A stretch of DNA of 64,000 nt from Acidobacteriota bacterium (GCA_947470805.1 CANIVU010000001.1:1-64000), one strand, 5' to 3'; positions 1 to 64,000 are shown, counted from the stretch's first letter. Translations and numbers: made by a program. The notes: generated by a model from the sequence alone, not told the origin.

Positions 1-113
1 AGAGACGCAGTTCGGGTGCGGTGCTGGCCTTCGGCGGTTTTGGCGCCCTTGGACTTGGCTCCGTTGATTCGGGCTTGCATCGCACGTTGTTGCTTCTGTT
101 GCCGTGTTGGCAT
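1..113 (-). CDS. Hypothetical protein, N-terminal fragment (cut by window edge)
   Basis: Reverse-strand reading frame starting at the ATG complementary to 111-113 and running off the window. The visible 37 residues are basic and polar and contain RINGAKSKGAKTAEGQ. This resembles the N-terminus of a widespread family of unknown function in Acidobacteria and Planctomycetes that carries an NA(K/R)xSxGPKTxEGK-type motif. A strong ribosome binding site (AGGAGG, in ATAGGAGGATATTTCCTATG) lies just upstream of the ATG and decides the start. No function is assigned. The family resemblance is from memory and only a short piece is visible. Confidence 0.6.
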   Translation of the reverse strand, partial: MPTRQQKQQRAMQARINGAKSKGAKTAEGQHRTRTAS

Positions 114-147
114 AGGAAATATCCTCCTATAACCACTTCTAGCATGC

Positions 148-292
148 GTTTTTTGGGGTCAGTACTGTTTTGGCTTTGGTACTGGATGGGGTAAGTGATT
201 GAGGGGATTGAGATTGGGTTGGGAAATATTTATTTTGAAGTCTTGTGATCGTATTTTTGTTTTACGGACAAAAATAGGGTGACTGACACGGG
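148..292. repeat. REP-like intergenic element with small palindromes
   Basis: The 260-nt gap 114-373 holds TTTTTTGGGGTCAGTACTG at about 149-167 and, in roughly opposite orientation, GGTGACTGACACGGG at 278-292. A perfect 8-bp inverted repeat lies between them (ATTTTTGT at 253-260, ACAAAAAT at 268-275, 7-nt loop). The second motif matches 11 of 13 bases of GGTGTCTGACACC at 1861-1873. Short GTCAG-type palindromes beside T/A tracts recall REP elements mobilised by RAYT transposases. No transposase is present here, so this is an inference from pattern. Confidence 0.35.
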
Positions 293-373
293 TTTCAGAC
301 GGATGTGAGACGGGAGGGGGTGGAGTTTAGTAGGCTTTTTTGAGCGTTTGAATTGTCGTACCAGGAGAGATGA

Positions 374-1033
374 ATGAAAACCCTTTTGTTTTGTTTGACC
401 GCGGCGGGCTTGCTGGCGCAGGCGCCGAAGCAGGCACCGGCGCCGATGACGTTTTTTGTGACGTCGGTGGGAGTGGGCGATGGCGCGAAGCTGGGCGGAC
501 TGGCCGGGGCGGATGCGCATTGCGCGAAGTTGGCTGCGGCGGCGGGATCGACCATTAAGACTTGGCATGCGTATTTGAGCACGCAGGCGGCCGATGGGAA
601 GCCGGCGGTGAATGCGCGTGACCGCATTGGCGCCGGGCCGTGGCATAACGCCAAGGGCGCGATGGTGGCACGGGATCTGGGTCATTTGCATGGCGATTCG
701 GTGGAAGAGGCCCGGATTGGGAATCTGGTCACCAAAAACAATGCTTTGAATGAGAAGGGCGAGCAGATCAATGGCGTCGGTGCTACGCCGAATCAGCATG
801 ATGTTCTGACGGGTTCGCAGTCCGACGGGCGGGCGTATTCGGACGCGGCTGATCATACTTGCAAGAACTGGACTTCCAATGCCACCGATGGGATTGCGCA
901 GTTGGGCCATTCCGATCGCAATGGCGGCGGGATTTCGTGGAACTCCGTTCATCCTTCGCGCGGTTGCAGCCAGGCGAACCTGGTGGCGACGGGCGGGGCC
1001 GGGTTGTTCTACTGTTTTGCGCCTTCGAAGTAG
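374..1033 (+). CDS. Secreted lectin-like protein of unknown function
   Basis: 219 residues with a signal peptide (MKTLLFCLTAAGLLAQ). The mature part opens with FFVTSVGVGDGAKLGGLAG and ADAHC, a recurrent start in small exported bacterial proteins that resemble C-type-lectin/endostatin-like folds (DUF1554-like). Four cysteines remain in the mature protein (about residue 50, in DHTCKNW, in RGCSQ and in FYCFAPSK), which could form two disulfides. The ATG is preceded by AGGAG at a 6-nt spacing. A strong hairpin terminator follows at once, so it is probably monocistronic. It is exported to the periplasm or outside the cell; the ligand is unknown and the lectin assignment is tentative. Confidence 0.75.
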   Translation: MKTLLFCLTAAGLLAQAPKQAPAPMTFFVTSVGVGDGAKLGGLAGADAHCAKLAAAAGSTIKTWHAYLSTQAADGKPAVNARDRIGAGPWHNAKGAMVARDLGHLHGDSVEEARIGNLVTKNNALNEKGEQINGVGATPNQHDVLTGSQSDGRAYSDAADHTCKNWTSNATDGIAQLGHSDRNGGGISWNSVHPSRGCSQANLVATGGAGLFYCFAPSK

Positions 1034-1046
1034 GGACAGTTTTTTG

Positions 1047-1080
1047 GCGCGCCTGCCGGTGGCGGGCGCGCTTTTTCTAT
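1047..1080 (+). terminator. Rho-independent terminator
   Basis: An 11-bp GC-rich stem (GCGCGCCTGCC at 1047-1057 with GGCGGGCGCGC at 1061-1071, one G-U pair) with a 3-nt loop, followed by TTTTTCTATTTT. It begins 13 nt after the stop of the secreted lectin-like gene and ends just before the RBS of the next gene. A T run also precedes the stem, so it may work in both directions. Confidence 0.85.
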
Positions 1081-1094
1081 TTTGGGAGGGGTTT

Positions 1095-1418
1095 ATGAGC
1101 GTAGTGGGACGGCTGGTTACGGACGTTTTGCCGGAGTTTGGCGGGGAGATGCGGCGGTTGCTGGTGGAGCGGGGGGAGGCTGGGTTGGCGGGACAGGTGG
1201 CGGAGTTGCGGATTGTGGAGATTTGCGGGTGTGGGGACGATTTTTGCTCCACGTTTTATGTGCGGGAGCGGCCAGAGGGGACGTATGGGCCGGGGCACCG
1301 GAATGTGCCGTTGGGGACGGATGAGGGGTTGGTGAGTTTGGATGTGGTGGATGGGGCGATTGTTTGCGTGGAGGTGTTGTACAGGGAGGATGTGGGGGAG
1401 ATGTTGGTGGGCGGGTGA
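1095..1418 (+). CDS. Conserved-looking hypothetical protein with CGCGDDFC motif
   Basis: 107 residues. The start at 1095 is chosen because GGGAGGGG lies 5-12 nt upstream and the preceding terminator excludes the longer frame. The protein is soluble and acidic, with no signal peptide or membrane segment. A central ICGCGDDFCSTFYV motif packs three cysteines and two aspartates, which suggests a metal- or structure-binding knuckle. The gene is followed 10 nt later by the Phd-like antitoxin gene in the same direction, so the two are probably co-transcribed. I do not recognise the family and assign no function. Confidence 0.6.
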   Translation: MSVVGRLVTDVLPEFGGEMRRLLVERGEAGLAGQVAELRIVEICGCGDDFCSTFYVRERPEGTYGPGHRNVPLGTDEGLVSLDVVDGAIVCVEVLYREDVGEMLVGG

Positions 1419-1428
1419 GGGACACGGG

Positions 1429-1668
1429 ATGACTCTGGACGTGGAGGAGGCGAGCACCCAATTGGCTGCTTGGATTGAACGGGCGCTGGCCGGGGAAACC
1501 GTTGTTGTTTCTCGGGCGGGGCATCCGTTGGTGGAGTTGAAACCGCTGATTGCGAAATCGGTGAGGGCGTTGGGAGCGGCGCGGGGGTTGACGCGGGAGG
1601 AGCCGGGATGGGATGCGGCGATGACGGAGCCGGAGGTGGATGAGTTCATGGGAATTGGACCGGGGTGA
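1429..1668 (+). CDS. Phd/YefM-type antitoxin, apparently without toxin
   Basis: 79 residues, starting at the ATG at 1429 after GGGACACGG. The N-terminal half (LDVEEASTQLAAWIERAL, then GETVVVSRAGHPLVELKPL) matches the Phd/YefM antitoxin fold, a DNA-binding N-terminal domain of type II toxin-antitoxin systems. The C-terminal tail (about residues 48-79, acidic, with EEPGWD) would be the toxin-binding segment. Such genes are normally followed by a PIN-domain VapC or a RelE/Doc toxin, but the next 328 nt contain no convincing coding frame. It may be an orphan antitoxin, a remnant of a lost pair, or one acting in trans. Confidence 0.75.
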   Translation: MTLDVEEASTQLAAWIERALAGETVVVSRAGHPLVELKPLIAKSVRALGAARGLTREEPGWDAAMTEPEVDEFMGIGPG

Positions 1669-1996
1669 GTTTTTGGTGAATGCGTATTCGTCGTGGCGGG
1701 CGGTGGGGGGGGCACCGTAGCGATTGAGCGAATGGGGAGGGAGAGTGCAGAGAGCGGCGCGGGCGGGGGGCCGGGCGGGTGCGTTGATGGGGATTGGGGG
1801 TGGATGGCGAGAGGCTGAATGGGGGGGCAGGGGAATCCTGAGGGATAAGAAAAAAAATGAGGTGTCTGACACCGGATTATTGCTTTTGTGTGACGGCGGG
1901 GGTTTGGGTGGGGGTGGTACACTCGGGGTATTGCTGTCCTCCCGGCCGGGCCGCTGTGCCACGTTGTACGGCGCGGGTTTCGTTTCTTAGCCGCTC
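1669..1996. other. Intergenic stretch without gene; contains GGTGTCTGACACC palindrome
   Basis: 328 nt between the antitoxin and the methionine-synthesis fusion gene. It is very G-rich with long G runs near 1707 and 1768, and no frame has a plausible start and composition. An A8 tract is followed by GGTGTCTGACACC at 1861-1873 (6-bp arms around one base), nearly the same as the motif at 278-290. No methionine-related riboswitch (SAM-I, SAM-II or SAH consensus) could be recognised before the next gene. Confidence 0.5.
1861..1873. repeat. Palindromic REP-like motif GGTGTC-T-GACACC
   Basis: Perfect 6-bp inverted arms around a single central T, directly after an A-rich run. It shares 11 of 13 positions with the motif at 278-290, which also follows an A-rich run, so the two look like dispersed copies of one element. 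It lies in the gap before the methionine fusion gene, and a role as operator cannot be excluded. Confidence 0.4.
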
Positions 1997-3874
1997 ATGA
2001 GCACAGACACCACGCCCGTCAGCCGGGCACTTGAATTCCGGAACGCTCTCGAACAGGGTGTTCTTGTCGCCGATGGGGCGATGGGCACGATGCTTTATGA
2101 AAAAGGCGTGTTCATTAACCGTTGCTATGACGAGCTGAATCTGTCGACGCCGACCATTGTCCGGGAAGTCCACGAGGCCTATGTAAAGGCCGGGGCGCAG
2201 ATCCTGGAAACCAACACCTTTGGCGCGAATCGGACGCGGCTGGCGGCGTTTGGGATGGCGGAGAAGTTGCAGGCCATCAACAAGGCCGGGGTGCAGTTGG
2301 CGCGGGAGGCGGCGAAGGATATCGCCTTTGTTGCCGGGGCGATTGGGCCGCTTGGCGTCCGGATTGAACCGCTGGGGCCGACCTCGTTTACGGAAGCGCG
2401 GGCCGTCTTTAAAGAGCAGGTTGAGGCGCTGGTGGCGGCGGGCGTGGACCTGCTGATTTTTGAGACCTTTTACCAGATTTTGGAGTTACGGGAAGCTCTG
2501 TTTGCGGCTCGCGAAGTGGTTGGCGACTCGATGGCGATTATTGCCCAGGTCACCATTAATGACGACGGGTGCATGCTGGACGGCACCGATACGGAGACCT
2601 TTGCGGCTCATCTGAATGAATGGCCTTGCGATGTGATTGGGTTGAACTGTTCCGTGGGGCCGAAGGCGACGTTGGAGACGCTTGAGAAGATCATGTCGTT
2701 CACCAAGAAGCCGCTGTCGGCGATGCCCAACGCCGGGCATCCGGCGGAGGTGGAGGGACGGAAGATCTACTTGTGTTCGCCCGAGTACATGTCGCAGTAT
2801 GCGCGGCGGTTTCTGTGGGCGGGCGTGAAGATTGTTGGCGGGTGCTGCGGAACGACGCCGGAGCACATTAAACAAGTTCGAAGCGAGGCGCGGAGCTTGC
2901 AGCCGGCGCAGCGGAACATTTCGGCCACGGTGGAGGCGCATGCGCACACGGGCGGGGCGATTCCCAAAGTCCCGTTGGCGGAGAAGAGCAAGTTGGGCGC
3001 GAAGTTGGCGGCGGGAAAGTTTGTGACCTTCGTGGAGATTCTGCCTCCGCGGGGGGTGGATCCGTCGAAGGAAGTGGCGGGGGCGAAGCTTTGTAAGGCC
3101 GCTGGGATTGACGTCATTAACGTCCCGGATGGGCCGCGGGCGAGCGCGCGGTTGAGCGCGCAGGTGACTTGTCAGATCTTCCAGGAGCAGGCGGGGATTG
3201 AAGCCGTTTTGCACTTCTGCTGCCGGGACCGGAACATTTTAGGCATTCAATCCGAACTGCTGGGCGCTCACGCGACTGGCGTCCGGAACCTGATCTGCAT
3301 TACGGGTGATCCGCCGCGGATGGGGAACTATCCGTCGGCTACCGCAGTGTTCGATGTGGACGCGATTGGGTTGTGCAATATCGTCAACAACGTCAATCAC
3401 GGGCTGGACATTGGCGGGATGCCGATGGGGTCGCAGACGGCGCTGGTGATGGGCGTGGGGGCGAACCCCGGCGCGTTGAACATGGACGAGGAGATCCGGC
3501 GGTTTGAATGGAAAGTGCAGGCCGGGGCGGAGTACGTTGTTACGCAACCGGTGTTTGATATCCGGCTGTTAGAAACGTTTTTGAAGCGGATCGAGCATGT
3601 GCGGATTCCGGTGGTGTGCGGTATCTGGCCGTTGACGAGTCATCGGAACGCCGAGTTCATGGTGAATGAGCTGCGGGTGCCGGTGCCGGAAGAGTATATG
3701 GAACGGATGCGGGTGGCGGAGTCGGCTGAGGCGGCGCGGTTGGAGGGCGTGGAGATAGCCCGCGATATGGTGCGGAGAGTACAACCGATGGTGGATGGAG
3801 TACAGTTATCTGCCCCGTTCGGAAGATATCAAATGGCGGTCGATGTTGCCGAAGTGATAGAGAGACGGGATTAA
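1997..3874 (+). CDS. Bifunctional homocysteine S-methyltransferase / methylenetetrahydrofolate reductase
   Basis: 625 residues in two enzymes. The N-terminal half (about 10-300) is a homocysteine methyltransferase barrel. It begins VLVADGAMGTMLYEKGVF and carries the zinc-ligand cysteines in GLNCSVGP and KIVGGCCGTTPEHI. The C-terminal half (about 325-615) is a methylenetetrahydrofolate reductase barrel (FVEILPPRGVDPSKE, NLICITGDPP, YVVTQPVFD). There is no cobalamin-binding domain, so it matches the YitJ/BhmT-MetF type fusion rather than MetH. Cytoplasmic, it would reduce 5,10-methylene-THF and methylate homocysteine to methionine. The TsaC gene starts 5 nt after its stop, suggesting co-transcription. 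Whether the methyl donor is methyl-THF or S-methylmethionine is not settled by sequence. Confidence 0.93.
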   Translation: MSTDTTPVSRALEFRNALEQGVLVADGAMGTMLYEKGVFINRCYDELNLSTPTIVREVHEAYVKAGAQILETNTFGANRTRLAAFGMAEKLQAINKAGVQLAREAAKDIAFVAGAIGPLGVRIEPLGPTSFTEARAVFKEQVEALVAAGVDLLIFETFYQILELREALFAAREVVGDSMAIIAQVTINDDGCMLDGTDTETFAAHLNEWPCDVIGLNCSVGPKATLETLEKIMSFTKKPLSAMPNAGHPAEVEGRKIYLCSPEYMSQYARRFLWAGVKIVGGCCGTTPEHIKQVRSEARSLQPAQRNISATVEAHAHTGGAIPKVPLAEKSKLGAKLAAGKFVTFVEILPPRGVDPSKEVAGAKLCKAAGIDVINVPDGPRASARLSAQVTCQIFQEQAGIEAVLHFCCRDRNILGIQSELLGAHATGVRNLICITGDPPRMGNYPSATAVFDVDAIGLCNIVNNVNHGLDIGGMPMGSQTALVMGVGANPGALNMDEEIRRFEWKVQAGAEYVVTQPVFDIRLLETFLKRIEHVRIPVVCGIWPLTSHRNAEFMVNELRVPVPEEYMERMRVAESAEAARLEGVEIARDMVRRVQPMVDGVQLSAPFGRYQMAVDVAEVIERRD

Positions 3875-3879
3875 CACAC

Positions 3880-4518
3880 TTGCCAACCGACCTGATAGTT
3901 ATCGACAGCGACGCGCCGACGGAAGAGGCGATTGACCGGGCGGCGACGGCGCTGCTGCGCGGAAAAGTGATTGCGATACCGACGGAGGCGCGGTATGCGC
4001 TGGTGGCGGATCCGTTCAACTTGAATGCCGTTTCGCGGGTATTTGCGGCGAAGGGGCGGGAGCAGGCGCGGTCGTTGCCGCTGCTGGTGGGCGATCTGAT
4101 CATGGCCGAGGAGTTGACGAGCGATGTTTCGGCGCGGTTCCGGCTGTTGGCGCGGAATTACTGGCCGGGGCCGTTGACGATTATTGTGCCGGGGTCGGCG
4201 AAGGTGCCGCTGCGGGTGACGGGGAATACGGGGCGACTGGCGCTGCGGCAATCGAAATCGAAAGTGGCGCAGGCGTTGATTGAGCGGACGGGGCAGCCGT
4301 TGATTGCGACGAGCGCGAATTTGAGCGGGCAGCCGACGTGTGCGAGCGGGATTGAAGTGTTTGGGACGATGGATGGGCGGGTGGATCTGGTGCTGGACGG
4401 GGGGACTTGCCCGGGGTTGGGGTCGACGACCATTGATATTACTGAGCCGTATTGGAAGGTGATTCGGGAAGGCGCGATTCCGGAGAAGGAATTGGCGGAG
4501 CTGTTGCACCGGGCTTAG
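3880..4518 (+). CDS. tsaC: L-threonylcarbamoyladenylate synthase (TsaC/Sua5/YrdC family)
   Basis: 212 residues. It makes threonylcarbamoyl-AMP from threonine, bicarbonate and ATP, the first step of t6A tRNA modification. YrdC-fold features are visible: the substrate loop KVIAIPTEARYAL, then AAKGREQARSLPLLV, the WPGPLTIIVPG motif, ATSANLSGQPT near residue 150, and GSTTIDIT near the C-terminus. The canonical PT(D/E)TVYGL reads PTEARYAL here, a modest divergence. A TTG at 3880 is taken as start because it lies 5 nt after the preceding stop and gives a full-length N-terminus; no in-frame ATG is near. The size fits the short TsaC form without the extra Sua5 domain. Confidence 0.9.
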   Translation: MPTDLIVIDSDAPTEEAIDRAATALLRGKVIAIPTEARYALVADPFNLNAVSRVFAAKGREQARSLPLLVGDLIMAEELTSDVSARFRLLARNYWPGPLTIIVPGSAKVPLRVTGNTGRLALRQSKSKVAQALIERTGQPLIATSANLSGQPTCASGIEVFGTMDGRVDLVLDGGTCPGLGSTTIDITEPYWKVIREGAIPEKELAELLHRA

Positions 4519-4528
4519 TGGATTGCTC

Positions 4529-4589
4529 GGGGGAATCTGAAATTACGGAATTCGCTGGTTACCCGGTACCAAGGGGAATCTGGGGCGGA
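4529..4589 (+). repeat. Imperfect direct repeat, copy 1 (~61 nt)
   Basis: This starts GGGGGAATCTGAAATTACGG and ends in ...GGGGAATCTGGGGCGGA. It matches a second copy at 4623-4684 over its whole length, with substitutions mainly in the middle. The period is 94 nt, and the pair fills the gap between tsaC and the GYF_2 gene. Confidence 0.7.
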
Positions 4590-4622
4590 ATAGCGGGCAG
4601 GGGAATTGCTTGTTTTGGGGTC

Positions 4623-4684
4623 GGGGGAATCGGAAATCACGGAATTGCCCGGTAGCACGGCTCCCAGGGAAATCCGGGGGCGGA
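4623..4684 (+). repeat. Imperfect direct repeat, copy 2 (~62 nt)
   Basis: This starts GGGGGAATCGGAAATCACGG and ends in ...GGGAAATCCGGGGGCGGA. It shares the flanking blocks GGGGGAATC-GAAAT-ACGGAATT and GGGxAATC-GGGG-CGGA with the copy at 4529-4589. It lies directly upstream of the proposed promoter at 4694-4722, so it could be a regulator-binding array or a duplicated intergenic repeat. Confidence 0.7.
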
Positions 4685-4693
4685 GGGACGGGC

Positions 4694-4722
4694 TTAACCC
4701 GTGTTTCCAGATGTGGTAGAGT
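4694..4722 (+). promoter_or_regulatory. Candidate sigma-70-type promoter of the GYF_2 gene
   Basis: TTAACC (4694-4699), a 17-nt spacer, then TAGAGT (4717-4722). This would start transcription near 4729 and give a leader of about 35 nt to the ATG at 4764. The match to consensus is moderate. Confidence 0.4.
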
Positions 4723-4763
4723 CGGGGAGCGGTAGCTGTGTAACACCGACCTTCGAGGGCGAT

Positions 4764-5861
4764 ATGAAATACTTTCTTCAGCGCGATGGCCGCACTTATG
4801 GGCCGTATTCCTATGATGATTTGAAGCGGTATCAGGCGGAAAACCGGATTGGGCCAAACGATCTGGTACGTCGGGAAGACAGCCAGCAGTGGGAGCCTTG
4901 GCAACAGGTTCTGAACCCTGCGCCGGCCCCGGTGGAAACGCCGATGCCCCCGGTGACACCGGCTCCGCAGCCGCAGGCCCCTGCGTTTGGCGGATATACG
5001 CCGCCGGCTGCGACGCCCGCGACGACGCCACAGCCTGGGTTTGGGACGAACCCGCCGGCGTTTGGCGGTGGTGGATTTGGGCAGCCGCCGGCTTCCACGC
5101 CGCCCGCGTTTGGTAGCGGCGGATTTGGTCAGCCTCCGGCACAGCAGCCGGCCTTTGGACAGCCTCCGGCTCCGGCTGGTTTTGGGCAGCCTCCTGCGGA
5201 CCAAGGGTTTGGCGGTGGCGGCTTCGGCCAGCCGCAGATTCAGCAGCCGCAGGCCTCCGATGTTCCGGGCGCGTTTGGCGCATTTGGAGCGCAGGCGTTT
5301 GGCGGGGCGCCGCAGGGTCAACCGCCGCAGGGCGGGTTTGGCGCGCCGGGCGGTTTTGGCGGACCGCAGCAAGGATTTGGCGGTGGCACGGTTGGACCGA
5401 TGCCGCCCGATATGGAATGGTGGCTGGTGGCGATCATCAGCTTTGTTTGCGGGTTCTTCTCCCTGTTCTGGCTGTGGAAGGAAATCACGTTTGTGAAACG
5501 GATTGATCCGCAGACGAAGGCTCCGAAGTTCTATGGGATGGCCATTGCGGGCATCATTGGCGGATATCTGTTGGTGATCCTGGGTACGGTCCTGGGCGCG
5601 GCGATGGAGTCCGGGCTGGTGATGATCTTCTCGATGCTGGGTATGGCGGTGGTTCTGGGCGGCTATGTTTGCCTTATCCTGGGAGCGTTCAAGATGCGCG
5701 AGTCGATCCACAACTACTACACGACGGTGGAACCGATGGGTATCAACCTGATGGACACGACGGGCGCGGTGCTGACGTTCTTCTTCTCCATTTTCTTCTT
5801 CCAGTATCATTTCGCGGCGATCGCGAAGCAGAAGAAGGCGATGGGGCACCCGGCCGCGTAG
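4764..5861 (+). CDS. GYF_2-domain membrane protein with FG/P-rich linker
   Basis: 365 residues in three zones. Residues about 1-50 form a GYF_2 domain (DUF4339) with the signature YFLQRDGRTYGPYSYDDLKR and a following WEPWQQV. Residues about 52-215 are a low-complexity linker of Pro, Gly, Gln and Phe built on repeats of GGGFGQPP and AFGQPP. From about 220 onward there are several hydrophobic segments (for example WWLVAIISFVCGFFSLFWLW, GIIGGYLLVILGTVLGA, AVLTFFFSIFFF), a DUF4234-like membrane module. The GYF_2 end probably binds proline-rich partners in the cytoplasm at the membrane. The start was set at 4764 (MKYFLQ) rather than 4701 because the GYF_2 domain begins there. Partner unknown. Confidence 0.8.
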   Translation: MKYFLQRDGRTYGPYSYDDLKRYQAENRIGPNDLVRREDSQQWEPWQQVLNPAPAPVETPMPPVTPAPQPQAPAFGGYTPPAATPATTPQPGFGTNPPAFGGGGFGQPPASTPPAFGSGGFGQPPAQQPAFGQPPAPAGFGQPPADQGFGGGGFGQPQIQQPQASDVPGAFGAFGAQAFGGAPQGQPPQGGFGAPGGFGGPQQGFGGGTVGPMPPDMEWWLVAIISFVCGFFSLFWLWKEITFVKRIDPQTKAPKFYGMAIAGIIGGYLLVILGTVLGAAMESGLVMIFSMLGMAVVLGGYVCLILGAFKMRESIHNYYTTVEPMGINLMDTTGAVLTFFFSIFFFQYHFAAIAKQKKAMGHPAA

Positions 5862-5895
5862 TTCCGTTCGAGTTTCGGGATATTGAGGGCCGTGC

Positions 5896-5901
5896 TATGC
5901 T
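5896..5901 (+). promoter_or_regulatory. -10 element for 6S RNA
   Basis: TATGCT at 5896-5901 lies 4-7 nt before the first base of the predicted 6S closing stem. The -35 region is weak (TTTCGG at 5873-5878, 17-nt spacer). Confidence 0.4.
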
Positions 5902-5904
5902 TTC

Positions 5905-6080
5905 CCTTGGAGCGTTCCTGGGAGGCAGGTGCGGCCTTCATTTTTGATCCGATGCCATTCGAATCGGGGTCTATCTCGTTGCAAAAACGCCGTTGAGCAA
6001 GCTCCTGACCTTCGCGGGTCCAGGGAGAAGCCTGCAGGTGTGCGGAGGACTCCACCCTTAGCATTTCCAGGGGTCAAGGC
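5905..6080 (+). ncRNA. ssrS: 6S RNA (regulator of RNA polymerase holoenzyme)
   Basis: About 176 nt between the GYF_2 gene and the YmdB-type gene, with no credible coding frame. The ends pair over a long range: CCTTGG (5905-5910) with TCAAGG (6074-6079), and CCTGGGA with TTCCAGG, forming the closing stem. An internal TTGAGCAAGCTCC is followed by a terminal hairpin CTCCTGACC-TTCGC-GGGTCCAGGGAG. Then comes GAGAAGCCTGCAGG, close to the GAGAAGCCT block of enterobacterial 6S. Length, rod-like fold with open centre and motif order all fit 6S RNA, which sequesters the housekeeping holoenzyme in stationary phase. Exact ends are estimates. Confidence 0.82.
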
Positions 6081-6147
6081 AAAAGGTTGTACGGCTGACT
6101 GGTGCGCTCTTTCATTGCATTTTTGCCCGTTCCTGTAGTCATTTTTC

Positions 6148-6936
6148 ATGCACATACTTTTTATTGGCGACATCTATGCGTCGCCCGGACGCCGGATTGT
6201 GTCCGATCACTTGCACCGGATCGTCACCGATGAGCGGATTGACCTGATTATCGCCAACGTGGAGAACTCCGCGGGCGGGTTTGGCGTGACGCCGCAGATT
6301 GCCGAGGACATGTTGTCGATTGGGGTCGAGGTGATGACCACGGGCAACCATGTCTGGGACAAGAGCGAGATCCATGAGTACCTGCCGCGGCAACCGCGGT
6401 TGCTGCGGCCGGCGAACTATCCGCCGATGCTGCCGGGGACGGGGATGTATGTCGGCAAGGCCCGGAACGGGGCGCCGTATGCGGTGTTGAACCTGCAGGG
6501 GCGTACGTTTATGGCCACCATCGACGATCCATTCCGGAAGGTGGACGAGATGCTGGCGACGCTGCCGGAGGATGTGAAGATCCGGTTTGTGGATTTCCAT
6601 GCCGAGGCGACGTCGGAGAAAGTTGCTTTTGGGTGGCATTTGGACGGTCGGGTGACGGCTGTTGTGGGTACGCATACGCATATTCCGACGGCGGATACGC
6701 GGGTATTGCCGGGCGGGACGGCGTATCAGACGGACGCGGGGATGACGGGGTCGTACGCGGGGGTGATTGGCGTCGAGAAGGGCCCGATCCTGCGGAAGTT
6801 CCAGACGTCGCTGCCGGTGCGGATGGAAGGGGCCAAGGGGAGCGTGGAGTTCCATGGGGTGATTGTGACGGCCGACCCGGCGACGGGGAAAGCTGTGGCG
6901 GCCAAGCGGTACCATTTCCGGGAAGGTGTTCTATAG
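6148..6936 (+). CDS. YmdB-type metallophosphoesterase (TIGR00282 family)
   Basis: 262 residues, the usual length. Metal-binding motifs are complete: GDIYASPGRR near the N-terminus, NVENSAGGFG, TTGNHVWDKSE, VDFHAEATSEK and VGTHTHIPTADTR. The family hydrolyses 2',3'-cyclic nucleotides to 3'-nucleotides and in Bacillus affects biofilm and RNA metabolism; it acts in the cytoplasm with a di-metal centre. The ATG at 6148 has no clear Shine-Dalgarno sequence. The gene lies 67 nt after the 3' end of the 6S RNA, so read-through transcription is possible. Confidence 0.92.
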   Translation: MHILFIGDIYASPGRRIVSDHLHRIVTDERIDLIIANVENSAGGFGVTPQIAEDMLSIGVEVMTTGNHVWDKSEIHEYLPRQPRLLRPANYPPMLPGTGMYVGKARNGAPYAVLNLQGRTFMATIDDPFRKVDEMLATLPEDVKIRFVDFHAEATSEKVAFGWHLDGRVTAVVGTHTHIPTADTRVLPGGTAYQTDAGMTGSYAGVIGVEKGPILRKFQTSLPVRMEGAKGSVEFHGVIVTADPATGKAVAAKRYHFREGVL

Positions 6937-6967
6937 TTTCCGCCCCGCTCTGCCGATAGAAGTAGTA

Positions 6968-7480
6968 ATGGCGACTACGCCTTCCCCCATTTCGCGTGTA
7001 TTGATCATCGGTGCCTTTATCGCTGTCGCCTCATCGGCGGGACTGCAGTGGGTTGGCCTATCGGCACAGACCGAAGCGGTTCGGCAGCAGATTTCGCGGC
7101 AGACGCTCGCTGAGTTTTCGCGGGTATTTGCGCGGTACGAGACGGCTCCGGTGCAGGAGAAGCCGGCGGTGGCAGAGCAGTTGACCGGCATGGCAGAACG
7201 GCTATCGCAGTCGACACGGGCGGAATCGCTGGCGTCGGCGTCGCGGCGCGTGGTTGCTTTGGCGTCCTACGAAGACGGCAAGGAGACGCGGGAGAAAGAG
7301 CTGCGGGAGCGACTGCGGGCGGAGATACGCGGGCTGGTGAGTGAGGCGGAGACGCTGGAATCGGCGGCGTTGAGCCGGGCGACGCTATTCAGCACGGTGA
7401 ATCAGGCGCTGCTGGTGATGGCCGTGTTGCTGTGCGGACTTCTAGTGTTTCGCGTGAGCCGGGTGAGTCCAGTCGCCTAG
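6968..7480 (+). CDS. Two-TM membrane protein with extracytoplasmic helical region
   Basis: 170 residues. There is a membrane segment near residues 9-30 (VLIIGAFIAVASSAGLQWVG), then about 105 residues rich in Glu, Arg, Gln and Ala with coiled-coil character. A second membrane segment lies near 147-165 (LLVMAVLLCGLLVF), followed by a very short tail. This layout resembles the sensor half of chemotaxis or kinase proteins without any output domain. The start at 6968 is preferred over 6926, which would overlap the preceding gene. Its last 39 nt overlap the tail of the convergent minus-strand gene. Function unknown. Confidence 0.65.
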   Translation: MATTPSPISRVLIIGAFIAVASSAGLQWVGLSAQTEAVRQQISRQTLAEFSRVFARYETAPVQEKPAVAEQLTGMAERLSQSTRAESLASASRRVVALASYEDGKETREKELRERLRAEIRGLVSEAETLESAALSRATLFSTVNQALLVMAVLLCGLLVFRVSRVSPVA

Positions 7481-7915
7481 CGCTGGTTGCACACGCTCCA
7501 GGCGGGCGCGGTCCCAGAGAGTCCACACATGGCCTTCGCGGCGCTCGTTTTCGATTTCGACGTTGTCGGCATCGAGGAGATACCAGGTTTGGCGAAGCTC
7601 GACCATGTCGCCGGCGATGTTGACGAGACCGGAGAAGCGGACGCGGCCATTCTTGGGCGGGAGGCCGACGAGGATACCGAAGGAATCGGGATCGGTGACG
7701 GCCAGGACCCACATGCGCACGGTGGCGTTGTAGATGAGAAACGGATCGGACTCGTGGGAGATCCCGTAGGGGGCAACGGCGAAGGTCACGGTTTGTCCGT
7801 GCCAAGTCCAGTTGCCGGAGAGCCAGGCAAAGGGATTGAGAGTATGCAGGACACGGGAAGATCTGGCGGCGTCGGCCGCCAGTTGCTCCGTGAATGTCCT
7901 GTATTCCTGGTTCAA
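7442..7915 (-). CDS. Hypothetical lipocalin-like protein
   Basis: 157 residues, no signal peptide. After an amphipathic start it contains PFAWLSGNWTWHGQTVTF and alternating beta-strand-like stretches (MWVLAVTDPDSFGILVG, VELRQTWYLLDADNVEIEN). This pattern suggests a small beta-barrel of the kind found in lipocalin-like/DUF1579-type proteins, but I cannot name the family. It is the last gene of a minus-strand set: 4 nt separate it from the EthD gene upstream. Its 3' end overlaps the convergent membrane-protein gene by 39 nt. Confidence 0.6.
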   Translation of the reverse strand: MNQEYRTFTEQLAADAARSSRVLHTLNPFAWLSGNWTWHGQTVTFAVAPYGISHESDPFLIYNATVRMWVLAVTDPDSFGILVGLPPKNGRVRFSGLVNIAGDMVELRQTWYLLDADNVEIENERREGHVWTLWDRARLERVQPALGDWTHPAHAKH

Positions 7916-7919
7916 GGCC

Positions 7920-8231
7920 CTAGGTGACGATTTCGCTGATCTGGATGGTGGGGGAGGAGCTGGTGTAGTTGGGAATGTCTTCCATGAGCTTGGCGCCGTT
8001 GGACATCATGACGGCGAGGAAGCCTTCGACGGTTTCAAACTGCAGGTGGCCGATGGCGAGGAAGGGGGGCTCCGAGCCGGGGAAGGGGCCGGAGAGGCCT
8101 TTGTCGATTTCGAAGTGTTTGAGGGCGGCACCGAAGACTTCGTGGCAGAGGGCGCTGTGGGTGGACTTGTAGTAATCCATGTCGAAGGTCTTACCTTCAC
8201 CGGCCGGGTACATGACGCTGACTTTAATCAT
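7920..8231 (-). CDS. EthD family protein
   Basis: 103 residues, a typical single-domain length for the dimeric alpha/beta-barrel (ferredoxin-like) EthD family. The N-terminus IKVSVMYPAGEGKTFDMDYY, followed by KSTHSALCHEVFG, and the end IPNYTSSSPTIQISEIV are characteristic. EthD was named from ether-degradation loci, but most members have unknown substrates and may act as small monooxygenases or aldol-type enzymes. The ATG at 8231 has AGGAG 2-6 nt upstream. It lies between the SMP-30 lipoprotein (20 nt) and the lipocalin-like gene (4 nt), so the three are probably one transcript. Confidence 0.88.
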   Translation of the reverse strand: MIKVSVMYPAGEGKTFDMDYYKSTHSALCHEVFGAALKHFEIDKGLSGPFPGSEPPFLAIGHLQFETVEGFLAVMMSNGAKLMEDIPNYTSSSPTIQISEIVT

Positions 8232-8251
8232 TGCTCCTATCTTAAACGTTC

Positions 8252-9193
8252 CTATCTGGTGCCGCCGACGGGCACCGTCGCCTTGTAGACGTAGCCGGTG
8301 ACGCGGGTCATGTCGGAACTGGTGAGATAGAGCGTGTTGGCGTCGGCACCGCGGCCGAACTTACAGTTGGTCAGTGCCTTCTGGTCCGTGGTGATTTTGT
8401 GGGTGATTTTGCCTTCTTTGGTGACGCGGTAGGCGGTGCCGTAGCTGTAGCAAGTCAGCCAGAGGGCGCCTTCCTTGTCGATGTCCATGCCGTCGGCCTG
8501 GCAGCCTTCGATGGTGATGAGGGTTTTGTGGGGGCCGCCGGTGACGGGGAAGACTTCGATCTTGCTGGTGTTGGCGGCGGTGTTGTGGGCGACGTAGAGG
8601 GATTGTTGGTCGGGGCTGATGAGGATGCCGTTGGGGCCGGTGATGGCGTCGGAGAAGAGGGTGGTTTTGCCGGCGGGATCGATCTTGTAGATGGTGCCGT
8701 TGGGGGAGGAGCCATCGTAGCCGTTGGGGTCGGTGAAGAAAATTGTGCCGTCTTTGGCGACGGTGAGGTCGTTGGGACCGGTGGCTGTTTTGGGGTCCTT
8801 TTCGAAGGCTTTGGCGAGGACGGACACCTTCTTGCCGGGAGTTACTTTGAGGACCTGACGTTCGTTGGTGGCGGTGGCGTAGAGGTTGCCGGAGTCGTCG
8901 AGCCAGAGGCCGCCGGGGCCGGCGCCGGTGGCGATGTCGAGATATTTGGCCGCGCCGTCCTTGGCGTTCCATTTGACGACGCCTTTGTAGGTGCCGCGGG
9001 AGGTGAAGAAGAGATTACCAGAGGTGTCGAGGGCGGGGCCTTCGGTGTTGCCCCAGGAGGGGTCGGAGGCGAGGAGGGTTGCCTTGATTTCGACGGGGCC
9101 TTCGGGCTGCTTGGCTACGGGCTTCTCCTGGGGCTGGGTGCAGGCGGAGAGGAGGAGCGTGGTGAGGGTGAGGGTGAGAGTTTGGTGGCGCAT
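8252..9193 (-). CDS. SMP-30/gluconolactonase-like beta-propeller lipoprotein
   Basis: 313 residues. A lipoprotein signal ends in the lipobox LLLSAC, so it is probably anchored in the periplasm. The rest is a six-bladed SMP-30/gluconolaconase/LRE-like propeller: NTEGPALDTSGNLFFTS, GGLWLDDSGNLYATAT, GPNDLTVAKDGTIFFTDPNG, GPNGILISPDQQSLYVA and QADGMDIDKEGALWLTC. The Glu of NTEGP, the Asn of GPNDL and the Asp of ADGMD are the expected divalent-metal ligands. It probably hydrolyses a sugar lactone, though the substrate is unknown. A TATAAT-like -10 on the minus strand at 9209-9204 lies 10 nt before the ATG. Confidence 0.88.
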   Translation of the reverse strand: MRHQTLTLTLTTLLLSACTQPQEKPVAKQPEGPVEIKATLLASDPSWGNTEGPALDTSGNLFFTSRGTYKGVVKWNAKDGAAKYLDIATGAGPGGLWLDDSGNLYATATNERQVLKVTPGKKVSVLAKAFEKDPKTATGPNDLTVAKDGTIFFTDPNGYDGSSPNGTIYKIDPAGKTTLFSDAITGPNGILISPDQQSLYVAHNTAANTSKIEVFPVTGGPHKTLITIEGCQADGMDIDKEGALWLTCYSYGTAYRVTKEGKITHKITTDQKALTNCKFGRGADANTLYLTSSDMTRVTGYVYKATVPVGGTR

Positions 9194-9394
9194 GCCGGAG
9201 GGTATTATATGCCCGTTGTGATGCGGTTGGTTTGGTTGTGATTGCTACTGAGCCAGCCGCTGCCGAGACCGGATTTGACTTGGGTTTTGAGTTTCATGCT
9301 TTTTCCTTTTCGAATTGGGTTCTATTTGGGCTAACGGAAGCGGCGGGGGAATCGTATCAGGGCGCGGAACCTTTTTTGCGCGTGAGGCACCTGA

Positions 9395-9400
9395 TAAAGT
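9395..9400 (+). promoter_or_regulatory. -10 element placing the transcript start at the ATG (leaderless gene)
   Basis: TAAAGT at 9395-9400 lies 6 nt before the ATG at 9407, so the expected start of transcription coincides with the start codon. TTTTTG at 9373-9378 is a possible -35 (16-nt spacer). No Shine-Dalgarno sequence is present. Confidence 0.4.
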
Positions 9401-9406
9401 TTAGGC

Positions 9407-10177
9407 ATGCGATTTTTACCCGTTCTTTGGATTCTGTGCGTGGCGCCACTGTTGGCGGAGGATTTCTGGAAGACCAAACCGTATACGGAATGGAACGAGA
9501 AAGAGCTTAAGAAGCTGCTGACCAATTCGCCGTGGGCGAAGGAGGTGACGGCGGTGTTGCCTGGTGGTGGGGGCGGCGGCGGGACGGGCGGAGGACGCGG
9601 TGGCGGTGGCGGACGCGGTGGCGGCGGACGGGGCGGCGGCGGGGCCGGTGGCGGCGGTGGAATGGATGTCGAAACGATGGGCGGGGGAGCGGGCGCGAAT
9701 GTGGGCGGGGGAGGGGCGGTTGGCGGCGGCGGGGGAGGATCGGCACCGGCGGTGACGGCCAAGGTACGGTGGCAGACGGCGATGCCTGTGAAGCAGGCGC
9801 TGGTGAAGATGAAGTACGGGGCCGAAGCGGCGACGTCGACACAAGCGCAGCAGGTGCTGACGGCGAAGAACGATATCTACGTTTTGGTTCTGGAAGGGTT
9901 GCCGCAGCGGATGGCGCAGATGGGCGGGGCGAAGTTGCAGGAGAATTTGAAGAAATCGACGGTGTTGAAGCACGGGGATAAGACGCCGATTTCGCCGGCA
10001 CAGGTAGAGATTGGGGTCGCTGATAAGCAGATCCTGATTTACTTTGCGTTCCCGAAGACGGATGAGATTGTGCTGGAAGACAAAGACGTGGAGTTTGTGT
10101 CGAAGGTGGGGCCGGCGGAATTCCGGAAGAAGTTCAAGCTGGCGGATATGGTGGTGGACGGGAAGTTGACGCTGTAG
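9407..10177 (+). CDS. Secreted glycine-rich protein of acidobacterial type
   Basis: 256 residues. A signal peptide (MRFLPVLWILCVAPLLA) is followed by FWKTKPYTEWNEKELKKLL and TNSPWAKEVTAV, the opening of an exported family common in Acidobacteria and often noted near GWxTD-domain proteins. Residues about 52-112 are almost pure glycine with some Arg and Ala. The C-terminal half (about 115-256) is a mixed alpha/beta domain (AKVRWQTAMPVKQALVKMKYG, then VLVLEGLPQRMA, and KQILIYFAFPKTDEIVLEDK). Nothing catalytic can be seen. The next gene begins 1 nt after its stop, so the two are translationally coupled. Confidence 0.75.
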   Translation: MRFLPVLWILCVAPLLAEDFWKTKPYTEWNEKELKKLLTNSPWAKEVTAVLPGGGGGGGTGGGRGGGGGRGGGGRGGGGAGGGGGMDVETMGGGAGANVGGGGAVGGGGGGSAPAVTAKVRWQTAMPVKQALVKMKYGAEAATSTQAQQVLTAKNDIYVLVLEGLPQRMAQMGGAKLQENLKKSTVLKHGDKTPISPAQVEIGVADKQILIYFAFPKTDEIVLEDKDVEFVSKVGPAEFRKKFKLADMVVDGKLTL

Positions 10178-10178
10178 T

Positions 10179-11960
10179 ATGCGGGTGGCGATTGGGGTTT
10201 TGGCGTGCGTGGCGGTGTACGGGCAGATCAACTCTGTCCCGTTGCCGGAGGGGGCTGCGATTTATGGGGCGCCGGGGGCGCGGACTGTTTTGGTGACCCA
10301 TGCGCGGCGGGACGTATTGTGGGCGGCGGGGGAAGCGGGGCTGGTGGCGCCGGAGGGGGAGGCGCGGCTGATTTCCGAGGCCGGTAAGTTCTGGTCGTTA
10401 TTCCGGCAGACCCGGTTCCATGACTATGCGCAGAAGTCGACGAAGGTACCGGAGCGGGAGTATGCAGTTACGCGGACGGTGAAGGGCGGGGACACGCTGA
10501 CTTATGGCGATGTTACTGTGCGAGTTATCGACACGCCGGGATTTACGCCGGGGGCGGTTTCGTATGTGTATGAACGGGGCGGGAAGAAGTATGTGGCGAC
10601 GGGGGATTTGATTTATAACGGCGGGCGGCTATTTGATCTGTATAGCTTGCAGGACGCGGTGGCGGAGACGAAGACGCGGGGGTATCACGGGTTTGCGGCG
10701 CGCGCGGGGCAGTTGATTGCGAGCTTACGGAAGGTGCGGGAGGTGGGGGCGGACGTTTTGGTGCCGGCGCGCGGGCCGGTGATTACAAAGCCCGCGGCGG
10801 AGATTGACCTGTTGATCGGGCGGCTGCAGGCGCTGTTGGATAGTCACTTCGCGACCGATGCGCTGCGGTGGTATTGGGGGCCCGAGAGCTGGCAGACGCG
10901 GGCGACGCTGGCGATGGGGAAGGCGCCGTCGGCACCGATGCCGATGGCGGTGGAACGCGATTTGCCGGGGTATGTGATTGCAATCGGGAATTCGCGACTG
11001 CTGGTTTCGACGACCGGGGCGGCGTTTTTGCTGGACGCGGGGTATCCGCAGATTGTGGAGAAATTGGAAGAGTTGCAGGCGGCGGGGCGATTCCGGAATT
11101 TGGAGGGAGTGTGGGTGACGCATTACCACGACGACCACACGGACCATGTTTCCAAAGTCGCGAAGAAGTTTGGGGCGAAGGTATTTTTCAACGAACGGAT
11201 CAAGGACATCGTGGAGAATCCGGGGCGGTACCGGATGCCGTGTTTGACCACCAGCCCGATTGCGGGCGACGCGCGGGGCGAGGGAGAGCGGTGGGCGTGG
11301 CGGGAGTTTCAGTTCACGAGTTACTTCTTTCCGGGGCAGACGCTGTATCACGGAGGACTTTCGGTGGAGCGGGAGGGGGCGGAGAAGTTATTCTTCGTTG
11401 GCGACTCGTTTACGCCTTCGGGCACTGATGATTACTGTTTGCAGAACCGGAATTTCGTGCATGCCAATGAAGGGTACCGGTATTGCCTGGACTTACTGGA
11501 GAAGCTGGGCGGGACGCATTGGCTGATTAACCAGCACGTGTTGCCGATGTTCCGGTATGACGCGGGGCAGATGGGGCGGATGCGGGAAGAGTTGTCGAAG
11601 CGGGAGAGGCTGCTGGCGGAGTTGACTCCGTTGCCGGATGCTAACTATGCGGTGGATGAGAGCTGGGCGCGGATCTATCCGTATTCTTCCCGGGGGAAGC
11701 GGGTTTCGGTGGAGTTGCGGGTCGACAACCATACGGCGAAACCGCAGGAGTTCCGGGTGCGGTGGAATGTGCCGAAGGGGTGGGAACTGGTGAGCGGGGA
11801 GCAACGGGCGACGGTGGCGGGCAAGGGTACGGGCACGTTCAAGGCTGTGTTGCAGGCGGTGGATGCGGCGGAGGTTTCGGTGCTGACGGTGGATGTTGCG
11901 TTTGCCGGGTTTGATTTGCGGCGGTGGACGGAAGCGCTGTTGGAACGCGATGGCGAGTGA
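10179..11960 (+). CDS. Secreted tandem metallo-beta-lactamase-fold protein, first copy degenerate
   Basis: 593 residues with a signal peptide (MRVAIGVLACVAVYG). Residues about 15-210 form a metallo-beta-lactamase-like half with DTPGFTPGAVSYVYERG and KKYVATGDLIYNGG but no HxHxDH motif. Residues about 255-475 are a second, complete half: VWVTHYHDDHTDH near residue 310 supplies the zinc ligands, followed by LFFVGDSFTPSGTDDYC and HWLINQHVLPMF. The last about 100 residues look like an Ig-like/NPCBM-associated beta domain (RVSVELRVDNHTAKPQEFRV). It is probably an extracytoplasmic hydrolase of unknown substrate. Its 3' end overlaps the YkgJ-like gene by 11 nt. Confidence 0.8.
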   Translation: MRVAIGVLACVAVYGQINSVPLPEGAAIYGAPGARTVLVTHARRDVLWAAGEAGLVAPEGEARLISEAGKFWSLFRQTRFHDYAQKSTKVPEREYAVTRTVKGGDTLTYGDVTVRVIDTPGFTPGAVSYVYERGGKKYVATGDLIYNGGRLFDLYSLQDAVAETKTRGYHGFAARAGQLIASLRKVREVGADVLVPARGPVITKPAAEIDLLIGRLQALLDSHFATDALRWYWGPESWQTRATLAMGKAPSAPMPMAVERDLPGYVIAIGNSRLLVSTTGAAFLLDAGYPQIVEKLEELQAAGRFRNLEGVWVTHYHDDHTDHVSKVAKKFGAKVFFNERIKDIVENPGRYRMPCLTTSPIAGDARGEGERWAWREFQFTSYFFPGQTLYHGGLSVEREGAEKLFFVGDSFTPSGTDDYCLQNRNFVHANEGYRYCLDLLEKLGGTHWLINQHVLPMFRYDAGQMGRMREELSKRERLLAELTPLPDANYAVDESWARIYPYSSRGKRVSVELRVDNHTAKPQEFRVRWNVPKGWELVSGEQRATVAGKGTGTFKAVLQAVDAAEVSVLTVDVAFAGFDLRRWTEALLERDGE

Positions 11961-12495
11961 CGCGGAGCTAGTCCAGATTGTGGATGCGGCGGTGGCGGAG
12001 GCGACGCGGCGGGCAGGGGCGGCGCTGGCTTGCAAGAGCGGGTGCACGCATTGTTGTATTGGTCCGTTTGCGGTGACGGAGCGGGATTTGGCACGTTTGC
12101 GGGAGGGGTTTGCGGCGGTGGGGGATGAGCGGATGGCGGCCCGGTTCCGGGAGGCTCGGGAGGTGATGCGGGAGGGGTTTCCGGGGGATTGGGAGAGCGG
12201 GGGGGTGACTGATTTGGGCGCGGCGGATTTGTTTGATCTGGCGCATCCTTGGCTTCCCTGCCCTGTATTGGATTTGGAGACGGGGGCTTGCGGGTTACAT
12301 GCGTGGCGGCCGGTGGCTTGCCGGTTGCATGGGCCGGCGTTACGGATTGACGGGGTGGATTTGCGGCATTGCCGGTTGAATTATGTGGGGATGGATGGGG
12401 CGGAGGTTGAGGGGTTGCGGGTGAGCGTGGAGACGCCGGAGGTGGAGGAGAGTACGTTGACTTACATTGCCTGGGCGGTAAGGAACGGGGATTGA
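11950..12495 (+). CDS. YkgJ-type cysteine-cluster protein (putative Fe-S or zinc)
   Basis: 181 residues. The Cys pattern of the UPF0153/CxxCxxCC (YkgJ) family is complete: CKSGCTHCC near residues 28-36, LPCPVLD, GACGLHAWRPVACRLHGP and RHCRLNY. These cysteines are expected to bind an iron-sulfur cluster or zinc; the family's biochemical role is not established. The ATG at 11950 was chosen because it begins just inside the end of the preceding gene (11-nt overlap) and gives MASDAELVQIVDAAV; an earlier frame start would run far into the upstream gene. Cytoplasmic. Confidence 0.88.
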   Translation: MASDAELVQIVDAAVAEATRRAGAALACKSGCTHCCIGPFAVTERDLARLREGFAAVGDERMAARFREAREVMREGFPGDWESGGVTDLGAADLFDLAHPWLPCPVLDLETGACGLHAWRPVACRLHGPALRIDGVDLRHCRLNYVGMDGAEVEGLRVSVETPEVEESTLTYIAWAVRNGD

Positions 12496-12501
12496 CGGAC
12501 G

Positions 12502-12561
12502 GGGGAACACTCTTCGTTTCGGACAGAGGAGAGCCATCGGACTGGGGATCAGAGTGTCCCC
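12502..12561. repeat. Inverted repeat GGGGAACACTCT ... AGAGTGTCCCC
   Basis: Arms at 12502-12513 and 12551-12561 are reverse complements except for one extra base, with a 37-nt spacer. It lies in the 89-nt gap between convergent genes. There is no T tract, so it is not a typical intrinsic terminator; a REP-like element or a transcript-protecting hairpin is more likely. Confidence 0.55.
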
Positions 12562-12584
12562 ACGCTGTGGCGGGGTGAAGGGAT

Positions 12585-14714
12585 TTATAAGGTGGCGGCT
12601 TTTGTTAGTGAGTCGACGGTCCAGGTCGCTTGATCGAAGACTTCTAAGTTACGAGTTTTTTCGTATAACTTGCGCACTTCGTCGCCGGGGAGGCGGCGGC
12701 CGGCGCCGTCTAACATACCGCCTAAGACGATTTTGCGGGCCTGGGACTGGGCGGTGATGTCGGGCAGGTCGGTATGTTCCAGGAGGCCGGGGACGAAGTT
12801 AGCGAAAGCGTGGCCGTAGTTTTCGGTTTCGACGATGCTGCGGAAAGAGGTGAGGCCGCCGGCGACGTAGAGACGGTTGATATTGGGCGTGAGGGCGGAG
12901 GCGCACTGGGCGGGGACGGTGAGCTTGCCCTGGGCGGCGAGAAGGATGGGACGGTTCTGCAGGGCAGGGTGGGCCTTGGCGGCACGGATGACGGAGAGAA
13001 TGTCGGTGACGCGCTGGCCGAGCATCGGCTTGCCGAGCATGAGGCCGGCCCAGGCGTAGGCTTCCTCGTCGTTGTGGGAGCGGGCGTGGCGGGGGTTGCC
13101 GGGACCCATTTCGGGGAGCAGGTCGCCGAGGCCGCGGAGGTCGGGGACGCAGACGGCGAAGCCTTGTAAAGCGAGGTTTTGGTAGAGTTCGCCTTCGTGC
13201 CAGTCGGTATTGCGGCCGGAGGAATCGAGCACGACGATGAGGGGGCGGGGGCCGCGCGCGGGGCGCGGGAGGAAGAGCCAGGCGGGGAGGAAGACGTGGG
13301 GGGCGGAGGGGATTTCGAGGGCCTCGATTTCGACGCCGCGGCTGATGGTGCGGCGGAGGGTCTGGTATGTCGCCGCGGGGGGACGGTCGAGGCGAAGGAG
13401 GCGGTCGAGCGGGACGGGCGTCATGCGGCCGAGGCGGCGGCGGTTCATTTGATGGGGCGTGACGCTGGAGAGATTGCGAACGGTGGAGCCGTTTTCGGTG
13501 CAGAGGAGCGAATCTTCGGGTTCGGGCTGGGTGGCGGGCTCCTCCGTGACGCCTTTGACGTCGGCACGGAACCAGCGGAGGAACCAGTTATAGATTTGCA
13601 GCCGGGAATCGTAGGCGAGAGAGTGGGGGAGAGGGGTGGAAGCCCAGGCGAGATGATCCTGTTTCCCGAGTAAGTCGTAGACCTTTTTCAGCTTCTGGAA
13701 TTCCTCCCAGCCGGAGGCGATGTATTGGGGCGAGTAAGTGCCGAAGAAATCCTTATCACTTACGCTGATTAGCAGGGGCTTGCCGGCGAAGGGGTAGAGG
13801 AGGTCCCAGCGGTCGAAGTTATTGGGGGCGGAATCGATCAAGTTTTGTTCGGCGTCATCGGTGGAGCCGGGGGCGGTGAAGCCGGGGGTGGCGTAGCTCT
13901 CGGTAATGGCACTGGCGAGTGCGGCGACGGAGACGCGGTCGTCGACGGCGAGGAGGAACATGGAGTCCGTTCCGCCGCCGGACTGGCCGGTGGTGCCGAT
14001 GCGGGAGCGATCGACGTAGGGGAGGGAGTAGAGATAATCGACGGCGCGGACGGCGTCCCAGGTTTGGAGGCGGGTGGCGGTATCGCCGGTGAGGAGCATC
14101 TGGCGGCCGGCGGTGGAGTGTTCGTCGTCGACGGAGCCGGTGCGGGTGCGTTTGCCGGAAGAGTCGGGGTAGTAGATGCGTTCGCCCTGGCCCATGGGGT
14201 CGAAGCCGAAGGCTACGAAGCCTAGCTTTGCGAGGCCTTGGCAGAGGCGCTGGTAGGCGGGGTAGGACTTGCCCTGCGGGGCGTGGCCCATCTGCACGAT
14301 GACGGCGGGGATGGGGCGGCGGACGCGGGTGGGAACGTAGAGATTGCCGGTGACGTGGAAGCCGGGGCGGGATTCGAAGACCACTTTATCGACGCGGTAG
14401 GTGGGGCGTTCGATGGAGCCGGTGACGCGGGCGTTGAGGGGAGTACGTTCGGGCTGGCCGCCGATGAGGGACCAGAATTTCTGGCGGGCCCAGCGGCGGC
14501 GTTCGGCTACGAGTTCGGGGGTGGTGAGTTTGGCGAGATCGTCATTGCGGCGTTTGTGCGCGGCAAGCGCGAGTTCCCGCAGATAGGCGGGAAGGCAGTG
14601 CGCGTATTGACGGTATGCGACGCCGGGGTAGGGCGGCGTCTCCTGCCAGGCTGGGAGGTTACCAGCGGCGGTGACGGCGGCGCTTCCGAGGCGTAGCCAT
14701 TGACGACGATTCAT
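12585..14714 (-). CDS. Tat-exported tandem alpha/beta hydrolase (acetylxylan-esterase-like), second domain lacking the nucleophile
   Basis: 709 residues starting at MNRRQWLRLGSAAVTAAG, a twin-arginine signal; a frame start 42 nt earlier would put the signal too far in. The first domain (about 75-400) is a full alpha/beta hydrolase with RIGTTGQSGGGTDSM carrying the nucleophilic serine and FGFDPMGQGERIYY, like acetylxylan-esterase or Abhydrolase_7 proteins. The second (about 450-700) keeps the fold (RPLIVVLDSSGRN, AVCVPDLRGLGD), but the nucleophile elbow reads ILLAAQGKLT, without serine. It probably deacylates plant or microbial polysaccharide in the periplasm. It is divergent from the GNAT gene (43-nt gap). 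Confidence 0.82.
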   Translation of the reverse strand: MNRRQWLRLGSAAVTAAGNLPAWQETPPYPGVAYRQYAHCLPAYLRELALAAHKRRNDDLAKLTTPELVAERRRWARQKFWSLIGGQPERTPLNARVTGSIERPTYRVDKVVFESRPGFHVTGNLYVPTRVRRPIPAVIVQMGHAPQGKSYPAYQRLCQGLAKLGFVAFGFDPMGQGERIYYPDSSGKRTRTGSVDDEHSTAGRQMLLTGDTATRLQTWDAVRAVDYLYSLPYVDRSRIGTTGQSGGGTDSMFLLAVDDRVSVAALASAITESYATPGFTAPGSTDDAEQNLIDSAPNNFDRWDLLYPFAGKPLLISVSDKDFFGTYSPQYIASGWEEFQKLKKVYDLLGKQDHLAWASTPLPHSLAYDSRLQIYNWFLRWFRADVKGVTEEPATQPEPEDSLLCTENGSTVRNLSSVTPHQMNRRRLGRMTPVPLDRLLRLDRPPAATYQTLRRTISRGVEIEALEIPSAPHVFLPAWLFLPRPARGPRPLIVVLDSSGRNTDWHEGELYQNLALQGFAVCVPDLRGLGDLLPEMGPGNPRHARSHNDEEAYAWAGLMLGKPMLGQRVTDILSVIRAAKAHPALQNRPILLAAQGKLTVPAQCASALTPNINRLYVAGGLTSFRSIVETENYGHAFANFVPGLLEHTDLPDITAQSQARKIVLGGMLDGAGRRLPGDEVRKLYEKTRNLEVFDQATWTVDSLTKAATL

Positions 14715-14757
14715 CGGGCGGATTGTCTCCTCTGAGTATGGCAAGAATAGAAGCACG

Positions 14758-15504
14758 ATGCCGAAGATTCGACTGCTGGGCCAAGGGGACGTGACCGATT
14801 GTATGCGATTGAAGGAGGCGGCGGGGTGGAACCAGACGGCGGCGGATTGGATGGCTTTGCTGGCGGCTTCGCCCGGTGGCTGTTTTGGGGTGGAAGAAGA
14901 TGGGAGGGTGGTGGCGTCGGCGACGGCGGTAGCGGATGGGGGCGTGGGCTGGGTGGGGATGGTATTGACTGACCCGGCGTATCGGGGGCGGGGGTTGGCG
15001 ACGGCTTTGTTGGGGGAGACGTTGGCGTATTTGGATGGGGTGGTGGAGACGGTGAAGCTGGACGCGACGGCGGCGGGGGAGCCGTTGTACCGGAAGCTGG
15101 GGTTTGTGGAGGAGGCGGTGATTGAGCGGTGGGTGGGTGAGGTTCCGTTTTCCGGGGCTGGTTCGGCGGGGCGGTATGGGGGGCCGTTGCGGCATTCGCC
15201 GGCGGTGCCGGTGGATGTATGCGCGGAGTGTGAAGGGGCGTGGGGCGCGGGGCGGGCGGGGAGTTCGGCGTTTTATTTTGGACCTTGTTATGGGGTTTCG
15301 GAGGCCGCGGTGGAGGGGGTGGCCCGGGCTGTTTTGGGCGGGCGGGGGCGGGCGATGTGGGACCTGTTTCCGGAGCATCCGGCGGCGGGGGTGGCGGGGC
15401 GGTTGGGGTTTGTGCCCGCTCGGCGACTGTTGCGGATGGTGCGGGGGCGGGCGGTGCCGACGGCGGGGGATGTGTATGCGATTGCCGGGTTTGAGTGGGG
15501 ATAA
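14758..15504 (+). CDS. GNAT-family N-acetyltransferase
   Basis: 248 residues. The N-terminal half is a standard GNAT domain: MRLKEAAGWNQTAADW, then VGMVLTDPAYRGRGLATALL (acetyl-CoA binding motif A, RGRGLA) and PLYRKLGFVEE. The C-terminal half (about 150-248) is a second, weaker GNAT-like half ending GRLGFVPARRLLRMVRG, so this is a two-domain acetyltransferase of the kind seen with small amine or unknown substrates. It starts 43 nt from the divergent hydrolase gene with no clear Shine-Dalgarno site. Substrate unknown; cytoplasmic. Confidence 0.85.
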   Translation: MPKIRLLGQGDVTDCMRLKEAAGWNQTAADWMALLAASPGGCFGVEEDGRVVASATAVADGGVGWVGMVLTDPAYRGRGLATALLGETLAYLDGVVETVKLDATAAGEPLYRKLGFVEEAVIERWVGEVPFSGAGSAGRYGGPLRHSPAVPVDVCAECEGAWGAGRAGSSAFYFGPCYGVSEAAVEGVARAVLGGRGRAMWDLFPEHPAAGVAGRLGFVPARRLLRMVRGRAVPTAGDVYAIAGFEWG

Positions 15505-15550
15505 TTCTTCGCGGCTTGCCGGCTTTGGTAGACTCACGGTTGGTCGCGTG

Positions 15551-15564
15551 CAGGACGCGTCCTG
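15551..15564. promoter_or_regulatory. Perfect 14-bp palindrome CAGGACGCGTCCTG
   Basis: Self-complementary over 14 bases, in the gap between the GNAT gene and the ankyrin gene, about 100 nt before the start of the latter. It could be an operator for a dimeric regulator, but a single copy gives little support. Confidence 0.25.
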
Positions 15565-15649
15565 TCCGCGGAAAGGGCTGCGCCCACCTGCTCCTTCGAG
15601 GCATCTTTCGTAGGTTGACTCTCTTTCGCCTGACATGCGGACCAGGCCG

Positions 15650-17122
15650 ATGAAGGAGCTTGTCTTGAACCTTGAACAACAGAAGAAGCAGGCCCGGGAG
15701 TTGTTACGGGCGATGCGAGCTGGGGACCCTTGTGCCCTTTCGCGGCTGCGCCGGCATCATGCGCGTTGGGCGGCGGCGGATGATAGCGACGTGCGGGTGC
15801 ATGTGTCGCTACACGATGCGGAGTTTGCGCTGGCCCGGGAACTGGGTTTTGCCAGCTGGCCCAAACTGAGCGCGCACGCGGAGCCGTCTGCCCGATTGGG
15901 GCACACTCGATTCTACGTGACGGACTTGGCTTGGATCATGGACCGCGTGCTCGGGTTGCTGCGGACGAAGGATTCCGCGGGCCCGGCGGCGCTGGAGCAG
16001 ATTCGGGAATGGCATCCGCGCTTCTGTGACTGGAGCGATGAGGAGATTCGGCAAGCGCCGTTCACGGTGGAAGATGCGCGATTGGTCTACGCGAAGGAGC
16101 ACGGGTTCGACACTTGGGACGAATTGGCGAGTCGCGTGAAGGTCCTCGCTGTGGGCGCCGCTGCCGCGAGTGCGGAGCCGTTTCTGGGCGCGTTTGCCGC
16201 CCTGCGAGTGGGCGATGTGGGCTGCTTTGCAGCGTTGCTGCGGGCGCGTCCGCGGCTGGCCGGGGAGCGTGGCACGAATGGGAATACGCTTCTCAATCTG
16301 GCCGTCAGTTTTGCGAGTATTCCCGCGGTGGAGGCGCTGCTGGCGGCGGGTGCGGACGTCAATCAGGGCAACAATCGCGGCTGGACGCCGCTGCATCAGG
16401 CGGCGTATGCCAATCAGTGTGAGATCGCCGGAATGCTGATGGAACGGGGCGCCGCTCTGGACTTGGAGGCGCATGGCGCGGGGGGCACACCGCTCGTCGT
16501 CGCGCTGTTCTGGGGACATCGCGAGGTGGCCGATCTGTTGGGCGGCGACTTCGCCGCACCGAACAATCTGCGCGTTGCCGCCGGGCTGGGTCGCGCGGAA
16601 CTTGTGGAGGCGTGCTTCGGCGCGGATGGGACACTGACGCCGGAAGCTTGTGCGGCTCGGGGGTTTTATCGTCCGCACAGTGGCTTTCCGGACTGGAAGC
16701 CAACGGGGGAACCGCAGGAGGTGCTCGACGAAGCGCTGGTGTGGGCGTGCAAGACCGGCCGGGTTGCCGTGTTGGCGCGGCTGGTGGAGGCCGGCGCGCG
16801 GTTGGATGCCGATCCGTATCGCGGCACGCCGCTGGTGTGGGCGGCGGTGTGTGATCGGCCGGACGCTGTCGAATGGCTGCTGGATCACGGGGCGGATATC
16901 AATAAAAAGGCCACGTTTGGCGGATTTTCGCACGGGCAAGGAATCACGGCGCTGCACATGGCGGCGCAGTATGGGCATATGGAAGTCGTCCGGCTGCTGG
17001 TTCAACGGGGCGCGGATCGAACGATCAGAGAAGATCTGTATCAGTCGACTGCCGAGGGAGCCGCGAAGCACTTCGGGCAGAGCGAGGTTTGGGAGTATTT
17101 GAAGGCGGCGGGAACGGCTTAG
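15650..17122 (+). CDS. Ankyrin-repeat protein
   Basis: 490 residues from the ATG at 15650. A TTG at 15665 with AAGGAG 6 nt upstream is an equally good start, and an ATG at 15635 is also in frame. Residues about 1-180 hold two helical segments ending in similar signatures (ALARELGFASWPKLSAHA and LVYAKEHGFDTWDELASRV). This recurs as an N-terminal module of acidobacterial ankyrin proteins. About six ankyrin repeats follow, including NGNTLLNLAVSFAS, RGWTPLHQAAYANQ, RGTPLVWAAVCDRPDAVEWL and QGITALHMAAQYGHMEVV. It has no signal peptide, so it is a cytoplasmic protein-binding scaffold; the partner is unknown. Confidence 0.88.
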   Translation: MKELVLNLEQQKKQARELLRAMRAGDPCALSRLRRHHARWAAADDSDVRVHVSLHDAEFALARELGFASWPKLSAHAEPSARLGHTRFYVTDLAWIMDRVLGLLRTKDSAGPAALEQIREWHPRFCDWSDEEIRQAPFTVEDARLVYAKEHGFDTWDELASRVKVLAVGAAAASAEPFLGAFAALRVGDVGCFAALLRARPRLAGERGTNGNTLLNLAVSFASIPAVEALLAAGADVNQGNNRGWTPLHQAAYANQCEIAGMLMERGAALDLEAHGAGGTPLVVALFWGHREVADLLGGDFAAPNNLRVAAGLGRAELVEACFGADGTLTPEACAARGFYRPHSGFPDWKPTGEPQEVLDEALVWACKTGRVAVLARLVEAGARLDADPYRGTPLVWAAVCDRPDAVEWLLDHGADINKKATFGGFSHGQGITALHMAAQYGHMEVVRLLVQRGADRTIREDLYQSTAEGAAKHFGQSEVWEYLKAAGTA

Positions 17123-17158
17123 GAGTTGGGAGTGGCGTGATAGAATTCCCACAAAGTT

Positions 17159-18463
17159 ATGTCAGACCAAACCTTACGTCGAGACCTGGTGAAGTCGGCC
17201 GCGGCCGCCTTTACGACGAACCTTTTCACCGGGCGCGTGTTCGGCGCGAACGACACGTTGCAGACCGCATTTATCGGCATGGGCCGGATGGGTCTGGGCA
17301 ACCTGAACGCCGCGATGAAGCAGGACAAACTGCACGTGGCGGCGGTGTGCGATATCTATCAGCCGGCGCTGGACAACGCGGTGGACAAGACCAAGGCGCA
17401 GGCGACGGGCGCGGCGCGGGCGGTGAAGGATTTCCGGGAGATTCTGGCGGATAAATCCATTGACGCCGTTTGCATTTCGACGCCGGACCACTGGCATCCG
17501 TACATGGCCGTGGAGGCTTGTAAGGCTGGTAAGGACGTTTATGTTGAGAAGCCGATCAGCGTGACGATCGGCGACGGGTACAAGATGGTGCAGGCGGCGC
17601 GGAAGTATAACCGCGTGGTGCAGGCCGGGACGATGCAGCGGTCGGCGAAGCATTTTATCGATGCTTGCGAGCTGGTGCGGCAGGGGCGCGTGGGCGATGT
17701 GACGATGGTGAAGACTTGGAACTACGGGAATGGGAAGGTGGAGGGAATCGGGAATCCGGCGAACGGGAAGCCGCCCGCCGATTTGGATTGGGATATGTGG
17801 TTGGGGCCGGCGCCGAAGCAGGAGTTCAATAAGAACAAGTGGGGCGTGGATCCGAAGGCGTTTTCGCACTTCCGTTGGTTCTGGGATTTTGCGGGCGGGA
17901 TGATGACCGATTGGGGCGTGCACGTTCTGGACATTGCGCGCATGGGCATGGGCGAGGCGATGCCGAAGGCCGTGTCGGCGATGGGGCAGAAGTTTTTGAT
18001 TCAGGACAACCGGGATACGCCGGATACGCTGTCGGCCATCTACGAGTTTCCGAAGTTCATGGCGCAGTATGAGAACCGGATGTTCAACGCGAATTCGATG
18101 TTCAAGCAGGGCTATGGGACGATGTTCCACGGGACGAAGGGGACGCTGTTTGTGGACCGCTCGCTGTACCGGATTGTGCCGGAGGCGGGGTCGGAATCGA
18201 TGGAAGTGGTGGAGGAGAAGGCGTCCGATAACTCGAACGTGAAGCACTGGGCGAACTTCCTGGAATGTATCAAGACGCGGCAGCGGCCGGCGGCGGATAT
18301 TGAGATTTGTTATAAGTCGACGGTAACTTGTTTGTTGGCGAATATCTCGATTCAATCCAAGCAGCGCGTGGATTGGGACGAGGCGAATAACCGCATTGCG
18401 CAGCCGGAGTTGCGGAAGTATATGAGCCGTCCGGAACGCGCGCCGTGGAAGATTGTGGTGTAA
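17159..18463 (+). CDS. Gfo/Idh/MocA family oxidoreductase with Tat-like signal
   Basis: 434 residues. The N-terminus QTLRRDLVKSAAAAFTTN carries a twin-arginine pattern. It is followed by the NAD(P)-binding fold (TAFIGMGRMGLGNLNAAM), STPDHWHPYMAVEACKAGK and the family hallmark DVYVEKPIS. The C-terminal alpha/beta substrate domain includes KTWNYGNGK and WDFAGGMMTDWGVHVLD. Members oxidise or reduce sugars and inositols; exported ones can keep a tightly bound cofactor. TAGAAT lies 12 nt before the ATG. The PQQ-propeller gene follows after only 4 nt, so the gene heads an operon-like set of four. The substrate cannot be told. Confidence 0.88.
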   Translation: MSDQTLRRDLVKSAAAAFTTNLFTGRVFGANDTLQTAFIGMGRMGLGNLNAAMKQDKLHVAAVCDIYQPALDNAVDKTKAQATGAARAVKDFREILADKSIDAVCISTPDHWHPYMAVEACKAGKDVYVEKPISVTIGDGYKMVQAARKYNRVVQAGTMQRSAKHFIDACELVRQGRVGDVTMVKTWNYGNGKVEGIGNPANGKPPADLDWDMWLGPAPKQEFNKNKWGVDPKAFSHFRWFWDFAGGMMTDWGVHVLDIARMGMGEAMPKAVSAMGQKFLIQDNRDTPDTLSAIYEFPKFMAQYENRMFNANSMFKQGYGTMFHGTKGTLFVDRSLYRIVPEAGSESMEVVEEKASDNSNVKHWANFLECIKTRQRPAADIEICYKSTVTCLLANISIQSKQRVDWDEANNRIAQPELRKYMSRPERAPWKIVV

Positions 18464-18467
18464 GTTC

Positions 18468-19856
18468 ATGAAGCTGCTTCTGGTGGCCATTGGGGTTATT
18501 GGTTTTGGAATCGCCGGGGAGTGGCCGCGGTTCCGTGGCCCTAATGGCGCCGGAGTGGCGGATGGGGCGGCGCTGCCGGCGGAGTTGGGCGCCGATAAGC
18601 CGTTTGTGTGGAAGACGGCGTTGATGAAGGGGAAGTCGTCACCGGTGGTGACTTCTTCCCGGATTTTTTTGACGGGGCATGAGGGCGGGAAGTTATTCAC
18701 GATTGGACTCGATCGAAAGACGGGGAAGATTCTGTGGACGCGCGAGGCCCCGGGGGCGCGGGAAGAGAAGCGGAACGCGTTGAACGATCCGGCGGCACCG
18801 AGCGCCGTTAGCGACGGGACCAACGTTTACGTGTTTTTTGCGGGGTTCGGGCTGTTGTCGTATACGGCCGATGGGGTTGAGCGGTGGCGGACGGCAATGG
18901 GGCCCTTTTCGAATTTCCACGGGATGGGTGCGTCGCCGGTGTATGCCGACGGGCGCGTATTCATGATTGTGGATCAGGACTTAGAGGCGCATCTGCTGGC
19001 GCTGGATGCGGGGACCGGGAAGCCCGTTTGGAAGACGATGCGGCCGGAGGCGGTGCATAGTTTTTCGACGCCGGTAATTTACAAGAGCCAGATTATTGTG
19101 CCGGGTTCGTATCAGATGGTGGGGTATGAGCAGGCGACGGGGAAAGAGATTTGGCGGGTGCGGGGGATGACTTACCAGGTTAAGTCCGTGCCGGTGGTGG
19201 ATGGGGACATTTTGTATTTTAACGGGTGGGCGCCGGGGGCGGAGCCGGCGGAGAAGATGGTGATGCCGGACTTTCCGGAGATGTTGGAGAAGTATGACAC
19301 CAACAAGGATGGAAAGTTAGCGAAGTCCGAGGTGCCGAAGGCGTTGATGCCGGGTAACTGGGATATGCAGGATTTGGATAAGGACGGGGTTTATAGCGCT
19401 CGGGACTGGGAGGTTTATCAGAATCGGCGGCGGGCGAACAACTTTGCGATGGCGATGAAGTTGGGCGGGACGGGGGACGTGTCGCAGACGCATGTGATGT
19501 GGAAGTATGAGAAGTCGCTGCCGGATGTTCCGTCGGTGTTGTTGTACCGGAACGTTTTGTATCTGGTCCGGAATGGCGGCATCTTGCAGACGCTGGATCC
19601 GGCGACGGGGGAGATGAAGAAGCAGGGGCGGTTGCCGAACGCGTTGGAGGAGTATTATGCGTCGCCGGTGGCGGGGGATGGGAAGGTGTATTTCATCAGC
19701 CGGATGGGGAACGTGACGGTGTTGGAGGCGGGGGCGAATTGGGGCGTGCGATCGTCGGGTTCGTTTGATGAAGAAGTGTTCGCGACGCCGGCGATTGCCG
19801 ATGGGCACATGTGGGTGCGGACGGCGACGGCGCTGTACGATTTCGCGGTACGTTAA
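18468..19856 (+). CDS. Secreted PQQ-type beta-propeller protein with two EF-hand loops
   Basis: 462 residues from the ATG at 18468, with a signal peptide (MKLLLVAIGVIGFGIAG). Propeller blades are visible in FRGPNGAGVADGAALPAE, LFTIGLDRKTGKILWTRE, AHLLALDAGTGKPVWKT and GGILQTLDPATGEMKKQG, as in BamB-like/PQQ_2 proteins. Two EF-hand calcium loops are inserted near residues 277-288 (DTNKDGKLAKSE) and 302-313 (DLDKDGVYSARD). No cofactor-binding residues for PQQ can be identified, so it may be a structural or ligand-binding propeller in the periplasm. It lies between the Gfo/Idh gene (4 nt) and the PSCyt gene (20 nt). Confidence 0.87.
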   Translation: MKLLLVAIGVIGFGIAGEWPRFRGPNGAGVADGAALPAELGADKPFVWKTALMKGKSSPVVTSSRIFLTGHEGGKLFTIGLDRKTGKILWTREAPGAREEKRNALNDPAAPSAVSDGTNVYVFFAGFGLLSYTADGVERWRTAMGPFSNFHGMGASPVYADGRVFMIVDQDLEAHLLALDAGTGKPVWKTMRPEAVHSFSTPVIYKSQIIVPGSYQMVGYEQATGKEIWRVRGMTYQVKSVPVVDGDILYFNGWAPGAEPAEKMVMPDFPEMLEKYDTNKDGKLAKSEVPKALMPGNWDMQDLDKDGVYSARDWEVYQNRRRANNFAMAMKLGGTGDVSQTHVMWKYEKSLPDVPSVLLYRNVLYLVRNGGILQTLDPATGEMKKQGRLPNALEEYYASPVAGDGKVYFISRMGNVTVLEAGANWGVRSSGSFDEEVFATPAIADGHMWVRTATALYDFAVR

Positions 19857-19861
19857 CCCTA

Positions 19862-19867
19862 TATAAT
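19862..19867 (+). promoter_or_regulatory. Consensus -10 (TATAAT) directly before a GTG start
   Basis: TATAAT at 19862-19867 is followed 9 nt later by the GTG at 19877. Transcription from it would begin about 3 nt before the start codon, giving an almost leaderless mRNA. No good -35 is seen. It would provide an internal promoter inside the four-gene set. Confidence 0.45.
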
Positions 19868-19876
19868 GCAGGGAGC

Positions 19877-22708
19877 GTGCGAACCACCTTCCTTCTTTTT
19901 ACCCTGGCCCTGGCTGCGGCCGGGCAGAACTTTGATGCGTCCGCGGGGCCTGTTTTCAAGGCGAAATGCGCGGGGTGCCACGGGGCGGCAGCGCAGGGAA
20001 AACTAGACCTGCGAACGGAGGAGGCGGCGCTGAAGGGCGGCGCGTCGGGGCCGGCGATTGTGGCGGGGAACGCGGCGAAGAGTTTTTTGATCGATAAGGT
20101 TGTTACCGGGCAGATGCCGCCGGGCAAGGCGAAGCTGAGCGATGCCGAAATTGACGTGATTCGCGGGTGGGTGGACAAGCTGCCGCCGGTGGAGACGGTG
20201 GCGCGGGTTTCCGAGCATGAGGTGCGGGGGATTCTGCAGGCGCGGTGTGTGACTTGCCATGGGGGCCTGAGCCAGAAGGGCGGGTTGGATTTACGCTCGA
20301 TGGCGAGCCGATTGAAGGGCGGGAAGTCCGGGCCGGCGCTGGTGCCGGGGAAGCCGGAGGCGAGTTCGATGTATTCGCGGATCGTCAGTGGGCAGATGCC
20401 GCCGGAAAAGATGGCGAAGGAGTTGGCGGTGGAGCTGCCGACGGAGGCGGAGACGGCGAAGATTAAGGCGTGGATTGCGCAGGGCGCGCCGGGGCCGGAG
20501 CCGTTGCCGGCGTTGACGGCGGTGTCCGATAAAGATAAGCAGTTCTGGTCATTTCAGCCTCCGGTGCGGCCGACGACGCCTTCGGTGAAGGGCACGGTTC
20601 GGAATCCGATCGATGCGTTTTTGTTGAGTCAATTGGAGGCGAAGGGGTTGAGTTACTCGCGGGAGGCGGATAAGTTGGCGCTGTTGCGACGGGCGACGCT
20701 GGACTTGACGGGGTTACCACCGACGCCGGGGGAGATTTCGGCGTATTTGGGTGATTCGTCGGCGGACGCTTATGAGAAGTTGATTGACCGATTGTTGGCG
20801 TCGCCGCGGTATGGAGAGCGGTGGGGGCAGCATTGGCTGGACCTGGCTGGATATTCGGATTCGGAGGGGTTCGGGCAGGATGACGGGGTGCGGCGGTTTG
20901 CGTGGCGATACCGGGATTATGTGATCCGGTCGTTGAATGCGGATAAGCCGTATTCAGTTTTCCTGACCGAGCAGCTGGCAGGCGATGAGATGTCGGACGA
21001 TTGGAAGAAGGCCAAGGGCGTGGCGTCGCAGGAGGTTTTGGACCGGCTGGCGGCGACGGGCTTTTTGCGGACGACGCCGGACCCGACTAACTCGGCGGAG
21101 CGTGGATTGATTTCTGAGCGGATGAATATTGTGGCGGAGGAGTTAGAGGTTTTGACTTCGTCGGTGATGGGATTGACTGTCGGTTGTGCGCGTTGCCATA
21201 ACCACAAGTACGATCCGATTCCGCAGCGGGATCACTACCGGTTGAGCGCGATTCTGCAGGGCGCCTATGACCCGTATGAGTGGCGGACGCCGAATAAGCG
21301 GGAACTCGATTTGGCACTGGAGTCCGAGCGGGCGGAGACGGAGAAGGTGAATGCACCGATTCAGGCCGACATCAAGAAGCTGCAAGAGGCGATGAAGAAG
21401 GCGGGCGAACCGTTCCGGGCGCAGCTTTTGGAAGAACGGTTGAAGGAGTTGCCGGAGGGTGTGCGGGAGGATTTGAAGGTTCCGGCGGAGAAACGAACCG
21501 AGGCGCAGAAGTATCTGGCGGACAAGTTTGCGGCAACCTTGAAAATTGAGGACCGGGATCTGGAGCGGAAGTATCCGGAGTATGCCGGGGCGGTGCGGCC
21601 GCTGCAACGCGAGATGCAGGAGTTGCGCGGGAAGATGAAGCCGAAGCCCCATGTGCGCGTGTTGACGGATAATGCAGAGCCTTCGGCGCATTACCTGTTG
21701 CGGCGCGGGGAGCCGACGAACTTTGGAGAGGTTGTTGAACCGGGCGTGCCGGTGGTGCTGGCGAATGCGGCGCTGAAACCGTATGCGCCGGCGCCGGCGT
21801 TTGCCGGGACGACGGGGCGGCGGTTGGGGTTGGCCAAATGGCTGACGCAGCCGAACCATCCGTTGACAGCGCGGGTGGCGGTGAACCAGCTTTGGATGCG
21901 GCATTTCGGGCGCGGGATTGTGGCTTCGGTTTCTAACTTCGGGCGGTCGGGGATGGCGCCTTCGCATCCGGAACTGCTGGATTGGCTGGCGACGGAGTTT
22001 GTGGCGCGGGGTTGGAGTATGAAGACCATGCACCGGATGATGATGACTTCGCAGGCGTACCGGCAAACGTCGAAGGTGGATTCCGCGCTGCTGGCGGCGG
22101 ACCCGGAGAATGTGTTGGTTTCGCGGATGCCGTTGCGGCGGATGGATGCCGAAACTCTGTTCGACAGCTTGATTACGGCCGCGGGGCGACTGGACACGAC
22201 GGCGTTCGGACCGGCGGCGGAGTTAGACATTCGGCCGGACAAGGAAGTTACTGTGAAGGCGAGCAAAGATGGGTTCCGGCGGAGTATTTATGTGCTCCAC
22301 CGGCGGCAGACGCCGGTATCGCTGATGGATGCGTTTGACCAGCCTTCGATGACGCCGAATTGTACGGAGCGGCGGCGGTCCAACGTGGCGACGCAGGCGC
22401 TGCATATGATGAACGGATCGATGGCGTGGGAGCTATCGCGGTATATGGCGGGGCGCGTGATTGACGATGCCGATGGGGACCGGGCGCGGCAGGTGGAGTT
22501 GGTCTATTTGCGGGCGCTTTCGCGGCGACCGACTGAGGCCGAAGTGAAGACCGGGATGGAGGCGATTGCGAGTTTCCGCGAGGCCTGGCCGGCGCGGTTG
22601 CAATCCGATAACGGGGCGGAGCCGCGGGCGGCGACGGCGAGTTGGCTGGCGGTGGCGAACTTCTGCCACGCGATTTTGAATTCGGCTGAGTTCAGCTTTG
22701 TTGACTAA
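19877..22708 (+). CDS. PSCyt1/DUF1549/DUF1553 protein with two c-type heme sites
   Basis: 943 residues from the GTG at 19877, which gives a proper signal peptide (RTTFLLFTLALAAAGQ); the longer frame overlaps the upstream gene. Two CxxCH motifs (KAKCAGCHG and QARCVTCHGG) mark duplicated PSCyt1 heme domains in the first about 220 residues. The PSCyt2/DUF1549 region follows (NPIDAFLLSQLEAKGL, YGERWGQHWLDLAGYSD, VGCARCHNHKYDPI with a third CxxCH), then a coiled insert and DUF1553 (VAVNQLWMRHFGRGIV). These large proteins are typical of Planctomycetes and Solibacter and are thought to act in periplasmic polysaccharide breakdown together with DUF1501. The DUF1501 gene follows after 8 nt. Confidence 0.92.
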   Translation: MRTTFLLFTLALAAAGQNFDASAGPVFKAKCAGCHGAAAQGKLDLRTEEAALKGGASGPAIVAGNAAKSFLIDKVVTGQMPPGKAKLSDAEIDVIRGWVDKLPPVETVARVSEHEVRGILQARCVTCHGGLSQKGGLDLRSMASRLKGGKSGPALVPGKPEASSMYSRIVSGQMPPEKMAKELAVELPTEAETAKIKAWIAQGAPGPEPLPALTAVSDKDKQFWSFQPPVRPTTPSVKGTVRNPIDAFLLSQLEAKGLSYSREADKLALLRRATLDLTGLPPTPGEISAYLGDSSADAYEKLIDRLLASPRYGERWGQHWLDLAGYSDSEGFGQDDGVRRFAWRYRDYVIRSLNADKPYSVFLTEQLAGDEMSDDWKKAKGVASQEVLDRLAATGFLRTTPDPTNSAERGLISERMNIVAEELEVLTSSVMGLTVGCARCHNHKYDPIPQRDHYRLSAILQGAYDPYEWRTPNKRELDLALESERAETEKVNAPIQADIKKLQEAMKKAGEPFRAQLLEERLKELPEGVREDLKVPAEKRTEAQKYLADKFAATLKIEDRDLERKYPEYAGAVRPLQREMQELRGKMKPKPHVRVLTDNAEPSAHYLLRRGEPTNFGEVVEPGVPVVLANAALKPYAPAPAFAGTTGRRLGLAKWLTQPNHPLTARVAVNQLWMRHFGRGIVASVSNFGRSGMAPSHPELLDWLATEFVARGWSMKTMHRMMMTSQAYRQTSKVDSALLAADPENVLVSRMPLRRMDAETLFDSLITAAGRLDTTAFGPAAELDIRPDKEVTVKASKDGFRRSIYVLHRRQTPVSLMDAFDQPSMTPNCTERRRSNVATQALHMMNGSMAWELSRYMAGRVIDDADGDRARQVELVYLRALSRRPTEAEVKTGMEAIASFREAWPARLQSDNGAEPRAATASWLAVANFCHAILNSAEFSFVD

Positions 22709-22716
22709 GGAATTTT

Positions 22717-24126
22717 ATGGCTAAGACTTCCAGACGCGATTTTTTCTCTTCGGTGGCGAATGGGCTGCACGGGGCGGCGCTGGCCGGGTTGTTGGGAAAT
22801 GACTTGTATGCGAACAGCGGCGTGTATGATTTGACGCCGAAGAAGTCGCACTTCCAGCCGAAGGCGAAGGCTGTTATTCAGTTATTCATGAATGGGGGCC
22901 CTAGCCAGGTGGATTTGTTTGATCCGAAGCCGATGTTGACTCAATTGGCGGGGACGGCGCCGAGCAAAGAGTTGAGCTTTGCGATTTCGAATGGGGACAC
23001 GCCGGGCGTGTTGATGCCGTCGCCGTTTACGTTCAAGAAGTATGGCAAGAGCGGGATGGATATTTCGAGCGCGATGCCGCATTTGGCGACGTGCGCGGAC
23101 GACATTGCGGTGATCCGGTCCATGTATGGCGAGCACGCCAATCACGAGCCGGCGCTGTTCCTGATGCATACGGGGCGGACGATTGCGAGCCGTCCGGCGA
23201 TTGGATCGTGGGTTTCGTATGGGCTGGGGACGGAGAACCGAAACCTGCCGGCGTATGTGGTGCTGGACGACCCGAAGGGGTTGCCGATTAACGGGATTTC
23301 GAACTGGCAATCGGCATGGCTGCCGCCGATTTACCAAGGGACGCGATTCCGGACGGAGGGGCCGCCGGTGTTGAATTTGGAGCCTCGGGCGGAGATTCCA
23401 ACGCCGCTGGTGGAGGCGGAGCGGAACTTACTGCGGAAGTTAGACGCGGCGCATTTGGCGGAGCGGCCATATCAGCCGGAGCTGGACGCGCGGATATCGA
23501 GTTATGAGTTGGCGGCGCGGATGCAGATGGCGGCGTCGGACGCTTTGGATGTGAACAAAGAGACCGAGGCGACGCGGGAGGCTTACGGGCTGAACGATCC
23601 GGCGACGGCTTCGTATGGGAAGCGGTGCCTGATGGCGCGGCGACTGATTGAGCGCGGCGTGCGGTTTGTGCAGCTCTACATTGAGAGCCAGATTTTTGAT
23701 TCCCACGGGGATATTCTGGGGAGCCTGAACTACGCTTGCGGGAAGACGGACAAGCCGGTGGCGGCGCTGGTGAAGGACTTGAAACAGCGTGGACTGCTGG
23801 ATTCGACGCTGGTGGTTTGGGGCGGCGAGTTTGGGCGGTTACCGATTTCGCAGGGCGCGATTAAGAACGCCGGGCGTGACCACGGGCCGAACGGGTTTAG
23901 CGTGTGGATGGCGGGCGGCGGCGTGAAGGGCGGGACGGTGTTCGGCGCCACTGACGATATTGGATTCAAGGCGGCTGAGAACCGCGTGAGCGTGCACGAC
24001 TTCCATGCGACGATTCTGAATCAGCTGGGATTGAAGCACCGTGACTTAGTGTATGAACGGCACGGATTGAAAGAACGGCTGACGGATCAGTTCCCGGCGC
24101 GGGTAGTTACTGAGATCCTTTCTTAA
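22717..24126 (+). CDS. DUF1501 domain protein (sulfatase-like, Tat signal)
   Basis: 469 residues. It has a twin-arginine signal (KTSRRDFFSSVANGLHGAAL) and then the DUF1501 fold related to alkaline phosphatases and sulfatases: AVIQLFMNGGPSQVDLFDPK, MYGEHANHEPALFLMHTGR and LVVWGGEFGRLPISQG, with RDHGPNGFSVWMAGGGVKGG near the C-terminus. DUF1501 genes nearly always accompany DUF1549/DUF1553 genes, as here. It is probably an exported hydrolase acting with that partner, but no activity has been shown for the family to my knowledge. The start has AAGGAATTTT upstream. Its last 20 nt overlap the convergent NHL-repeat gene. Confidence 0.92.
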   Translation: MAKTSRRDFFSSVANGLHGAALAGLLGNDLYANSGVYDLTPKKSHFQPKAKAVIQLFMNGGPSQVDLFDPKPMLTQLAGTAPSKELSFAISNGDTPGVLMPSPFTFKKYGKSGMDISSAMPHLATCADDIAVIRSMYGEHANHEPALFLMHTGRTIASRPAIGSWVSYGLGTENRNLPAYVVLDDPKGLPINGISNWQSAWLPPIYQGTRFRTEGPPVLNLEPRAEIPTPLVEAERNLLRKLDAAHLAERPYQPELDARISSYELAARMQMAASDALDVNKETEATREAYGLNDPATASYGKRCLMARRLIERGVRFVQLYIESQIFDSHGDILGSLNYACGKTDKPVAALVKDLKQRGLLDSTLVVWGGEFGRLPISQGAIKNAGRDHGPNGFSVWMAGGGVKGGTVFGATDDIGFKAAENRVSVHDFHATILNQLGLKHRDLVYERHGLKERLTDQFPARVVTEILS

Positions 24127-24979
24127 GGCGGAACCAGAGTAACTGGTCGGGGCGGACTCCGGTGAGGACTTCGCCCTTTTTTGATACGTCGATGGAGTGG
24201 TGGCCGGGGCTATCGATTTTGCCGAGGATGGCGCCGGTGGCGGGGTCCAACTTCATGATCCAACCGGGGGCGCCGTTGGGCTCGTTGCGGGGCTGGCAGC
24301 CGATCCACAGGGCGCCGTTTTGCAGGTGGAGGGAGAAGGTTTTGTTGCCGTTTCCAGGGATTTCGGAGAGGTACTTCCCTTCCCTGGTGAAGCGCTGGAT
24401 GCGGCCGTTTTCGCGGTCGGCTACGTAGATGATTTGGTCCTTATCGATGGCGATGCCGTGGGGGAGGTTCAACTGGCCGGGGCCTTCGCCTTGTGTGCCC
24501 CACTGGCGGAGACGGTTGCCGTTGGCGTCATATTCGAGGATGCGGGCGTTGCCGTAGCCATCGGCAATGAAGAGGTGGCCATCGGGGGCGAAGGCGATGT
24601 CGGCGGTGCCGTTGAAGGGGCTCTTGGTTTTGGGTTGTTCGCCTACGGTGAAGTCGAGGAGGATTTTGCCTTGGGGGGTGAATTTGAGGATTCGGCTGCT
24701 GGCGGCGTCGACGGTCCAGATGTTGCCTTGGGGATCGATACGGATGCTGTGGGGGATTTGATAGAGGCCCTTGCCCCATTCGCGGAGGACCTTGCCCTTT
24801 TCGTTGATGGCGACGACGGGTTGGGCGGAGAGGCCGCGCTGGAGGAGATAGATTGTTCCTTTGCCGTCGGATGCGGAGGAGGGGATCATGCCGAGTTCCC
24901 AGTTGGGGCGGGGCGGGGTGATTTTGACGTGGGTGAGTTCGAGAGGGAGTATTGCGGCGAGTAAGAGGAGGGGGATCAT
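24107..24979 (-). CDS. NHL-repeat six-bladed beta-propeller protein (peptidylglycine-lyase-like)
   Basis: 290 residues with a short hydrophobic signal (IPLLLLAAILPLEL). NHL-type repeats are clear: IPHSIRIDPQGNIWTVD, TADIAFAPDGHLFIADGYGN, NLPHGIAIDKDQIIYVADRE, and PGHHSIDVSKKGEVL. The arrangement resembles peptidyl-alpha-hydroxyglycine amidating lyase-like propellers found in many soil bacteria, where the natural substrate is unknown. The start codon overlaps the stop of the upstream FAD oxidoreductase gene by 4 nt (ATGA), so they are translationally coupled. The 3' end overlaps the DUF1501 gene on the other strand by 20 nt. Confidence 0.85.
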   Translation of the reverse strand: MIPLLLLAAILPLELTHVKITPPRPNWELGMIPSSASDGKGTIYLLQRGLSAQPVVAINEKGKVLREWGKGLYQIPHSIRIDPQGNIWTVDAASSRILKFTPQGKILLDFTVGEQPKTKSPFNGTADIAFAPDGHLFIADGYGNARILEYDANGNRLRQWGTQGEGPGQLNLPHGIAIDKDQIIYVADRENGRIQRFTREGKYLSEIPGNGNKTFSLHLQNGALWIGCQPRNEPNGAPGWIMKLDPATGAILGKIDSPGHHSIDVSKKGEVLTGVRPDQLLWFRLKKGSQ

Positions 24980-26085
24980 ATGGTGGAGTTACGGGTGCCG
25001 TTGTTATATGAGATTTTGGCGGCGAGGGAGAAGATGGGGTCGATGGGGGCGTTGTTAGTTAGTGCGTCGGCCACATATTCGCCGATGACGGGACCGTGTT
25101 TGTAGCCATGACCGGAGCCGCCGCCGAGTAGCCACACATTATCATTTTGCGGATGGCGATCGATGAGGTAGTCGCCGGAGGCGGTGTTTTCGTACTGGCA
25201 GACTTCGGCTTGGAGGAGCGGCGCGTCTTTGATTTTGGGGAAACGTTGGGCGAGGTAGCCACGGACTTTTTCGACAGTTTGTTCGGGAACGGAGCGGTTT
25301 TCGGTGTCGGGATCGATGACGGGGCCGTGGGTATCGATGGCGATTTTGAAGCCGCGGGATTCGATGTCGGGGATGCCGTAGAGGCCGTGGGCACTATCGA
25401 TCCAGCAGGGCATGGCGGGGGCGTGCCAGGTACGGTCGCCGGGGGTGGCGCCGAAGTAGAGGACCTCCTGGCGGGTGGGGCGGATGATATCGGCGAGTAA
25501 GTGGGGGAATACTTTGGGCAGCCAGGGGCCGCAGGCGTAGATATAGGTTTCGGCTTCGCCGTTGGGTTCGGTGAACTGTTGCTGGCGGTAGGTGAGGCCT
25601 TCTTCGATCGTCTTGCGGACGACGGTTTGGACGCCGCGGCGGGCGAGGAGACCGGCGGCGTCTGGCTCCCAGATGGCCCAGTATTCGGGGGGCACTTGGA
25701 ACTGGGGGAAACGTTGGGTGATTTCTTCCGCGGTGAGGACGGCGTGGGGGATGGCGCAGTTGGCGAAGGTTTGGAGGGTATCGAGGGCGGCCTGGTGGCC
25801 GGGGCGGGAGAGCCAGAGGATGCCGGTGGTTTGGAGGAGAGAGGGGGCCGTTGTGGCGTAGAACTCTTTGTACATTTGGAGAGCCTGCCAGGACCAGCGG
25901 GTGTAGATTTCCTTGGCTCCGTAGCCCATACGCAGGATTCGCGTTTCGCCGCCGGAGGAGGCGCGGTTGTTGGCGGGGCCGTATTGATCGATGAGGAGCA
26001 CGCGGCGGCCGCGGCGGTGGAGGGCGCGGGCGAGCCAGGCGCCGAAGACCCCGGCGCCGATGACGGCGAATTCGAATTCTGGCAT
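24976..26085 (-). CDS. FAD-dependent amine/sarcosine-type oxidoreductase (DAO family)
   Basis: 369 residues from the ATG complementary to 26083-26085; an upstream in-frame ATG would add seven residues before the flavin motif. The N-terminus EFAVIGAGVFGAWLARALHR is the FAD-binding dinucleotide fold, followed by RRVLLIDQYG and RASSGGETRILRMGYG, as in monomeric sarcosine oxidase and N-methyltryptophan oxidase. The C-terminus has DYLIDRHPQNDNVWLLGGGS and GHGYKHGPVIGEY. It oxidises a secondary amine or amino acid and is cytoplasmic, since no signal is present. The Cys that covalently binds FAD in MSOX (usually in a KCxY motif near 315) is not evident: the aligned stretch reads VCQYENTASGDY, where CQY may serve. 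It is coupled to the NHL gene. Confidence 0.85.
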   Translation of the reverse strand: MPEFEFAVIGAGVFGAWLARALHRRGRRVLLIDQYGPANNRASSGGETRILRMGYGAKEIYTRWSWQALQMYKEFYATTAPSLLQTTGILWLSRPGHQAALDTLQTFANCAIPHAVLTAEEITQRFPQFQVPPEYWAIWEPDAAGLLARRGVQTVVRKTIEEGLTYRQQQFTEPNGEAETYIYACGPWLPKVFPHLLADIIRPTRQEVLYFGATPGDRTWHAPAMPCWIDSAHGLYGIPDIESRGFKIAIDTHGPVIDPDTENRSVPEQTVEKVRGYLAQRFPKIKDAPLLQAEVCQYENTASGDYLIDRHPQNDNVWLLGGGSGHGYKHGPVIGEYVADALTNNAPIDPIFSLAAKISYNNGTRNSTI

Positions 26086-26136
26086 GGTTCTATTTTGTCT
26101 TGTCACGGAATCCGATGCGATTGCATCGGGATTAGT

Positions 26137-27603
26137 ATGCGGTCAGTATTGGTTGTTTTCGCGGTTGGGATGGCTTGGGGACAGCAGAAGTTGTTTGAGC
26201 CGGCGGAGACCTGTGCGATGTGCCACACGAAGATTCCGGCACCTGCCGGGGCGAAGGCCGCGGCGGCGGTGGTGGGGGCGTTTCCGTTGTGGGCGGGATC
26301 GATGATGGCTCATGCGGGGAAGGACCCGTATTGGAAGGCCAAGGTGCAGTTCGAGGGTGACACCACGCCGGCGGCGCGGGCGGTGATTGAGGACAAGTGC
26401 ATGCGGTGCCATGCGCCGATGCAGCAGTATCCGCTGCGGGCGAAGGGGGAGTTGGCACGGATGGGAGCGTTGAACCCCGAAGGGGCCGAGGGGGTGAGTT
26501 GTACGGTGTGCCACAAGATTGTCCCGGAGGGGTTGGGAGAGCGGGCGTCGTTTACGGGCGGGTTCAAGATTAATACGGAGAATGAGATTTACGGACCGCA
26601 TAAGGATCCGTTCCCGATGCCGATGATGCATCATGCGGAGCAGTTTCCGAAGGAGGGGCGGCAGATTTTGGACTCGGCGCTGTGCGGGAGTTGCCATACG
26701 GTGATTACGCCGACGCTCAATGCGGCGGGGAAGCAGATTGGCGAGTTTGTGGAGCAGGCACCGTATTTGGAGTGGCTGGCGAGCGATTTCAAGAAGAGCA
26801 ATGTGACTTGTCAGAGTTGTCATCTGCCGGTGTTGAAAGATGCCAACGGGGCGCAGGTGGAGCAGTACATTGCGCACATGCCGCATATGGGCGCGGGGTT
26901 CTTTCCGCCGACGCGGCCGCGGAAGCCGTTTGGGCAGCACTTGTTTTTAGGTGGGAATGCGCAGATGTTGCGGGTGATGGGTGTGGAGACGGCCGGGCGG
27001 GCGGAGGAGTTTTTGCGGGGGGCAGTGGCGCTGGAGGTTAGGGGGCGGGTTGAGAAGGGTGTTTCGGAATTGGCGGTGGAGGTGTTCAACAAGACCGGGC
27101 ATAAGCTGCCGACGGGGTTTCCGAGCCGGCGGATGTGGCTGCATGTGCGTGTGAAGGATGCGGGCGGGGCGGTGGTGTTTGAGAGTGGGGCTTGGGATGC
27201 CGTCTCGGGCGAATTGGTGGGGGCGGCGGCGCGGCAGGAGCATCGGGACCGGATTACGCGGGGTTCGGAAGTTGCGGTGTATGAGGCGGCGATGAAGACG
27301 CCGGATGGCGCGCCGACGATGTCGTTGCTGCGGGCGGCGGGGTATTCAAAAGACAACCGCATTTTGCCGTTGGGGTTTGTTTCGAACGCGCAGATTGCTC
27401 CGGTGGGGGTGGCGGCGGACGCGGACTTTAAGGCCGGGTCGGACAAGGTTCATTATTCGGTTCCGGTTGGCGGACCGGTGACGGTGACGGTGGAGGCGCT
27501 GTACCAGAGCGTGGCGCCGGCTCACTTGGAAGGGTTGGCCTTTCAGATGACGGGGCATCGGGCGCCGGTGGTGATGTCCTCATTGGAGCGCGTGATTCGA
27601 TAA
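26137..27603 (+). CDS. Secreted pentaheme c-type cytochrome
   Basis: 488 residues from the ATG at 26137, chosen because it yields a signal peptide (MRSVLVVFAVGMAWG); the open frame extends 636 nt further upstream only as antisense of the oxidoreductase gene. Five CxxCH heme motifs are present: CAMCH, CMRCH, CTVCH, CGSCH and CQSCH, all within the first about 240 residues. The spacing resembles cytochrome c554/NrfA-related multiheme folds. The C-terminal half is heme-free, beta-rich and contains EVFNKTGHKLPTGFPSRRM, a histidine-containing motif seen in similar cytochromes. It is probably a periplasmic electron carrier or oxidoreductase. It lies 9 nt upstream of the SGNH-DUF1080 gene. Confidence 0.88.
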   Translation: MRSVLVVFAVGMAWGQQKLFEPAETCAMCHTKIPAPAGAKAAAAVVGAFPLWAGSMMAHAGKDPYWKAKVQFEGDTTPAARAVIEDKCMRCHAPMQQYPLRAKGELARMGALNPEGAEGVSCTVCHKIVPEGLGERASFTGGFKINTENEIYGPHKDPFPMPMMHHAEQFPKEGRQILDSALCGSCHTVITPTLNAAGKQIGEFVEQAPYLEWLASDFKKSNVTCQSCHLPVLKDANGAQVEQYIAHMPHMGAGFFPPTRPRKPFGQHLFLGGNAQMLRVMGVETAGRAEEFLRGAVALEVRGRVEKGVSELAVEVFNKTGHKLPTGFPSRRMWLHVRVKDAGGAVVFESGAWDAVSGELVGAAARQEHRDRITRGSEVAVYEAAMKTPDGAPTMSLLRAAGYSKDNRILPLGFVSNAQIAPVGVAADADFKAGSDKVHYSVPVGGPVTVTVEALYQSVAPAHLEGLAFQMTGHRAPVVMSSLERVIR

Positions 27604-27606
27604 GAT
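27601..27606 (+). promoter_or_regulatory. -10 element giving a leaderless start
   Basis: TAAGAT at 27601-27606 overlaps the stop codon of the cytochrome gene and lies 6 nt before the ATG at 27613. There is no Shine-Dalgarno sequence and no strong -35. Confidence 0.35.
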
Positions 27607-27612
27607 TGCGGC

Positions 27613-29427
27613 ATGCAAATTCGTTACGCCGCACTGTTGCTGGCCGGGCTGATGCCGGCGCAGGATTTTCATTTGAAGGACGGGGACCGGGTTGTCTTCT
27701 TTGGAGACAGCATTACGGACCAGCGGCTGTACACGACGTTTGCGGAGACCTTTGCGGTGACGCGGTTCCCGAAGCGGAACATCAGCTTCGTCCATTCGGG
27801 GTGGGGCGGGGACCGGGTGACGGGCGGCGCGGGCGGCGGCATTCAGGAGCGGCTGACGCGGGATGTGTTTGCGTATAAGCCGACGGTGATGACGATCATG
27901 CTGGGCATGAACGACGGGCGCGTGCGGGCGTTCGATGCACAGCTGTTCGATATGTATTCGAAGGGGTACCGGGATATTGTCAAGCGCGTGAAGGAGGCCG
28001 ATGGGGCGACGCGGATTACGGCGATTCAGCCTTCGCCTTATGACGACGTTACCTACGAGCCGCGGTTCGCGGGCGGGTATAACGGGGTGCTGTTGAAGTA
28101 TTCGGACTTTGTGAAAGAGCTGGGGACGGCGCAGGGGTTGACGGTGGCGGATTTGAACCGGCCGGTGACGGCGATGTTGGCACGGGCGAAGGCGGCGGAT
28201 GCGACGCTATCGCAGAAGATTATTCCGGATCGGGTGCATCCGGGAGCGTCGGGCCATTTGATTATGGCGGCGGCGCTGTTGCGGGCGTGGAATGCGCCGG
28301 CGGTGGTGAGTTCCGTGACGATTGACGCGAAGGCGAAGCGGGTGACGAAGTATGAGAGTGCGTCTGTTGTGAACGTCGGGTTTGGCGCGGGGGCGGCGTG
28401 GACGCAGACCGACGATGCGCTACCGATGCCGGTGGATATGCGGGATCCGCTGATTGCGCTGGCGGTGAAATCGTCTGATTTCGTGGAGACGTTGAACCAG
28501 CAGGTGGTGAAGGTGCAGGGGTTGGCGGCGGGTCCTTACACGTTGCGGATTGATGGGTCGGAAGTGGTGACCAAGACCGCGGCGGAGTGGGCTGCGGGCG
28601 TGAACGTGGCGATGTTGCAGACGCCGATGTGGGAGCAGGCGATGCGGGTGCATTCGCTGACGATCAAGCACACGGGCGTGCATCAGGCGCGGTGGCGGAC
28701 GTTGCAGGTACCGTTGCAGAGCGACGTGCAGGAGACGATGGCGGAGGGGATGGCGGCGTTGGACAAGGTGGAAGCGGAGTTGGTGGCCAAGCAGCGGGCG
28801 ATGGCGATGCCGAAGCCGCACCGGTTTGAGCTGGTGCCGGGTGGGAGTGGGTTTAAAAGCGTGTTTACTGGTTCGGATCTGAGCGGGTGGCACATCAGCC
28901 AGGTGAACCATCACGGGAAGACGAGCGGGTGGGTGGTGGATAAGCAAGCCATTACGGGGACGCAGGATAAGCCGGGGCATGGAGGCATTCTGCTGACGGA
29001 TAAGAAGTATAAGAACTTTGAGATTAGTCTGGAGATCAACCCGGATTACGGGTGCGATAGCGGGTTGTTCCTGCGGGCGAGCGAGAAGGGCGAGGCGTAC
29101 CAGGTGTTGTTGGACTACCTGGATGGCGGGGCGGTTGGCGGGGTTTACGGGGAACGTTTGAAGGACGTGAAGACTTTCGTGCCGGTGTGGCAGGAGTGGT
29201 TTAAGCGCGGGGATTGGAATCAACTGCGGGCGCGGATTGAGGGGGACACGCCGCATATTCAGGTGTGGATGAACGGGATTAAGATCACCGATTGGACCGA
29301 CACGGCGAACCATGCGGCGGGCGGGGCGACCGACGGGATGGTAGCCGTGCAGGTGCATGCGGGGAACCGTTGGGTGCCGGGCGGGAAGCACCGGTTCCGG
29401 AACGTAACAATTCGCGAACTGCCGTAG
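27613..29427 (+). CDS. Secreted SGNH hydrolase fused to DUF1080 (3-keto-glycoside hydrolase/lyase-like) domain
   Basis: 604 residues with a signal peptide. Residues about 20-225 are an SGNH/GDSL esterase: VVFFGDSITDQRL (nucleophile Ser), HSGWGGDRVTGG (Gly block), IMLGMNDGR (Asn block) and DRVHPGASGHLIM (catalytic Asp-His). A central beta region (about 230-400) follows. Residues about 410-604 are a DUF1080 jelly-roll: FTGSDLSGWHISQVNHHGK, DYGCDSGLFLRASEKGEAYQ and GDWNQLRARIEGD. DUF1080 proteins act on 3-keto-glycosides. The fusion suggests deacylation plus cleavage of a modified glycan outside the cytoplasm. It is followed by the Oar-like receptor gene after 54 nt. Confidence 0.88.
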   Translation: MQIRYAALLLAGLMPAQDFHLKDGDRVVFFGDSITDQRLYTTFAETFAVTRFPKRNISFVHSGWGGDRVTGGAGGGIQERLTRDVFAYKPTVMTIMLGMNDGRVRAFDAQLFDMYSKGYRDIVKRVKEADGATRITAIQPSPYDDVTYEPRFAGGYNGVLLKYSDFVKELGTAQGLTVADLNRPVTAMLARAKAADATLSQKIIPDRVHPGASGHLIMAAALLRAWNAPAVVSSVTIDAKAKRVTKYESASVVNVGFGAGAAWTQTDDALPMPVDMRDPLIALAVKSSDFVETLNQQVVKVQGLAAGPYTLRIDGSEVVTKTAAEWAAGVNVAMLQTPMWEQAMRVHSLTIKHTGVHQARWRTLQVPLQSDVQETMAEGMAALDKVEAELVAKQRAMAMPKPHRFELVPGGSGFKSVFTGSDLSGWHISQVNHHGKTSGWVVDKQAITGTQDKPGHGGILLTDKKYKNFEISLEINPDYGCDSGLFLRASEKGEAYQVLLDYLDGGAVGGVYGERLKDVKTFVPVWQEWFKRGDWNQLRARIEGDTPHIQVWMNGIKITDWTDTANHAAGGATDGMVAVQVHAGNRWVPGGKHRFRNVTIRELP

Positions 29428-29481
29428 GGGGGGTCAAAGGCGTTACCATGGAAACAATCCATCCTCAGGGGGTTGTTATTC

Positions 29482-32400
29482 ATGCGTACTGCTTTGCGCG
29501 CACCTTCCCTGCTCCTCGTTGCGAGCTTGGGACTTTTTTGCCAGACCTCGACTACTCAGTTGAGCGGCACGGTTTCTGATACGACTTCCGCGTCTGTTCC
29601 GGGCGCTAATGTGACGGCCACGAACGAGGCCACGGGCCTGAAATACTCCGTTGTGACGACGGAGGCGGGGCTGTATGCGTTTCCTTCGATTCCGGTGGGG
29701 GCGTACACGCTGTCGGTCGATAAGACTGGATTTAAGAAATTCCAGCTGACGAAGATTGTGTTGCAGATCAATACACCGGCGACGGTGAACGCCAAGTTGG
29801 ATATTGGCGCGGCGACGGAAACCGTGCAGGTGGAGGCAACGGCCGAGACGCTGCAGACGAACAACGCGACGATTGGCAACGTTATTGAACGCAAGGTGAT
29901 TGAGGCGATGCCGCTGAACGGGCGGAACCCGCTGAACCTGCTGATTTACGAGCCGGGCGTGGTGCAGCGGAGCGGGAACCAGGTGAGCGTGAATGGTTCG
30001 CGCACGGGCGCGGGCAACGTCACCATTGACGGTATTGAGGCGAACGAGAGCACCAATCCGAACCCGACGCAGAACATCTTCCGGTTGAATCCGGACAACG
30101 TGCAGGAGTTTAAAGTTACGACGCAGAACCCGTCGGCCGACGAAGGGCGCAACTCGGGCGCGAACGTTTCGGTGGCGACGCGGAGCGGCACGAACCAGTT
30201 CCACGGGACGGCGTTTGAGTTCTTCCGGAATACGGCGCTGAACGCGAACGAATTTTATTCGAACGCGCAGGGGCAGCCGAAGGCGATTATCAAGCTGAAC
30301 CAGTATGGGTTTGAGTTTGGCGGGCCGATCAAGAAGAACAAGACCTTCTTCTTTGGATCGTGGCAGGGGCAGAAGGTGAACTTCGCCGATCCGATTGATA
30401 AGTCGTTCGGTACGGTGTCGCTGTATCAACCGTCGGCGCTGAGCGGTATCTTCAAGTACTTTGTGGTGGATAACCGCAACCCGCTGGTGGTGAATGGACA
30501 ACGGGTTACGCAGAACACGCCGATTCTGTTGAATGGACCGGGTGGCGGCTATGCGGCGGGTGTTCGCGATTGCGCGAGCCCGACGGACGCCAACTGCGTG
30601 CAGAGCTACAACATTTTCGCGAATGATCCGTTGCGGCGCGGGCTTGATTCCGCAGTTAAGAGCGTTTTAGGTGGGTATCCGGCGCCGAATTCGCTGAATG
30701 GCGGCGATGGGCTGAACGTTGGGAATTTCCAATGGAATTCGCCGTTCCAGATTCGCGGGCCGCAGTACCTGGCGCGTATTGACCACGTGATCAACGATAA
30801 GCACAACCTGTTCGGCCGCTACCTGGGCGCTGAGCAGACGACGCTGAACGGCGATCCGTTGAACTCGCGTCCGATCGTGCTGCCGGGCTATCCGGCGCGC
30901 GGCGAAGTGTACCGGCCGGCGACGAATATCGCGGTTGGCCTGCGCAGCGTTTTGTCTCCTCGGTTGGTGAACGAATTGACGCTCGGCTTTTCACGGTTCG
31001 ACTTCCTGTTCACGCAGGGCGAGGCGAATCCGGCGTTCCCGAATGCGCCGCGCTTCACGTTCAACAACTCCGATGTGGACTACATCGCCGGGCCGCGCAC
31101 GCGGCGCGTGGTGAACACGTACCAGATCATCAACAACCTGACCTACGTAACCGGCGCGCACGTGCTGAAGTTCGGCGGCAACATCCGCATGTATCAGCAC
31201 AACGACCAGCGCGGCGATGTGGGCGGTGTGTCGTTGACGCCGGCGATTTCGCTGTCGCGGGCGACGCGGCCTCCGGCCGGGTTCAATCTGCCTGCGCTGG
31301 CTACGGCCACGACGCCTGGCATTGCGACGAACGACTTGAACCGGCTGCAGGGCATGATCAACGATCTGATCGGCATTCCGGCGACGTTGTCGCACAACTT
31401 CCTGGGCGACCTGAAATCCGATACGTTTGCGCCGTTTTTGACGGGGCCGAAATCGGTGAGCCTGTGGGCGCAGGGGCAGCGCACGAAGCAGTACAACTTC
31501 TTCTTCCAGGATGAATGGAAGCTGAAGCGGAACCTGACGATGAGCATTGGCGCGCGCTGGGAATTGAACCCGCCTCCGAGCGAAGCCGGCGGGCGTGTTT
31601 ATGTACCGAACAAGGACATCAGCGGCAGCCAGGGTCTGGTGAGTTTTGTGAAGGCCGACCGGTGGTTCCAGAACAACAACGCCGGTGCGGTGGCACCGCG
31701 TTTGAGCTTTGCGTGGTCGCCGGGTGGTTCGACGAAGACCGTGATCCGGACGGGCTACGGATTGGCGTTTGATCCGGTTGCGACGTTCCAGGTGACCTCG
31801 GTTGCCTCGGCAGTGCCGGGGCAGGTGTATCGCTGCACGGCGGTGGTTTCGCCGCAGGCGACGACGAGCGGCTGCGGCAATGCGCCGGACGTTCGTTTGA
31901 GCGCGTTCCCCAACGAACTGCCGGCGCCGACGGCGAAGCCTTCGAGCCAGTTGACGCCTCCCGTGTCGCTACAGACTACGGCGGCGACGGCGCGCGTGTT
32001 CGACCAGAACCTGAAGTTGCCGACGGTGCACATGTGGAACTTCACGGTGCAGCGTGAATTTGGCCGTGGCTATGTGACGAGCGTTGGGTATGTGGGCCGG
32101 CGCGGCACGCGGTTGTGGCGCAGCTGGGACACGAACCAGATCGACGCAGGTCCGATGTTGCCGAGCTTCATCGCGATGCAGCGCAATATCGCGATCGGCG
32201 GCGGATGCCGCGCGGATGGCACGCTGGCGAACAACACCGCTTGCAACGGAGCGGTTCAGGTGCCGTGGATTCAGTCGGGCATCATCACACCGGCGTTTGC
32301 GAATTCGGCGGCTTCGACGACCGATCTATCGCCGACGGCGAATGCGGCAGGCAACATGGCGCTGCGCTTGGAGCAGAACACGCTGGCCGCGAAGCTGCGT

Positions 32401-33279
32401 CCGAATCAGCAGTTCGCTCAGATCCTGATGCTGGACAACGGCGCGGATTCGAACTACCACGCGCTGCAGACTTCGCTGCACAAGCGGTTTGACTCGGCGG
32501 GCCTGCTGTTCGGCGGGAGCTACACGCTGGGCAAGTCGATCGATAACCTGTCGGTTGACCCGGTGGCGGCGACGACCGGTGGCGGCTTGACGACCACGGC
32601 GGCGCGTACGCCGGTGGATGGGCGCAATTACCAGAACGAGAAGGCGCGCAGCGACTACGACCAGCGGCATGTGATCAACATGACCGGTGTGTATGAACTG
32701 CCGTTTGGCAAGGGCAAGTCGCTGTTTGGGAATGCCAACAAGGCAGTGAACACGGTGATTGGCGGGTGGAGCCTGAACGGGATCTACACGTATCAATCCG
32801 GTGAACCGTTCTCGGTTCGCTCCGGGTTCCTGACGGCGAATGGCACGGCGCAGAGCCGCGCGGCGCTGGCGCCGGGCGTGACGAAGTTGCCTGAGGCAAA
32901 ACTGCAGAGCAAGGCGGGCGTAACGGGTCCGGTGTTCTTCCAGGATGCGTCGATGTTCGCCAATCCGGGACCGGGGCAATTGGGCCTGGGCCGCAACATC
33001 TTCCAGGGCCCATCGTTCTGGAACCTGGACATGGGCATTGCGAAGGGCTTCCAGTTGGCGGAGAAGGTGCGGCTGACGTTCCGTGCGGAAACGTTCAACA
33101 CGCTGAACCATGCCAACTTCCGGAATCCGCGCGACGCCTCTGTAGGGTCGCCGGCGATCAACTCGGCGGTATTCGGGCAGGCTTGCTGCGTGACGCTGTC
33201 GACGACCAGTTCGGCCAACACGAACCAGAACGGCGAGAGCTGGCGCGTGGTGCAGTTGGCGCTGAAGCTGGCGTTTTAG
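29482..33279 (+). CDS. Oar-like TonB-dependent outer-membrane receptor
   Basis: 1,265 residues from the ATG at 29482, which has AGGGGG 9 nt upstream; a TTG three codons earlier is also in frame. A signal peptide (RAPSLLLVASLGLFC) is followed by a carboxypeptidase-regulatory-like beta-sandwich (about 27-110: LSGTVSDTTSASVPGANVTA, AGLYAFPSIPVGAYTLSV). Then comes the plug (VIEAMPLNGRNPLNLLIYEP, VNGSRTGAGNVTIDGIEANE) and a long beta-barrel ending RVVQLALKLAF with a terminal aromatic residue. This is the dominant outer-membrane receptor type of Acidobacteria and probably imports oligosaccharides. Its codon use is richer in GGC, AAC and CGC than its neighbours, as in highly expressed genes. An intrinsic terminator follows. 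Confidence 0.95.
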   Translation: MRTALRAPSLLLVASLGLFCQTSTTQLSGTVSDTTSASVPGANVTATNEATGLKYSVVTTEAGLYAFPSIPVGAYTLSVDKTGFKKFQLTKIVLQINTPATVNAKLDIGAATETVQVEATAETLQTNNATIGNVIERKVIEAMPLNGRNPLNLLIYEPGVVQRSGNQVSVNGSRTGAGNVTIDGIEANESTNPNPTQNIFRLNPDNVQEFKVTTQNPSADEGRNSGANVSVATRSGTNQFHGTAFEFFRNTALNANEFYSNAQGQPKAIIKLNQYGFEFGGPIKKNKTFFFGSWQGQKVNFADPIDKSFGTVSLYQPSALSGIFKYFVVDNRNPLVVNGQRVTQNTPILLNGPGGGYAAGVRDCASPTDANCVQSYNIFANDPLRRGLDSAVKSVLGGYPAPNSLNGGDGLNVGNFQWNSPFQIRGPQYLARIDHVINDKHNLFGRYLGAEQTTLNGDPLNSRPIVLPGYPARGEVYRPATNIAVGLRSVLSPRLVNELTLGFSRFDFLFTQGEANPAFPNAPRFTFNNSDVDYIAGPRTRRVVNTYQIINNLTYVTGAHVLKFGGNIRMYQHNDQRGDVGGVSLTPAISLSRATRPPAGFNLPALATATTPGIATNDLNRLQGMINDLIGIPATLSHNFLGDLKSDTFAPFLTGPKSVSLWAQGQRTKQYNFFFQDEWKLKRNLTMSIGARWELNPPPSEAGGRVYVPNKDISGSQGLVSFVKADRWFQNNNAGAVAPRLSFAWSPGGSTKTVIRTGYGLAFDPVATFQVTSVASAVPGQVYRCTAVVSPQATTSGCGNAPDVRLSAFPNELPAPTAKPSSQLTPPVSLQTTAATARVFDQNLKLPTVHMWNFTVQREFGRGYVTSVGYVGRRGTRLWRSWDTNQIDAGPMLPSFIAMQRNIAIGGGCRADGTLANNTACNGAVQVPWIQSGIITPAFANSAASTTDLSPTANAAGNMALRLEQNTLAAKLRPNQQFAQILMLDNGADSNYHALQTSLHKRFDSAGLLFGGSYTLGKSIDNLSVDPVAATTGGGLTTTAARTPVDGRNYQNEKARSDYDQRHVINMTGVYELPFGKGKSLFGNANKAVNTVIGGWSLNGIYTYQSGEPFSVRSGFLTANGTAQSRAALAPGVTKLPEAKLQSKAGVTGPVFFQDASMFANPGPGQLGLGRNIFQGPSFWNLDMGIAKGFQLAEKVRLTFRAETFNTLNHANFRNPRDASVGSPAINSAVFGQACCVTLSTTSSANTNQNGESWRVVQLALKLAF

Positions 33280-33296
33280 TTCGTTGCTTGTTTGAG

Positions 33297-33335
33297 AAAG
33301 CGCCGTGGCTTCGGTCACGGCGCTTTTCTTTTTTG
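33297..33335. terminator. Bidirectional rho-independent terminator
   Basis: A perfect 11-bp stem (AAAGCGCCGTG at 33297-33307 and CACGGCGCTTT at 33316-33326, 8-nt loop) followed by TCTTTTTT. It lies between the convergent receptor gene and the minus-strand secreted-protein gene and is best suited to the plus-strand transcript. Confidence 0.92.
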
Positions 33336-33340
33336 GGGGG

Positions 33341-35167
33341 CTATTTCTTCTTCTCTTCGTCGAAGAGGCGTTCGTAGTCTTCCCAGTGGGCGGCCATGAT
33401 CCGCACCTTGCGGCGCAGCTGTTTGGCGAGATCGGGGCCGAGGACGCGGATGCTTTCGTCGCCTTGTGTTTTCGCGGTGTCGATGAGCACGTCTTTGTTC
33501 GCTTCCAGGAGTTCGGCGAGGACGATACTCGAATCCATTTCGCGGCGGGCTACTTCTTTGATGGCGCGCCATTCGGTGATGTCGGTGAGGTGTTGTTGGA
33601 ACTCGATGGGGCGTTTCAGGCGGCCGCCTTTCATGAAGTCGAGCAGGTATTGATACTGCAACGCGTTGCGGCAGTTCTCGACCAGGATTTCGAAGACTTG
33701 GATGCGTTTGTCGAGGAGCGGCATGTTCCTGATGCGTTGGAGATCCAGGCGCGCGCGTGCGAGGTCTACCTTCATGCGCATGAGCAACTGGCCGGAGACG
33801 GCCATGCCGCCGAGGCCTTCGTACTGGCGTGTTCCCTGGATGTCGCCGAGGTCTCGCGCGCGATCCTCGCCGCGGGCCTGGAAGAGGAAGGGCCGGTAGT
33901 AGGAGATTTCGTCATCGGTCAGCTCCGCCGGGAACGGCACGAAGGGACGCGTGAGCCAGCGCTGATGCACGGAGGCGATGTAGAACAACGTGCCGCCGAA
34001 GTTCAGGATGTCGCAATCGCGCTGGACGCGCTGCAGGGCCATCCAGGCGTCGACCATGGCGCCGGCGTTGGCTTCGCCCACGCGGGCCACTGCGATGGCG
34101 CGGAGCAACTGCATGCGGCTGGTGTCGTCTGTTGTGGGCTTCTTCTGAAAGGCGTTGTAGATCTGGAAGTAGAGGTCGGTATCGTAGCGGTCGCCGATCA
34201 AGTAGAACAGGCGCGGGGCGCGGCTGCGGGAGGCCTCTTCGAGCTCTTCGAGGTAGCGCACGGGGAGCGGGAGACCGAGGGCCGGATAGAAGGGGTAGAA
34301 GTAGTCGAGCAGGAAACCGACATCGGCTTTGTAGACGGTCGCGTTGGGGCCTTCGAGGTTGGCTACCGCCATACCGGGGCCGAGCTTGCCGGCAACGAGT
34401 TCCGGGGCGGGTTCACGGACCCACTCGGCGTCGATTTCGAGCGGACCAGGGCGGGCTTCTGCCGCGCCGGTTTGGAGCGCGCCGAAGAAGTCGCGATAGC
34501 GCTCGTGCATGTTGCGATCCTTGCCGATGGCGCTGCCGTTGGGCCCTTGATAGAGGCCCTGGCTCCAGCTCATGCCGGAGCCGGAATCATTCGTGTGGAG
34601 CGAGAGGATTTCGATTTCGGGACAGACGGCGAGGAGCTTCCGGATGGACTCGCGGTAGAGGGCGAGGACCTCCGGGTTGTCGATGGACGGCGCGAAGCGC
34701 GGCACGCGGGAGCGGAGCGGATGATCGACTTGGGGACCGCGCCAGAGGGGGTGCGCGGTGTAGACGGCCTCCGGGAGGATCTGCGGTTCGAACGTCGTGA
34801 ACGCGGCTTTGAGGCCCAGTTTGCGGAGTACTTCGCAGCGTTCGCGCAAGAGGCCGATCACCGTATTGGAGTAGGCTTTGGGGAAGAAGGGCTGGAGTGC
34901 GTCGGGGATGGAGACCTTGAGCAGGCCGACGTTCGAGACGGCCCAGGCGGGGTAGGGATCGCCGGGCGTGTCCATCTGCCACATGGCCCAGGGGAGGTCT
35001 TCAGCGGTGATGACGATATGCGTCGCGCCGGACTCTTTCGCCTGGCGCGCGAAGGTGGTGAAGCTTTCCAAGGAATCCGAATGGCGGCCGAAGATGACCT
35101 TCCTGAACTGGCCCGCTACGCCCATCGACGTCAACAACAGCCCGCACAACAGCCATGCCAATCGCAT
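33341..35167 (-). CDS. Secreted protein, possibly glycosidase-like TIM barrel
   Basis: 608 residues with a signal peptide (MRLAWLLCGLLLTSMGVAG). The next stretch reads SFTTFARQAKESGATHIVIT, then PEVLALYRESIRKLLAVCPE and EILSLHTNDSGSGMSWSQ. This alternation of helices and strands with Asp/Asn/Ser-rich loops is what a (beta/alpha)8 sugar-binding barrel would show. The C-terminal third is helical and charged. I do not recognise the family. It is the last gene of a five-gene minus-strand run, 66 nt from the dehydratase gene, which supports a role in carbohydrate use. It is probably periplasmic. Confidence 0.65.
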   Translation of the reverse strand: MRLAWLLCGLLLTSMGVAGQFRKVIFGRHSDSLESFTTFARQAKESGATHIVITAEDLPWAMWQMDTPGDPYPAWAVSNVGLLKVSIPDALQPFFPKAYSNTVIGLLRERCEVLRKLGLKAAFTTFEPQILPEAVYTAHPLWRGPQVDHPLRSRVPRFAPSIDNPEVLALYRESIRKLLAVCPEIEILSLHTNDSGSGMSWSQGLYQGPNGSAIGKDRNMHERYRDFFGALQTGAAEARPGPLEIDAEWVREPAPELVAGKLGPGMAVANLEGPNATVYKADVGFLLDYFYPFYPALGLPLPVRYLEELEEASRSRAPRLFYLIGDRYDTDLYFQIYNAFQKKPTTDDTSRMQLLRAIAVARVGEANAGAMVDAWMALQRVQRDCDILNFGGTLFYIASVHQRWLTRPFVPFPAELTDDEISYYRPFLFQARGEDRARDLGDIQGTRQYEGLGGMAVSGQLLMRMKVDLARARLDLQRIRNMPLLDKRIQVFEILVENCRNALQYQYLLDFMKGGRLKRPIEFQQHLTDITEWRAIKEVARREMDSSIVLAELLEANKDVLIDTAKTQGDESIRVLGPDLAKQLRRKVRIMAAHWEDYERLFDEEKKK

Positions 35168-35233
35168 AACCAGTTCGCCTCTGCCTACAGACTACTCCCG
35201 GAGAGGCTGAACGGGAAGGCCCCGTGTTGGGGC

Positions 35234-36472
35234 CTAGCCCCACCAGGTTTCGCCGGGGGCGAGGTTCTTCTTGGCCACGTCGGGATTGATTTCCAGGCCG
35301 AGCCCGGGCTTGTCACGGATGGTCAAATAGCCGTCCTTGATGATGGGGCCGTCGATGATGACGAGGTCCTGCCACCAGTCGATGTACTTGGCGAGTTCGT
35401 GGACGCGGAAGTCGCGCATGGAGGCGGCGGCGTGGCAAGAAGCCATGGTGCCGATGGGGCTGGCCGGGTTGTGCGCGGCGGTGGCGATGAAGGAGTTTTC
35501 GGCGATGTCGTGGATGCGTTTCGATTCCAGCAGGCCGCCGGATTTGGGGATATCGAGGTGGACGATGTCGCAACCCTGCATATCGATGAGGCGGCGGAAT
35601 TCGCTGCGCGTATAGAGATTTTCGCCGGTGCAGATGGGAACGTTGACGGCGTGGGTGACGCGGGCCATGGCGTCGACGTTGCCGGGGGGAACCGGGTCTT
35701 CAAGCCACATGGGATTGACCGATTCGATGGCCTGGGCCATTTTGATGGCGTCGCGGACATCGTACTTCCAGTGGGCTTCGACACCGAAGTCAGCATCGGG
35801 GCCGAGTTCGGCGCGGACGGTTTCCATGGCCTTGGCGATGCGGCGGAGATCCTTGAGGGTGAGGCCGCGGGTGTAGCGATCGTGGCCGGGTTCCTTGTAA
35901 TCGGGATCGGCTTTGGGCGGGATGCCATCGCCCTGAAACTTGTAGGCGGTCCAACCGAACTTTTCGGCCTTTGTCTCCTGGACGAGGGCTTTCCAGGCGC
36001 CCATATCTTCGACGTTGGCAGGGGCTTGAGTGGTGCGGTAGAAGCGGACTTTATCGCGGAAGCGGCCGCCGAGGAGATTGCAGCTGGGGGTTTCGAGGAT
36101 GCGGCCGGCGAGATCCCAGAGGGCGATTTCGATGCCGCTGGCGGCGGTGACGGTGACGCCGCTTTGGGCGCCGGCGCCGGCGGTGAGCATGAGCATCTTG
36201 TGATAGAGCTTGTCGACGTTGAGCGGGTCCTCGCCGATGATGTGCTGCTTGAGCAGGCGGAGGACAATGTCCTTGACGCCGGGGCCCCAGTAGGCTTCGC
36301 CGATGCCGGAGATGCCGGCGTCGGTTTCGATCTTGATGAGGTTCCAATCCCAGGTGCCGCGGACGATCATGCACTTGACGTCGGTGATTTTGATCTTGCC
36401 TTTGTGGGCGGCTGAGAGGGTGGAAAATGTCGTCGCGCCGAGGGCGGCGGAGAGGAACGAACGGCGATTCAT
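35234..36472 (-). CDS. Mandelate racemase/muconate lactonizing enzyme family sugar-acid dehydratase, Tat-exported
   Basis: 412 residues. A twin-arginine signal (MNRRSFLSAALGATTFSTL) precedes an enolase-superfamily enzyme. The capping domain holds TDAGISGIGEAYWGPG and SGIEIALWDLAGRILETPS. The barrel has metal ligands in DFGVEAHWKYDV, WLEDPVPPGN and ICTGENLYTR, followed by DIVHLDIPKSGGL and the general acid/base region ATAAHNPASPIGTMAS. The pattern is near D-galactonate/mannonate dehydratases. Export of such an enzyme is unusual. It lies 26 nt downstream of the SseB-like gene in the GMC-dehydrogenase run, so it may act on a sugar acid made there. Confidence 0.88.
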   Translation of the reverse strand: MNRRSFLSAALGATTFSTLSAAHKGKIKITDVKCMIVRGTWDWNLIKIETDAGISGIGEAYWGPGVKDIVLRLLKQHIIGEDPLNVDKLYHKMLMLTAGAGAQSGVTVTAASGIEIALWDLAGRILETPSCNLLGGRFRDKVRFYRTTQAPANVEDMGAWKALVQETKAEKFGWTAYKFQGDGIPPKADPDYKEPGHDRYTRGLTLKDLRRIAKAMETVRAELGPDADFGVEAHWKYDVRDAIKMAQAIESVNPMWLEDPVPPGNVDAMARVTHAVNVPICTGENLYTRSEFRRLIDMQGCDIVHLDIPKSGGLLESKRIHDIAENSFIATAAHNPASPIGTMASCHAAASMRDFRVHELAKYIDWWQDLVIIDGPIIKDGYLTIRDKPGLGLEINPDVAKKNLAPGETWWG

Positions 36473-36498
36473 GTCCTCGTCAGTTTATGCCATTTGCC

Positions 36499-37260
36499 CT
36501 ACGCCCCGGCTACGACGCGCGGGAACAGAAACGATGGCAGGACGACGGTACCGGGGCAGAAGGGATTGAGGACGAGGCCTGTGACCGCGAAGTTCTGTAA
36601 CTGGGCGAAGAGCGAGTGACCGGGGAGGGTGACGGTGGAAGTGCCGGCGCGCTGTTCGGCAGTGAGTCTTTTGGTGGAGAGCTCGAAGCGATCGGGCGAG
36701 GTGAAGGCGATGGCGCAGACGCCTTCGTAACCGTTGACGGTGGTGGTGGCCGGCGCGCTGTTGGCGGCGTTGATGGCGATCATAAAGCCTGGATGATCGC
36801 GGAGTTGTGCGAACGGAATTTCGGAATCGGTGGCGCCAGCGAGAGCCTGTTCGAGACGGACAACCTGGGAGACAAGCTTGCAGAGGCCGAAGGCGCCGCT
36901 GTCGAGGTAGAAGGTGAGTTCGCGCTGGGAGCCGGGATTGACGTTGACGCGATCGAATTGCGATTCATTGAGGGCGTCGAAGATGGCGGCTCCGCGCAGG
37001 GCGCCAGAGAACGCTCCGAGCGGCTGGCCGGAGGCGCGGTGGACCGCGTCGCCGTCGGTAAACAGCGACAGTTCGCGGGGATTGCCGATGAATTCCGTGC
37101 TGAGAATGATGGTGTGATCGGCGACGGCAACACCAAGATTGTCCGCAGCGAAGAGCATAGGCACGTACCAGCCATCGCTTTCCGCCATGGCGCGAAGGAC
37201 GGCCATGCTGGAGATTTCTTCGCGTGAGTAGGCGAGCAACGCTTCATCGACGGCGTTCAT
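36499..37260 (-). CDS. Hypothetical protein, weakly SseB-like
   Basis: 253 residues, no signal peptide or membrane segment. The N-terminal part ([20 protein letters not shown], then [15 protein letters not shown]) and the later [17 protein letters not shown] resemble the SseB N-terminal domain of secretion-enhancing or immunity-like proteins, but the match is from memory and weak. Its start overlaps the stop of the GMC oxidoreductase gene by 4 nt (ATGA), so the two are translationally coupled. The coupling suggests a role tied to that dehydrogenase, such as assembly or regulation. Confidence 0.6.
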
Positions 37261-38837
37261 AGATTGCCCTTCTTCGCCTCTTCCGCGAGATGTTCGGAGG
37301 CGCGCATGGAGAGGGCGAGGATGGTCATTGTTGGGTTCTGCCAGCCACCGGTGACGAAGGCACTGCCATCGACAACGAACAGGTTATTGATGTCGTGGCT
37401 TTGGTTCCATTTATTGAGGACGCTCTTCTTCGGGTCGTCGCCCATGCGGCAGGTGCCGAGTTCGTGGATGCTGTAGCCGGGCGGGTTGACCTTATCGCTC
37501 TTCACCAGGATTTCGAAGCCACAGGCTTTGTAGAGCTCCTCCATCGTGTCGGCGGCATCCTTGCAGAGGTTTCGTTCGTTTTCGCCGTAGCGGGCTTCGA
37601 TGTGGAGCGTGGGGATGCCCCAGGCGTCCTGCTGCGATTTGTTGATGCGAACGTGGTTTTCGTAGCGGGGGAGGACCTCACCGTAGATGCCGCCAGTGAT
37701 GCAGGCGCCGGCGTAACTGTCGAGTTTTGATTGCAGCGCGGGGCCGTATTCGGGGAAGTACTTTGCATCCGGCGTGGAGCCTGTGCCCATTGGCAGGCAG
37801 TATCCGCCGCGGAAGTTGCGTTTCTCATCTTTGCCGAGGTTGCGGAAGCGGGGCATGAAGAGGCCGCCGCCGATGAGGGCGGGGTTGGCCTTGCCATCGC
37901 GGGCTTCGGGCATGGCGGCGACAACGGTGCAGCCGTAGAGTTGATCGATGAGATAGTGACCGATGAGGCCGCTGGAGTTGGCGATGCCGGAGTTAAGAAG
38001 GAGACGCGTGGATTCGAGCGTGCCGGCGGCGAGGATGACGACGCGGGCGCTGGCGTGCATTTCGCGGTGGGTGTGACGGTCCAAGAAGTGAACGCCGGTG
38101 GCGCGGCCGGTGTCCTTGTCGACGGTGACGTCGCGGACAACGGCGTTGGGAACGATGTCGAGTTTACCGGTGGCGAGGGCACTGTGGATGGAAAGATTGA
38201 GCGAACTGGCGAGGCCGTTTTCACCAAGCGCGGCGCGCATGCGGGAGACCGGAATCCCCATTTTGTTGGCCGCGGCGGTCATGCGTTTTTGGCATTCGCT
38301 GTCGGTGCCTTCAACGCCCGCGGTGAAGTTGCCATCGGGGAATTGCGGCCAGCCTTCCTTGCGGCCGACGACGCGAAACTGCTGTTCGACGCGAGAGTAA
38401 TAGGGATCGAGATCGGCGAGAGAAACGGGCCAATTGTCGCCGGCGCCGCCGGGGTAGTTGGCGGCTTTGAACTCGAAGTCACTGAGTCGGAAAGACTGGC
38501 GGGCCCAGAAGAGGGAGCGGCCACCGAGGAGGCGCACGCGGACCCAATTGTAGGGCGCGTCGGGGGCGTGGGTGTAGGGGATTTCCTTTTCGTTGACCCA
38601 GGTGTTGGCGTTGAATTCGTTGGCCTGGAAGACGTGATCGAGATGGGCGTTGGGATTGCCGAAGCCACGGTAGGGGAGTTCGTGGGTTGGCTTGAAGACG
38701 CGGTCCTTTTCAAGGTCGGGGACCGGGCCGGCGTTGAGCATGAGAACGCGCAAACCCTTCTGCGTGAGGACGCCGGCAGCCATGCCGCCGGAGTGGCCGG
38801 AGCCAACGATGAGGACGTCGTAGATTTGTTTGGGCAT
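37257..38837 (-). CDS. GMC-family FAD sugar dehydrogenase, large subunit
   Basis: 526 residues. The flavin-binding motif [19 protein letters not shown] is at the N-terminus. GMC features follow: [38 protein letters not shown], the catalytic region [14 protein letters not shown] with the active His, and [20 protein letters not shown] with the partner Asn. There is no export signal of its own; the gene upstream encodes a Gluconate_2-dh3 subunit with a Tat signal, so the pair is probably exported together, as in gluconate 2-dehydrogenase and glucoside 3-dehydrogenases. The family oxidises sugars or sugar acids and passes electrons to a quinone or cytochrome. 6 nt separate the two genes. Confidence 0.92.
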
Positions 38838-38843
38838 GGGGGA

Positions 38844-39422
38844 TTACCGTGTGGGATCGATGGGGAGCCAGTAGGGCGCGGGGCCGCCGGGGCCGCGGCG
38901 GCGGCGATTGGTGGTGGCGGCGACCTGGCTCATTTCCTTTGAGTTTTGGGTGGCGGTGCGGACGTCGGCGCGGACGTCGGCGAGGAAGCGTTGGTGCGGG
39001 TTGGAGGGAGGGTCGAAGGTCCAGGGGACGAGGAGGGGGCGGAGGATCTTGTCGGCCTGATCGGCAGTGATTTCATTGAACGGTTTTTTGAAGAGGCGGC
39101 GGGACTCGGTTTCGAGATGATCGAGGCCGGAGCGGTAGAGGGTTTGGCGGGGCTTGGGGGAGGCACCAATGAGGAAATCGAGGAACTCGGCGGCGCCGGC
39201 TTCGATGGCGCCGGGGCGTCCGTTGGCCGCGGGTTGGAGCAGGGCGCTGAGAGACTTGAGAGTCGCAAACTGGGTGGCGGTGAAGAATCGGGTAGTGGGA
39301 TCGGCTGCTGCTTCCGGTGCAATTGTGGTGATCTTGGCGGGGGCTGGCGCTTGTTGGGCGGAGATCGTTCCGGCAGCGGCGGTGGCCGTGGTGACGGCCT
39401 GGACAAATCGGCGGCGTTGCAT
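38844..39422 (-). CDS. Gluconate 2-dehydrogenase subunit 3 family protein (Tat signal)
   Basis: 192 residues. The N-terminus MQRRRFVQAVTTATAAAGT is a twin-arginine signal. The body matches Gluconate_2-dh3: FFTATQFATLKSLSALLQPA, then GAAEFLDFLIGASPKPR, SRRLFKKPFNEITADQADKI and the end GGPAPYWLPIDPTR. This small subunit escorts a GMC-type FAD subunit across the membrane and stabilises it; the FAD subunit is the next gene. It is the first gene of the minus-strand run 39422 to 33341. It is divergent from the PhoD-like gene with 47 nt between the starts. Confidence 0.9.
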   Translation of the reverse strand: MQRRRFVQAVTTATAAAGTISAQQAPAPAKITTIAPEAAADPTTRFFTATQFATLKSLSALLQPAANGRPGAIEAGAAEFLDFLIGASPKPRQTLYRSGLDHLETESRRLFKKPFNEITADQADKILRPLLVPWTFDPPSNPHQRFLADVRADVRTATQNSKEMSQVAATTNRRRRGPGGPAPYWLPIDPTR

Positions 39423-39456
39423 CGTTCTACGGTATCGCGCCTTGGCGGGCTCGCGC

Positions 39457-39462
39457 TATATT
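39457..39462 (+). promoter_or_regulatory. -10 element at a leaderless start
   Basis: TATATT at 39457-39462 lies 7 nt before the ATG at 39470, so the predicted transcript begins at the codon for MTRRDW. No Shine-Dalgarno sequence is visible. Confidence 0.4.
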
Positions 39463-39469
39463 GATGCCA

Positions 39470-41017
39470 ATGACGCGACGAGATTGGATCGGCATCGGGC
39501 TGGCGGCGGGGGTGGACGGGGCTCCGTTGACGGGGTTGCGGCATCTGTTGCCGGCGGCTACGCATGAGCGATTTCTGATTAAGGCGTCGTATCACGCGCC
39601 GGTCCGGAAGACGCCGGAGTTGCGTGTGGGCGACCGGCGGGTGATGGGACAGAGAACGGACTCCGACGGGCAGTTTTGGCTATTCGACGTGCCGGGGTTG
39701 CGACCGGACACCGCGTATTCATTGCGTTTGGATGGCGGGGAACCTTGGACGCTGCGGACGTTTGCACCGCCCGATGCGACGGTGGAGCAGTTTCGGCTGT
39801 TGGTGTATACGTGCGCCGGCGGGCATGACGCGATGACGATTGAGGGGACGCAGAACCCTTACTGGGTGAGCATTCCGGCGCGGCAGGCGCTCTTTACACG
39901 CGCCTTGCGCGAGAAGCCGGATGCGATGGTGGCGATTGGCGATCACGTGTATTGGGACCTGCGGTATGGGCGGGGTACGGGGCGGCTGCCGATCGGGCAA
40001 CAGCCGTGGGCGCGGGCGTTGATGGGCGATGATTTTGACCGTTCACTGCCGGTGATTGGGACGCGGAATGAAACGATCCTGAAGCGCGCGGTGGACCGGC
40101 AGATCGCGGAGTTGTATGGGACCTTGTTCCGGTCCACACCGACGCACTTCATACAGGACGACCACGACTATTTCGAGAATGACGAGGCGATTGCGACGGG
40201 GATTTCGTTTCCGCCGGATGATTTCATGATGCGGCTGGCGCGGGCCACCCAGCACTTATATTTTCCGGAACACTTGCCGAATGCGGACAGGCCGGCGGGA
40301 TTGGCGGGGGCGAGCGCCGGGGATCGGGCGAGCGGGTTGAGTGAGTGCTACGGGACGTTGCGTGTGGGCAAGCTGGCCGAGTTGTTGCTGTACGACTGCC
40401 GGCGATTTCAGACGCTGCAGGGGCCGCATGCGCGACTGGTGCCGGAGAATACGGAAGAGTGGCTGCTGCGGCGGCTGGCCAGTTCGCCGGCGCGGCATGT
40501 GGTGAATGTGCCGTCGATGCCGATTGGCTGGAGCGCGGGCAAATGGGGCGAGTGGTATCCGGATGTATTGGATGATAACGGACGGTTGGGGGTGGCGAAG
40601 GCAAAGTACTTCTGGCAGGAGGGTTGGCGGTCGCAACACGACCGATTGTTGACGGCGAGTTCGCAATCCGACCGCTTGGCGGTATTTCTAAGCGGGGATT
40701 TGCATGCGTTGGCGCATGGGGCGATCGCGCGGAATGGGCGGCTGGACCTGCGCGGGAATCCGGTGCATTCGGTGTTGACCGGACCGGTTTCGACGGGGCC
40801 GCGCGGATGGCCATCGGCAGCGCGCGGAACGCCGCCGATGGTGGCCACGGGGTTGGAAGTGAAGGAGACGCTGGCGCCGTTGGAACACAACGGATTCACG
40901 ATCATTGATTTCACGCGCGACCGGATGGACTTCCGGATGTATTCGTGGAAGATGGGCCGCGCGGAAACCGAGATCGATGGATTGGAACCGGTGCACCGGT
41001 TTTCGTTGGCACGTTAG
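39470..41017 (+). CDS. PhoD-like metallophosphatase/phosphodiesterase, Tat-exported
   Basis: 515 residues from the ATG at 39470, which places the twin-arginine motif TRRDWIGIGLAAG at the very N-terminus and fits the -10 at 39457. An N-terminal Fn3-like domain (about 40-110) is followed by the PhoD-like catalytic domain. The visible metal-site motifs are DAMVAIGDHVYWDLRYG, HFIQDDHDYFENDE, YDCRRFQTLQGP and AVFLSGDLHALAHGA. The family hydrolyses phosphomonoesters or diesters at the cell surface with iron and calcium. The size is close to that of Bacillus PhoD. Its stop overlaps the convergent inositol-phosphate synthase gene by 4 nt. Confidence 0.88.
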   Translation: MTRRDWIGIGLAAGVDGAPLTGLRHLLPAATHERFLIKASYHAPVRKTPELRVGDRRVMGQRTDSDGQFWLFDVPGLRPDTAYSLRLDGGEPWTLRTFAPPDATVEQFRLLVYTCAGGHDAMTIEGTQNPYWVSIPARQALFTRALREKPDAMVAIGDHVYWDLRYGRGTGRLPIGQQPWARALMGDDFDRSLPVIGTRNETILKRAVDRQIAELYGTLFRSTPTHFIQDDHDYFENDEAIATGISFPPDDFMMRLARATQHLYFPEHLPNADRPAGLAGASAGDRASGLSECYGTLRVGKLAELLLYDCRRFQTLQGPHARLVPENTEEWLLRRLASSPARHVVNVPSMPIGWSAGKWGEWYPDVLDDNGRLGVAKAKYFWQEGWRSQHDRLLTASSQSDRLAVFLSGDLHALAHGAIARNGRLDLRGNPVHSVLTGPVSTGPRGWPSAARGTPPMVATGLEVKETLAPLEHNGFTIIDFTRDRMDFRMYSWKMGRAETEIDGLEPVHRFSLAR

Positions 41018-42321
41018 TCGTAGTACTCCAGACCGAGGTGCGTGATGAGGTCTTCGCCGCGCATCCAGCGGAGCGTGTTTTTCAGCTTCATTAACTGGAT
41101 GAAGATGTCGTGTTCGGGGTAGAGGCCGGGGGCGGTCATGGGGGCTTTGAAGTAGAAGCTGAGCCACTCCTGGACGCCCTTCATGCCGGCGCGGTGGGCG
41201 AGGTCGAGGAAGAGAACGAGGTCGAGTACGAGCGGGGCGGCGAGGATGGAATCACGGCAGAGAAAGTCGATCTTGATCTGCATGGGATAGCCAAGCCAGC
41301 CGAAGATGTCGATGTTGTCCCAACCTTCCTTTTCGTCGCCGCGCGGGGGGTAGTAGTTAATGCGGACGGCGTGATAGAGATCCTTGTAGAGCTCGGGGTA
41401 GAGGTTCGGTTGGAGGATCTGATCGAGGACGCTGAGCTTGGTTTCTTCCTTGGTTTTGAAGGAGCCGGGATCTTCGAGAACTTCGCCGTCGCGATTGCCA
41501 AGAATGTTCGTCGAGAACCAGCCGTTGCAGCCGAGCATACGGGCTTTGAGACCGGGGGCGAGAAGGGTCTTCATGTACGTTTGGCCGGTTTTGAAATCCT
41601 TGCCACAGACGGGGAGACTGCGATCGCGGGCGAGGCCGAGGAGGGCTGGGATGTCGTGCGTGAGATTGGGAGCACCGTTGGCAAACGGCACACCGGACAT
41701 GAGCGCGGCGTAGGCGTAGACCTGGCTGGGGGCGATGTCGGGATCGTTCTTGGCGAGCCCCTTTTCGAAGGATTCGAGGGTTTGGTGGACCTTGGCAGGC
41801 TTGTGGAATGATTCGGTGGAACCGCACCAGATCATGACGAGACGGTCGCAGCCATTCGACTTCTTGAAGGTCTGCATGTCGACCATGAGCTCTTCGGCCT
41901 TGTCGCGGAGAGAGCCCTTTGTCTTGACGTTGGGTCCGTCAATCCGCTTGACGTAGTTCTTGTCGAAAACGGCCTTCATGGGCTTGATCTTCTGCAGATT
42001 GGGCTTCACCTTGCGGAGCAGTTCGGGCTGCAACACGCGGGCGTTGGCGGCGGCTTCGTAGGCGTTGTCCTCGAAGATATCCCAGCCGCCGAACACCAAT
42101 TGGTTCAAGCCGGCCAAGGGTACAAAGTCCTTGATCTTGGGAACCCGGTTGTCGGTGCGCTTTCCGAGACGAACGGTGCCAAGCTGCGTGAGGGAACCGA
42201 CGGGCTCTCCGAGCCCCTTCTTCACGGCTTCCACACCGGCCATGAACGTGGTGGCGACAGCGCCGATGCCCGGCGTGAGAATGCCGAGTTTTCCTTTTGC
42301 AGGGGCAATTTTGATGGACAT
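41014..42321 (-). CDS. ino1: Inositol-3-phosphate synthase
   Basis: 435 residues. Converts glucose-6-phosphate to 1D-myo-inositol-3-phosphate with NAD. The N-terminal NAD-binding GILTPGIGAVATTFMAGVEA, then LVFGGWDIFEDNAYEAA, the Rossmann strand DRLVMIWCGSTESF, DHDIP-type region NLTHDIPALLG, CGKDFKTGQTYMKT (active-site Lys) and GCNGWFSTNILGNRDGEVL are all present. The C-terminal part has KIDFLCRDSILAAPLVLDLV. Length suits the bacterial/archaeal class. It would supply inositol for phospholipids or compatible solutes. No clear Shine-Dalgarno site; a 7-bp hairpin at 42326-42345 sits directly upstream of the start on this strand. Confidence 0.93.
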   Translation of the reverse strand: MSIKIAPAKGKLGILTPGIGAVATTFMAGVEAVKKGLGEPVGSLTQLGTVRLGKRTDNRVPKIKDFVPLAGLNQLVFGGWDIFEDNAYEAAANARVLQPELLRKVKPNLQKIKPMKAVFDKNYVKRIDGPNVKTKGSLRDKAEELMVDMQTFKKSNGCDRLVMIWCGSTESFHKPAKVHQTLESFEKGLAKNDPDIAPSQVYAYAALMSGVPFANGAPNLTHDIPALLGLARDRSLPVCGKDFKTGQTYMKTLLAPGLKARMLGCNGWFSTNILGNRDGEVLEDPGSFKTKEETKLSVLDQILQPNLYPELYKDLYHAVRINYYPPRGDEKEGWDNIDIFGWLGYPMQIKIDFLCRDSILAAPLVLDLVLFLDLAHRAGMKGVQEWLSFYFKAPMTAPGLYPEHDIFIQLMKLKNTLRWMRGEDLITHLGLEYYD

Positions 42322-42325
42322 GTAT

Positions 42326-42345
42326 GGCTTTCAGGTTAGAAAGCC
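42326..42345 (-). promoter_or_regulatory. Hairpin in the ino1 leader
   Basis: Perfect 7-bp arms (GGCTTTC at 42326-42332 and GAAAGCC at 42339-42345) with a 6-nt loop, ending 5 nt before the ino1 start codon on the minus strand. In an mRNA it would cover the translation start region. Function unproven. Confidence 0.35.
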
Positions 42346-42397
42346 TGGGAGGGGCGGAGCAATCAAAGCGGGGTCCATTCGAGGCCTCCCTCCAGCT

Positions 42398-42426
42398 TTG
42401 TATATGTATTGTCCTTTTTTTATAAT
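42398..42426 (+). promoter_or_regulatory. Strong sigma-70-type promoter of the AAA ATPase gene
   Basis: TTGTAT (42398-42403), a 17-nt spacer, and TATAAT (42421-42426). The predicted start near 42433 lies only 2 nt before the ATG at 42435, so the mRNA would be essentially leaderless. This is the best promoter match in the window. Confidence 0.7.
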
Positions 42427-42434
42427 GGTTTTAC

Positions 42435-43448
42435 ATGCTCCACCGGCATCTCTCCGTCCTGCTACACCGCTCAGCCCACAGCCATGGAACTGTGCTGGTG
42501 CTGGGTCCTCGAGGTGCGGGAAAGACGACGCTATTGAGGAGGGATTTTCCAGGACATACCTACGCATCGATGGATGACGCCGCCGACAGGGTACGCGCGC
42601 GTCAGAACCCTGGCGGGTTTCTGGCGAAGTTCAGAGGGCCCTCCATTGTGGATGACCTGCACCGTGCGCCAGAGTTGGTGTCCTTGCTGGCGGAGCATCC
42701 CGTGCCGCATCCGGTGGTGTTCGCCAGTTCCCGCCGCCTGCGACTGCAGATCGCGACGCTCGAACTCCACCCGCCAACCGCGGCCGAGCGACAGAGACGG
42801 CCAGCGTTGTCATTAGAGATGTTGGGACGGTTTGTCCCGGCAAAACCAATGGCAACGCCGGCGTATCCGCAATGGAATCCGCCACGGGGATTTCTTGCGC
42901 ACGACGTACGGGATCTGGTGAGCGTTCACGACATGGACCGCTTCGAGCGATTCCTGGAAGTGGCGAGAGCGCAAAGTGGCGGAGTGATGGACCAACAAGC
43001 GATGGCCGATGAGTGCAATATCTCCCACAGAACCGTTGCGAGATGGATCGAGGTACTGGATGATTGCTTTCAGATCCTTCGCCTGGCGCCGGCGGATTTC
43101 GACGCCGGCCGCCGGTTAATCCGGCGGCCGAAGATCCACTTTCTGGATAGCAACGTGTTCGAGAGCCGAGTGATCACTGCGATCTATCGGAATGCAAAAC
43201 ATGCGGGAGAGGAGGCTGATCTTCGCTTTTGGCGGGACTCCAACGGATTCGAAATCCCGCTGGTCATTCAGCAGGCAGGGATGCTGCCGATGCCGGTCAG
43301 CATCGCCGAGGCGGCGACGCCCCGCGAGGTGACGCGATTGCGGCGGTGGATGGAGTTGGCAGGCGTGGCACAGGGAACGATGATCAGCGACAGGGAAGGA
43401 CCGTTGCGCGGGGGAGCCATTCAAAGGTACTCGATCGCGCAGTTGTAG
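42435..43448 (+). CDS. AAA ATPase of the DUF4143 type
   Basis: 337 residues. The N-terminal ATPase domain has a Walker A VLVLGPRGAGKTTLL near residues 20-34 and a Walker B-like SIVDDLHRAPELVSLL, the position where relatives have IDEIQ. A winged-helix-like segment follows (QQAMADECNISHRTVARWIE), then the DUF4143 C-terminal domain (IHFLDSNVFESRVI, DLRFWRDSNGFEIPLVIQQ) with its nuclease-like acidic residues. Such proteins are scattered and often mobile; their role is unclear. The gene is convergent with the LysR gene (2-nt gap) and has its own strong promoter, so it is probably unrelated to the neighbouring transporter genes. Confidence 0.85.
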   Translation: MLHRHLSVLLHRSAHSHGTVLVLGPRGAGKTTLLRRDFPGHTYASMDDAADRVRARQNPGGFLAKFRGPSIVDDLHRAPELVSLLAEHPVPHPVVFASSRRLRLQIATLELHPPTAAERQRRPALSLEMLGRFVPAKPMATPAYPQWNPPRGFLAHDVRDLVSVHDMDRFERFLEVARAQSGGVMDQQAMADECNISHRTVARWIEVLDDCFQILRLAPADFDAGRRLIRRPKIHFLDSNVFESRVITAIYRNAKHAGEEADLRFWRDSNGFEIPLVIQQAGMLPMPVSIAEAATPREVTRLRRWMELAGVAQGTMISDREGPLRGGAIQRYSIAQL

Positions 43449-43450
43449 GG

Positions 43451-44344
43451 TTAGCGGGCCCGGGTCGCGTGGGCAATCAACTCCCGGACGAGCGGATTCG
43501 GGAATGTGCGACTGGGTGTGATGGCATAGAAGGATTCCTTGAGCGCTGGGAACCGGTAACGCTCGACGAGAGTACCGGCGCGAAGTTCATCGCGAACGAC
43601 AACCTTCGGGACGAGCGCGACGGACTTTGTATGCAGGGCCAGGACGCGAAGCATAGCCATGTCGTCCACTTCCGCGGCGATGACGGGGCGGATGCCGGCT
43701 TGATCGAGGATGAGATCGAAGGAGGCGCGAACGTCGCTCTCAAGGCTTGGAAGGAGGAGTCGTAGCGTTCGGAGGTCTTCCGGGAATCGGAACGGCCGCG
43801 CCTTCGGATCGGGGCGTGAGACAAGGCTGACGGCCTGTTCGTCGAGCAGGTGACTCTGATGGCTCGTCTCGGAATCGCGGGGAAGGGACTGGTTAGACAG
43901 GACGACATCGACGGCATGATTGTGGAGTTGCATCATGAGGTCCCGCAGGCTGCCGGAGCGCAGAACGAGTTCCACGTCGCCCCGCTGTCGAAGTGTTTTG
44001 AGAAACTCCCATTGGAAATTGCGTGACAACGTGGCCACGGCGCCGATGCGCAGAATCTGCCGTGCCTTGTGCGAGCGGTGTTGGAGCGTATCGATCAACT
44101 CTTCTCCGGTTCGAAAGATAGAATTGGCGTATTGAAGCGCGACATGGCCCGCCTCCGTGAGAACCAATTGACGGCTCTTCCGGATAAAGAGCGGATGGCC
44201 TAACTCCAACTCAAGCTGGCGGAGTTGGATACTGAGCGCCGATTGGGAGACGTTGAGGCGGGTAGCCGCTTTCGTGAGGCCACCTTCCTGCGCAATGGCC
44301 CAGAAGTACCGCAGATGGTGATAGTTCAGAAACATCCTATTCAT
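43451..44344 (-). CDS. LysR-family regulator (NhaR-like) divergent from dabBA
   Basis: 297 residues. The N-terminal winged helix is clear: LNYHHLRYFWAIAQEGGLTK, AATRLNVSQSALSIQLRQLE and LGHPLFIRKSRQLVLTEAG. The effector-binding part follows from about residue 95 (ILRIGAVATLSRNFQWEFL, VDVVLSNQSLP). The opening resembles NhaR more than CbbR. ATG codons at 44344 and 44335 are both possible starts; the second gives the family-typical N-terminus. It is transcribed away from the inorganic-carbon pump genes with 72 nt between the starts. It is therefore the likely regulator of that pump, perhaps responding to CO2, bicarbonate or cation stress. Confidence 0.9.
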   Translation of the reverse strand: MNRMFLNYHHLRYFWAIAQEGGLTKAATRLNVSQSALSIQLRQLELELGHPLFIRKSRQLVLTEAGHVALQYANSIFRTGEELIDTLQHRSHKARQILRIGAVATLSRNFQWEFLKTLRQRGDVELVLRSGSLRDLMMQLHNHAVDVVLSNQSLPRDSETSHQSHLLDEQAVSLVSRPDPKARPFRFPEDLRTLRLLLPSLESDVRASFDLILDQAGIRPVIAAEVDDMAMLRVLALHTKSVALVPKVVVRDELRAGTLVERYRFPALKESFYAITPSRTFPNPLVRELIAHATRAR

Positions 44345-44416
44345 ATATTAAACAGAACGGTCGACTATAAAAGATATATTGGATAAAACTATTAGCGCTT
44401 GGTTACGCTGGGATCA
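44345..44416. promoter_or_regulatory. Divergent AT-rich promoter/operator region of LysR gene and dabBA
   Basis: 72 nt, sharply more AT-rich than the surroundings (for example ACTATAAAAGATATATTGG at 44364-44382). TATAAA and TATATT could serve as -10 elements for dabB and TAATAT for the regulator gene. LysR regulators typically bind such short divergent gaps at T-N11-A sites, but one site cannot be singled out by eye. Confidence 0.45.
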
Positions 44417-45826
44417 ATGAGCCCATCCATAGCACCAGCGCACCGACCCGGACGATCAGCGGCCATCGGCAGCCAGATATTCGCAATCCTATGCCTTGCC
44501 GGTGCCGTGCTGGCAACCGCCGCGTTGGACCGAGTGACGGCCACGCTATTGCTGCTGACGACCGGCCTGTTCGCCGTGGTTTGCCGATACTCGGTCCGCT
44601 ACCTTAACGGCGATCCGGGACAAGCGCGGTTTCTGGGCTGGCTATGCGCCACGGGAGCATCCGTATTCTCTTTGGTCCTTACCTCCAACCTGTTCACCTT
44701 CGCACTGGCATGGTGCGCGACAAGCCTGTGTCTGCACCAGTTGCTGCAGTTCTACCGGGAGCGGCCCGGCGCGCGGATGGCGGCGCGGAAGAAGTTCCTG
44801 ATCAGCCGGTTAGGCGATGTTTGCCTGGCGGCCGTTTTGGCGCTGACGTACCAACAGTTCGGAACGTGGGACTTCGCTGAGTTGTTCCGTGCCGCTGAGC
44901 AGATGCGCGGCACGCCCTCGACGAGTGTGCACTGGATTTGCGGACTTCTCGTCTTTGCGGCGCTGCTGAAGTCAGCGCAGTTCCCCTTCCACTCGTGGTT
45001 GCCCGACACGATGGAAACGCCAACACCGGTGTCGGCGCTGATGCACGCCGGAGTAATCAACGCTGGCGGGATTCTGGTGATCCGGTTGAGCCCGCTCATC
45101 TCGCTGTCCGCTCCTGCGATGGATGTATTGAGTCTGGCCGGGGCGTTCACGGCGGTCTTCGCGTCGATGGTGATGTTGACGCAGGCGAGCGTAAAGCGCT
45201 GCCTGGCGTTTTCCACGGTCGCCCAGATGGGATTCATGATGCTGGAGTGTGGACTGGGAGCGTTCCACCTGGCGCTGTTGCACATGGTGGCGCACTCCTT
45301 CTATAAGGCATATTCCTTCCTTTCCTCGGGCAGTGTCGCACTGGACCGGCACCAAAAGCAGCGCAGGGACACGCCCTTGGCGATCTTTGCAGCGTCGCTT
45401 GTGATTGCAGCTTGTATCGCGCTTCCGATGGCGGCGTGGACCGGCGTGGATGCGGGCGAGCGACCGGCAGTGACCGGGATTTTCATTCTGGCCGCCGGAC
45501 ATCTATTGAGTACAGCTTGGGGATCCAGGGTGATGTATCTGGTGCTGCCTGGAACGGCGCTTGTGAGCGTTGCCTATTTTGGGCTGGAGCGCTCGGCGTC
45601 GTTCCTGGTGACGCCCATGCATGGCGCCCCGACATGGACGGCCATCCCGATTCTCGGGCTCTTCCTCTTACTCGCCACCACCCAGACGCAGCTGACATGG
45701 ATTGCGAATACCCAGCCCGGCCGGGAACTCTACGCCCACGCGCGGAATGGCTTCTACATCAATACAATTGCCAACCGGCTCGCCGCGGCGGTTTGGCCCA
45801 TTCGGAATACCAAGGGAGCGTTTTAA
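44417..45826 (+). CDS. dabB: DabB, proton-conducting membrane subunit of inorganic carbon pump
   Basis: 469 residues from the ATG at 44417; a TTG six codons upstream is in frame but less likely. It belongs to the NuoL/MrpA proton-transporter family (PF00361). About 12 membrane segments are apparent, along with the lysine- and histidine-bearing motifs SAQFPFHSWLPDTMETPTPV, ASVKRCLAFSTVAQMGFMM and HMVAHSFYKAYSFLSSG that build the proton path. It is shorter than NuoL and no other complex I genes are near. The next gene is dabA, starting at the base after its stop, which identifies the pair as a DAB complex: DabB couples cation flow to CO2 hydration by DabA. Inner membrane. Confidence 0.92.
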   Translation: MSPSIAPAHRPGRSAAIGSQIFAILCLAGAVLATAALDRVTATLLLLTTGLFAVVCRYSVRYLNGDPGQARFLGWLCATGASVFSLVLTSNLFTFALAWCATSLCLHQLLQFYRERPGARMAARKKFLISRLGDVCLAAVLALTYQQFGTWDFAELFRAAEQMRGTPSTSVHWICGLLVFAALLKSAQFPFHSWLPDTMETPTPVSALMHAGVINAGGILVIRLSPLISLSAPAMDVLSLAGAFTAVFASMVMLTQASVKRCLAFSTVAQMGFMMLECGLGAFHLALLHMVAHSFYKAYSFLSSGSVALDRHQKQRRDTPLAIFAASLVIAACIALPMAAWTGVDAGERPAVTGIFILAAGHLLSTAWGSRVMYLVLPGTALVSVAYFGLERSASFLVTPMHGAPTWTAIPILGLFLLLATTQTQLTWIANTQPGRELYAHARNGFYINTIANRLAAAVWPIRNTKGAF

Positions 45827-48082
45827 ATGACGACTACATTGCGGGCAACGGCGCCGAACTTGATCGAGACTGCTTGCGGGCGAATTCCCCCGCTCTGGCC
45901 GCTGCAGAGCTTCGTCGCTGTCAATCCGTTCCTGGGCTTGGCGGACATGCCATTCGAGGAGGCGGCGGCGCTCATGGAGCGCGTGACCAAGGGTGGGCTA
46001 TTGATGGACTCCGCCTATTATCTGGAACAACTGCGGCTCGGCAGAATCCGATCGTCCGATGTTGACGCCGTATCCGGGGTTGGGATCGCGACTTTGTCCG
46101 AGCAACTCCGGCAGGAGGAAGCGACAGGCTCCGTAGTGACAGTAGCCGATTGGCTGGACCAACAGAAGGGCACGGTGTGGGCGGCGTTTATCACCGATGA
46201 GGTCTCCAAGTGGTGCGGCTCCTACTTCGATGAAGGACAAAGCGCGTGGGAGATGCCGGGCAAAGGGAGCCCACTCTTCTTGGCCTGGAAACGAATGGCG
46301 GAGTGCGACGCGAACCCGGAGGTGCAAGGACTGACGGGCTTTCGACAGTTCGTGGCGGAGCTACCCGAAAGCCCCGTGGAGATGGTGCGCCACGCGTTGG
46401 AGTCCTTGGGGATCCCCGCGGAGGCGGAGATTGATTTCCTGCATCGCGAGTTGATGAGCGTGTTCGGGTGGAGCGCCTATGGGGCGTATCAGGACAGGCA
46501 AGCGGAAGGGGGCGGAGTAGTCCGGCAGTTGCTGGCCATCCGGCTGGCGTATGATGTGGCACTGTTGCGGCTGGCTGATGGTTGGCGTTGCGCACCCGGA
46601 CCGGCCCCGGCAGCGGGATCGACCGGAGCTAAGTGCATTGCGCAGGCCGCACTGGAGCACGCCTACCGCAGCCGGCTAACGGAGCAATTGGGCACTTCGG
46701 CGCCGGCGGTGACGTGTGGACGAAAAGCCCTGCAGGCGGTCTTCTGCATTGACGTCCGATCCGAAGTTTACCGGCGGGCGCTGGAGGCGCAATCGGAGGA
46801 GATTCAGACAATCGGATTTGCGGGTTTCTTTGGAATGCCGATCGCGTTTGGCGAAAAAGCGCTGTGCCCGGTTCTGTTGCAGCCATCGCATAAATTGCAG
46901 GCGCAAGCCAACACAAGCCGGTGGCAGGAGATATGGGAGGCAATGAAGCGCTCCGCGGTGGCCTGCTTCCCGACGGTCGAAATTACGGGCGCCTGGTTTG
47001 CAATGAAGCTGCTGCGACGCGTGTTTCGCGCGGGGACGGCGCAGAGAGAAAAGCCAGCGCTGCAATGGACGATTCCGATTGAGGCGCGGGTGGATCTGGC
47101 GGCGGGCGCGCTGAAGAATATGAGCCTTCGCGCGGAGGACCTGGCGCCGACAGTATTGCTGTGTGGGCACGGCAGCGCGACGGAGAACAATCCGTACGCC
47201 GCCGGGCTCGACTGTGGTGCCTGTGGGGGCCACAAAGGAGATATCAATGCGCGGTTCGCAGCGGCGCTGTTCAATGATCCGGAGGTCCGGGCGGGGCTTG
47301 GGGCGCGCGGGATTTCGATTCCAGCCGACACTGTTTTTATTGCGGGACTGCATATCACGACGACCGACGACGTGGAGTTATTGGACACTGAGGGGATGGC
47401 GGAACAGGACCTGGCCCGAGTCGTGGCCTGGCTGCGGGCCGCGTCCGAACGGGCGCGGATCGCGCGCAATAGTGACGTCGGTGCGGCGGACGTAGAGCTG
47501 GAGGTGAGGCGGCGGAGCAGGGACTGGTCCGAGGTGCGCCCGGAGTGGGGATTGGCCAGAAACGCAGCGTTCATTGCGGCGCCGAGATCACGGACGCGAC
47601 ACTTGGATTTGGAGGGCAGAGCGTTTCTGCACGACTATGATGCGCAGTCTGACGTGGATGGATCGGTGCTGACGCTGATCCTTACGGCGCCGGTCATCGT
47701 GGCCAGTTGGATTAACCTGCAATACTACGGCTCGACGGTGAACAACCCGATTTTTGGTAGCGGGAATAAAACGTTACACAACATTGTGGGGACCTTTGGT
47801 GTTTGGGAAGGTAATGGCGGAGACCTGCGAACAGGACTGCCGCTGCAATCGCTGCACGATGGAGCCCGATGGGTTCACGAACCGTTGCGGTTGCAGGTGT
47901 TCGTGGAGGCTCCGCGGGAGCGGATTGACCGGATTGTGCTTGCCAACGCAGACCTGCGAAATCTGGTGAACAACGGCTGGATTCAGCTGCTGGCGCTGGA
48001 GGGTAGTGACGTCGTGATGGCAAGGAGTACGGGGAGATGGGAGTACCAGACCAGTTGCAAGGAGAGTCTACAATCCGTATGA
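45827..48082 (+). CDS. dabA: DabA, zinc-dependent CO2-hydrating subunit of inorganic carbon pump (DUF2309)
   Basis: 751 residues. The family start PLWPLQSFVAVNPFLGL is present. Active-site residues of the beta-carbonic-anhydrase-like centre are complete: Cys307 and Asp309 in AVFCIDVRSEVYRR, His448 in LLCGHGSATENNPYAAG, and Cys463 in LDCGACGGHKGDIN. The His-to-Cys spacing of 15 is the same as in the characterised Halothiobacillus protein (H524, C539). It works at the cytoplasmic face with DabB to turn CO2 into bicarbonate one way, driven by the cation gradient. It is slightly shorter than many homologues. AAGGGAG lies upstream and the stop of dabB abuts its ATG. No carboxysome or RuBisCO gene is visible here. 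Confidence 0.94.
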   Translation: MTTTLRATAPNLIETACGRIPPLWPLQSFVAVNPFLGLADMPFEEAAALMERVTKGGLLMDSAYYLEQLRLGRIRSSDVDAVSGVGIATLSEQLRQEEATGSVVTVADWLDQQKGTVWAAFITDEVSKWCGSYFDEGQSAWEMPGKGSPLFLAWKRMAECDANPEVQGLTGFRQFVAELPESPVEMVRHALESLGIPAEAEIDFLHRELMSVFGWSAYGAYQDRQAEGGGVVRQLLAIRLAYDVALLRLADGWRCAPGPAPAAGSTGAKCIAQAALEHAYRSRLTEQLGTSAPAVTCGRKALQAVFCIDVRSEVYRRALEAQSEEIQTIGFAGFFGMPIAFGEKALCPVLLQPSHKLQAQANTSRWQEIWEAMKRSAVACFPTVEITGAWFAMKLLRRVFRAGTAQREKPALQWTIPIEARVDLAAGALKNMSLRAEDLAPTVLLCGHGSATENNPYAAGLDCGACGGHKGDINARFAAALFNDPEVRAGLGARGISIPADTVFIAGLHITTTDDVELLDTEGMAEQDLARVVAWLRAASERARIARNSDVGAADVELEVRRRSRDWSEVRPEWGLARNAAFIAAPRSRTRHLDLEGRAFLHDYDAQSDVDGSVLTLILTAPVIVASWINLQYYGSTVNNPIFGSGNKTLHNIVGTFGVWEGNGGDLRTGLPLQSLHDGARWVHEPLRLQVFVEAPRERIDRIVLANADLRNLVNNGWIQLLALEGSDVVMARSTGRWEYQTSCKESLQSV

Positions 48083-48138
48083 TCGTGAGCATCGGCGCCA
48101 AGTTCGCGACGCCGGCCTGAGCCGGGGTCAGTGGAGCA

Positions 48139-50121
48139 ATGTTGTTATCAGGAATGTGTGGGATAAGAGTCTGGATCCTGATCGCCGGTTGGGCGGTCGG
48201 TTGTATGGCGCAGCCGCGTGGACCGGCGGGCGCTTCCTTCAGCGACAGGATCTTCGAGTTTTACCACGAGTTCTACGGCCCGCAGGCGTATACGAATCCG
48301 GAGGCATCGCTCAATATCCGGAACCGGATGGCGACCGGGGTGAGCCTGCAACCACCACTCGATGCCGGGTTGATCGACTTCGTCCGGAGCCGGGGCGTCA
48401 GCTTGATGGTGGATCCGGCGAGCCGACTGCGAAAGGACTTTATGCCGAGCGCGGCGGCCGCGCAGCAGAAGGCGATTGAGGAGTTGGCAGGGCGCGAGGG
48501 GATCGGGAAAGTTGTTTGGAATGTGATGCCGGAGTGGGATCAGTCCGGTGGCGATTGGGTGCCCGAGGGCCGGCCGCGTTACGCCAATTTCACTCGGGAC
48601 CAGGCGTACGCCCGGTTTGTTGGATTCTACGCGGCAAACTACCCGGCGTTGAAGACTGCCTTCGGACGGCCAGCGGCGGAGCGAAACTACTGGACCGCCG
48701 CCATCACGGATTATTCACCAAATGTTTTTTATGCCTATGAGATGGGCGCCGATATCTGCCTGCTGGAACGAAGCATCGACGAGTTGGGCGATGTGTCGAC
48801 GGGAATCGCGTTCACGCGCGGCGCCGGGCGCCAGTACGACCGGCACTGGGGGCTCGATATTTCGACGTATCGGACATCGAACGATATGGCAACGCGGTTC
48901 GACGGCCGGGAAGTGCTGCTTGGCGGATGGTCTCCGAGCTACCTGAAGCGGCACTATTTCATTGGCTATATGGCCGGCGCGCACATGATCCGGAACGAGG
49001 CGACCGGTTATTACAAGAATGCGACGCAGTTGGATCCGTTTGGGCGAATCACGCGGGAGTTTTCGGATTTTGCGCTAACGCGGCACCCGGACCTTGGCCG
49101 GGCGTCGGTGACAACGGCGTTGATGATGAGCCATACGGCCGGGTTTGATCCGAAGCACTGGCTCTACCTTCAACAGGACGCCGTCTGGTATCAAGACCTG
49201 CCATATTCCGATGGAGACCGGATGATCAACCAGTTTTTCCGGCTTGCGTATCCGAACCACTGGCTGCATGGTCTGACGCCGGGAGCTCCATTTAACGACA
49301 CGGCCGGGAGGCCCAACACGCGCGGCTTTCAGAGCTATCTTGCCCGGGGCGGGGATCCGAGGCCATTTGAGCCAATGGCAACGACACGCTACGGGCACAG
49401 CATGGACGTGATTACGGATCGGGCGCCAGCGGACGCATTGCGGAACTACAAAGTCATCATCCTGTTGGGCGATGTGGCGATCGATGCGCGGATGCGGGAG
49501 GCGCTGACGGCGTGGGTGGATGGCGGGGGGACGCTTGTCATCTCGGCGGGCCAGAACACAGGTTTCGACGAATCGTTCCTGGGACTGCGGCTGGAAGGCG
49601 CGAAGAAGAGCGCGACGATTTCGACGTGGATTTCCGATGGGAGCACGACGCGCGAGGCACCGTTTTCGTACATACCGGCATCGGTTGCCACGGCCTCGAT
49701 TCTTGCGACGGCCGACGACGCGGCTGCGCTACTCACGGCGAATGCGGTTGGGAGCGGGCGGGTGATTGTTTCAACAGCGCCATACCTGCAGACCGCCGCG
49801 CACGACCAGATGCTTTCCGTTGGTACCCGGTTGTTTGACTGGCTGGCGGAACAGAATTCGATCGCGCGCATTGACGGCAGTCCGGTGGAGTACCTGGTGA
49901 ACGAGTCCCCGTCGCGCGTGACGGTAACGGTTGCGAACAATTCAGGCGAACCCTGGACCGGATCTGTAATCTTGCCAGACCGGGGCGATGTCATGGCGGT
50001 TCGTGAACTGACTGGGGAACTCGACGTGCCGTGGACACGCAAGAGTGAGGGGATTCGCGCCGCGGGCGTGGTACCGGCGTACGATGTGAAGGTTTTCAGC
50101 GTCGAATTCGCACCGCGCTAG
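48139..50121 (+). CDS. Secreted protein with glycosidase-like layout (GH42-like GATase domain)
   Basis: 660 residues with a signal peptide (GIRVWILIAGWAVGCMAQ). The first about 400 residues contain barrel-like stretches (LIDFVRSRGVSLMVDPA, GKVVWNVMPEWDQSGGDWV, WTAAITDYSPNVFYAYEMGA). Residues about 430-580 look like the flavodoxin/glutamine-amidotransferase-like trimerisation domain of GH42 beta-galactosidases (YKVIILLGDVAIDARMREAL, WVDGGGTLVISAGQNTGF, GSGRVIVSTAPYL). A C-terminal beta-sandwich closes (VTVTVANNSGEPWTGSV). I cannot assign a glycoside-hydrolase family. The gene lies 56 nt after dabA and is followed by a 337-nt gap before the polysaccharide genes, so its place in that locus is uncertain. 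Confidence 0.65.
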   Translation: MLLSGMCGIRVWILIAGWAVGCMAQPRGPAGASFSDRIFEFYHEFYGPQAYTNPEASLNIRNRMATGVSLQPPLDAGLIDFVRSRGVSLMVDPASRLRKDFMPSAAAAQQKAIEELAGREGIGKVVWNVMPEWDQSGGDWVPEGRPRYANFTRDQAYARFVGFYAANYPALKTAFGRPAAERNYWTAAITDYSPNVFYAYEMGADICLLERSIDELGDVSTGIAFTRGAGRQYDRHWGLDISTYRTSNDMATRFDGREVLLGGWSPSYLKRHYFIGYMAGAHMIRNEATGYYKNATQLDPFGRITREFSDFALTRHPDLGRASVTTALMMSHTAGFDPKHWLYLQQDAVWYQDLPYSDGDRMINQFFRLAYPNHWLHGLTPGAPFNDTAGRPNTRGFQSYLARGGDPRPFEPMATTRYGHSMDVITDRAPADALRNYKVIILLGDVAIDARMREALTAWVDGGGTLVISAGQNTGFDESFLGLRLEGAKKSATISTWISDGSTTREAPFSYIPASVATASILATADDAAALLTANAVGSGRVIVSTAPYLQTAAHDQMLSVGTRLFDWLAEQNSIARIDGSPVEYLVNESPSRVTVTVANNSGEPWTGSVILPDRGDVMAVRELTGELDVPWTRKSEGIRAAGVVPAYDVKVFSVEFAPR

Positions 50122-50458
50122 AGCGACGCGGCGGGCGGAACTACCCTCATCGTGCCGCGCGCCTGAACAAAAAGTACCAGCGCTGAACCAGTACTCAGCC
50201 TGCGCCGGCACACGCCGAGTTCTGTGCCTGCCGTTCCATTGACCGTTATCCCTCTGAAGGCAAAACTGAGTGTACCGCTTTACTGCATTTTTCGGACCTT
50301 CGCCCGGCCTTTCGGGTGGGTACGAACTTAGAGATCAAGGGACATTCGTTGCAGAGCCACTGTTTCGCCAACTCGACAAAGTCAGGTAGTTCGGCGGGCG
50401 CTATCGCCCAGCGCGCGACGTTGGCCAATGATCCCTGCGAAGCAATGGAGTGCGGACG
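50122..50458. other. Intergenic gap before the polysaccharide locus
   Basis: 337 nt with no convincing coding frame. TTGACC at about 50239, a 17-nt spacer and AAAACT give a modest candidate promoter for the polysaccharide operon. A small hairpin CCCGGCCTTTCGGG lies near 50310. A long leader would then precede the flippase gene. No c-di-GMP riboswitch consensus could be recognised. Confidence 0.35.
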
Positions 50459-51820
50459 ATGAGCGGGGCAACGCAGACAGTCGCCCCGATGGAAGCCCGG
50501 CCCACGCGGATTGCTTCGCTGTTGCGGATTTGGCAGGAACAGCGGGGGATGGCGACGGTTGCCGGATGGTCGTTCCTGGCCGCCGTTGTAGCGCGTGGAT
50601 CGAACCTGGCGGCTCTGGCCATTTGCGCCCGGGTATTGGGACAAGTTGAGTTTGGGCAGGTAGCGGCGATTCAAAGCACCGTTGGGATGTTTGCCCCGTT
50701 GGCGAGCCTCGGATTGGCGCTCACGACAACGAAGTTCGTAGCCGAGTTCCGTGAGCGCGCCCCGGAGCGGGCCGGACGGATCATTGCGCTTTCGCTGTGC
50801 GCCGGGGCGGTAGCCGGGTCGCTGATGACCGCGGCGCTGATCGCGCTAGCACCTGTGTTAGCGGCAAAAGGGTTCGCGAATCCTGAGTTGAAGAAGCAGT
50901 TGGTGGAGTCGTCCGGGTTGTTGTTGCTCGGTGTCATTGAAGCGGTGCAGACCGGGGCGTTGACGGGATTGGAGGCCTTCTCCCGGATCGCGAAGTTAAG
51001 CGCCTGGGGCGGATTGCTGTCGATCCCCGTCACTGCGGTGCTCGCAGCGCAGTATGGGACTTCCGGCGCGATCGCCGGCATGACGCTTTCGCTGCTCATC
51101 TCTTGTGTACTGAACGGCTGTATGTTGCGCGCCGAGTGCCGCCGCAGAAAGATTCACACCACGCTCACCGGATGCGCTTCGGAGCGGGGCGTGCTGTTCT
51201 CCTTCAGCCTGCCTGCCTATGTGTCCGGCATCGTGGTGGCACCGGTCAGCTGGCTGAGCACGATCATCCTGGTGCAGCAGGCAAACGGCTTCGCCGAGAT
51301 GGCGCTGTTCTCCGCAGCCGATCGGTTCCGCTATATCTTGATCTTCATTCCGATGGCCGTGTCGCGGATCGCGATGCCGGCTCTATCGCGATTTCGCGCG
51401 GAATCGAATCAGAAGGCCTATCGCAGCGCGTTCCAGTGGAACCTGGGGTTCAGTCTGCTGGCGACGGTTCCGGCGGCGATTCTGTGCGCTCTGTTTTCGC
51501 CACGCTTGCTGGAGATGTTCGGTCAATCGTTCGTCGCCGGCTGGCCGGTGCTTTCCGTCCTGGCGGTTTCCGCGGTTCCGACCGTGTTGAACATGCAACT
51601 GGGCGCCGCGTTGCTTAGCAACGACAGGGCCTGGGCGCGGACTGGCGTCGATGTTCTGCTGGCAGTGGCCTTCCTGGGTGCTTCGTGGTTCGCCGTCCCG
51701 CGCTGGAATGCGCTTGGATTGGCTGGTGCGTTTTTGTTTGCCTATACGGCGGCATCGTTGGCCCTTTGGCTGTGTCTGCGCCAGGACAAAATCGCCCCGG
51801 CGGTGGGAGCGGAAGCATGA
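50459..51820 (+). CDS. Polysaccharide flippase (Wzx/MATE-type)
   Basis: 453 residues from the ATG at 50459; a GTG three codons earlier is also in frame. There are 12-14 hydrophobic segments, with the N-terminal WSFLAAVVARGSNLAALAIC, then ARVLGQVEFGQVAAIQSTVG typical of Polysacc_synt proteins, and later FSLPAYVSGIVVAPVSWLST and RIAMPALSRFRAES. It would move the lipid-linked repeat unit across the inner membrane. It is the first gene of the co-directional cluster and ends in an ATGA overlap with the polymerase gene. Confidence 0.9.
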   Translation: MSGATQTVAPMEARPTRIASLLRIWQEQRGMATVAGWSFLAAVVARGSNLAALAICARVLGQVEFGQVAAIQSTVGMFAPLASLGLALTTTKFVAEFRERAPERAGRIIALSLCAGAVAGSLMTAALIALAPVLAAKGFANPELKKQLVESSGLLLLGVIEAVQTGALTGLEAFSRIAKLSAWGGLLSIPVTAVLAAQYGTSGAIAGMTLSLLISCVLNGCMLRAECRRRKIHTTLTGCASERGVLFSFSLPAYVSGIVVAPVSWLSTIILVQQANGFAEMALFSAADRFRYILIFIPMAVSRIAMPALSRFRAESNQKAYRSAFQWNLGFSLLATVPAAILCALFSPRLLEMFGQSFVAGWPVLSVLAVSAVPTVLNMQLGAALLSNDRAWARTGVDVLLAVAFLGASWFAVPRWNALGLAGAFLFAYTAASLALWLCLRQDKIAPAVGAEA

Positions 51821-53316
51821 GATTGACGATGAGTTCCGTCATGATCTCACCGGCTCCGCCTGTCGAGTTGGCGGGCCCGGGCTGGGCTGTCGCCGTCCCG
51901 CTCCTGGTGCTTCCGGCGCTGTTGTTGTGTCCGCCGGATCAACGCCTGCTGTCGGTGTTGGCGGCCGCATTCGTATGCCTGCTGGCGCAGTGTTTTCTGC
52001 CCCGCGCCCGATTCCGCGCGAACCACTATTTCTCGCCGGTGAATGTGGCGCTGGTTTTACTGCACATCAAAATCCTCGTCGTGCCTATCGTGCTGATGAC
52101 CTGTGGTTATGAGAACAAGATCATGGCGCTGACGGCGTCAACACGATCGATCGAAGGCGCAATTCTGATCGACACCATCGCCTATCTGGCGTTCTGCCTT
52201 GGCCTGCAATTCGCTCCGAGCGGTCCGGTAAAGCCGGGACGATTCTCCCTTCTCCCCGCACTTTCGCAAACTCCCAGTAGCGCTTATATTGTCGCGTTCG
52301 CGGCTTTGGGGCTCGTGGGGCTATTCCTGACGTTCGGCAGCATCGGTCGCTTTATCCAGTATTTCTCGGATCCGGCGTCCATTGTCGACCCGCAGGCGGG
52401 GGCCAGTTGGGGTGAATTCTTCGGCACGGTTCTGCGTCCGTTTTTTGCGTTTTCCCTTGTCACGTGGTGGTCCAGAGTGACCGACCGAAGCCAGGAGACC
52501 GGTGACACCTGGCGCCCGGTCGTCACGGGTCTCGCTGCAGTTGTCGGCATCACCATCGCCAACCTGACATTCGGATTCAACCGCGGTGCGGTTGTCTTTC
52601 CGCTGGTCTCGCTGATCGCCGTGTACAGCGCGCGGATTCGCCGCATTCCGCCGGTATTGACACTCGCCGCCGTCGTCTGTTTCGTACCTGTGCTACTCGC
52701 AGTCGGATCGTTCCGCGGTAAGTCGCAGCTGGCACAAGTAGCGCCGAATGCCTCGCGCGACATCGAAGTGTCAACGAGCGAACTGACCGAGAGCATTTTG
52801 GTTTACTGCGGGGGGCCGCAGTTGACGGCAGTGTTCTACGAGAGCCTTGATTGGGGCGACCGGTTGTGGGGTGGCACCACGCTCGTTTCTTCCGTTATGA
52901 GCCCGATTCCGATTCTCGGCAAGGGCTTCCGGGATACCAGCGGGCCGGTCGTCTACAACCACGCCATCTACGGCGTGTCGGGAATCGACGACCAGATCCC
53001 GGCATACGTGGCTGAACTGTTTGGCAACTTTCACGTTGCCGGTGTTGTGGCCGGATTTGTTGCCCTAAGCCTGCTGTTGGCGATGTTTGAGTCCTGGCTG
53101 CAGGCGGTCAAATCGACTTTTGGCGCATTCATTATCCAGTACATCGCGGTGTGGGGCGCACTGCTCTCCGTGTGGAGTGTGAGCGTCTACGTGCAGATCC
53201 TGTTCTACTTCCTGGGCCCCGTCTACCTCTACCTTGCCGCAACACAGGCCGGAAAGTTGTTCCGCCGGAGCTCGCCACCTGCCATTTCATTCCAGACTGG
53301 AGCCGGAATCCGATGA
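51817..53316 (+). CDS. O-antigen/exopolysaccharide polymerase-like membrane protein (Wzy-like)
   Basis: 499 residues from the ATG at 51817, which overlaps the flippase stop (ATGA); the frame continues upstream only as antiparallel coding noise. At least ten membrane segments are seen, including VAVPLLVLPALLLCPP, YIVAFAALGLVGLFLTFGS and VAGVVAGFVALSLLLAMF. A large extracytoplasmic loop holds SFRGKSQLAQVAPN and acidic residues. Wzy polymerases diverge so much that identification rests on topology, length and the place between a flippase and glycosyltransferases. It would join repeat units in the periplasm. It is followed by a glycosyltransferase through another ATGA overlap. Confidence 0.75.
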   Translation: MRLTMSSVMISPAPPVELAGPGWAVAVPLLVLPALLLCPPDQRLLSVLAAAFVCLLAQCFLPRARFRANHYFSPVNVALVLLHIKILVVPIVLMTCGYENKIMALTASTRSIEGAILIDTIAYLAFCLGLQFAPSGPVKPGRFSLLPALSQTPSSAYIVAFAALGLVGLFLTFGSIGRFIQYFSDPASIVDPQAGASWGEFFGTVLRPFFAFSLVTWWSRVTDRSQETGDTWRPVVTGLAAVVGITIANLTFGFNRGAVVFPLVSLIAVYSARIRRIPPVLTLAAVVCFVPVLLAVGSFRGKSQLAQVAPNASRDIEVSTSELTESILVYCGGPQLTAVFYESLDWGDRLWGGTTLVSSVMSPIPILGKGFRDTSGPVVYNHAIYGVSGIDDQIPAYVAELFGNFHVAGVVAGFVALSLLLAMFESWLQAVKSTFGAFIIQYIAVWGALLSVWSVSVYVQILFYFLGPVYLYLAATQAGKLFRRSSPPAISFQTGAGIR

Positions 53317-54434
53317 AGATCTGCCTGATTGGCGGCATCTACAACAAGGGCGGCGCGCGCTCCACGTACGTGAAGATCACGCCGGAGACGACACTGGAAA
53401 CGGGGTTCCGTGAAGCCGGCCATCAAGTGACGACGCTGAGCCATTATGACGAAGCCGATTTCGGCCGGTTCGATGTCGTGCACGTCCATCATTTGAGCTA
53501 TGGCGCGTTGCGTCTGGCGAGCGACAACTCGGCGACGCCGTTCGTATTTACTCCACATTCCACGGGCCACCTTGACGAGGGCACGCTGAGCCGCACGCGT
53601 CAACTTTCGATGCGGTATGTCCTGTCGACCGCCGATGCGGTAGTTAGCCTGACCGAGATTGAGGCGACGCGATCGAGGGCGGCCTTCCCGCTCGATGACT
53701 CCATCTTGAAGGCGATTCCGAACGGTATCGACGTCAGCAATTACAGCTATCGCCGCGCCAACCGCGCGGGCCACAGTGCGCCGTGGCAAATTCTGTTCGT
53801 CGGGCAACTTATTGCGCTGAAGCGAGTGGATGTACTGCTCCGCGCCCTGGCGCGTTTGCAACACGATTTCCGGCTGACGCTGGCTTACCAGAACCCGGAG
53901 ATGGAACAGGAACTGCGCACCCTTGCAACCGAGCTTGGGCTGGCCGATCGCGTTCTGTTTCGCGGTGAAACGGGTCCGCGGGATCTGGCGACACTCTATC
54001 AGCAGTGCGACGTTCTGGTGCTGCCCAGCTCCACCGAGGCATTGCCCTCCGTCATAACCGAGGCGATGCTGTGCGGACTGCCCTTCGTGGCCAGCGCGGT
54101 GGGCGGCATACCGGAACAGGCCAATGGATTCGGCCTAGTTCTGGAAGACCGTTCCGCGGAAAGCATCGCGGCGGCGTTGGCGAACGTGTTCGATCACTAC
54201 CAAGATTTCCAGGCATCCGGCGAAGCGATGAGCCGGTATGCCAGGCAGAAGTACTCCATCGACACGATGGTGAACCAGCACTTAGATCTGTACGCGCAGC
54301 TGAGGGGAACTCGCCCACGACGGCTCGCGGCGAAATTTGCGGTGCAGCGCGGAATCGCCCGCCTGGCATCGCACTTTATGGGAACCAGCGGCCCGGCGCG
54401 CTCCGCCGAAGCATCCGCGACCAAGGTGGCTTAA
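53313..54434 (+). CDS. Glycosyltransferase family 4
   Basis: 373 residues, starting with MKICLIGGIYNKGGARSTYV at an ATG that overlaps the polymerase stop. The GT-B fold is clear: FDVVHVHHLSYGALRLA, STADAVVSLTEIEATRSR, IPNGIDVSNYSYR, then QILFVGQLIALKRVDVLLRA and the donor-binding E-x7-E region LVLPSSTEALPSVITEAML, followed by GLPFVASAVGGIPE. It transfers a nucleotide sugar to a lipid-linked acceptor with retention. Cytoplasmic, membrane-associated. The next GT4 gene follows after 5 nt. Confidence 0.92.
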   Translation: MKICLIGGIYNKGGARSTYVKITPETTLETGFREAGHQVTTLSHYDEADFGRFDVVHVHHLSYGALRLASDNSATPFVFTPHSTGHLDEGTLSRTRQLSMRYVLSTADAVVSLTEIEATRSRAAFPLDDSILKAIPNGIDVSNYSYRRANRAGHSAPWQILFVGQLIALKRVDVLLRALARLQHDFRLTLAYQNPEMEQELRTLATELGLADRVLFRGETGPRDLATLYQQCDVLVLPSSTEALPSVITEAMLCGLPFVASAVGGIPEQANGFGLVLEDRSAESIAAALANVFDHYQDFQASGEAMSRYARQKYSIDTMVNQHLDLYAQLRGTRPRRLAAKFAVQRGIARLASHFMGTSGPARSAEASATKVA

Positions 54435-54439
54435 GAAAC

Positions 54440-55576
54440 ATGACTATCGTACACATCGGTCCTCCGCATCTACCGATCCTCTACAGCCTGGGTGGCGCCA
54501 CCGAGCGCCGCATGCGTGAAATCGCGACCCGTCAGGCGCAGCAAGGCTCTCGGGTCATCGTCTACTCCGCGGAAGACCAGACCAGTTCCACGGACTATTT
54601 CGGCGCCGAGATCCGCGCCGTTGCCTGCCATCGCAAGGGTCTGCTGCGGGCCGCGGAGTTTTTGGCCAAAAGCCTCCAGGATGTGAAGAAGTTCGCGCCC
54701 GATGTGATTCACTTTCACACGTTGGCCGAAGGGGCGATGTTTGCTAAGTTATTTGCGCGCGGAATCCAGGCACGGACGGTCCTGTCGTTCGACTATTTCA
54801 TCTTCCGGCGCGGCAAGCAAAACCCGTTTTTTCCCTGGTACAAGCGGGCGCTGAACACGTTCTCTTCCCTGCTGCCGGTGTCCGATTACTGTCTGCGTGA
54901 GTCCGCCTCCTATTGGTCGATCCCGGAAGACCGGATGCGGGTCCTCTACAACGGCGTCAGCCTGCAGCAGTTCTATCCGGACGCGGCGGCGGCCTCAGAG
55001 CGGCGCAAGGCACTGGGCTTGCAGCCGGAAGAGTTTGTGTTGCTCTACGTGGGCCGTGTGTGCCGCCAAAAGGGGACCGACCTTCTGGTGAACGCCTATG
55101 CCCGGCTGCGTGCCGAGGGGCGAAAGGTGCGCCTTGTCGTTGCCGGCCCGATCGGCCAGTTCGGCCACGAGGGCTCCGACGAAATCACCACCATGCTGCG
55201 GGCCAACAACGGCCTGTACCTGGGACCGGTGGAAGAGTCGATCCTGCCATCGGTCTACAACATGGCCGATGTCTTCGTGTTGCCAACGCGTGTGAACGAG
55301 ATGTTCGGCATGGCGGCCATTGAAGCGCAAGCCTGCGGACGACCGGTGGTTTGCAGCAACCATGGCGGGTTGCCGGAAGTTGTCCGGACCAGCAGCGGGT
55401 TGCTCTTTGAATCCGGCGATGTGGAGGGTCTGACGCAGCAACTCCGCACCATGATGGACAACGACGCTCTGCGCCAACAGTTCAGCGAAGCCGCAGTGGC
55501 CAACGCCCGACGCTTCGCGTGGGAAACCATTACCCAGGAACTGGGAGAGGTCTACAGCGCTGCGCCGCGGCAATAG
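54440..55576 (+). CDS. Glycosyltransferase family 4
   Basis: 378 residues from the ATG at 54440, giving MTIVHIGPPHLPILYSLGGA; the longer frame upstream is a shadow of the preceding gene. GT-B features are APDVIHFHTLAEGAMFAKL, PVSDYCLRESASYW, VLYNGVSLQQFYPD, FVLLYVGRVCRQKGTDLL, and VFVLPTRVNEMFGMAAIEAQ with the E-x7-E donor site, then GRPVVCSNHGGLPEVV. It is distinct in sequence from the neighbouring GT4, so it adds a different sugar or linkage to the repeat unit. It is spaced 5 nt after one glycosyltransferase gene and 7 nt before the next. Confidence 0.92.
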   Translation: MTIVHIGPPHLPILYSLGGATERRMREIATRQAQQGSRVIVYSAEDQTSSTDYFGAEIRAVACHRKGLLRAAEFLAKSLQDVKKFAPDVIHFHTLAEGAMFAKLFARGIQARTVLSFDYFIFRRGKQNPFFPWYKRALNTFSSLLPVSDYCLRESASYWSIPEDRMRVLYNGVSLQQFYPDAAAASERRKALGLQPEEFVLLYVGRVCRQKGTDLLVNAYARLRAEGRKVRLVVAGPIGQFGHEGSDEITTMLRANNGLYLGPVEESILPSVYNMADVFVLPTRVNEMFGMAAIEAQACGRPVVCSNHGGLPEVVRTSSGLLFESGDVEGLTQQLRTMMDNDALRQQFSEAAVANARRFAWETITQELGEVYSAAPRQ

Positions 55577-55583
55577 GCACCTT

Positions 55584-56507
55584 ATGGAAACGCCAGCGAA
55601 CAACCCGATGGAAACACCACTCGTCTCCGTTATCCTGCCATTTCTAAATGGCGGCCCGGCGTTTGAACCGGCACTGCGGTCCATGCTGCAGCAGACGTAT
55701 ACGAACTGGGAACTGTTGTTGTGTGATGACGGCTCGAGTGACGGGAGCCTGGAATTGGCGCGCTCGTTGAACGATCCGCGGGTGACCGTCTGGTCCGATG
55801 GAAAGACCAAGGGACTTGCCGCCCGATTGAACGAATGCATTGGCCGGGCTCGAGGCGCGGTGATCGCCCGCATGGACGCCGATGACATCAGCTACCCGGA
55901 TCGTTTGCGGCAGCAGGTGGACTACCTTGTTGCGCATCCGGAGGTGGACGTCGTCGGGTGCTGCATGTTGATTTGCGGAGAAGATGGCAGCCCCATCGGC
56001 AAGCGCTCGGCTCCAGCGGAACATGAGGGAATAGTGCGGACGCCCGCGCTCGGCTTCGGCCTGGCGCACCCCACCTGGATGGCCCGCGCAGCGTGGTACC
56101 GGCGGAACTTGTATGATCCGACGGCGTTGCGTTTTGAAGACATCGAGTTGCTCTATCGCGCCCTGCCGGGCAGCCGGTTCGCGAATCTGACGCAGGCCCT
56201 TTACGGGTACCGCGAAATGCGCGGCGGATTGAAAAAGCGGTTCAAAACGAGACTTGGGCGAATTCGCTACCTGGCCGCGCGCAGACAGGAATTCGGCACC
56301 GGTCTGTTTATACGGGCCGCGATCGCTGAATCTGTGAAGGTCGTCCTGGATGCTGGGTTGACCGCTGTTTCGGGCCGCTATCAGTGGCTGCGCCTGCGGG
56401 AGGCGGAACTGACGCCGGCGGAATTGGCGGAGTGGCGCACCGTATGCGCGTCGATCGAGAAGTCGACGCCAGCGCGATGCGAAGTCGTAGAAGGAGCCAC
56501 GGCATGA
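55584..56507 (+). CDS. Glycosyltransferase family 2
   Basis: 307 residues. GT-A fold of family 2: PLVSVILPFLNGGPAFEPAL, then QTYTNWELLLCDDGSSDGS, and the metal-binding DxD in GAVIARMDADDISYPDRLR, followed by FGLAHPTWMARAAWYRRN and the catalytic-base region ALRFEDIELLYRAL. Two in-frame ATGs (55584 and 55608) are possible starts; the first is kept because of its distance from the preceding stop. It transfers a sugar with inversion on the cytoplasmic face. Its stop overlaps the next gene's ATG by 4 nt. Confidence 0.92.
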   Translation: METPANNPMETPLVSVILPFLNGGPAFEPALRSMLQQTYTNWELLLCDDGSSDGSLELARSLNDPRVTVWSDGKTKGLAARLNECIGRARGAVIARMDADDISYPDRLRQQVDYLVAHPEVDVVGCCMLICGEDGSPIGKRSAPAEHEGIVRTPALGFGLAHPTWMARAAWYRRNLYDPTALRFEDIELLYRALPGSRFANLTQALYGYREMRGGLKKRFKTRLGRIRYLAARRQEFGTGLFIRAAIAESVKVVLDAGLTAVSGRYQWLRLREAELTPAELAEWRTVCASIEKSTPARCEVVEGATA

Positions 56508-57724
56508 GCGCCAAGATCCGCGTCATGGTGGTCACGACCGTTCCGCAGACAATGGCGGCGTTTTTCCCGCGTCAGTTGTCGATGTTGGCCGAAGCCGGTT
56601 TCGACGTGCATACCGTCTCTTCGCCCGGCGCCGAGTTGGAACGTCTGGGCGGGACCGGAATCACGACGCATGGCATCCCGATGGAGCGCCCGGTGAGCCC
56701 GCGCAAAGACATCGTTTCGCTGGTGCGCCTCGTTCGTTTGATGCTTGCTCTGCGCCCGCACGTGGTTCACGTTCATACGCCGAAGGCAGGGTTGCTGGGC
56801 ATGATCGCGGCGAAGCTGGCCGGGGTGCCTGTCCGGCTGTACACCGTCCATGGCCTCCCGCTGATGACGCGGACAGGCATGCTGCGACGAATGTTGGAAG
56901 CGGCCGAACGGCTGAGCTCGGCGTTGTCGACACGCACGTATTTTGTGAGCCCGTCGCTCCAGCGGGAAGTGGTTGGCTTGAAGTTGTGCCCCGAGCAGAA
57001 GGCGTTCACGCTGGGCGCCGGCTCGTGCTCCGGTATCGACCTGAACCGTTTTCGTACGGGCCCCGGCGGCGCTGAGAAGCGAAGCGCTTTGGGTATCGGC
57101 GGCGATGCTATCGTGGCAACGTTCATTGGCCGATTGGCGAAGGACAAGGGCATCGGCGTACTGGCCGAAGCATGGCCGGAGGTCGTCAAACAGGTCCCGC
57201 AAATGCGTCTGATTCTGGCGGGGGAAGAGGACACGACGGACCCGGTTGCACCCGAGGTCATGGCACGCCTACGCAAGGAACCGACCGTGCTCTGGCTGGG
57301 CAGCGTTGCCCAAGAGGAGATTCCGAACCTCTACAAGGCAACCGATATCTGCGTACTACCGACCTTCCGCGAAGGCCTCTCCCAAGTGGCGCTGGAGGCC
57401 GGCGCAATGGGAATCCCGATCGTTTCCAGCAATGTCTCTGGCCTGGTGGACTCCGTCGTCAATGGAGTTACGGGCATTCTCGTCGAACCCAGGAACCCGG
57501 CGGCCTTGGCCGGCGCCATTTGCCAACTTGCCGGTTCATCCGCTAAGCGCGCCGAAATGGGACGCTCCGGCGTCGAGCACGTACAAACCAATTTCTCCGA
57601 ACTCCGTGTCAACAGCGACTGGATGACGGAGTATCGCAACCTAACAGCCACCGTTGCCCGCACGCAAGGATTTGCGGCAGACGGAGTATCATCCCGCGGG
57701 CCAGTTCCCCGCTCCAGTAACTGA
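56504..57724 (+). CDS. Glycosyltransferase family 4 (WcaA/Cap-type)
   Basis: 406 residues from the ATG at 56504, with AAGGAG 8 nt upstream and an ATGA overlap with the preceding gene. The motifs are VVTTVPQTMAAFFPRQLSML, HVVHVHTPKAGLLGMIAAKL (typical of bacterial GT4 acting on capsular precursors), VRLYTVHGLPL, GSCSGIDLNRF, VATFIGRLAKDKGIGVLAE, and the donor-site LPTFREGLSQVALEAGAMG followed by IPIVSSNVSGLVD. It resembles the transferases that extend amino-sugar-primed repeat units in Pgl-like loci. The NeuD/PglD-like gene follows after 36 nt. Confidence 0.92.
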   Translation: MSAKIRVMVVTTVPQTMAAFFPRQLSMLAEAGFDVHTVSSPGAELERLGGTGITTHGIPMERPVSPRKDIVSLVRLVRLMLALRPHVVHVHTPKAGLLGMIAAKLAGVPVRLYTVHGLPLMTRTGMLRRMLEAAERLSSALSTRTYFVSPSLQREVVGLKLCPEQKAFTLGAGSCSGIDLNRFRTGPGGAEKRSALGIGGDAIVATFIGRLAKDKGIGVLAEAWPEVVKQVPQMRLILAGEEDTTDPVAPEVMARLRKEPTVLWLGSVAQEEIPNLYKATDICVLPTFREGLSQVALEAGAMGIPIVSSNVSGLVDSVVNGVTGILVEPRNPAALAGAICQLAGSSAKRAEMGRSGVEHVQTNFSELRVNSDWMTEYRNLTATVARTQGFAADGVSSRGPVPRSSN

Positions 57725-57760
57725 TTCCAGCGAGTCAACTGACCGATAGCACACCCGCAC

Positions 57761-58474
57761 ATGCCCTCAACTCCTACCCTCGCTCTCAAACCGCTCGTCA
57801 TCTACGGCGCGGCCGGCCACGCCAAGGTCGTCTTCGACATCGTGGAGAAACAGGGCGTTTACCAGATCATGAGCGTACTAGACCGCTACAAGCCGAACGG
57901 AACTCCCTGCGGCCCGCGCCTGGTTTCCGGCACCATGGAAGACCTTCCTGAGATGCATCGCGCAACGCCTTCCCTAGAGGTTATCGTCGCCATCGGAGAC
58001 AACTGGGCGCGCGCCCGCATCAGCGGAGAGATCCGTGATCTTTGCCCGGACATTCGCTTCGGGATCGCGATACATCCGGCGGCGCAGATTGGCCGGAACG
58101 TCATTATCGGCAGAGGAACCGTGATCATGGCCGGAGCCGTCGTCAACCCTTCCGCCAGCGTGGGACAAGGCTGTATCGTCAACACGCGCGCTTCGCTCGA
58201 TCATGACTCGGTGATGGGCAGTTACTCCAGTCTCGGACCTGCCGCCGCCATTGGTGGCGCCGTGCGCATCGGGCCGTATTCAAGTATCGGAATCGGCGCC
58301 TCCGTCATCCAGGAAATCAATATCGGGGAGCATGTCGTCATCGGCGCGGGCGCGGCTGTCATTCGGGACATTCCCGATTGCGTCGTCGCGCACGGCGTCC
58401 CGGCAGTGGTAAGGCACGCGCGCCATGCCGGGGAACGCTACCTGGGCAACATCACCGCGGGCGTATCGAGATAA
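57761..58474 (+). CDS. NeuD/PglD-family sugar O- or N-acetyltransferase
   Basis: 237 residues. The N-terminal Rossmann-like part LVIYGAAGHAKVVFDIVEKQ binds the sugar nucleotide. The C-terminal left-handed parallel beta-helix has hexapeptide repeats: IHPAAQIGRNVIIGRGTVIM, VNPSASVGQGCIVNTRASL, the catalytic His in SLDHDSVMGSY, and GEHVVIGAGAAVIRDI. It acetylates an amino-deoxy-sugar or sialic-acid-like precursor with acetyl-CoA. Together with the dehydratase and aminotransferase genes nearby, it completes a route to a UDP-di-N-acetyl-bacillosamine-type sugar. The sugar transferase gene starts 4 nt after its stop. Confidence 0.92.
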   Translation: MPSTPTLALKPLVIYGAAGHAKVVFDIVEKQGVYQIMSVLDRYKPNGTPCGPRLVSGTMEDLPEMHRATPSLEVIVAIGDNWARARISGEIRDLCPDIRFGIAIHPAAQIGRNVIIGRGTVIMAGAVVNPSASVGQGCIVNTRASLDHDSVMGSYSSLGPAAAIGGAVRIGPYSSIGIGASVIQEINIGEHVVIGAGAAVIRDIPDCVVAHGVPAVVRHARHAGERYLGNITAGVSR

Positions 58475-58478
58475 CCAG

Positions 58479-59126
58479 ATGCATACCAAACCGAAACCAA
58501 TCTACAGCTTCACCAAACGCATGATCGACGTGTGCATCGCCGCTTCCGCGCTGATCGTGCTCAGCCCCGTGATGGCCGTGGTCGCAGTGCTCGTCCGGCG
58601 CAAACTGGGTAGCCCCGTTATCTTCCGGCACCCTCGGCCGGGATTTCAGGAAAAGACGTTCCACTGTCTGAAGTTCCGAACGATGACGAATGAACGGGAT
58701 AACAACGGCCAAGTGTTGAAGGAAGAACTCCGTTTGACTGAGTTCGGCAAGTTACTCCGCCGCACGAGCCTCGACGAACTCCCCCAGCTATGGAGCGTCC
58801 TCATCGGCGACATGAGCCTTGTCGGGCCCCGGCCGCTGGAGGTGCGCTACCTCCCCCGCTACTCCGCCGAGCAAAACCGCCGCCACACAGTGCCTCCTGG
58901 AATTACCGGTTGGGCCCAGGTGAATGGCCGGAACGAAATCGAATGGTCTCGCAAGCTGGCACTCGACGTCTGGTACGTCGACAACCGCAGCCTTACGCTC
59001 GACCTGAGAATCCTCGCACTGACGTTCTGGAAAGTGGCCACCGCCGCCGGCATCGCAAAGGCCGGCCACGCCTCGATGGAAGAGTTTTTCGGCACTGCCG
59101 AGCCTGTCAGCGCCAACCGCAAGTAA
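58479..59126 (+). CDS. Initiating sugar-phosphate transferase (PglC-type polyprenyl-phosphate glycosyl-1-P transferase)
   Basis: 215 residues from the ATG at 58479, the size of the minimal monotopic PglC class without extra membrane domains. It has a re-entrant membrane helix ([20 protein letters not shown]). The motifs are [34 protein letters not shown], the catalytic Asp-Glu in [17 protein letters not shown], and [16 protein letters not shown], then [17 protein letters not shown]. It transfers the first sugar phosphate from a UDP-sugar to undecaprenyl phosphate, starting the repeat unit. Its neighbours supply the modified sugar. Inner membrane, cytoplasmic face. Confidence 0.94.
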
Positions 59127-59161
59127 AGCGCGAAATCGAATTTAAGAAGAGAAAGCAAGTC

Positions 59162-60397
59162 ATGTCCAGCCTGCCATCCTTTCACCAAGACAAAACGAAC
59201 CATCTGATGGATACCTTCCCCAAGGTCACCGAACCCATTCCGTTGTCGTCCCCGGATGTCTCCGACGAGGATCGCCAGCGCGTTCTGGACGTGCTGAACG
59301 GCCGGACGCTGAGCCTTGGCCCGCTGTTGCCCGCGTTTGAAGAAGCCATGGCGGAAGCCGCCGGAACGCGATTCGCCGTTGCGGTCAACTCGGGCACTAG
59401 CGCCCTTCACCTCTGTGTGAAGGCCGCCGGGATTGGCGACGGCGACGAGGTAATCACTTCGCCCTTCAGCTTTGTGGCATCGGCGAACTGCATGCTCTAT
59501 GAGCGGGCGATTCCCCGGTTCGTGGACATCGACATCAACACCTACAACATCGACCCGGCGAATATCCCTGGCGCAATTAACGACAATACGCGTGGCATTC
59601 TCCCCGTTCACGTCTTCGGGTACCCGGCTGATATGCCGACGATCAACCGCATCGCCGATGAGCGGGGATTGACGGTCATTGAAGACTCCTGCGAGGCGAT
59701 CGGGGCGACCATTAACGGCCGCAAAGCGGGCAGCTTCGGACAGAGCGGCGCCTTCGCCTTCTACCCGAACAAACAGATCACCACCGGAGAAGGCGGCGCA
59801 ATCGTTACCAACGACGAACGTGTTGCGCGGTTGGCGCGCAGTTGGCGTAACCAGGGCCGCGGCGATGGCAGCGCCTGGCTCCAGCATGAACGCCTGGGCT
59901 ACAACTACCGCCTTTCCGACATCAACTGCGCGCTGGGTCTCGGTCAGGTCTCGCGACTCCAGGAGATCCTCTCCCTGCGCCGCGCGGTCGCAGAAAACTA
60001 CAATTACGCCCTCTCCCGCATCCCCGGCGTCATCCTTCCGCCGCAGCCCTCGGCGGGAACGGAGATGAGCTGGTTTGTCTACGTCATTCGCCTTGCCGAC
60101 GAATTCACGCGGGAAGATCGCGACCGCGTTCTTGAACTCCTGCGCCAGGAGGGCGTTGCCTGCAACAACTACTTCGCGCCGATTCATCTGCAGCAGTTCT
60201 ACCAGGAGCAGTACCTGTATCGCCGCGGTGACTTCCCCGTCACCGAACATGTCGCCGACCGGACCATCGCCCTGCCCTTCTTCAACCACTTGACCGAAGC
60301 GCAGGTAGCCCAGGTGGCCGGCGCACTGTCCCGCTCGCTCAATTCGCTCGACCGCGCAGTCGCAATGCCCGTACACAGCGCCAGCCGGCGCGGATAA
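59162..60397 (+). CDS. DegT/DnrJ/EryC1-family sugar aminotransferase
   Basis: 411 residues from the ATG at 59162. Fold-type I PLP enzyme: VAVNSGTSALHLCVKAAGIG, EVITSPFSFVASANCMLYE, VIEDSCEAIGA, and the PLP-binding Lys204 in FAFYPNKQITTGEGGAIVTN, then GYNYRLSDINCALGLGQV. It aminates a 4-keto (or 3-keto) nucleotide sugar made by the CapD/WbpM-type dehydratase two genes' function away: the next gene, 21 nt downstream. The frame extends about 370 nt upstream but there it is a shadow of the sugar-transferase gene. Cytoplasmic. Confidence 0.93.
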   Translation: MSSLPSFHQDKTNHLMDTFPKVTEPIPLSSPDVSDEDRQRVLDVLNGRTLSLGPLLPAFEEAMAEAAGTRFAVAVNSGTSALHLCVKAAGIGDGDEVITSPFSFVASANCMLYERAIPRFVDIDINTYNIDPANIPGAINDNTRGILPVHVFGYPADMPTINRIADERGLTVIEDSCEAIGATINGRKAGSFGQSGAFAFYPNKQITTGEGGAIVTNDERVARLARSWRNQGRGDGSAWLQHERLGYNYRLSDINCALGLGQVSRLQEILSLRRAVAENYNYALSRIPGVILPPQPSAGTEMSWFVYVIRLADEFTREDRDRVLELLRQEGVACNNYFAPIHLQQFYQEQYLYRRGDFPVTEHVADRTIALPFFNHLTEAQVAQVAGALSRSLNSLDRAVAMPVHSASRRG

Positions 60398-60418
60398 CCG
60401 GCCGAAAGGAAGACCGCC

Positions 60419-62368
60419 ATGGAAAACAGAGACCGGAATCAACCCACCGCCGGCCCTTCACCGCAGCTGGTACATTTGGCAGCCGAGGCGATCCTCATCG
60501 CCCTGGCTGGGGTCGGCGCGTTCCTGCTTCGATTCGAGTTCGAAGTTCCCAAGTTCTACGTGCCGCACCTGCAAGTGGCCCTTGTGATTTGGGTAATCGT
60601 AAAGCTCGCCTCATTCCAGTGGTATCGGCTGAACCAGCGGGCGTGGCGGTTCTTCTCCGTCTACGACGCCCTGCAGGTGTGCCGGGCGAACGTGGCTGGC
60701 GCGCTGCTTAGCCTGCCGCTTCTGTTCTTCTTTGCGCCACCGGGACTTCCCCGCTCCATTCCAATCATCGACCTGATGCTTTGTTCGCTGTTTATCGGCG
60801 CCCGGTATCTGGCCGAACGGGTGGCCATGGAGAGCCAGGCACAAAATACATCCCCGGCCGGACGCGACATTCTGATCTATGGCGCCGGTCGTGCCGGTGT
60901 CGCGCTTCTCTCTGAGATCCGGGTCAATCCGTCGCTGAACTGCAACATGCTGGGGTTCATCGACGACAATCCGGCACTGGCACACATCTATGTACAGGGC
61001 GCAAGAGTGTTGGGAACTGGAGCGGAACTCAGCCAAATCGTCGCCAGGACCGGCGCGACGGAGGTACTCATCGCTTTGCCCTCCGCAAACGCCGAACAGA
61101 TGTTCAGCATCCTGCAGCATTGTCAGCGGGCACACGTACGATTCCGTACGGTCGCCACGCTCGGAGAGATGGTCGATAGCAAGGCGATCTCGGCGCAGAT
61201 GCGGGACGTGGATGTACAGGACCTGCTTTCGCGCGATCCAGTCGAACCCGACCACGAACTCCTGCGCGATCGAATTCAGGAAAACGTTGTAATGGTTACC
61301 GGTGCCGCCGGTTCCATCGGCTCTGAGCTATGCCGGCAAATCGCACGATTCCGGCCATCCAAGCTGGTCGCCTTCGAGCTCGCCGAAACTCCACTATTTC
61401 ACCTCGACCGCGAGTTGCGGGAGACGTTCCCCGGTTTAGAACTGGTGCTGGAGATTGGCAACATTCAGGATCAGTTGCGGGTGGACGCGGTGATGAACGC
61501 GCATCGGCCGACCCTGGTTTATCATGCCGCCGCCTACAAACACGTCCCGATCATGGAATCGAGCGTGATCGAAGCGGTCGCCAATAACGTCTTCGGAACT
61601 ATGAACGTCGCCCAGGCCGCCGCCGAGTACGGTGTCGAGGAGTTCGTCCTCATCTCCTCCGACAAAGCGGTCCGGCCGACCAGCGTCATGGGCGCCACCA
61701 AGCGGCTCTGCGAACTGGCGATTCGCGCCATGCCGGCGGGCAAAACGCGCTTCATCGCAGTCCGTTTCGGCAACGTGCTCGGCAGTAACGGAAGCGTGAT
61801 TCCGCTGTTCAAGAAACAGATCGCCAGCGGCGGTCCGGTCACGGTCACCCACCCGGACATGAAGCGATATTTCATGACCATTCCGGAAGCTTCGCAACTG
61901 GTTTTGCAGGCCTCCGTGATGGCCGACGGCGGTGAGATCTTCGTTCTGGATATGGGCAGCCAGGTGAAGATCGTCGACGTGGCCCGCAAGCTGATTCTCC
62001 TCTCCGGACTTACGCCCGACCAGGACATTAAGATCGAGTTCACTGGCATGCGCCCCGGCGAGAAGCTGTATGAAGAGCTGAACCTGAACGACGAGGCGAC
62101 GGTGGCGACGTCCCACCGCAAAATCAAAGTCTTCGTTGGGGGAGCGGCCTCGTCGTCCCGCACCAACGCGCAGCTCGACCGCCTTCGCTACCTTTGTGCC
62201 CTGCGCCTGGCTGGCGAAGTTCTCCCTTTGATACAGGAAATGGTTCCTGAGTATGTGGCCAGCGACCATATCCTCAGTGTTACCAACACAGAGCCGATAC
62301 GTAAATCAGCGCGCGTAGTTACAATGCGGCTGCCGAACCTGGCGAACGCGATCCGCAACGCCCGCTAG
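60419..62368 (+). CDS. Membrane-bound UDP-sugar 4,6-dehydratase (WbpM/PglF/CapD family)
   Basis: 649 residues; GAAAGGA precedes the ATG. Four hydrophobic segments fill about 15-140 (AAEAILIALAGVGAFLLRF, LSLPLLFFFAPPGLP). A first nucleotide-binding domain lies at about 145-270 (DILIYGAGRAGVALLSEIR), and the catalytic SDR domain from about 295 has VMVTGAAGSIGSELCRQI, YHAAAYKHVPIMESS and SVMGATK. The last of these replaces the usual YxxxK with MxxxK, as in large UDP-GlcNAc 4,6-dehydratases. KRYFMTIPEASQLVLQAS and GMRPGEKLYEEL complete the match. It makes the UDP-4-keto-6-deoxy sugar that the aminotransferase and acetyltransferase use. Full length for the long class. Confidence 0.94.
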   Translation: MENRDRNQPTAGPSPQLVHLAAEAILIALAGVGAFLLRFEFEVPKFYVPHLQVALVIWVIVKLASFQWYRLNQRAWRFFSVYDALQVCRANVAGALLSLPLLFFFAPPGLPRSIPIIDLMLCSLFIGARYLAERVAMESQAQNTSPAGRDILIYGAGRAGVALLSEIRVNPSLNCNMLGFIDDNPALAHIYVQGARVLGTGAELSQIVARTGATEVLIALPSANAEQMFSILQHCQRAHVRFRTVATLGEMVDSKAISAQMRDVDVQDLLSRDPVEPDHELLRDRIQENVVMVTGAAGSIGSELCRQIARFRPSKLVAFELAETPLFHLDRELRETFPGLELVLEIGNIQDQLRVDAVMNAHRPTLVYHAAAYKHVPIMESSVIEAVANNVFGTMNVAQAAAEYGVEEFVLISSDKAVRPTSVMGATKRLCELAIRAMPAGKTRFIAVRFGNVLGSNGSVIPLFKKQIASGGPVTVTHPDMKRYFMTIPEASQLVLQASVMADGGEIFVLDMGSQVKIVDVARKLILLSGLTPDQDIKIEFTGMRPGEKLYEELNLNDEATVATSHRKIKVFVGGAASSSRTNAQLDRLRYLCALRLAGEVLPLIQEMVPEYVASDHILSVTNTEPIRKSARVVTMRLPNLANAIRNAR

Positions 62369-62428
62369 CCTGTAACACACTGCGCATTTGGAATTAACGG
62401 AAACAACTCACTGAGGACTATTTCAGCA

Positions 62429-63331
62429 ATGTCGATGAGTATGCAACAACCAATCCTTGGCCTCTCCGCTGCTGACGCCGCGTTCTATCAGGAGCACGGC
62501 TGGGTAACGACAGAGACCGTCCTCGACGACTCGCTGATTGACGAGGCCCTTGCCGGGCTGGAGCAGCATTGGGCTGGGCATCGAGACCGCACGCTTCCTG
62601 GCGCCCGAAAACAGTTCGGCGACTGGATGCCCGGCGACGGGGAAGGCACTCGCAACAACGAATACTTGTCGCTGCAGAACAGGAAGGTGAGCGCGCTGGC
62701 CTGGTCTCCTATCGTGGGTGCAATTGCCGCCAACGCGGCGGGTAGCACGGGAATCCGGTTGTTTGACGACCAGATCGTATATAAACCGGGCGGGCAGAAA
62801 ACGGCAGTTGTCGGCTGGCACGTCGATGGCGACTACTGGGGCACCTGCTCGTCGTGGAACATGCTGACCGCCTGGATCCCGTTGCATGACTGTCCGGAGG
62901 AGATGGGGCCACTGGTCGTGCTGGACGGCAGCCACAAGTGGTCGCACACAGTGGACCGATCCATCATGTCGTTCCACAGCCCGGACATGGATGCGCTGAA
63001 GACTCAGGTGGAATCGTTGGGCTACGAATTCAAACCCGTCACGATCAAACTAAAGAGAGGGCAATTCAGCCTGCACCACTGCCGCGCTATTCACGGCAGT
63101 TACCCGAACCGTAGTGATCGACCCAGAATTGCCCTGGCGGTGCACATGCAGGACGAGGCCAACGAATATCGCGCCGCGACCCGGCCCGATGGCCGCCCGG
63201 TACAACTTTACAATGACGTGATCTGCGCGAAAAATAGCCTGGGAATGCCTGATTACAGCGACCCTGGAGTGTTTCCCACGCTTTGGAACTCGACCGCGGA
63301 AGCAGTACCTGCGAAAGGAACGGCGTGCTAA
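62429..63331 (+). CDS. Phytanoyl-CoA dioxygenase-like Fe(II)/2-oxoglutarate oxygenase
   Basis: 300 residues. The iron-binding facial triad is visible: His131 and Asp133 in VGWHVDGDYWGTC, and His222 in HHCRAIHGSYPN, with Arg233 in RPRIALAVHMQDE as the 2-oxoglutarate anchor. The other parts, AWIPLHDCPEEMGPLVVLDG and GSHKWSH, are typical of the PhyH family. In a polysaccharide locus it may hydroxylate or otherwise oxidise a sugar or lipid part. TGAGGA lies 12 nt before the ATG; an ATG two codons on is closer to no better site. The stop overlaps the next gene's GTG by 7 nt. Confidence 0.88.
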   Translation: MSMSMQQPILGLSAADAAFYQEHGWVTTETVLDDSLIDEALAGLEQHWAGHRDRTLPGARKQFGDWMPGDGEGTRNNEYLSLQNRKVSALAWSPIVGAIAANAAGSTGIRLFDDQIVYKPGGQKTAVVGWHVDGDYWGTCSSWNMLTAWIPLHDCPEEMGPLVVLDGSHKWSHTVDRSIMSFHSPDMDALKTQVESLGYEFKPVTIKLKRGQFSLHHCRAIHGSYPNRSDRPRIALAVHMQDEANEYRAATRPDGRPVQLYNDVICAKNSLGMPDYSDPGVFPTLWNSTAEAVPAKGTAC

Positions 63332-64000
63332 CTTTGGGGACTCTCGACTTACTTACACCTGCCGGCGCCCGTTGGAGCGCGGTATTGGACCGGCTAGATC
63401 ACGATATTTATCACACGCCCGAATATCATTGCCTGTCGGGCTTCGGACAGGCCGGAACGCCACAGGCCTTCGTGTACCAGGAAGAGGACAACGCTTTTGT
63501 TTGGCCCTACCTGCTAACCCCCATTGAGGCCGCGCCAGGATATCACGATGCCACTTCCGTCTATGGATATCCAGGCCCCGTTGGCACCAGTGATCAAGAG
63601 TTCCTCGGTCGCGCCTGGGAGGCGCTGACCGAACACTGGAAATCAGAGCGCGTAGTTTCCGCCTTTACGCGGTTCAATCCATTGCTTGCGAATGACCGTC
63701 TGCTAGAGGGAATTCCCGACGCCGCCGCTGGAATCAAGGACTGCGGAAACACGGTGTCGATTGACCTGACACTTCCCGCTGAGACGCACTCCCAGCAGTA
63801 TCACAAGAACCTCCGCTACGCGATCCGAAAGGCCCGTGAAACCGGCCTGATAACCACGGAAGATGAATCATGGGTGCACACGGACGATTTCGTGGCGGTC
63901 TATCAGGACACGATGGCCCGATGTGGCAGCCGCCCGGAATACGTGATTGACCGGGCTTGGATCCAGGGCTTCCGGGAGGCCATGGGCGCCAGCGCGCGGC
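63325..64000 (+). CDS. FemAB/GNAT-like acyltransferase, N-terminal part (cut by window end)
   Basis: This frame begins at the GTG at 63325 inside the end of the oxygenase gene, with AAAGGAAC about 7 nt upstream, and stays open to the window end (225 codons). The protein has IYHTPEYHCLSGFGQAG, FVWPYLLTPIE, SVYGYPGPVG, FTRFNPLLAN and, near residue 150, SIDLTLPAETHSQQY followed by HKNLRYAIRKARETG. This order (aromatic/His start, YGYPGP strand, charged NLRYAIRKA helix) matches BioF2/FemAB-like acetyl- or aminoacyltransferases of the GNAT fold found in polysaccharide clusters. It may acylate a sugar amine. The C-terminal half is not in the window. Confidence 0.7.
   Translation, partial: MLTLGTLDLLTPAGARWSAVLDRLDHDIYHTPEYHCLSGFGQAGTPQAFVYQEEDNAFVWPYLLTPIEAAPGYHDATSVYGYPGPVGTSDQEFLGRAWEALTEHWKSERVVSAFTRFNPLLANDRLLEGIPDAAAGIKDCGNTVSIDLTLPAETHSQQYHKNLRYAIRKARETGLITTEDESWVHTDDFVAVYQDTMARCGSRPEYVIDRAWIQGFREAMGASAR

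Follow-up and report, generated by a model that had tools for sequence, protein, structure and literature searches.

Fructose dehydrogenase (FDH) and FAD glucose dehydrogenase have an architecture that includes a small subunit and a cytochrome. These two enzymes (PDB 7w2j and 6a2u) are the best solved relatives of the GMC flavodehydrogenase described below, but they are distant (phmmer scores of 114 and 84 bits). A periplasmic precedent for a dehydrogenase that is accompanied by an exported DUF1080 protein is the Caulobacter lactose 3-dehydrogenase LacABC with CCNA_01705 (PMC9007349). DUF1080 is termed a 3-keto-disaccharide hydrolase domain, but not all members act on keto-sugars, one exception being the endo-xanthanase/lichenase THTE_1561 (PMC9007349). 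Canonical gene sets are annotated on a Hymenobacter volaticus plasmid (GMC, Gluconate_2-dh3, permease, Gfo, isomerases, cytochrome and DUF1080) and on a plasmid of Xanthomonas sacchari, which carries a GMC/DUF1080 set. Related sets without DUF1080 are found in Pantoea, Rhizobium and Ketogulonicigenium, and these resemble the GlycDH operon of A. tumefaciens (PMC10628242).

The window, i.e. the whole stretch of DNA analyzed here, takes up the opening 64 kb of contig C1 from a Bryobacteraceae-like acidobacterium whose genome (G000) comprises 8.7 Mb in 220 contigs. Relatives of this genome include Bryobacteraceae MAGs. An earlier note on this DNA proposed a single extracytoplasmic pathway in which a GMC enzyme oxidizes glycosides at C3, a DUF1080 protein cleaves the product, a dehydratase processes it further and a receptor imports what is formed. 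The genes named for this pathway (SGNH plus DUF1080, Oar-like receptor, MR_MLE, GMC, Gluconate_2-dh3 and Gfo/Idh) are all present where the note had placed them. Four further features did not figure in it: a five-haem cytochrome, a terminator-like hairpin, an SseB gene and a gene here termed GHx.

The plus-strand unit begins with a c-type cytochrome displaying five CxxCH motifs and weak cytochrome c7/c554 matches (about 26134-27603, the exact start being uncertain). It ends 10 bp before the gene for a 604-amino-acid SGNH hydrolase fused to a DUF1080 domain, with a Sec-type signal (27613-29427; PF06439 E 3.9e-27, PF13472 E 1.1e-18). An Oar-like TonB-dependent receptor with OMP_b-brl_4 and CarboxypepD_reg domain matches follows (29473-33279). 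The minus-strand unit reads, in order of transcription, Gluconate_2-dh3 small subunit with a Tat-type signal (38844-39422), GMC large subunit without a signal peptide of its own (37257-38837), SseB-domain protein (36499-37260, overlapping the GMC stop codon), a mandelate-racemase-family, acid-sugar dehydratase-like MR_MLE protein with a Tat-type signal, here termed MR (35234-36472), and GHx, of 608 amino acids with a Sec-type signal (33341-35167). These genes are co-directional and tightly packed: neighbors either overlap by 4 bp or stand less than 70 bp apart. A strong terminator-like hairpin of 14 pairs (33296-33327) sits between the receptor and GHx stop codons, and the stretch is thus divided into two convergent units. 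A search of the stretch for promoter-like sites found none. A myo-inositol-1-phosphate synthase gene (41014-42321, minus strand) adjoins the set.

Export was judged from N-terminal sequences. On this basis the dehydrogenase, the cleavage-type protein and the dehydratase all appear to be exported, as the earlier note had held. That such a layout would be unusual does not apply to its core, since the published LacABC and CCNA_01705 (PMC9007349) already represent an extracytoplasmic dehydrogenase-plus-DUF1080 arrangement; what would be new is an exported dehydratase beside it. Both LacABC and the window present a multi-component periplasmic-type dehydrogenase with an exported DUF1080 protein nearby, export being predicted in the window. 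Unlike LacABC, however, the window shows no cytochrome subunit gene adjacent to the dehydrogenase, and its DUF1080 domain is fused to SGNH and encoded in a separate convergent unit.

The GMC large subunit adjoins a Tat-signalled Gluconate_2-dh3, as in periplasmic glycoside 3-dehydrogenases of the LacABC/G3DH type. The phylogeny of the GMC protein does not support its placement in that type. In a maximum-likelihood tree (Caulobacter LacA is not in it, and a frameshifted plasmid GMC of Spirosoma is unreliably placed) the window GMC falls in an acidobacterial clade of its own with support of 100/100. It lies outside a clade (100/99) that unites the GMCs of DUF1080 operons, DUF6379/xylose-isomerase operons and sugar-isomerase/ABC operons with a GMC from contig C55 of the window genome. 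It is the C55 protein that is closer to the Hymenobacter GMC (42% identity vs 36% for the window GMC), and a canonical DUF1080 query finds no match in the window. The window clade is nevertheless sister (91/91) to the DUF1080-operon/GlycDH-like clade, which holds the canonical GMCs, and the protein families correspond to those of LacABC plus DUF1080 (PMC9007349) and of the Hymenobacter and Xanthomonas sacchari operons. With these operons the window has in common a GMC with its Gluconate_2-dh3 small subunit and a nearby DUF1080, but it differs in the clade of its GMC, in the missing Fe-S loop of that protein and in the lack of adjacent Gfo and isomerase genes.

The active-site His and Asn are retained in the window GMC. 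No GMC sampled from the window clade has the cysteine loop associated with an Fe-S center, whereas the loop is present in FDH, in GMCs of DUF1080 operons and in the GMCs of contigs C55, C154 and C11 of the same genome. The canonical GMCs sampled, among which Caulobacter LacA itself was not compared, thus carry the loop, and neither the loop nor the Fe-S cysteines of FDH are found in the window protein. GlycDH-like GMCs also lack the loop, yet they adjoin genes of the C3-pathway type; its absence therefore argues against electron transfer of the LacABC type but not against C3 oxidation as such. Taken with the clade position of the GMC and the division into separate convergent units, these data make the single C3-oxidation pathway quite improbable.

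At seven loci of the window clade, including contig C31 of the window genome, the GMC gene is followed immediately by a cytochrome c7-like gene; those whose haem motifs were counted display five each. Runs of Gluconate_2-dh3, GMC and five-haem c7-like cytochrome from this Fe-S-less clade are found at L098 8764-9252, L088 6697-7194, L107 9029-9739, L109 and L111-L113. No cytochrome c gene is present within the minus-strand unit of the window, and the five-haem cytochrome belongs to the plus-strand unit, at a distance of about 11 kb. The ancestral unit may have consisted of Gluconate_2-dh3, GMC and a pentahaem cytochrome, with the window lineage having lost the cytochrome gene and gained MR.

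The plus-strand SGNH-DUF1080 protein matches PF06439 over the full length of the model (1-187 of 187; 95.9 bits vs a cut-off of 26.8). Its orthologues in congeners are about 70% identical, and in several of these they follow genes for an AP_endonuc_2 (xylose-isomerase-like) protein and a Gfo/Idh oxidoreductase, which do resemble 3-keto-glycoside components. In the window the SGNH-DUF1080 gene lies only near the divergent GMC. The congener locus (L103 5820-14027, with equivalents at L094, L096, L101, L102 and L116) contains AP_endonuc_2, Gfo/Idh and, in most cases, a 254-amino-acid protein of no assigned function, and it adjoins DAHP synthase and CTP synthase. It is the likelier 3-keto-glycoside locus. 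An orthologue of the congener Gfo gene was sought in the window genome and none was found, the best match being 33% identical. The window does encode a Tat-signalled Gfo/Idh protein (17159-18463, plus strand), which the earlier note had drawn into the pathway. The gene exists, but it was rejected as a member of the set, as it lies 10 kb away in a neighborhood of PQQ/PSD1/DUF1501 type; its best NCBIfam match is BT_2158_fam (139 bits vs a cut-off of 750).

The MR protein has both MR_MLE_N and MR_MLE_C domains, and its closest PDB sequence is 2qq6. By the residue roles general to the enolase superfamily, the apparent catalytic residues E232, H234, E258, E284, D307, H334 and E359, which align with metal ligands and catalytic bases, are present, and the apparent set is complete for the metal ligands and the His-Asp dyad; Glu replaces Asp as the first ligand, as it does in most orthologues. 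Among NCBIfam models MR scores best with galactonate, ManD and gluconate/galactonate dehydratases, but no equivalog cut-off is reached (best 187.8 bits vs 311). It is thus like acid-sugar dehydratases (2qq6, galactonate dehydratase, ManD) in domains and apparent residue set and differs from them in the Tat-type signal and the Glu first ligand. The twin-arginine motif is conserved in all aligned orthologues, and export is therefore probably a stable trait.

GHx matches no model in Pfam or NCBIfam, and a search of PDB sequences with its relative L115 gave no credible match. A weak PADLOC match to a Csm2-like protein (E 3e-4) was taken as spurious. The AlphaFold2 model of GHx is confident (pLDDT 89.6, pTM 0.88) and displays a TIM barrel with a helical C-terminal part, a fold resembling those of GH20, GH138, GH84, GH89 and GH67. 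Foldseek gives E 4e-11 against GH138, and VIA Z scores range from 13.8 to 15.3, with 15.3 for GH20C and 14.9 for GH138. GH138 BP0997, GH20C, GH84, GH89 and GH67 share the fold but only 6-10% identity and no sequence-family match; a fold match alone does not establish function, and it leaves room for fold families beyond those listed. D194 is among the residues invariant over 33 GHx sequences. GHx is thus a candidate for a glycoside hydrolase family that Pfam and NCBIfam leave unclassified.

A scan of GTDB genomes yielded 36 GHx relatives (L120-L155), in Bryobacterales, Bacteroidota, Rhodothermia, Glassbacteria, Planctomycetota, Gemmatimonadales and other taxa. Those of Gracilimonas and Rhodothermia are situated among rhamnogalacturonan/pectin lyases, GH28, GH88 and glucuronoyl esterase. 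In Bacteroidales the relatives adjoin GH88, and the one in genome G037 adjoins GH106, and the pectin-type families near these four groups comprise PL4, PL10, Pel9A-like, PcRGLX, GH28, GH88 and GH106. Pectin-gene matches were obtained at 5 of 38 GHx loci and at none of 54 control loci, a difference that is descriptive because the queries were taken from GHx loci themselves. GHx would most likely be a glycosidase that acts on pectin. It could be supposed that the minus-strand unit serves pectin or uronate use: rhamnogalacturonan-type glycans would yield a neutral sugar or a uronic acid through GHx, the GMC would oxidize this product, and the dehydratase would act on the aldonate or aldarate. The resemblance of the fold to the RG-II enzyme GH138 and to GH20, GH84 and GH67 is in agreement with this, as are the dehydratase models that MR matches best. 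However, no pectin genes were found at the loci of the closest GHx orthologues, GHx is missing from the locus in two congeneric genomes (below) and MR stays under every equivalog cut-off. This use of the unit is doubtful and, on balance, unlikely.

Neighborhoods of orthologues were compared across related genomes (G-numbered). The arrangement is kept only in G004 and G014, which belong to the same genus (84-97% GMC identity), and partly in G010. G004 and G014 also keep unrelated flanking genes (PhoD, inositol-phosphate synthase, DAO, NHL and DUF1501), and their synteny was rejected as proof of a pathway, as these neighbors are equally conserved. Since the locus lacks GHx in both G004 and G014, and lacks MR in G010, the minus-strand unit itself is not stable; SseB is also absent in G014, where MR directly follows GMC at a distance of 1-2 bp, a tighter association than the DUF1080-GMC proximity. 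The GMC and Gluconate_2-dh3 pair occurs without an adjacent DUF1080 or an orthologous MR in G001, G017, G058, G025, G070, G047 and G039, and SGNH-DUF1080 is found without the GMC pair in other genomes. Elsewhere the GMC pair, SGNH-DUF1080, MR and GHx each have different neighbors: MR orthologues (67-78% identity) have no conserved neighbor in common, and GHx relatives are located elsewhere. This lack of conserved linkage likewise speaks against a single C3 pathway.

The window genome is rich in these families: DUF1080 is matched 37 times, MR_MLE 51 times and a single Gfo query 53 times. From the genome counts, roughly 7-8% of Gluconate_2-dh3 genes would be expected to have a DUF1080 gene no more than about 10 kb away. 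With such a copy number and expectation, proximity of DUF1080 and GMC is by itself weak evidence. One Gluconate_2-dh3 gene of this genome (C9:122800-123135) has no GMC match listed on the same contig. The high copy numbers, the independent wandering of each gene, the loss of MR in G010 and the variability of GHx and SseB would all fit a mere coincidence in which not even the minus-strand genes share a function. Against this, those genes are co-directional and packed, and all of them save SseB appear to be extracytoplasmic. Coincidence is accordingly regarded as a somewhat unlikely explanation, and a recurrence of the combination at a second locus also tells against it.

This second locus is on contig C154 of the window genome (L161 1743-7574) and consists of Gluconate_2-dh3 and GMC, a convergent DUF1080 and two MR genes. 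The same families are similarly spaced at G003:C10, G008:C36 and G017:C1; the locus is conserved and non-orthologous to the window set. In five genomes, DUF1080 and MR (among the matches listed) both lie within 12 kb of Gluconate_2-dh3 at 5 of 40 loci vs 0.25 expected; among the matches listed, one of these five is the window, and the other four look like orthologues of a single locus. As the GMC pair, DUF1080 and MR recur in this way, the combination may be functional, with a genuine functional link between GMC, DUF1080 and MR. The recurrence also lends something to the C3 proposal, of which a weaker functional association of the three is the possible remainder. The C154-type locus is a better candidate than the window for a combined pathway. 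One of its MR-family proteins (L161 3041-4117, minus strand) has lost several metal-binding acids and may serve the adjacently encoded MR as a partner without catalytic activity.

The best reading of the stretch is a lineage-local set of genes for extracytoplasmic oxidation of sugars and sugar acids, among which C3 chemistry may or may not figure. That the window holds two independent extracytoplasmic sugar-processing units, and not one 3-keto-glycoside pathway, is considered probable by a slight lean. The minus-strand unit would be a periplasmic flavodehydrogenase of a Bryobacterales type, its GMC subunit exported by way of the Tat-signalled Gluconate_2-dh3 and its electrons passing to a multihaem c-type cytochrome and not through an Fe-S center. 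To this unit the window lineage would have added an acid-sugar dehydratase that is exported by Tat and encoded in the same direction, as well as, in some strains, GHx. The substrate would most likely be a sugar or a uronic acid set free outside the cytoplasm; its oxidation, probably at C1, would give an aldonate or aldarate, and dehydration of the latter a 2-keto-3-deoxy acid. Oxidation at C1 is a guess, because the closest solved relatives, fructose and glucose dehydrogenases, are distant; export, electron route, substrate and regiochemistry are all features that we infer. SGNH-DUF1080 and the receptor would make up a system of their own; in congeners its usual partners are Gfo/Idh and the xylose-isomerase-like enzyme. 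A more elaborate form has the minus-strand unit operating wholly outside the cytoplasm: GHx, as a new GH family, would free an acidic sugar from pectin-type glycans, the Fe-S-less GMC would oxidize it via a multihaem cytochrome, and the Tat-exported dehydratase would form the 2-keto-3-deoxy acid before uptake. So complete a scheme must be considered a long shot.

Glycan routes that oxidize and then cleave are a current topic, and one is easily called wherever GMC, Gluconate_2-dh3 and DUF1080 genes cluster. Phylogeny, cofactor motif and synteny together offer a means of distinguishing C3 dehydrogenases of the canonical kind from look-alikes among the acidobacteria, whose genomes hold greatly expanded sets of these families. 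Of the leads obtained, GHx ranks first: it may represent an unclassified family of glycoside hydrolases, has a rhamnogalacturonan context and is also found in Bacteroidota, Planctomycetota and other phyla. It is followed by the clade of GMC proteins without an Fe-S loop, which are often paired with pentahaem cytochromes.
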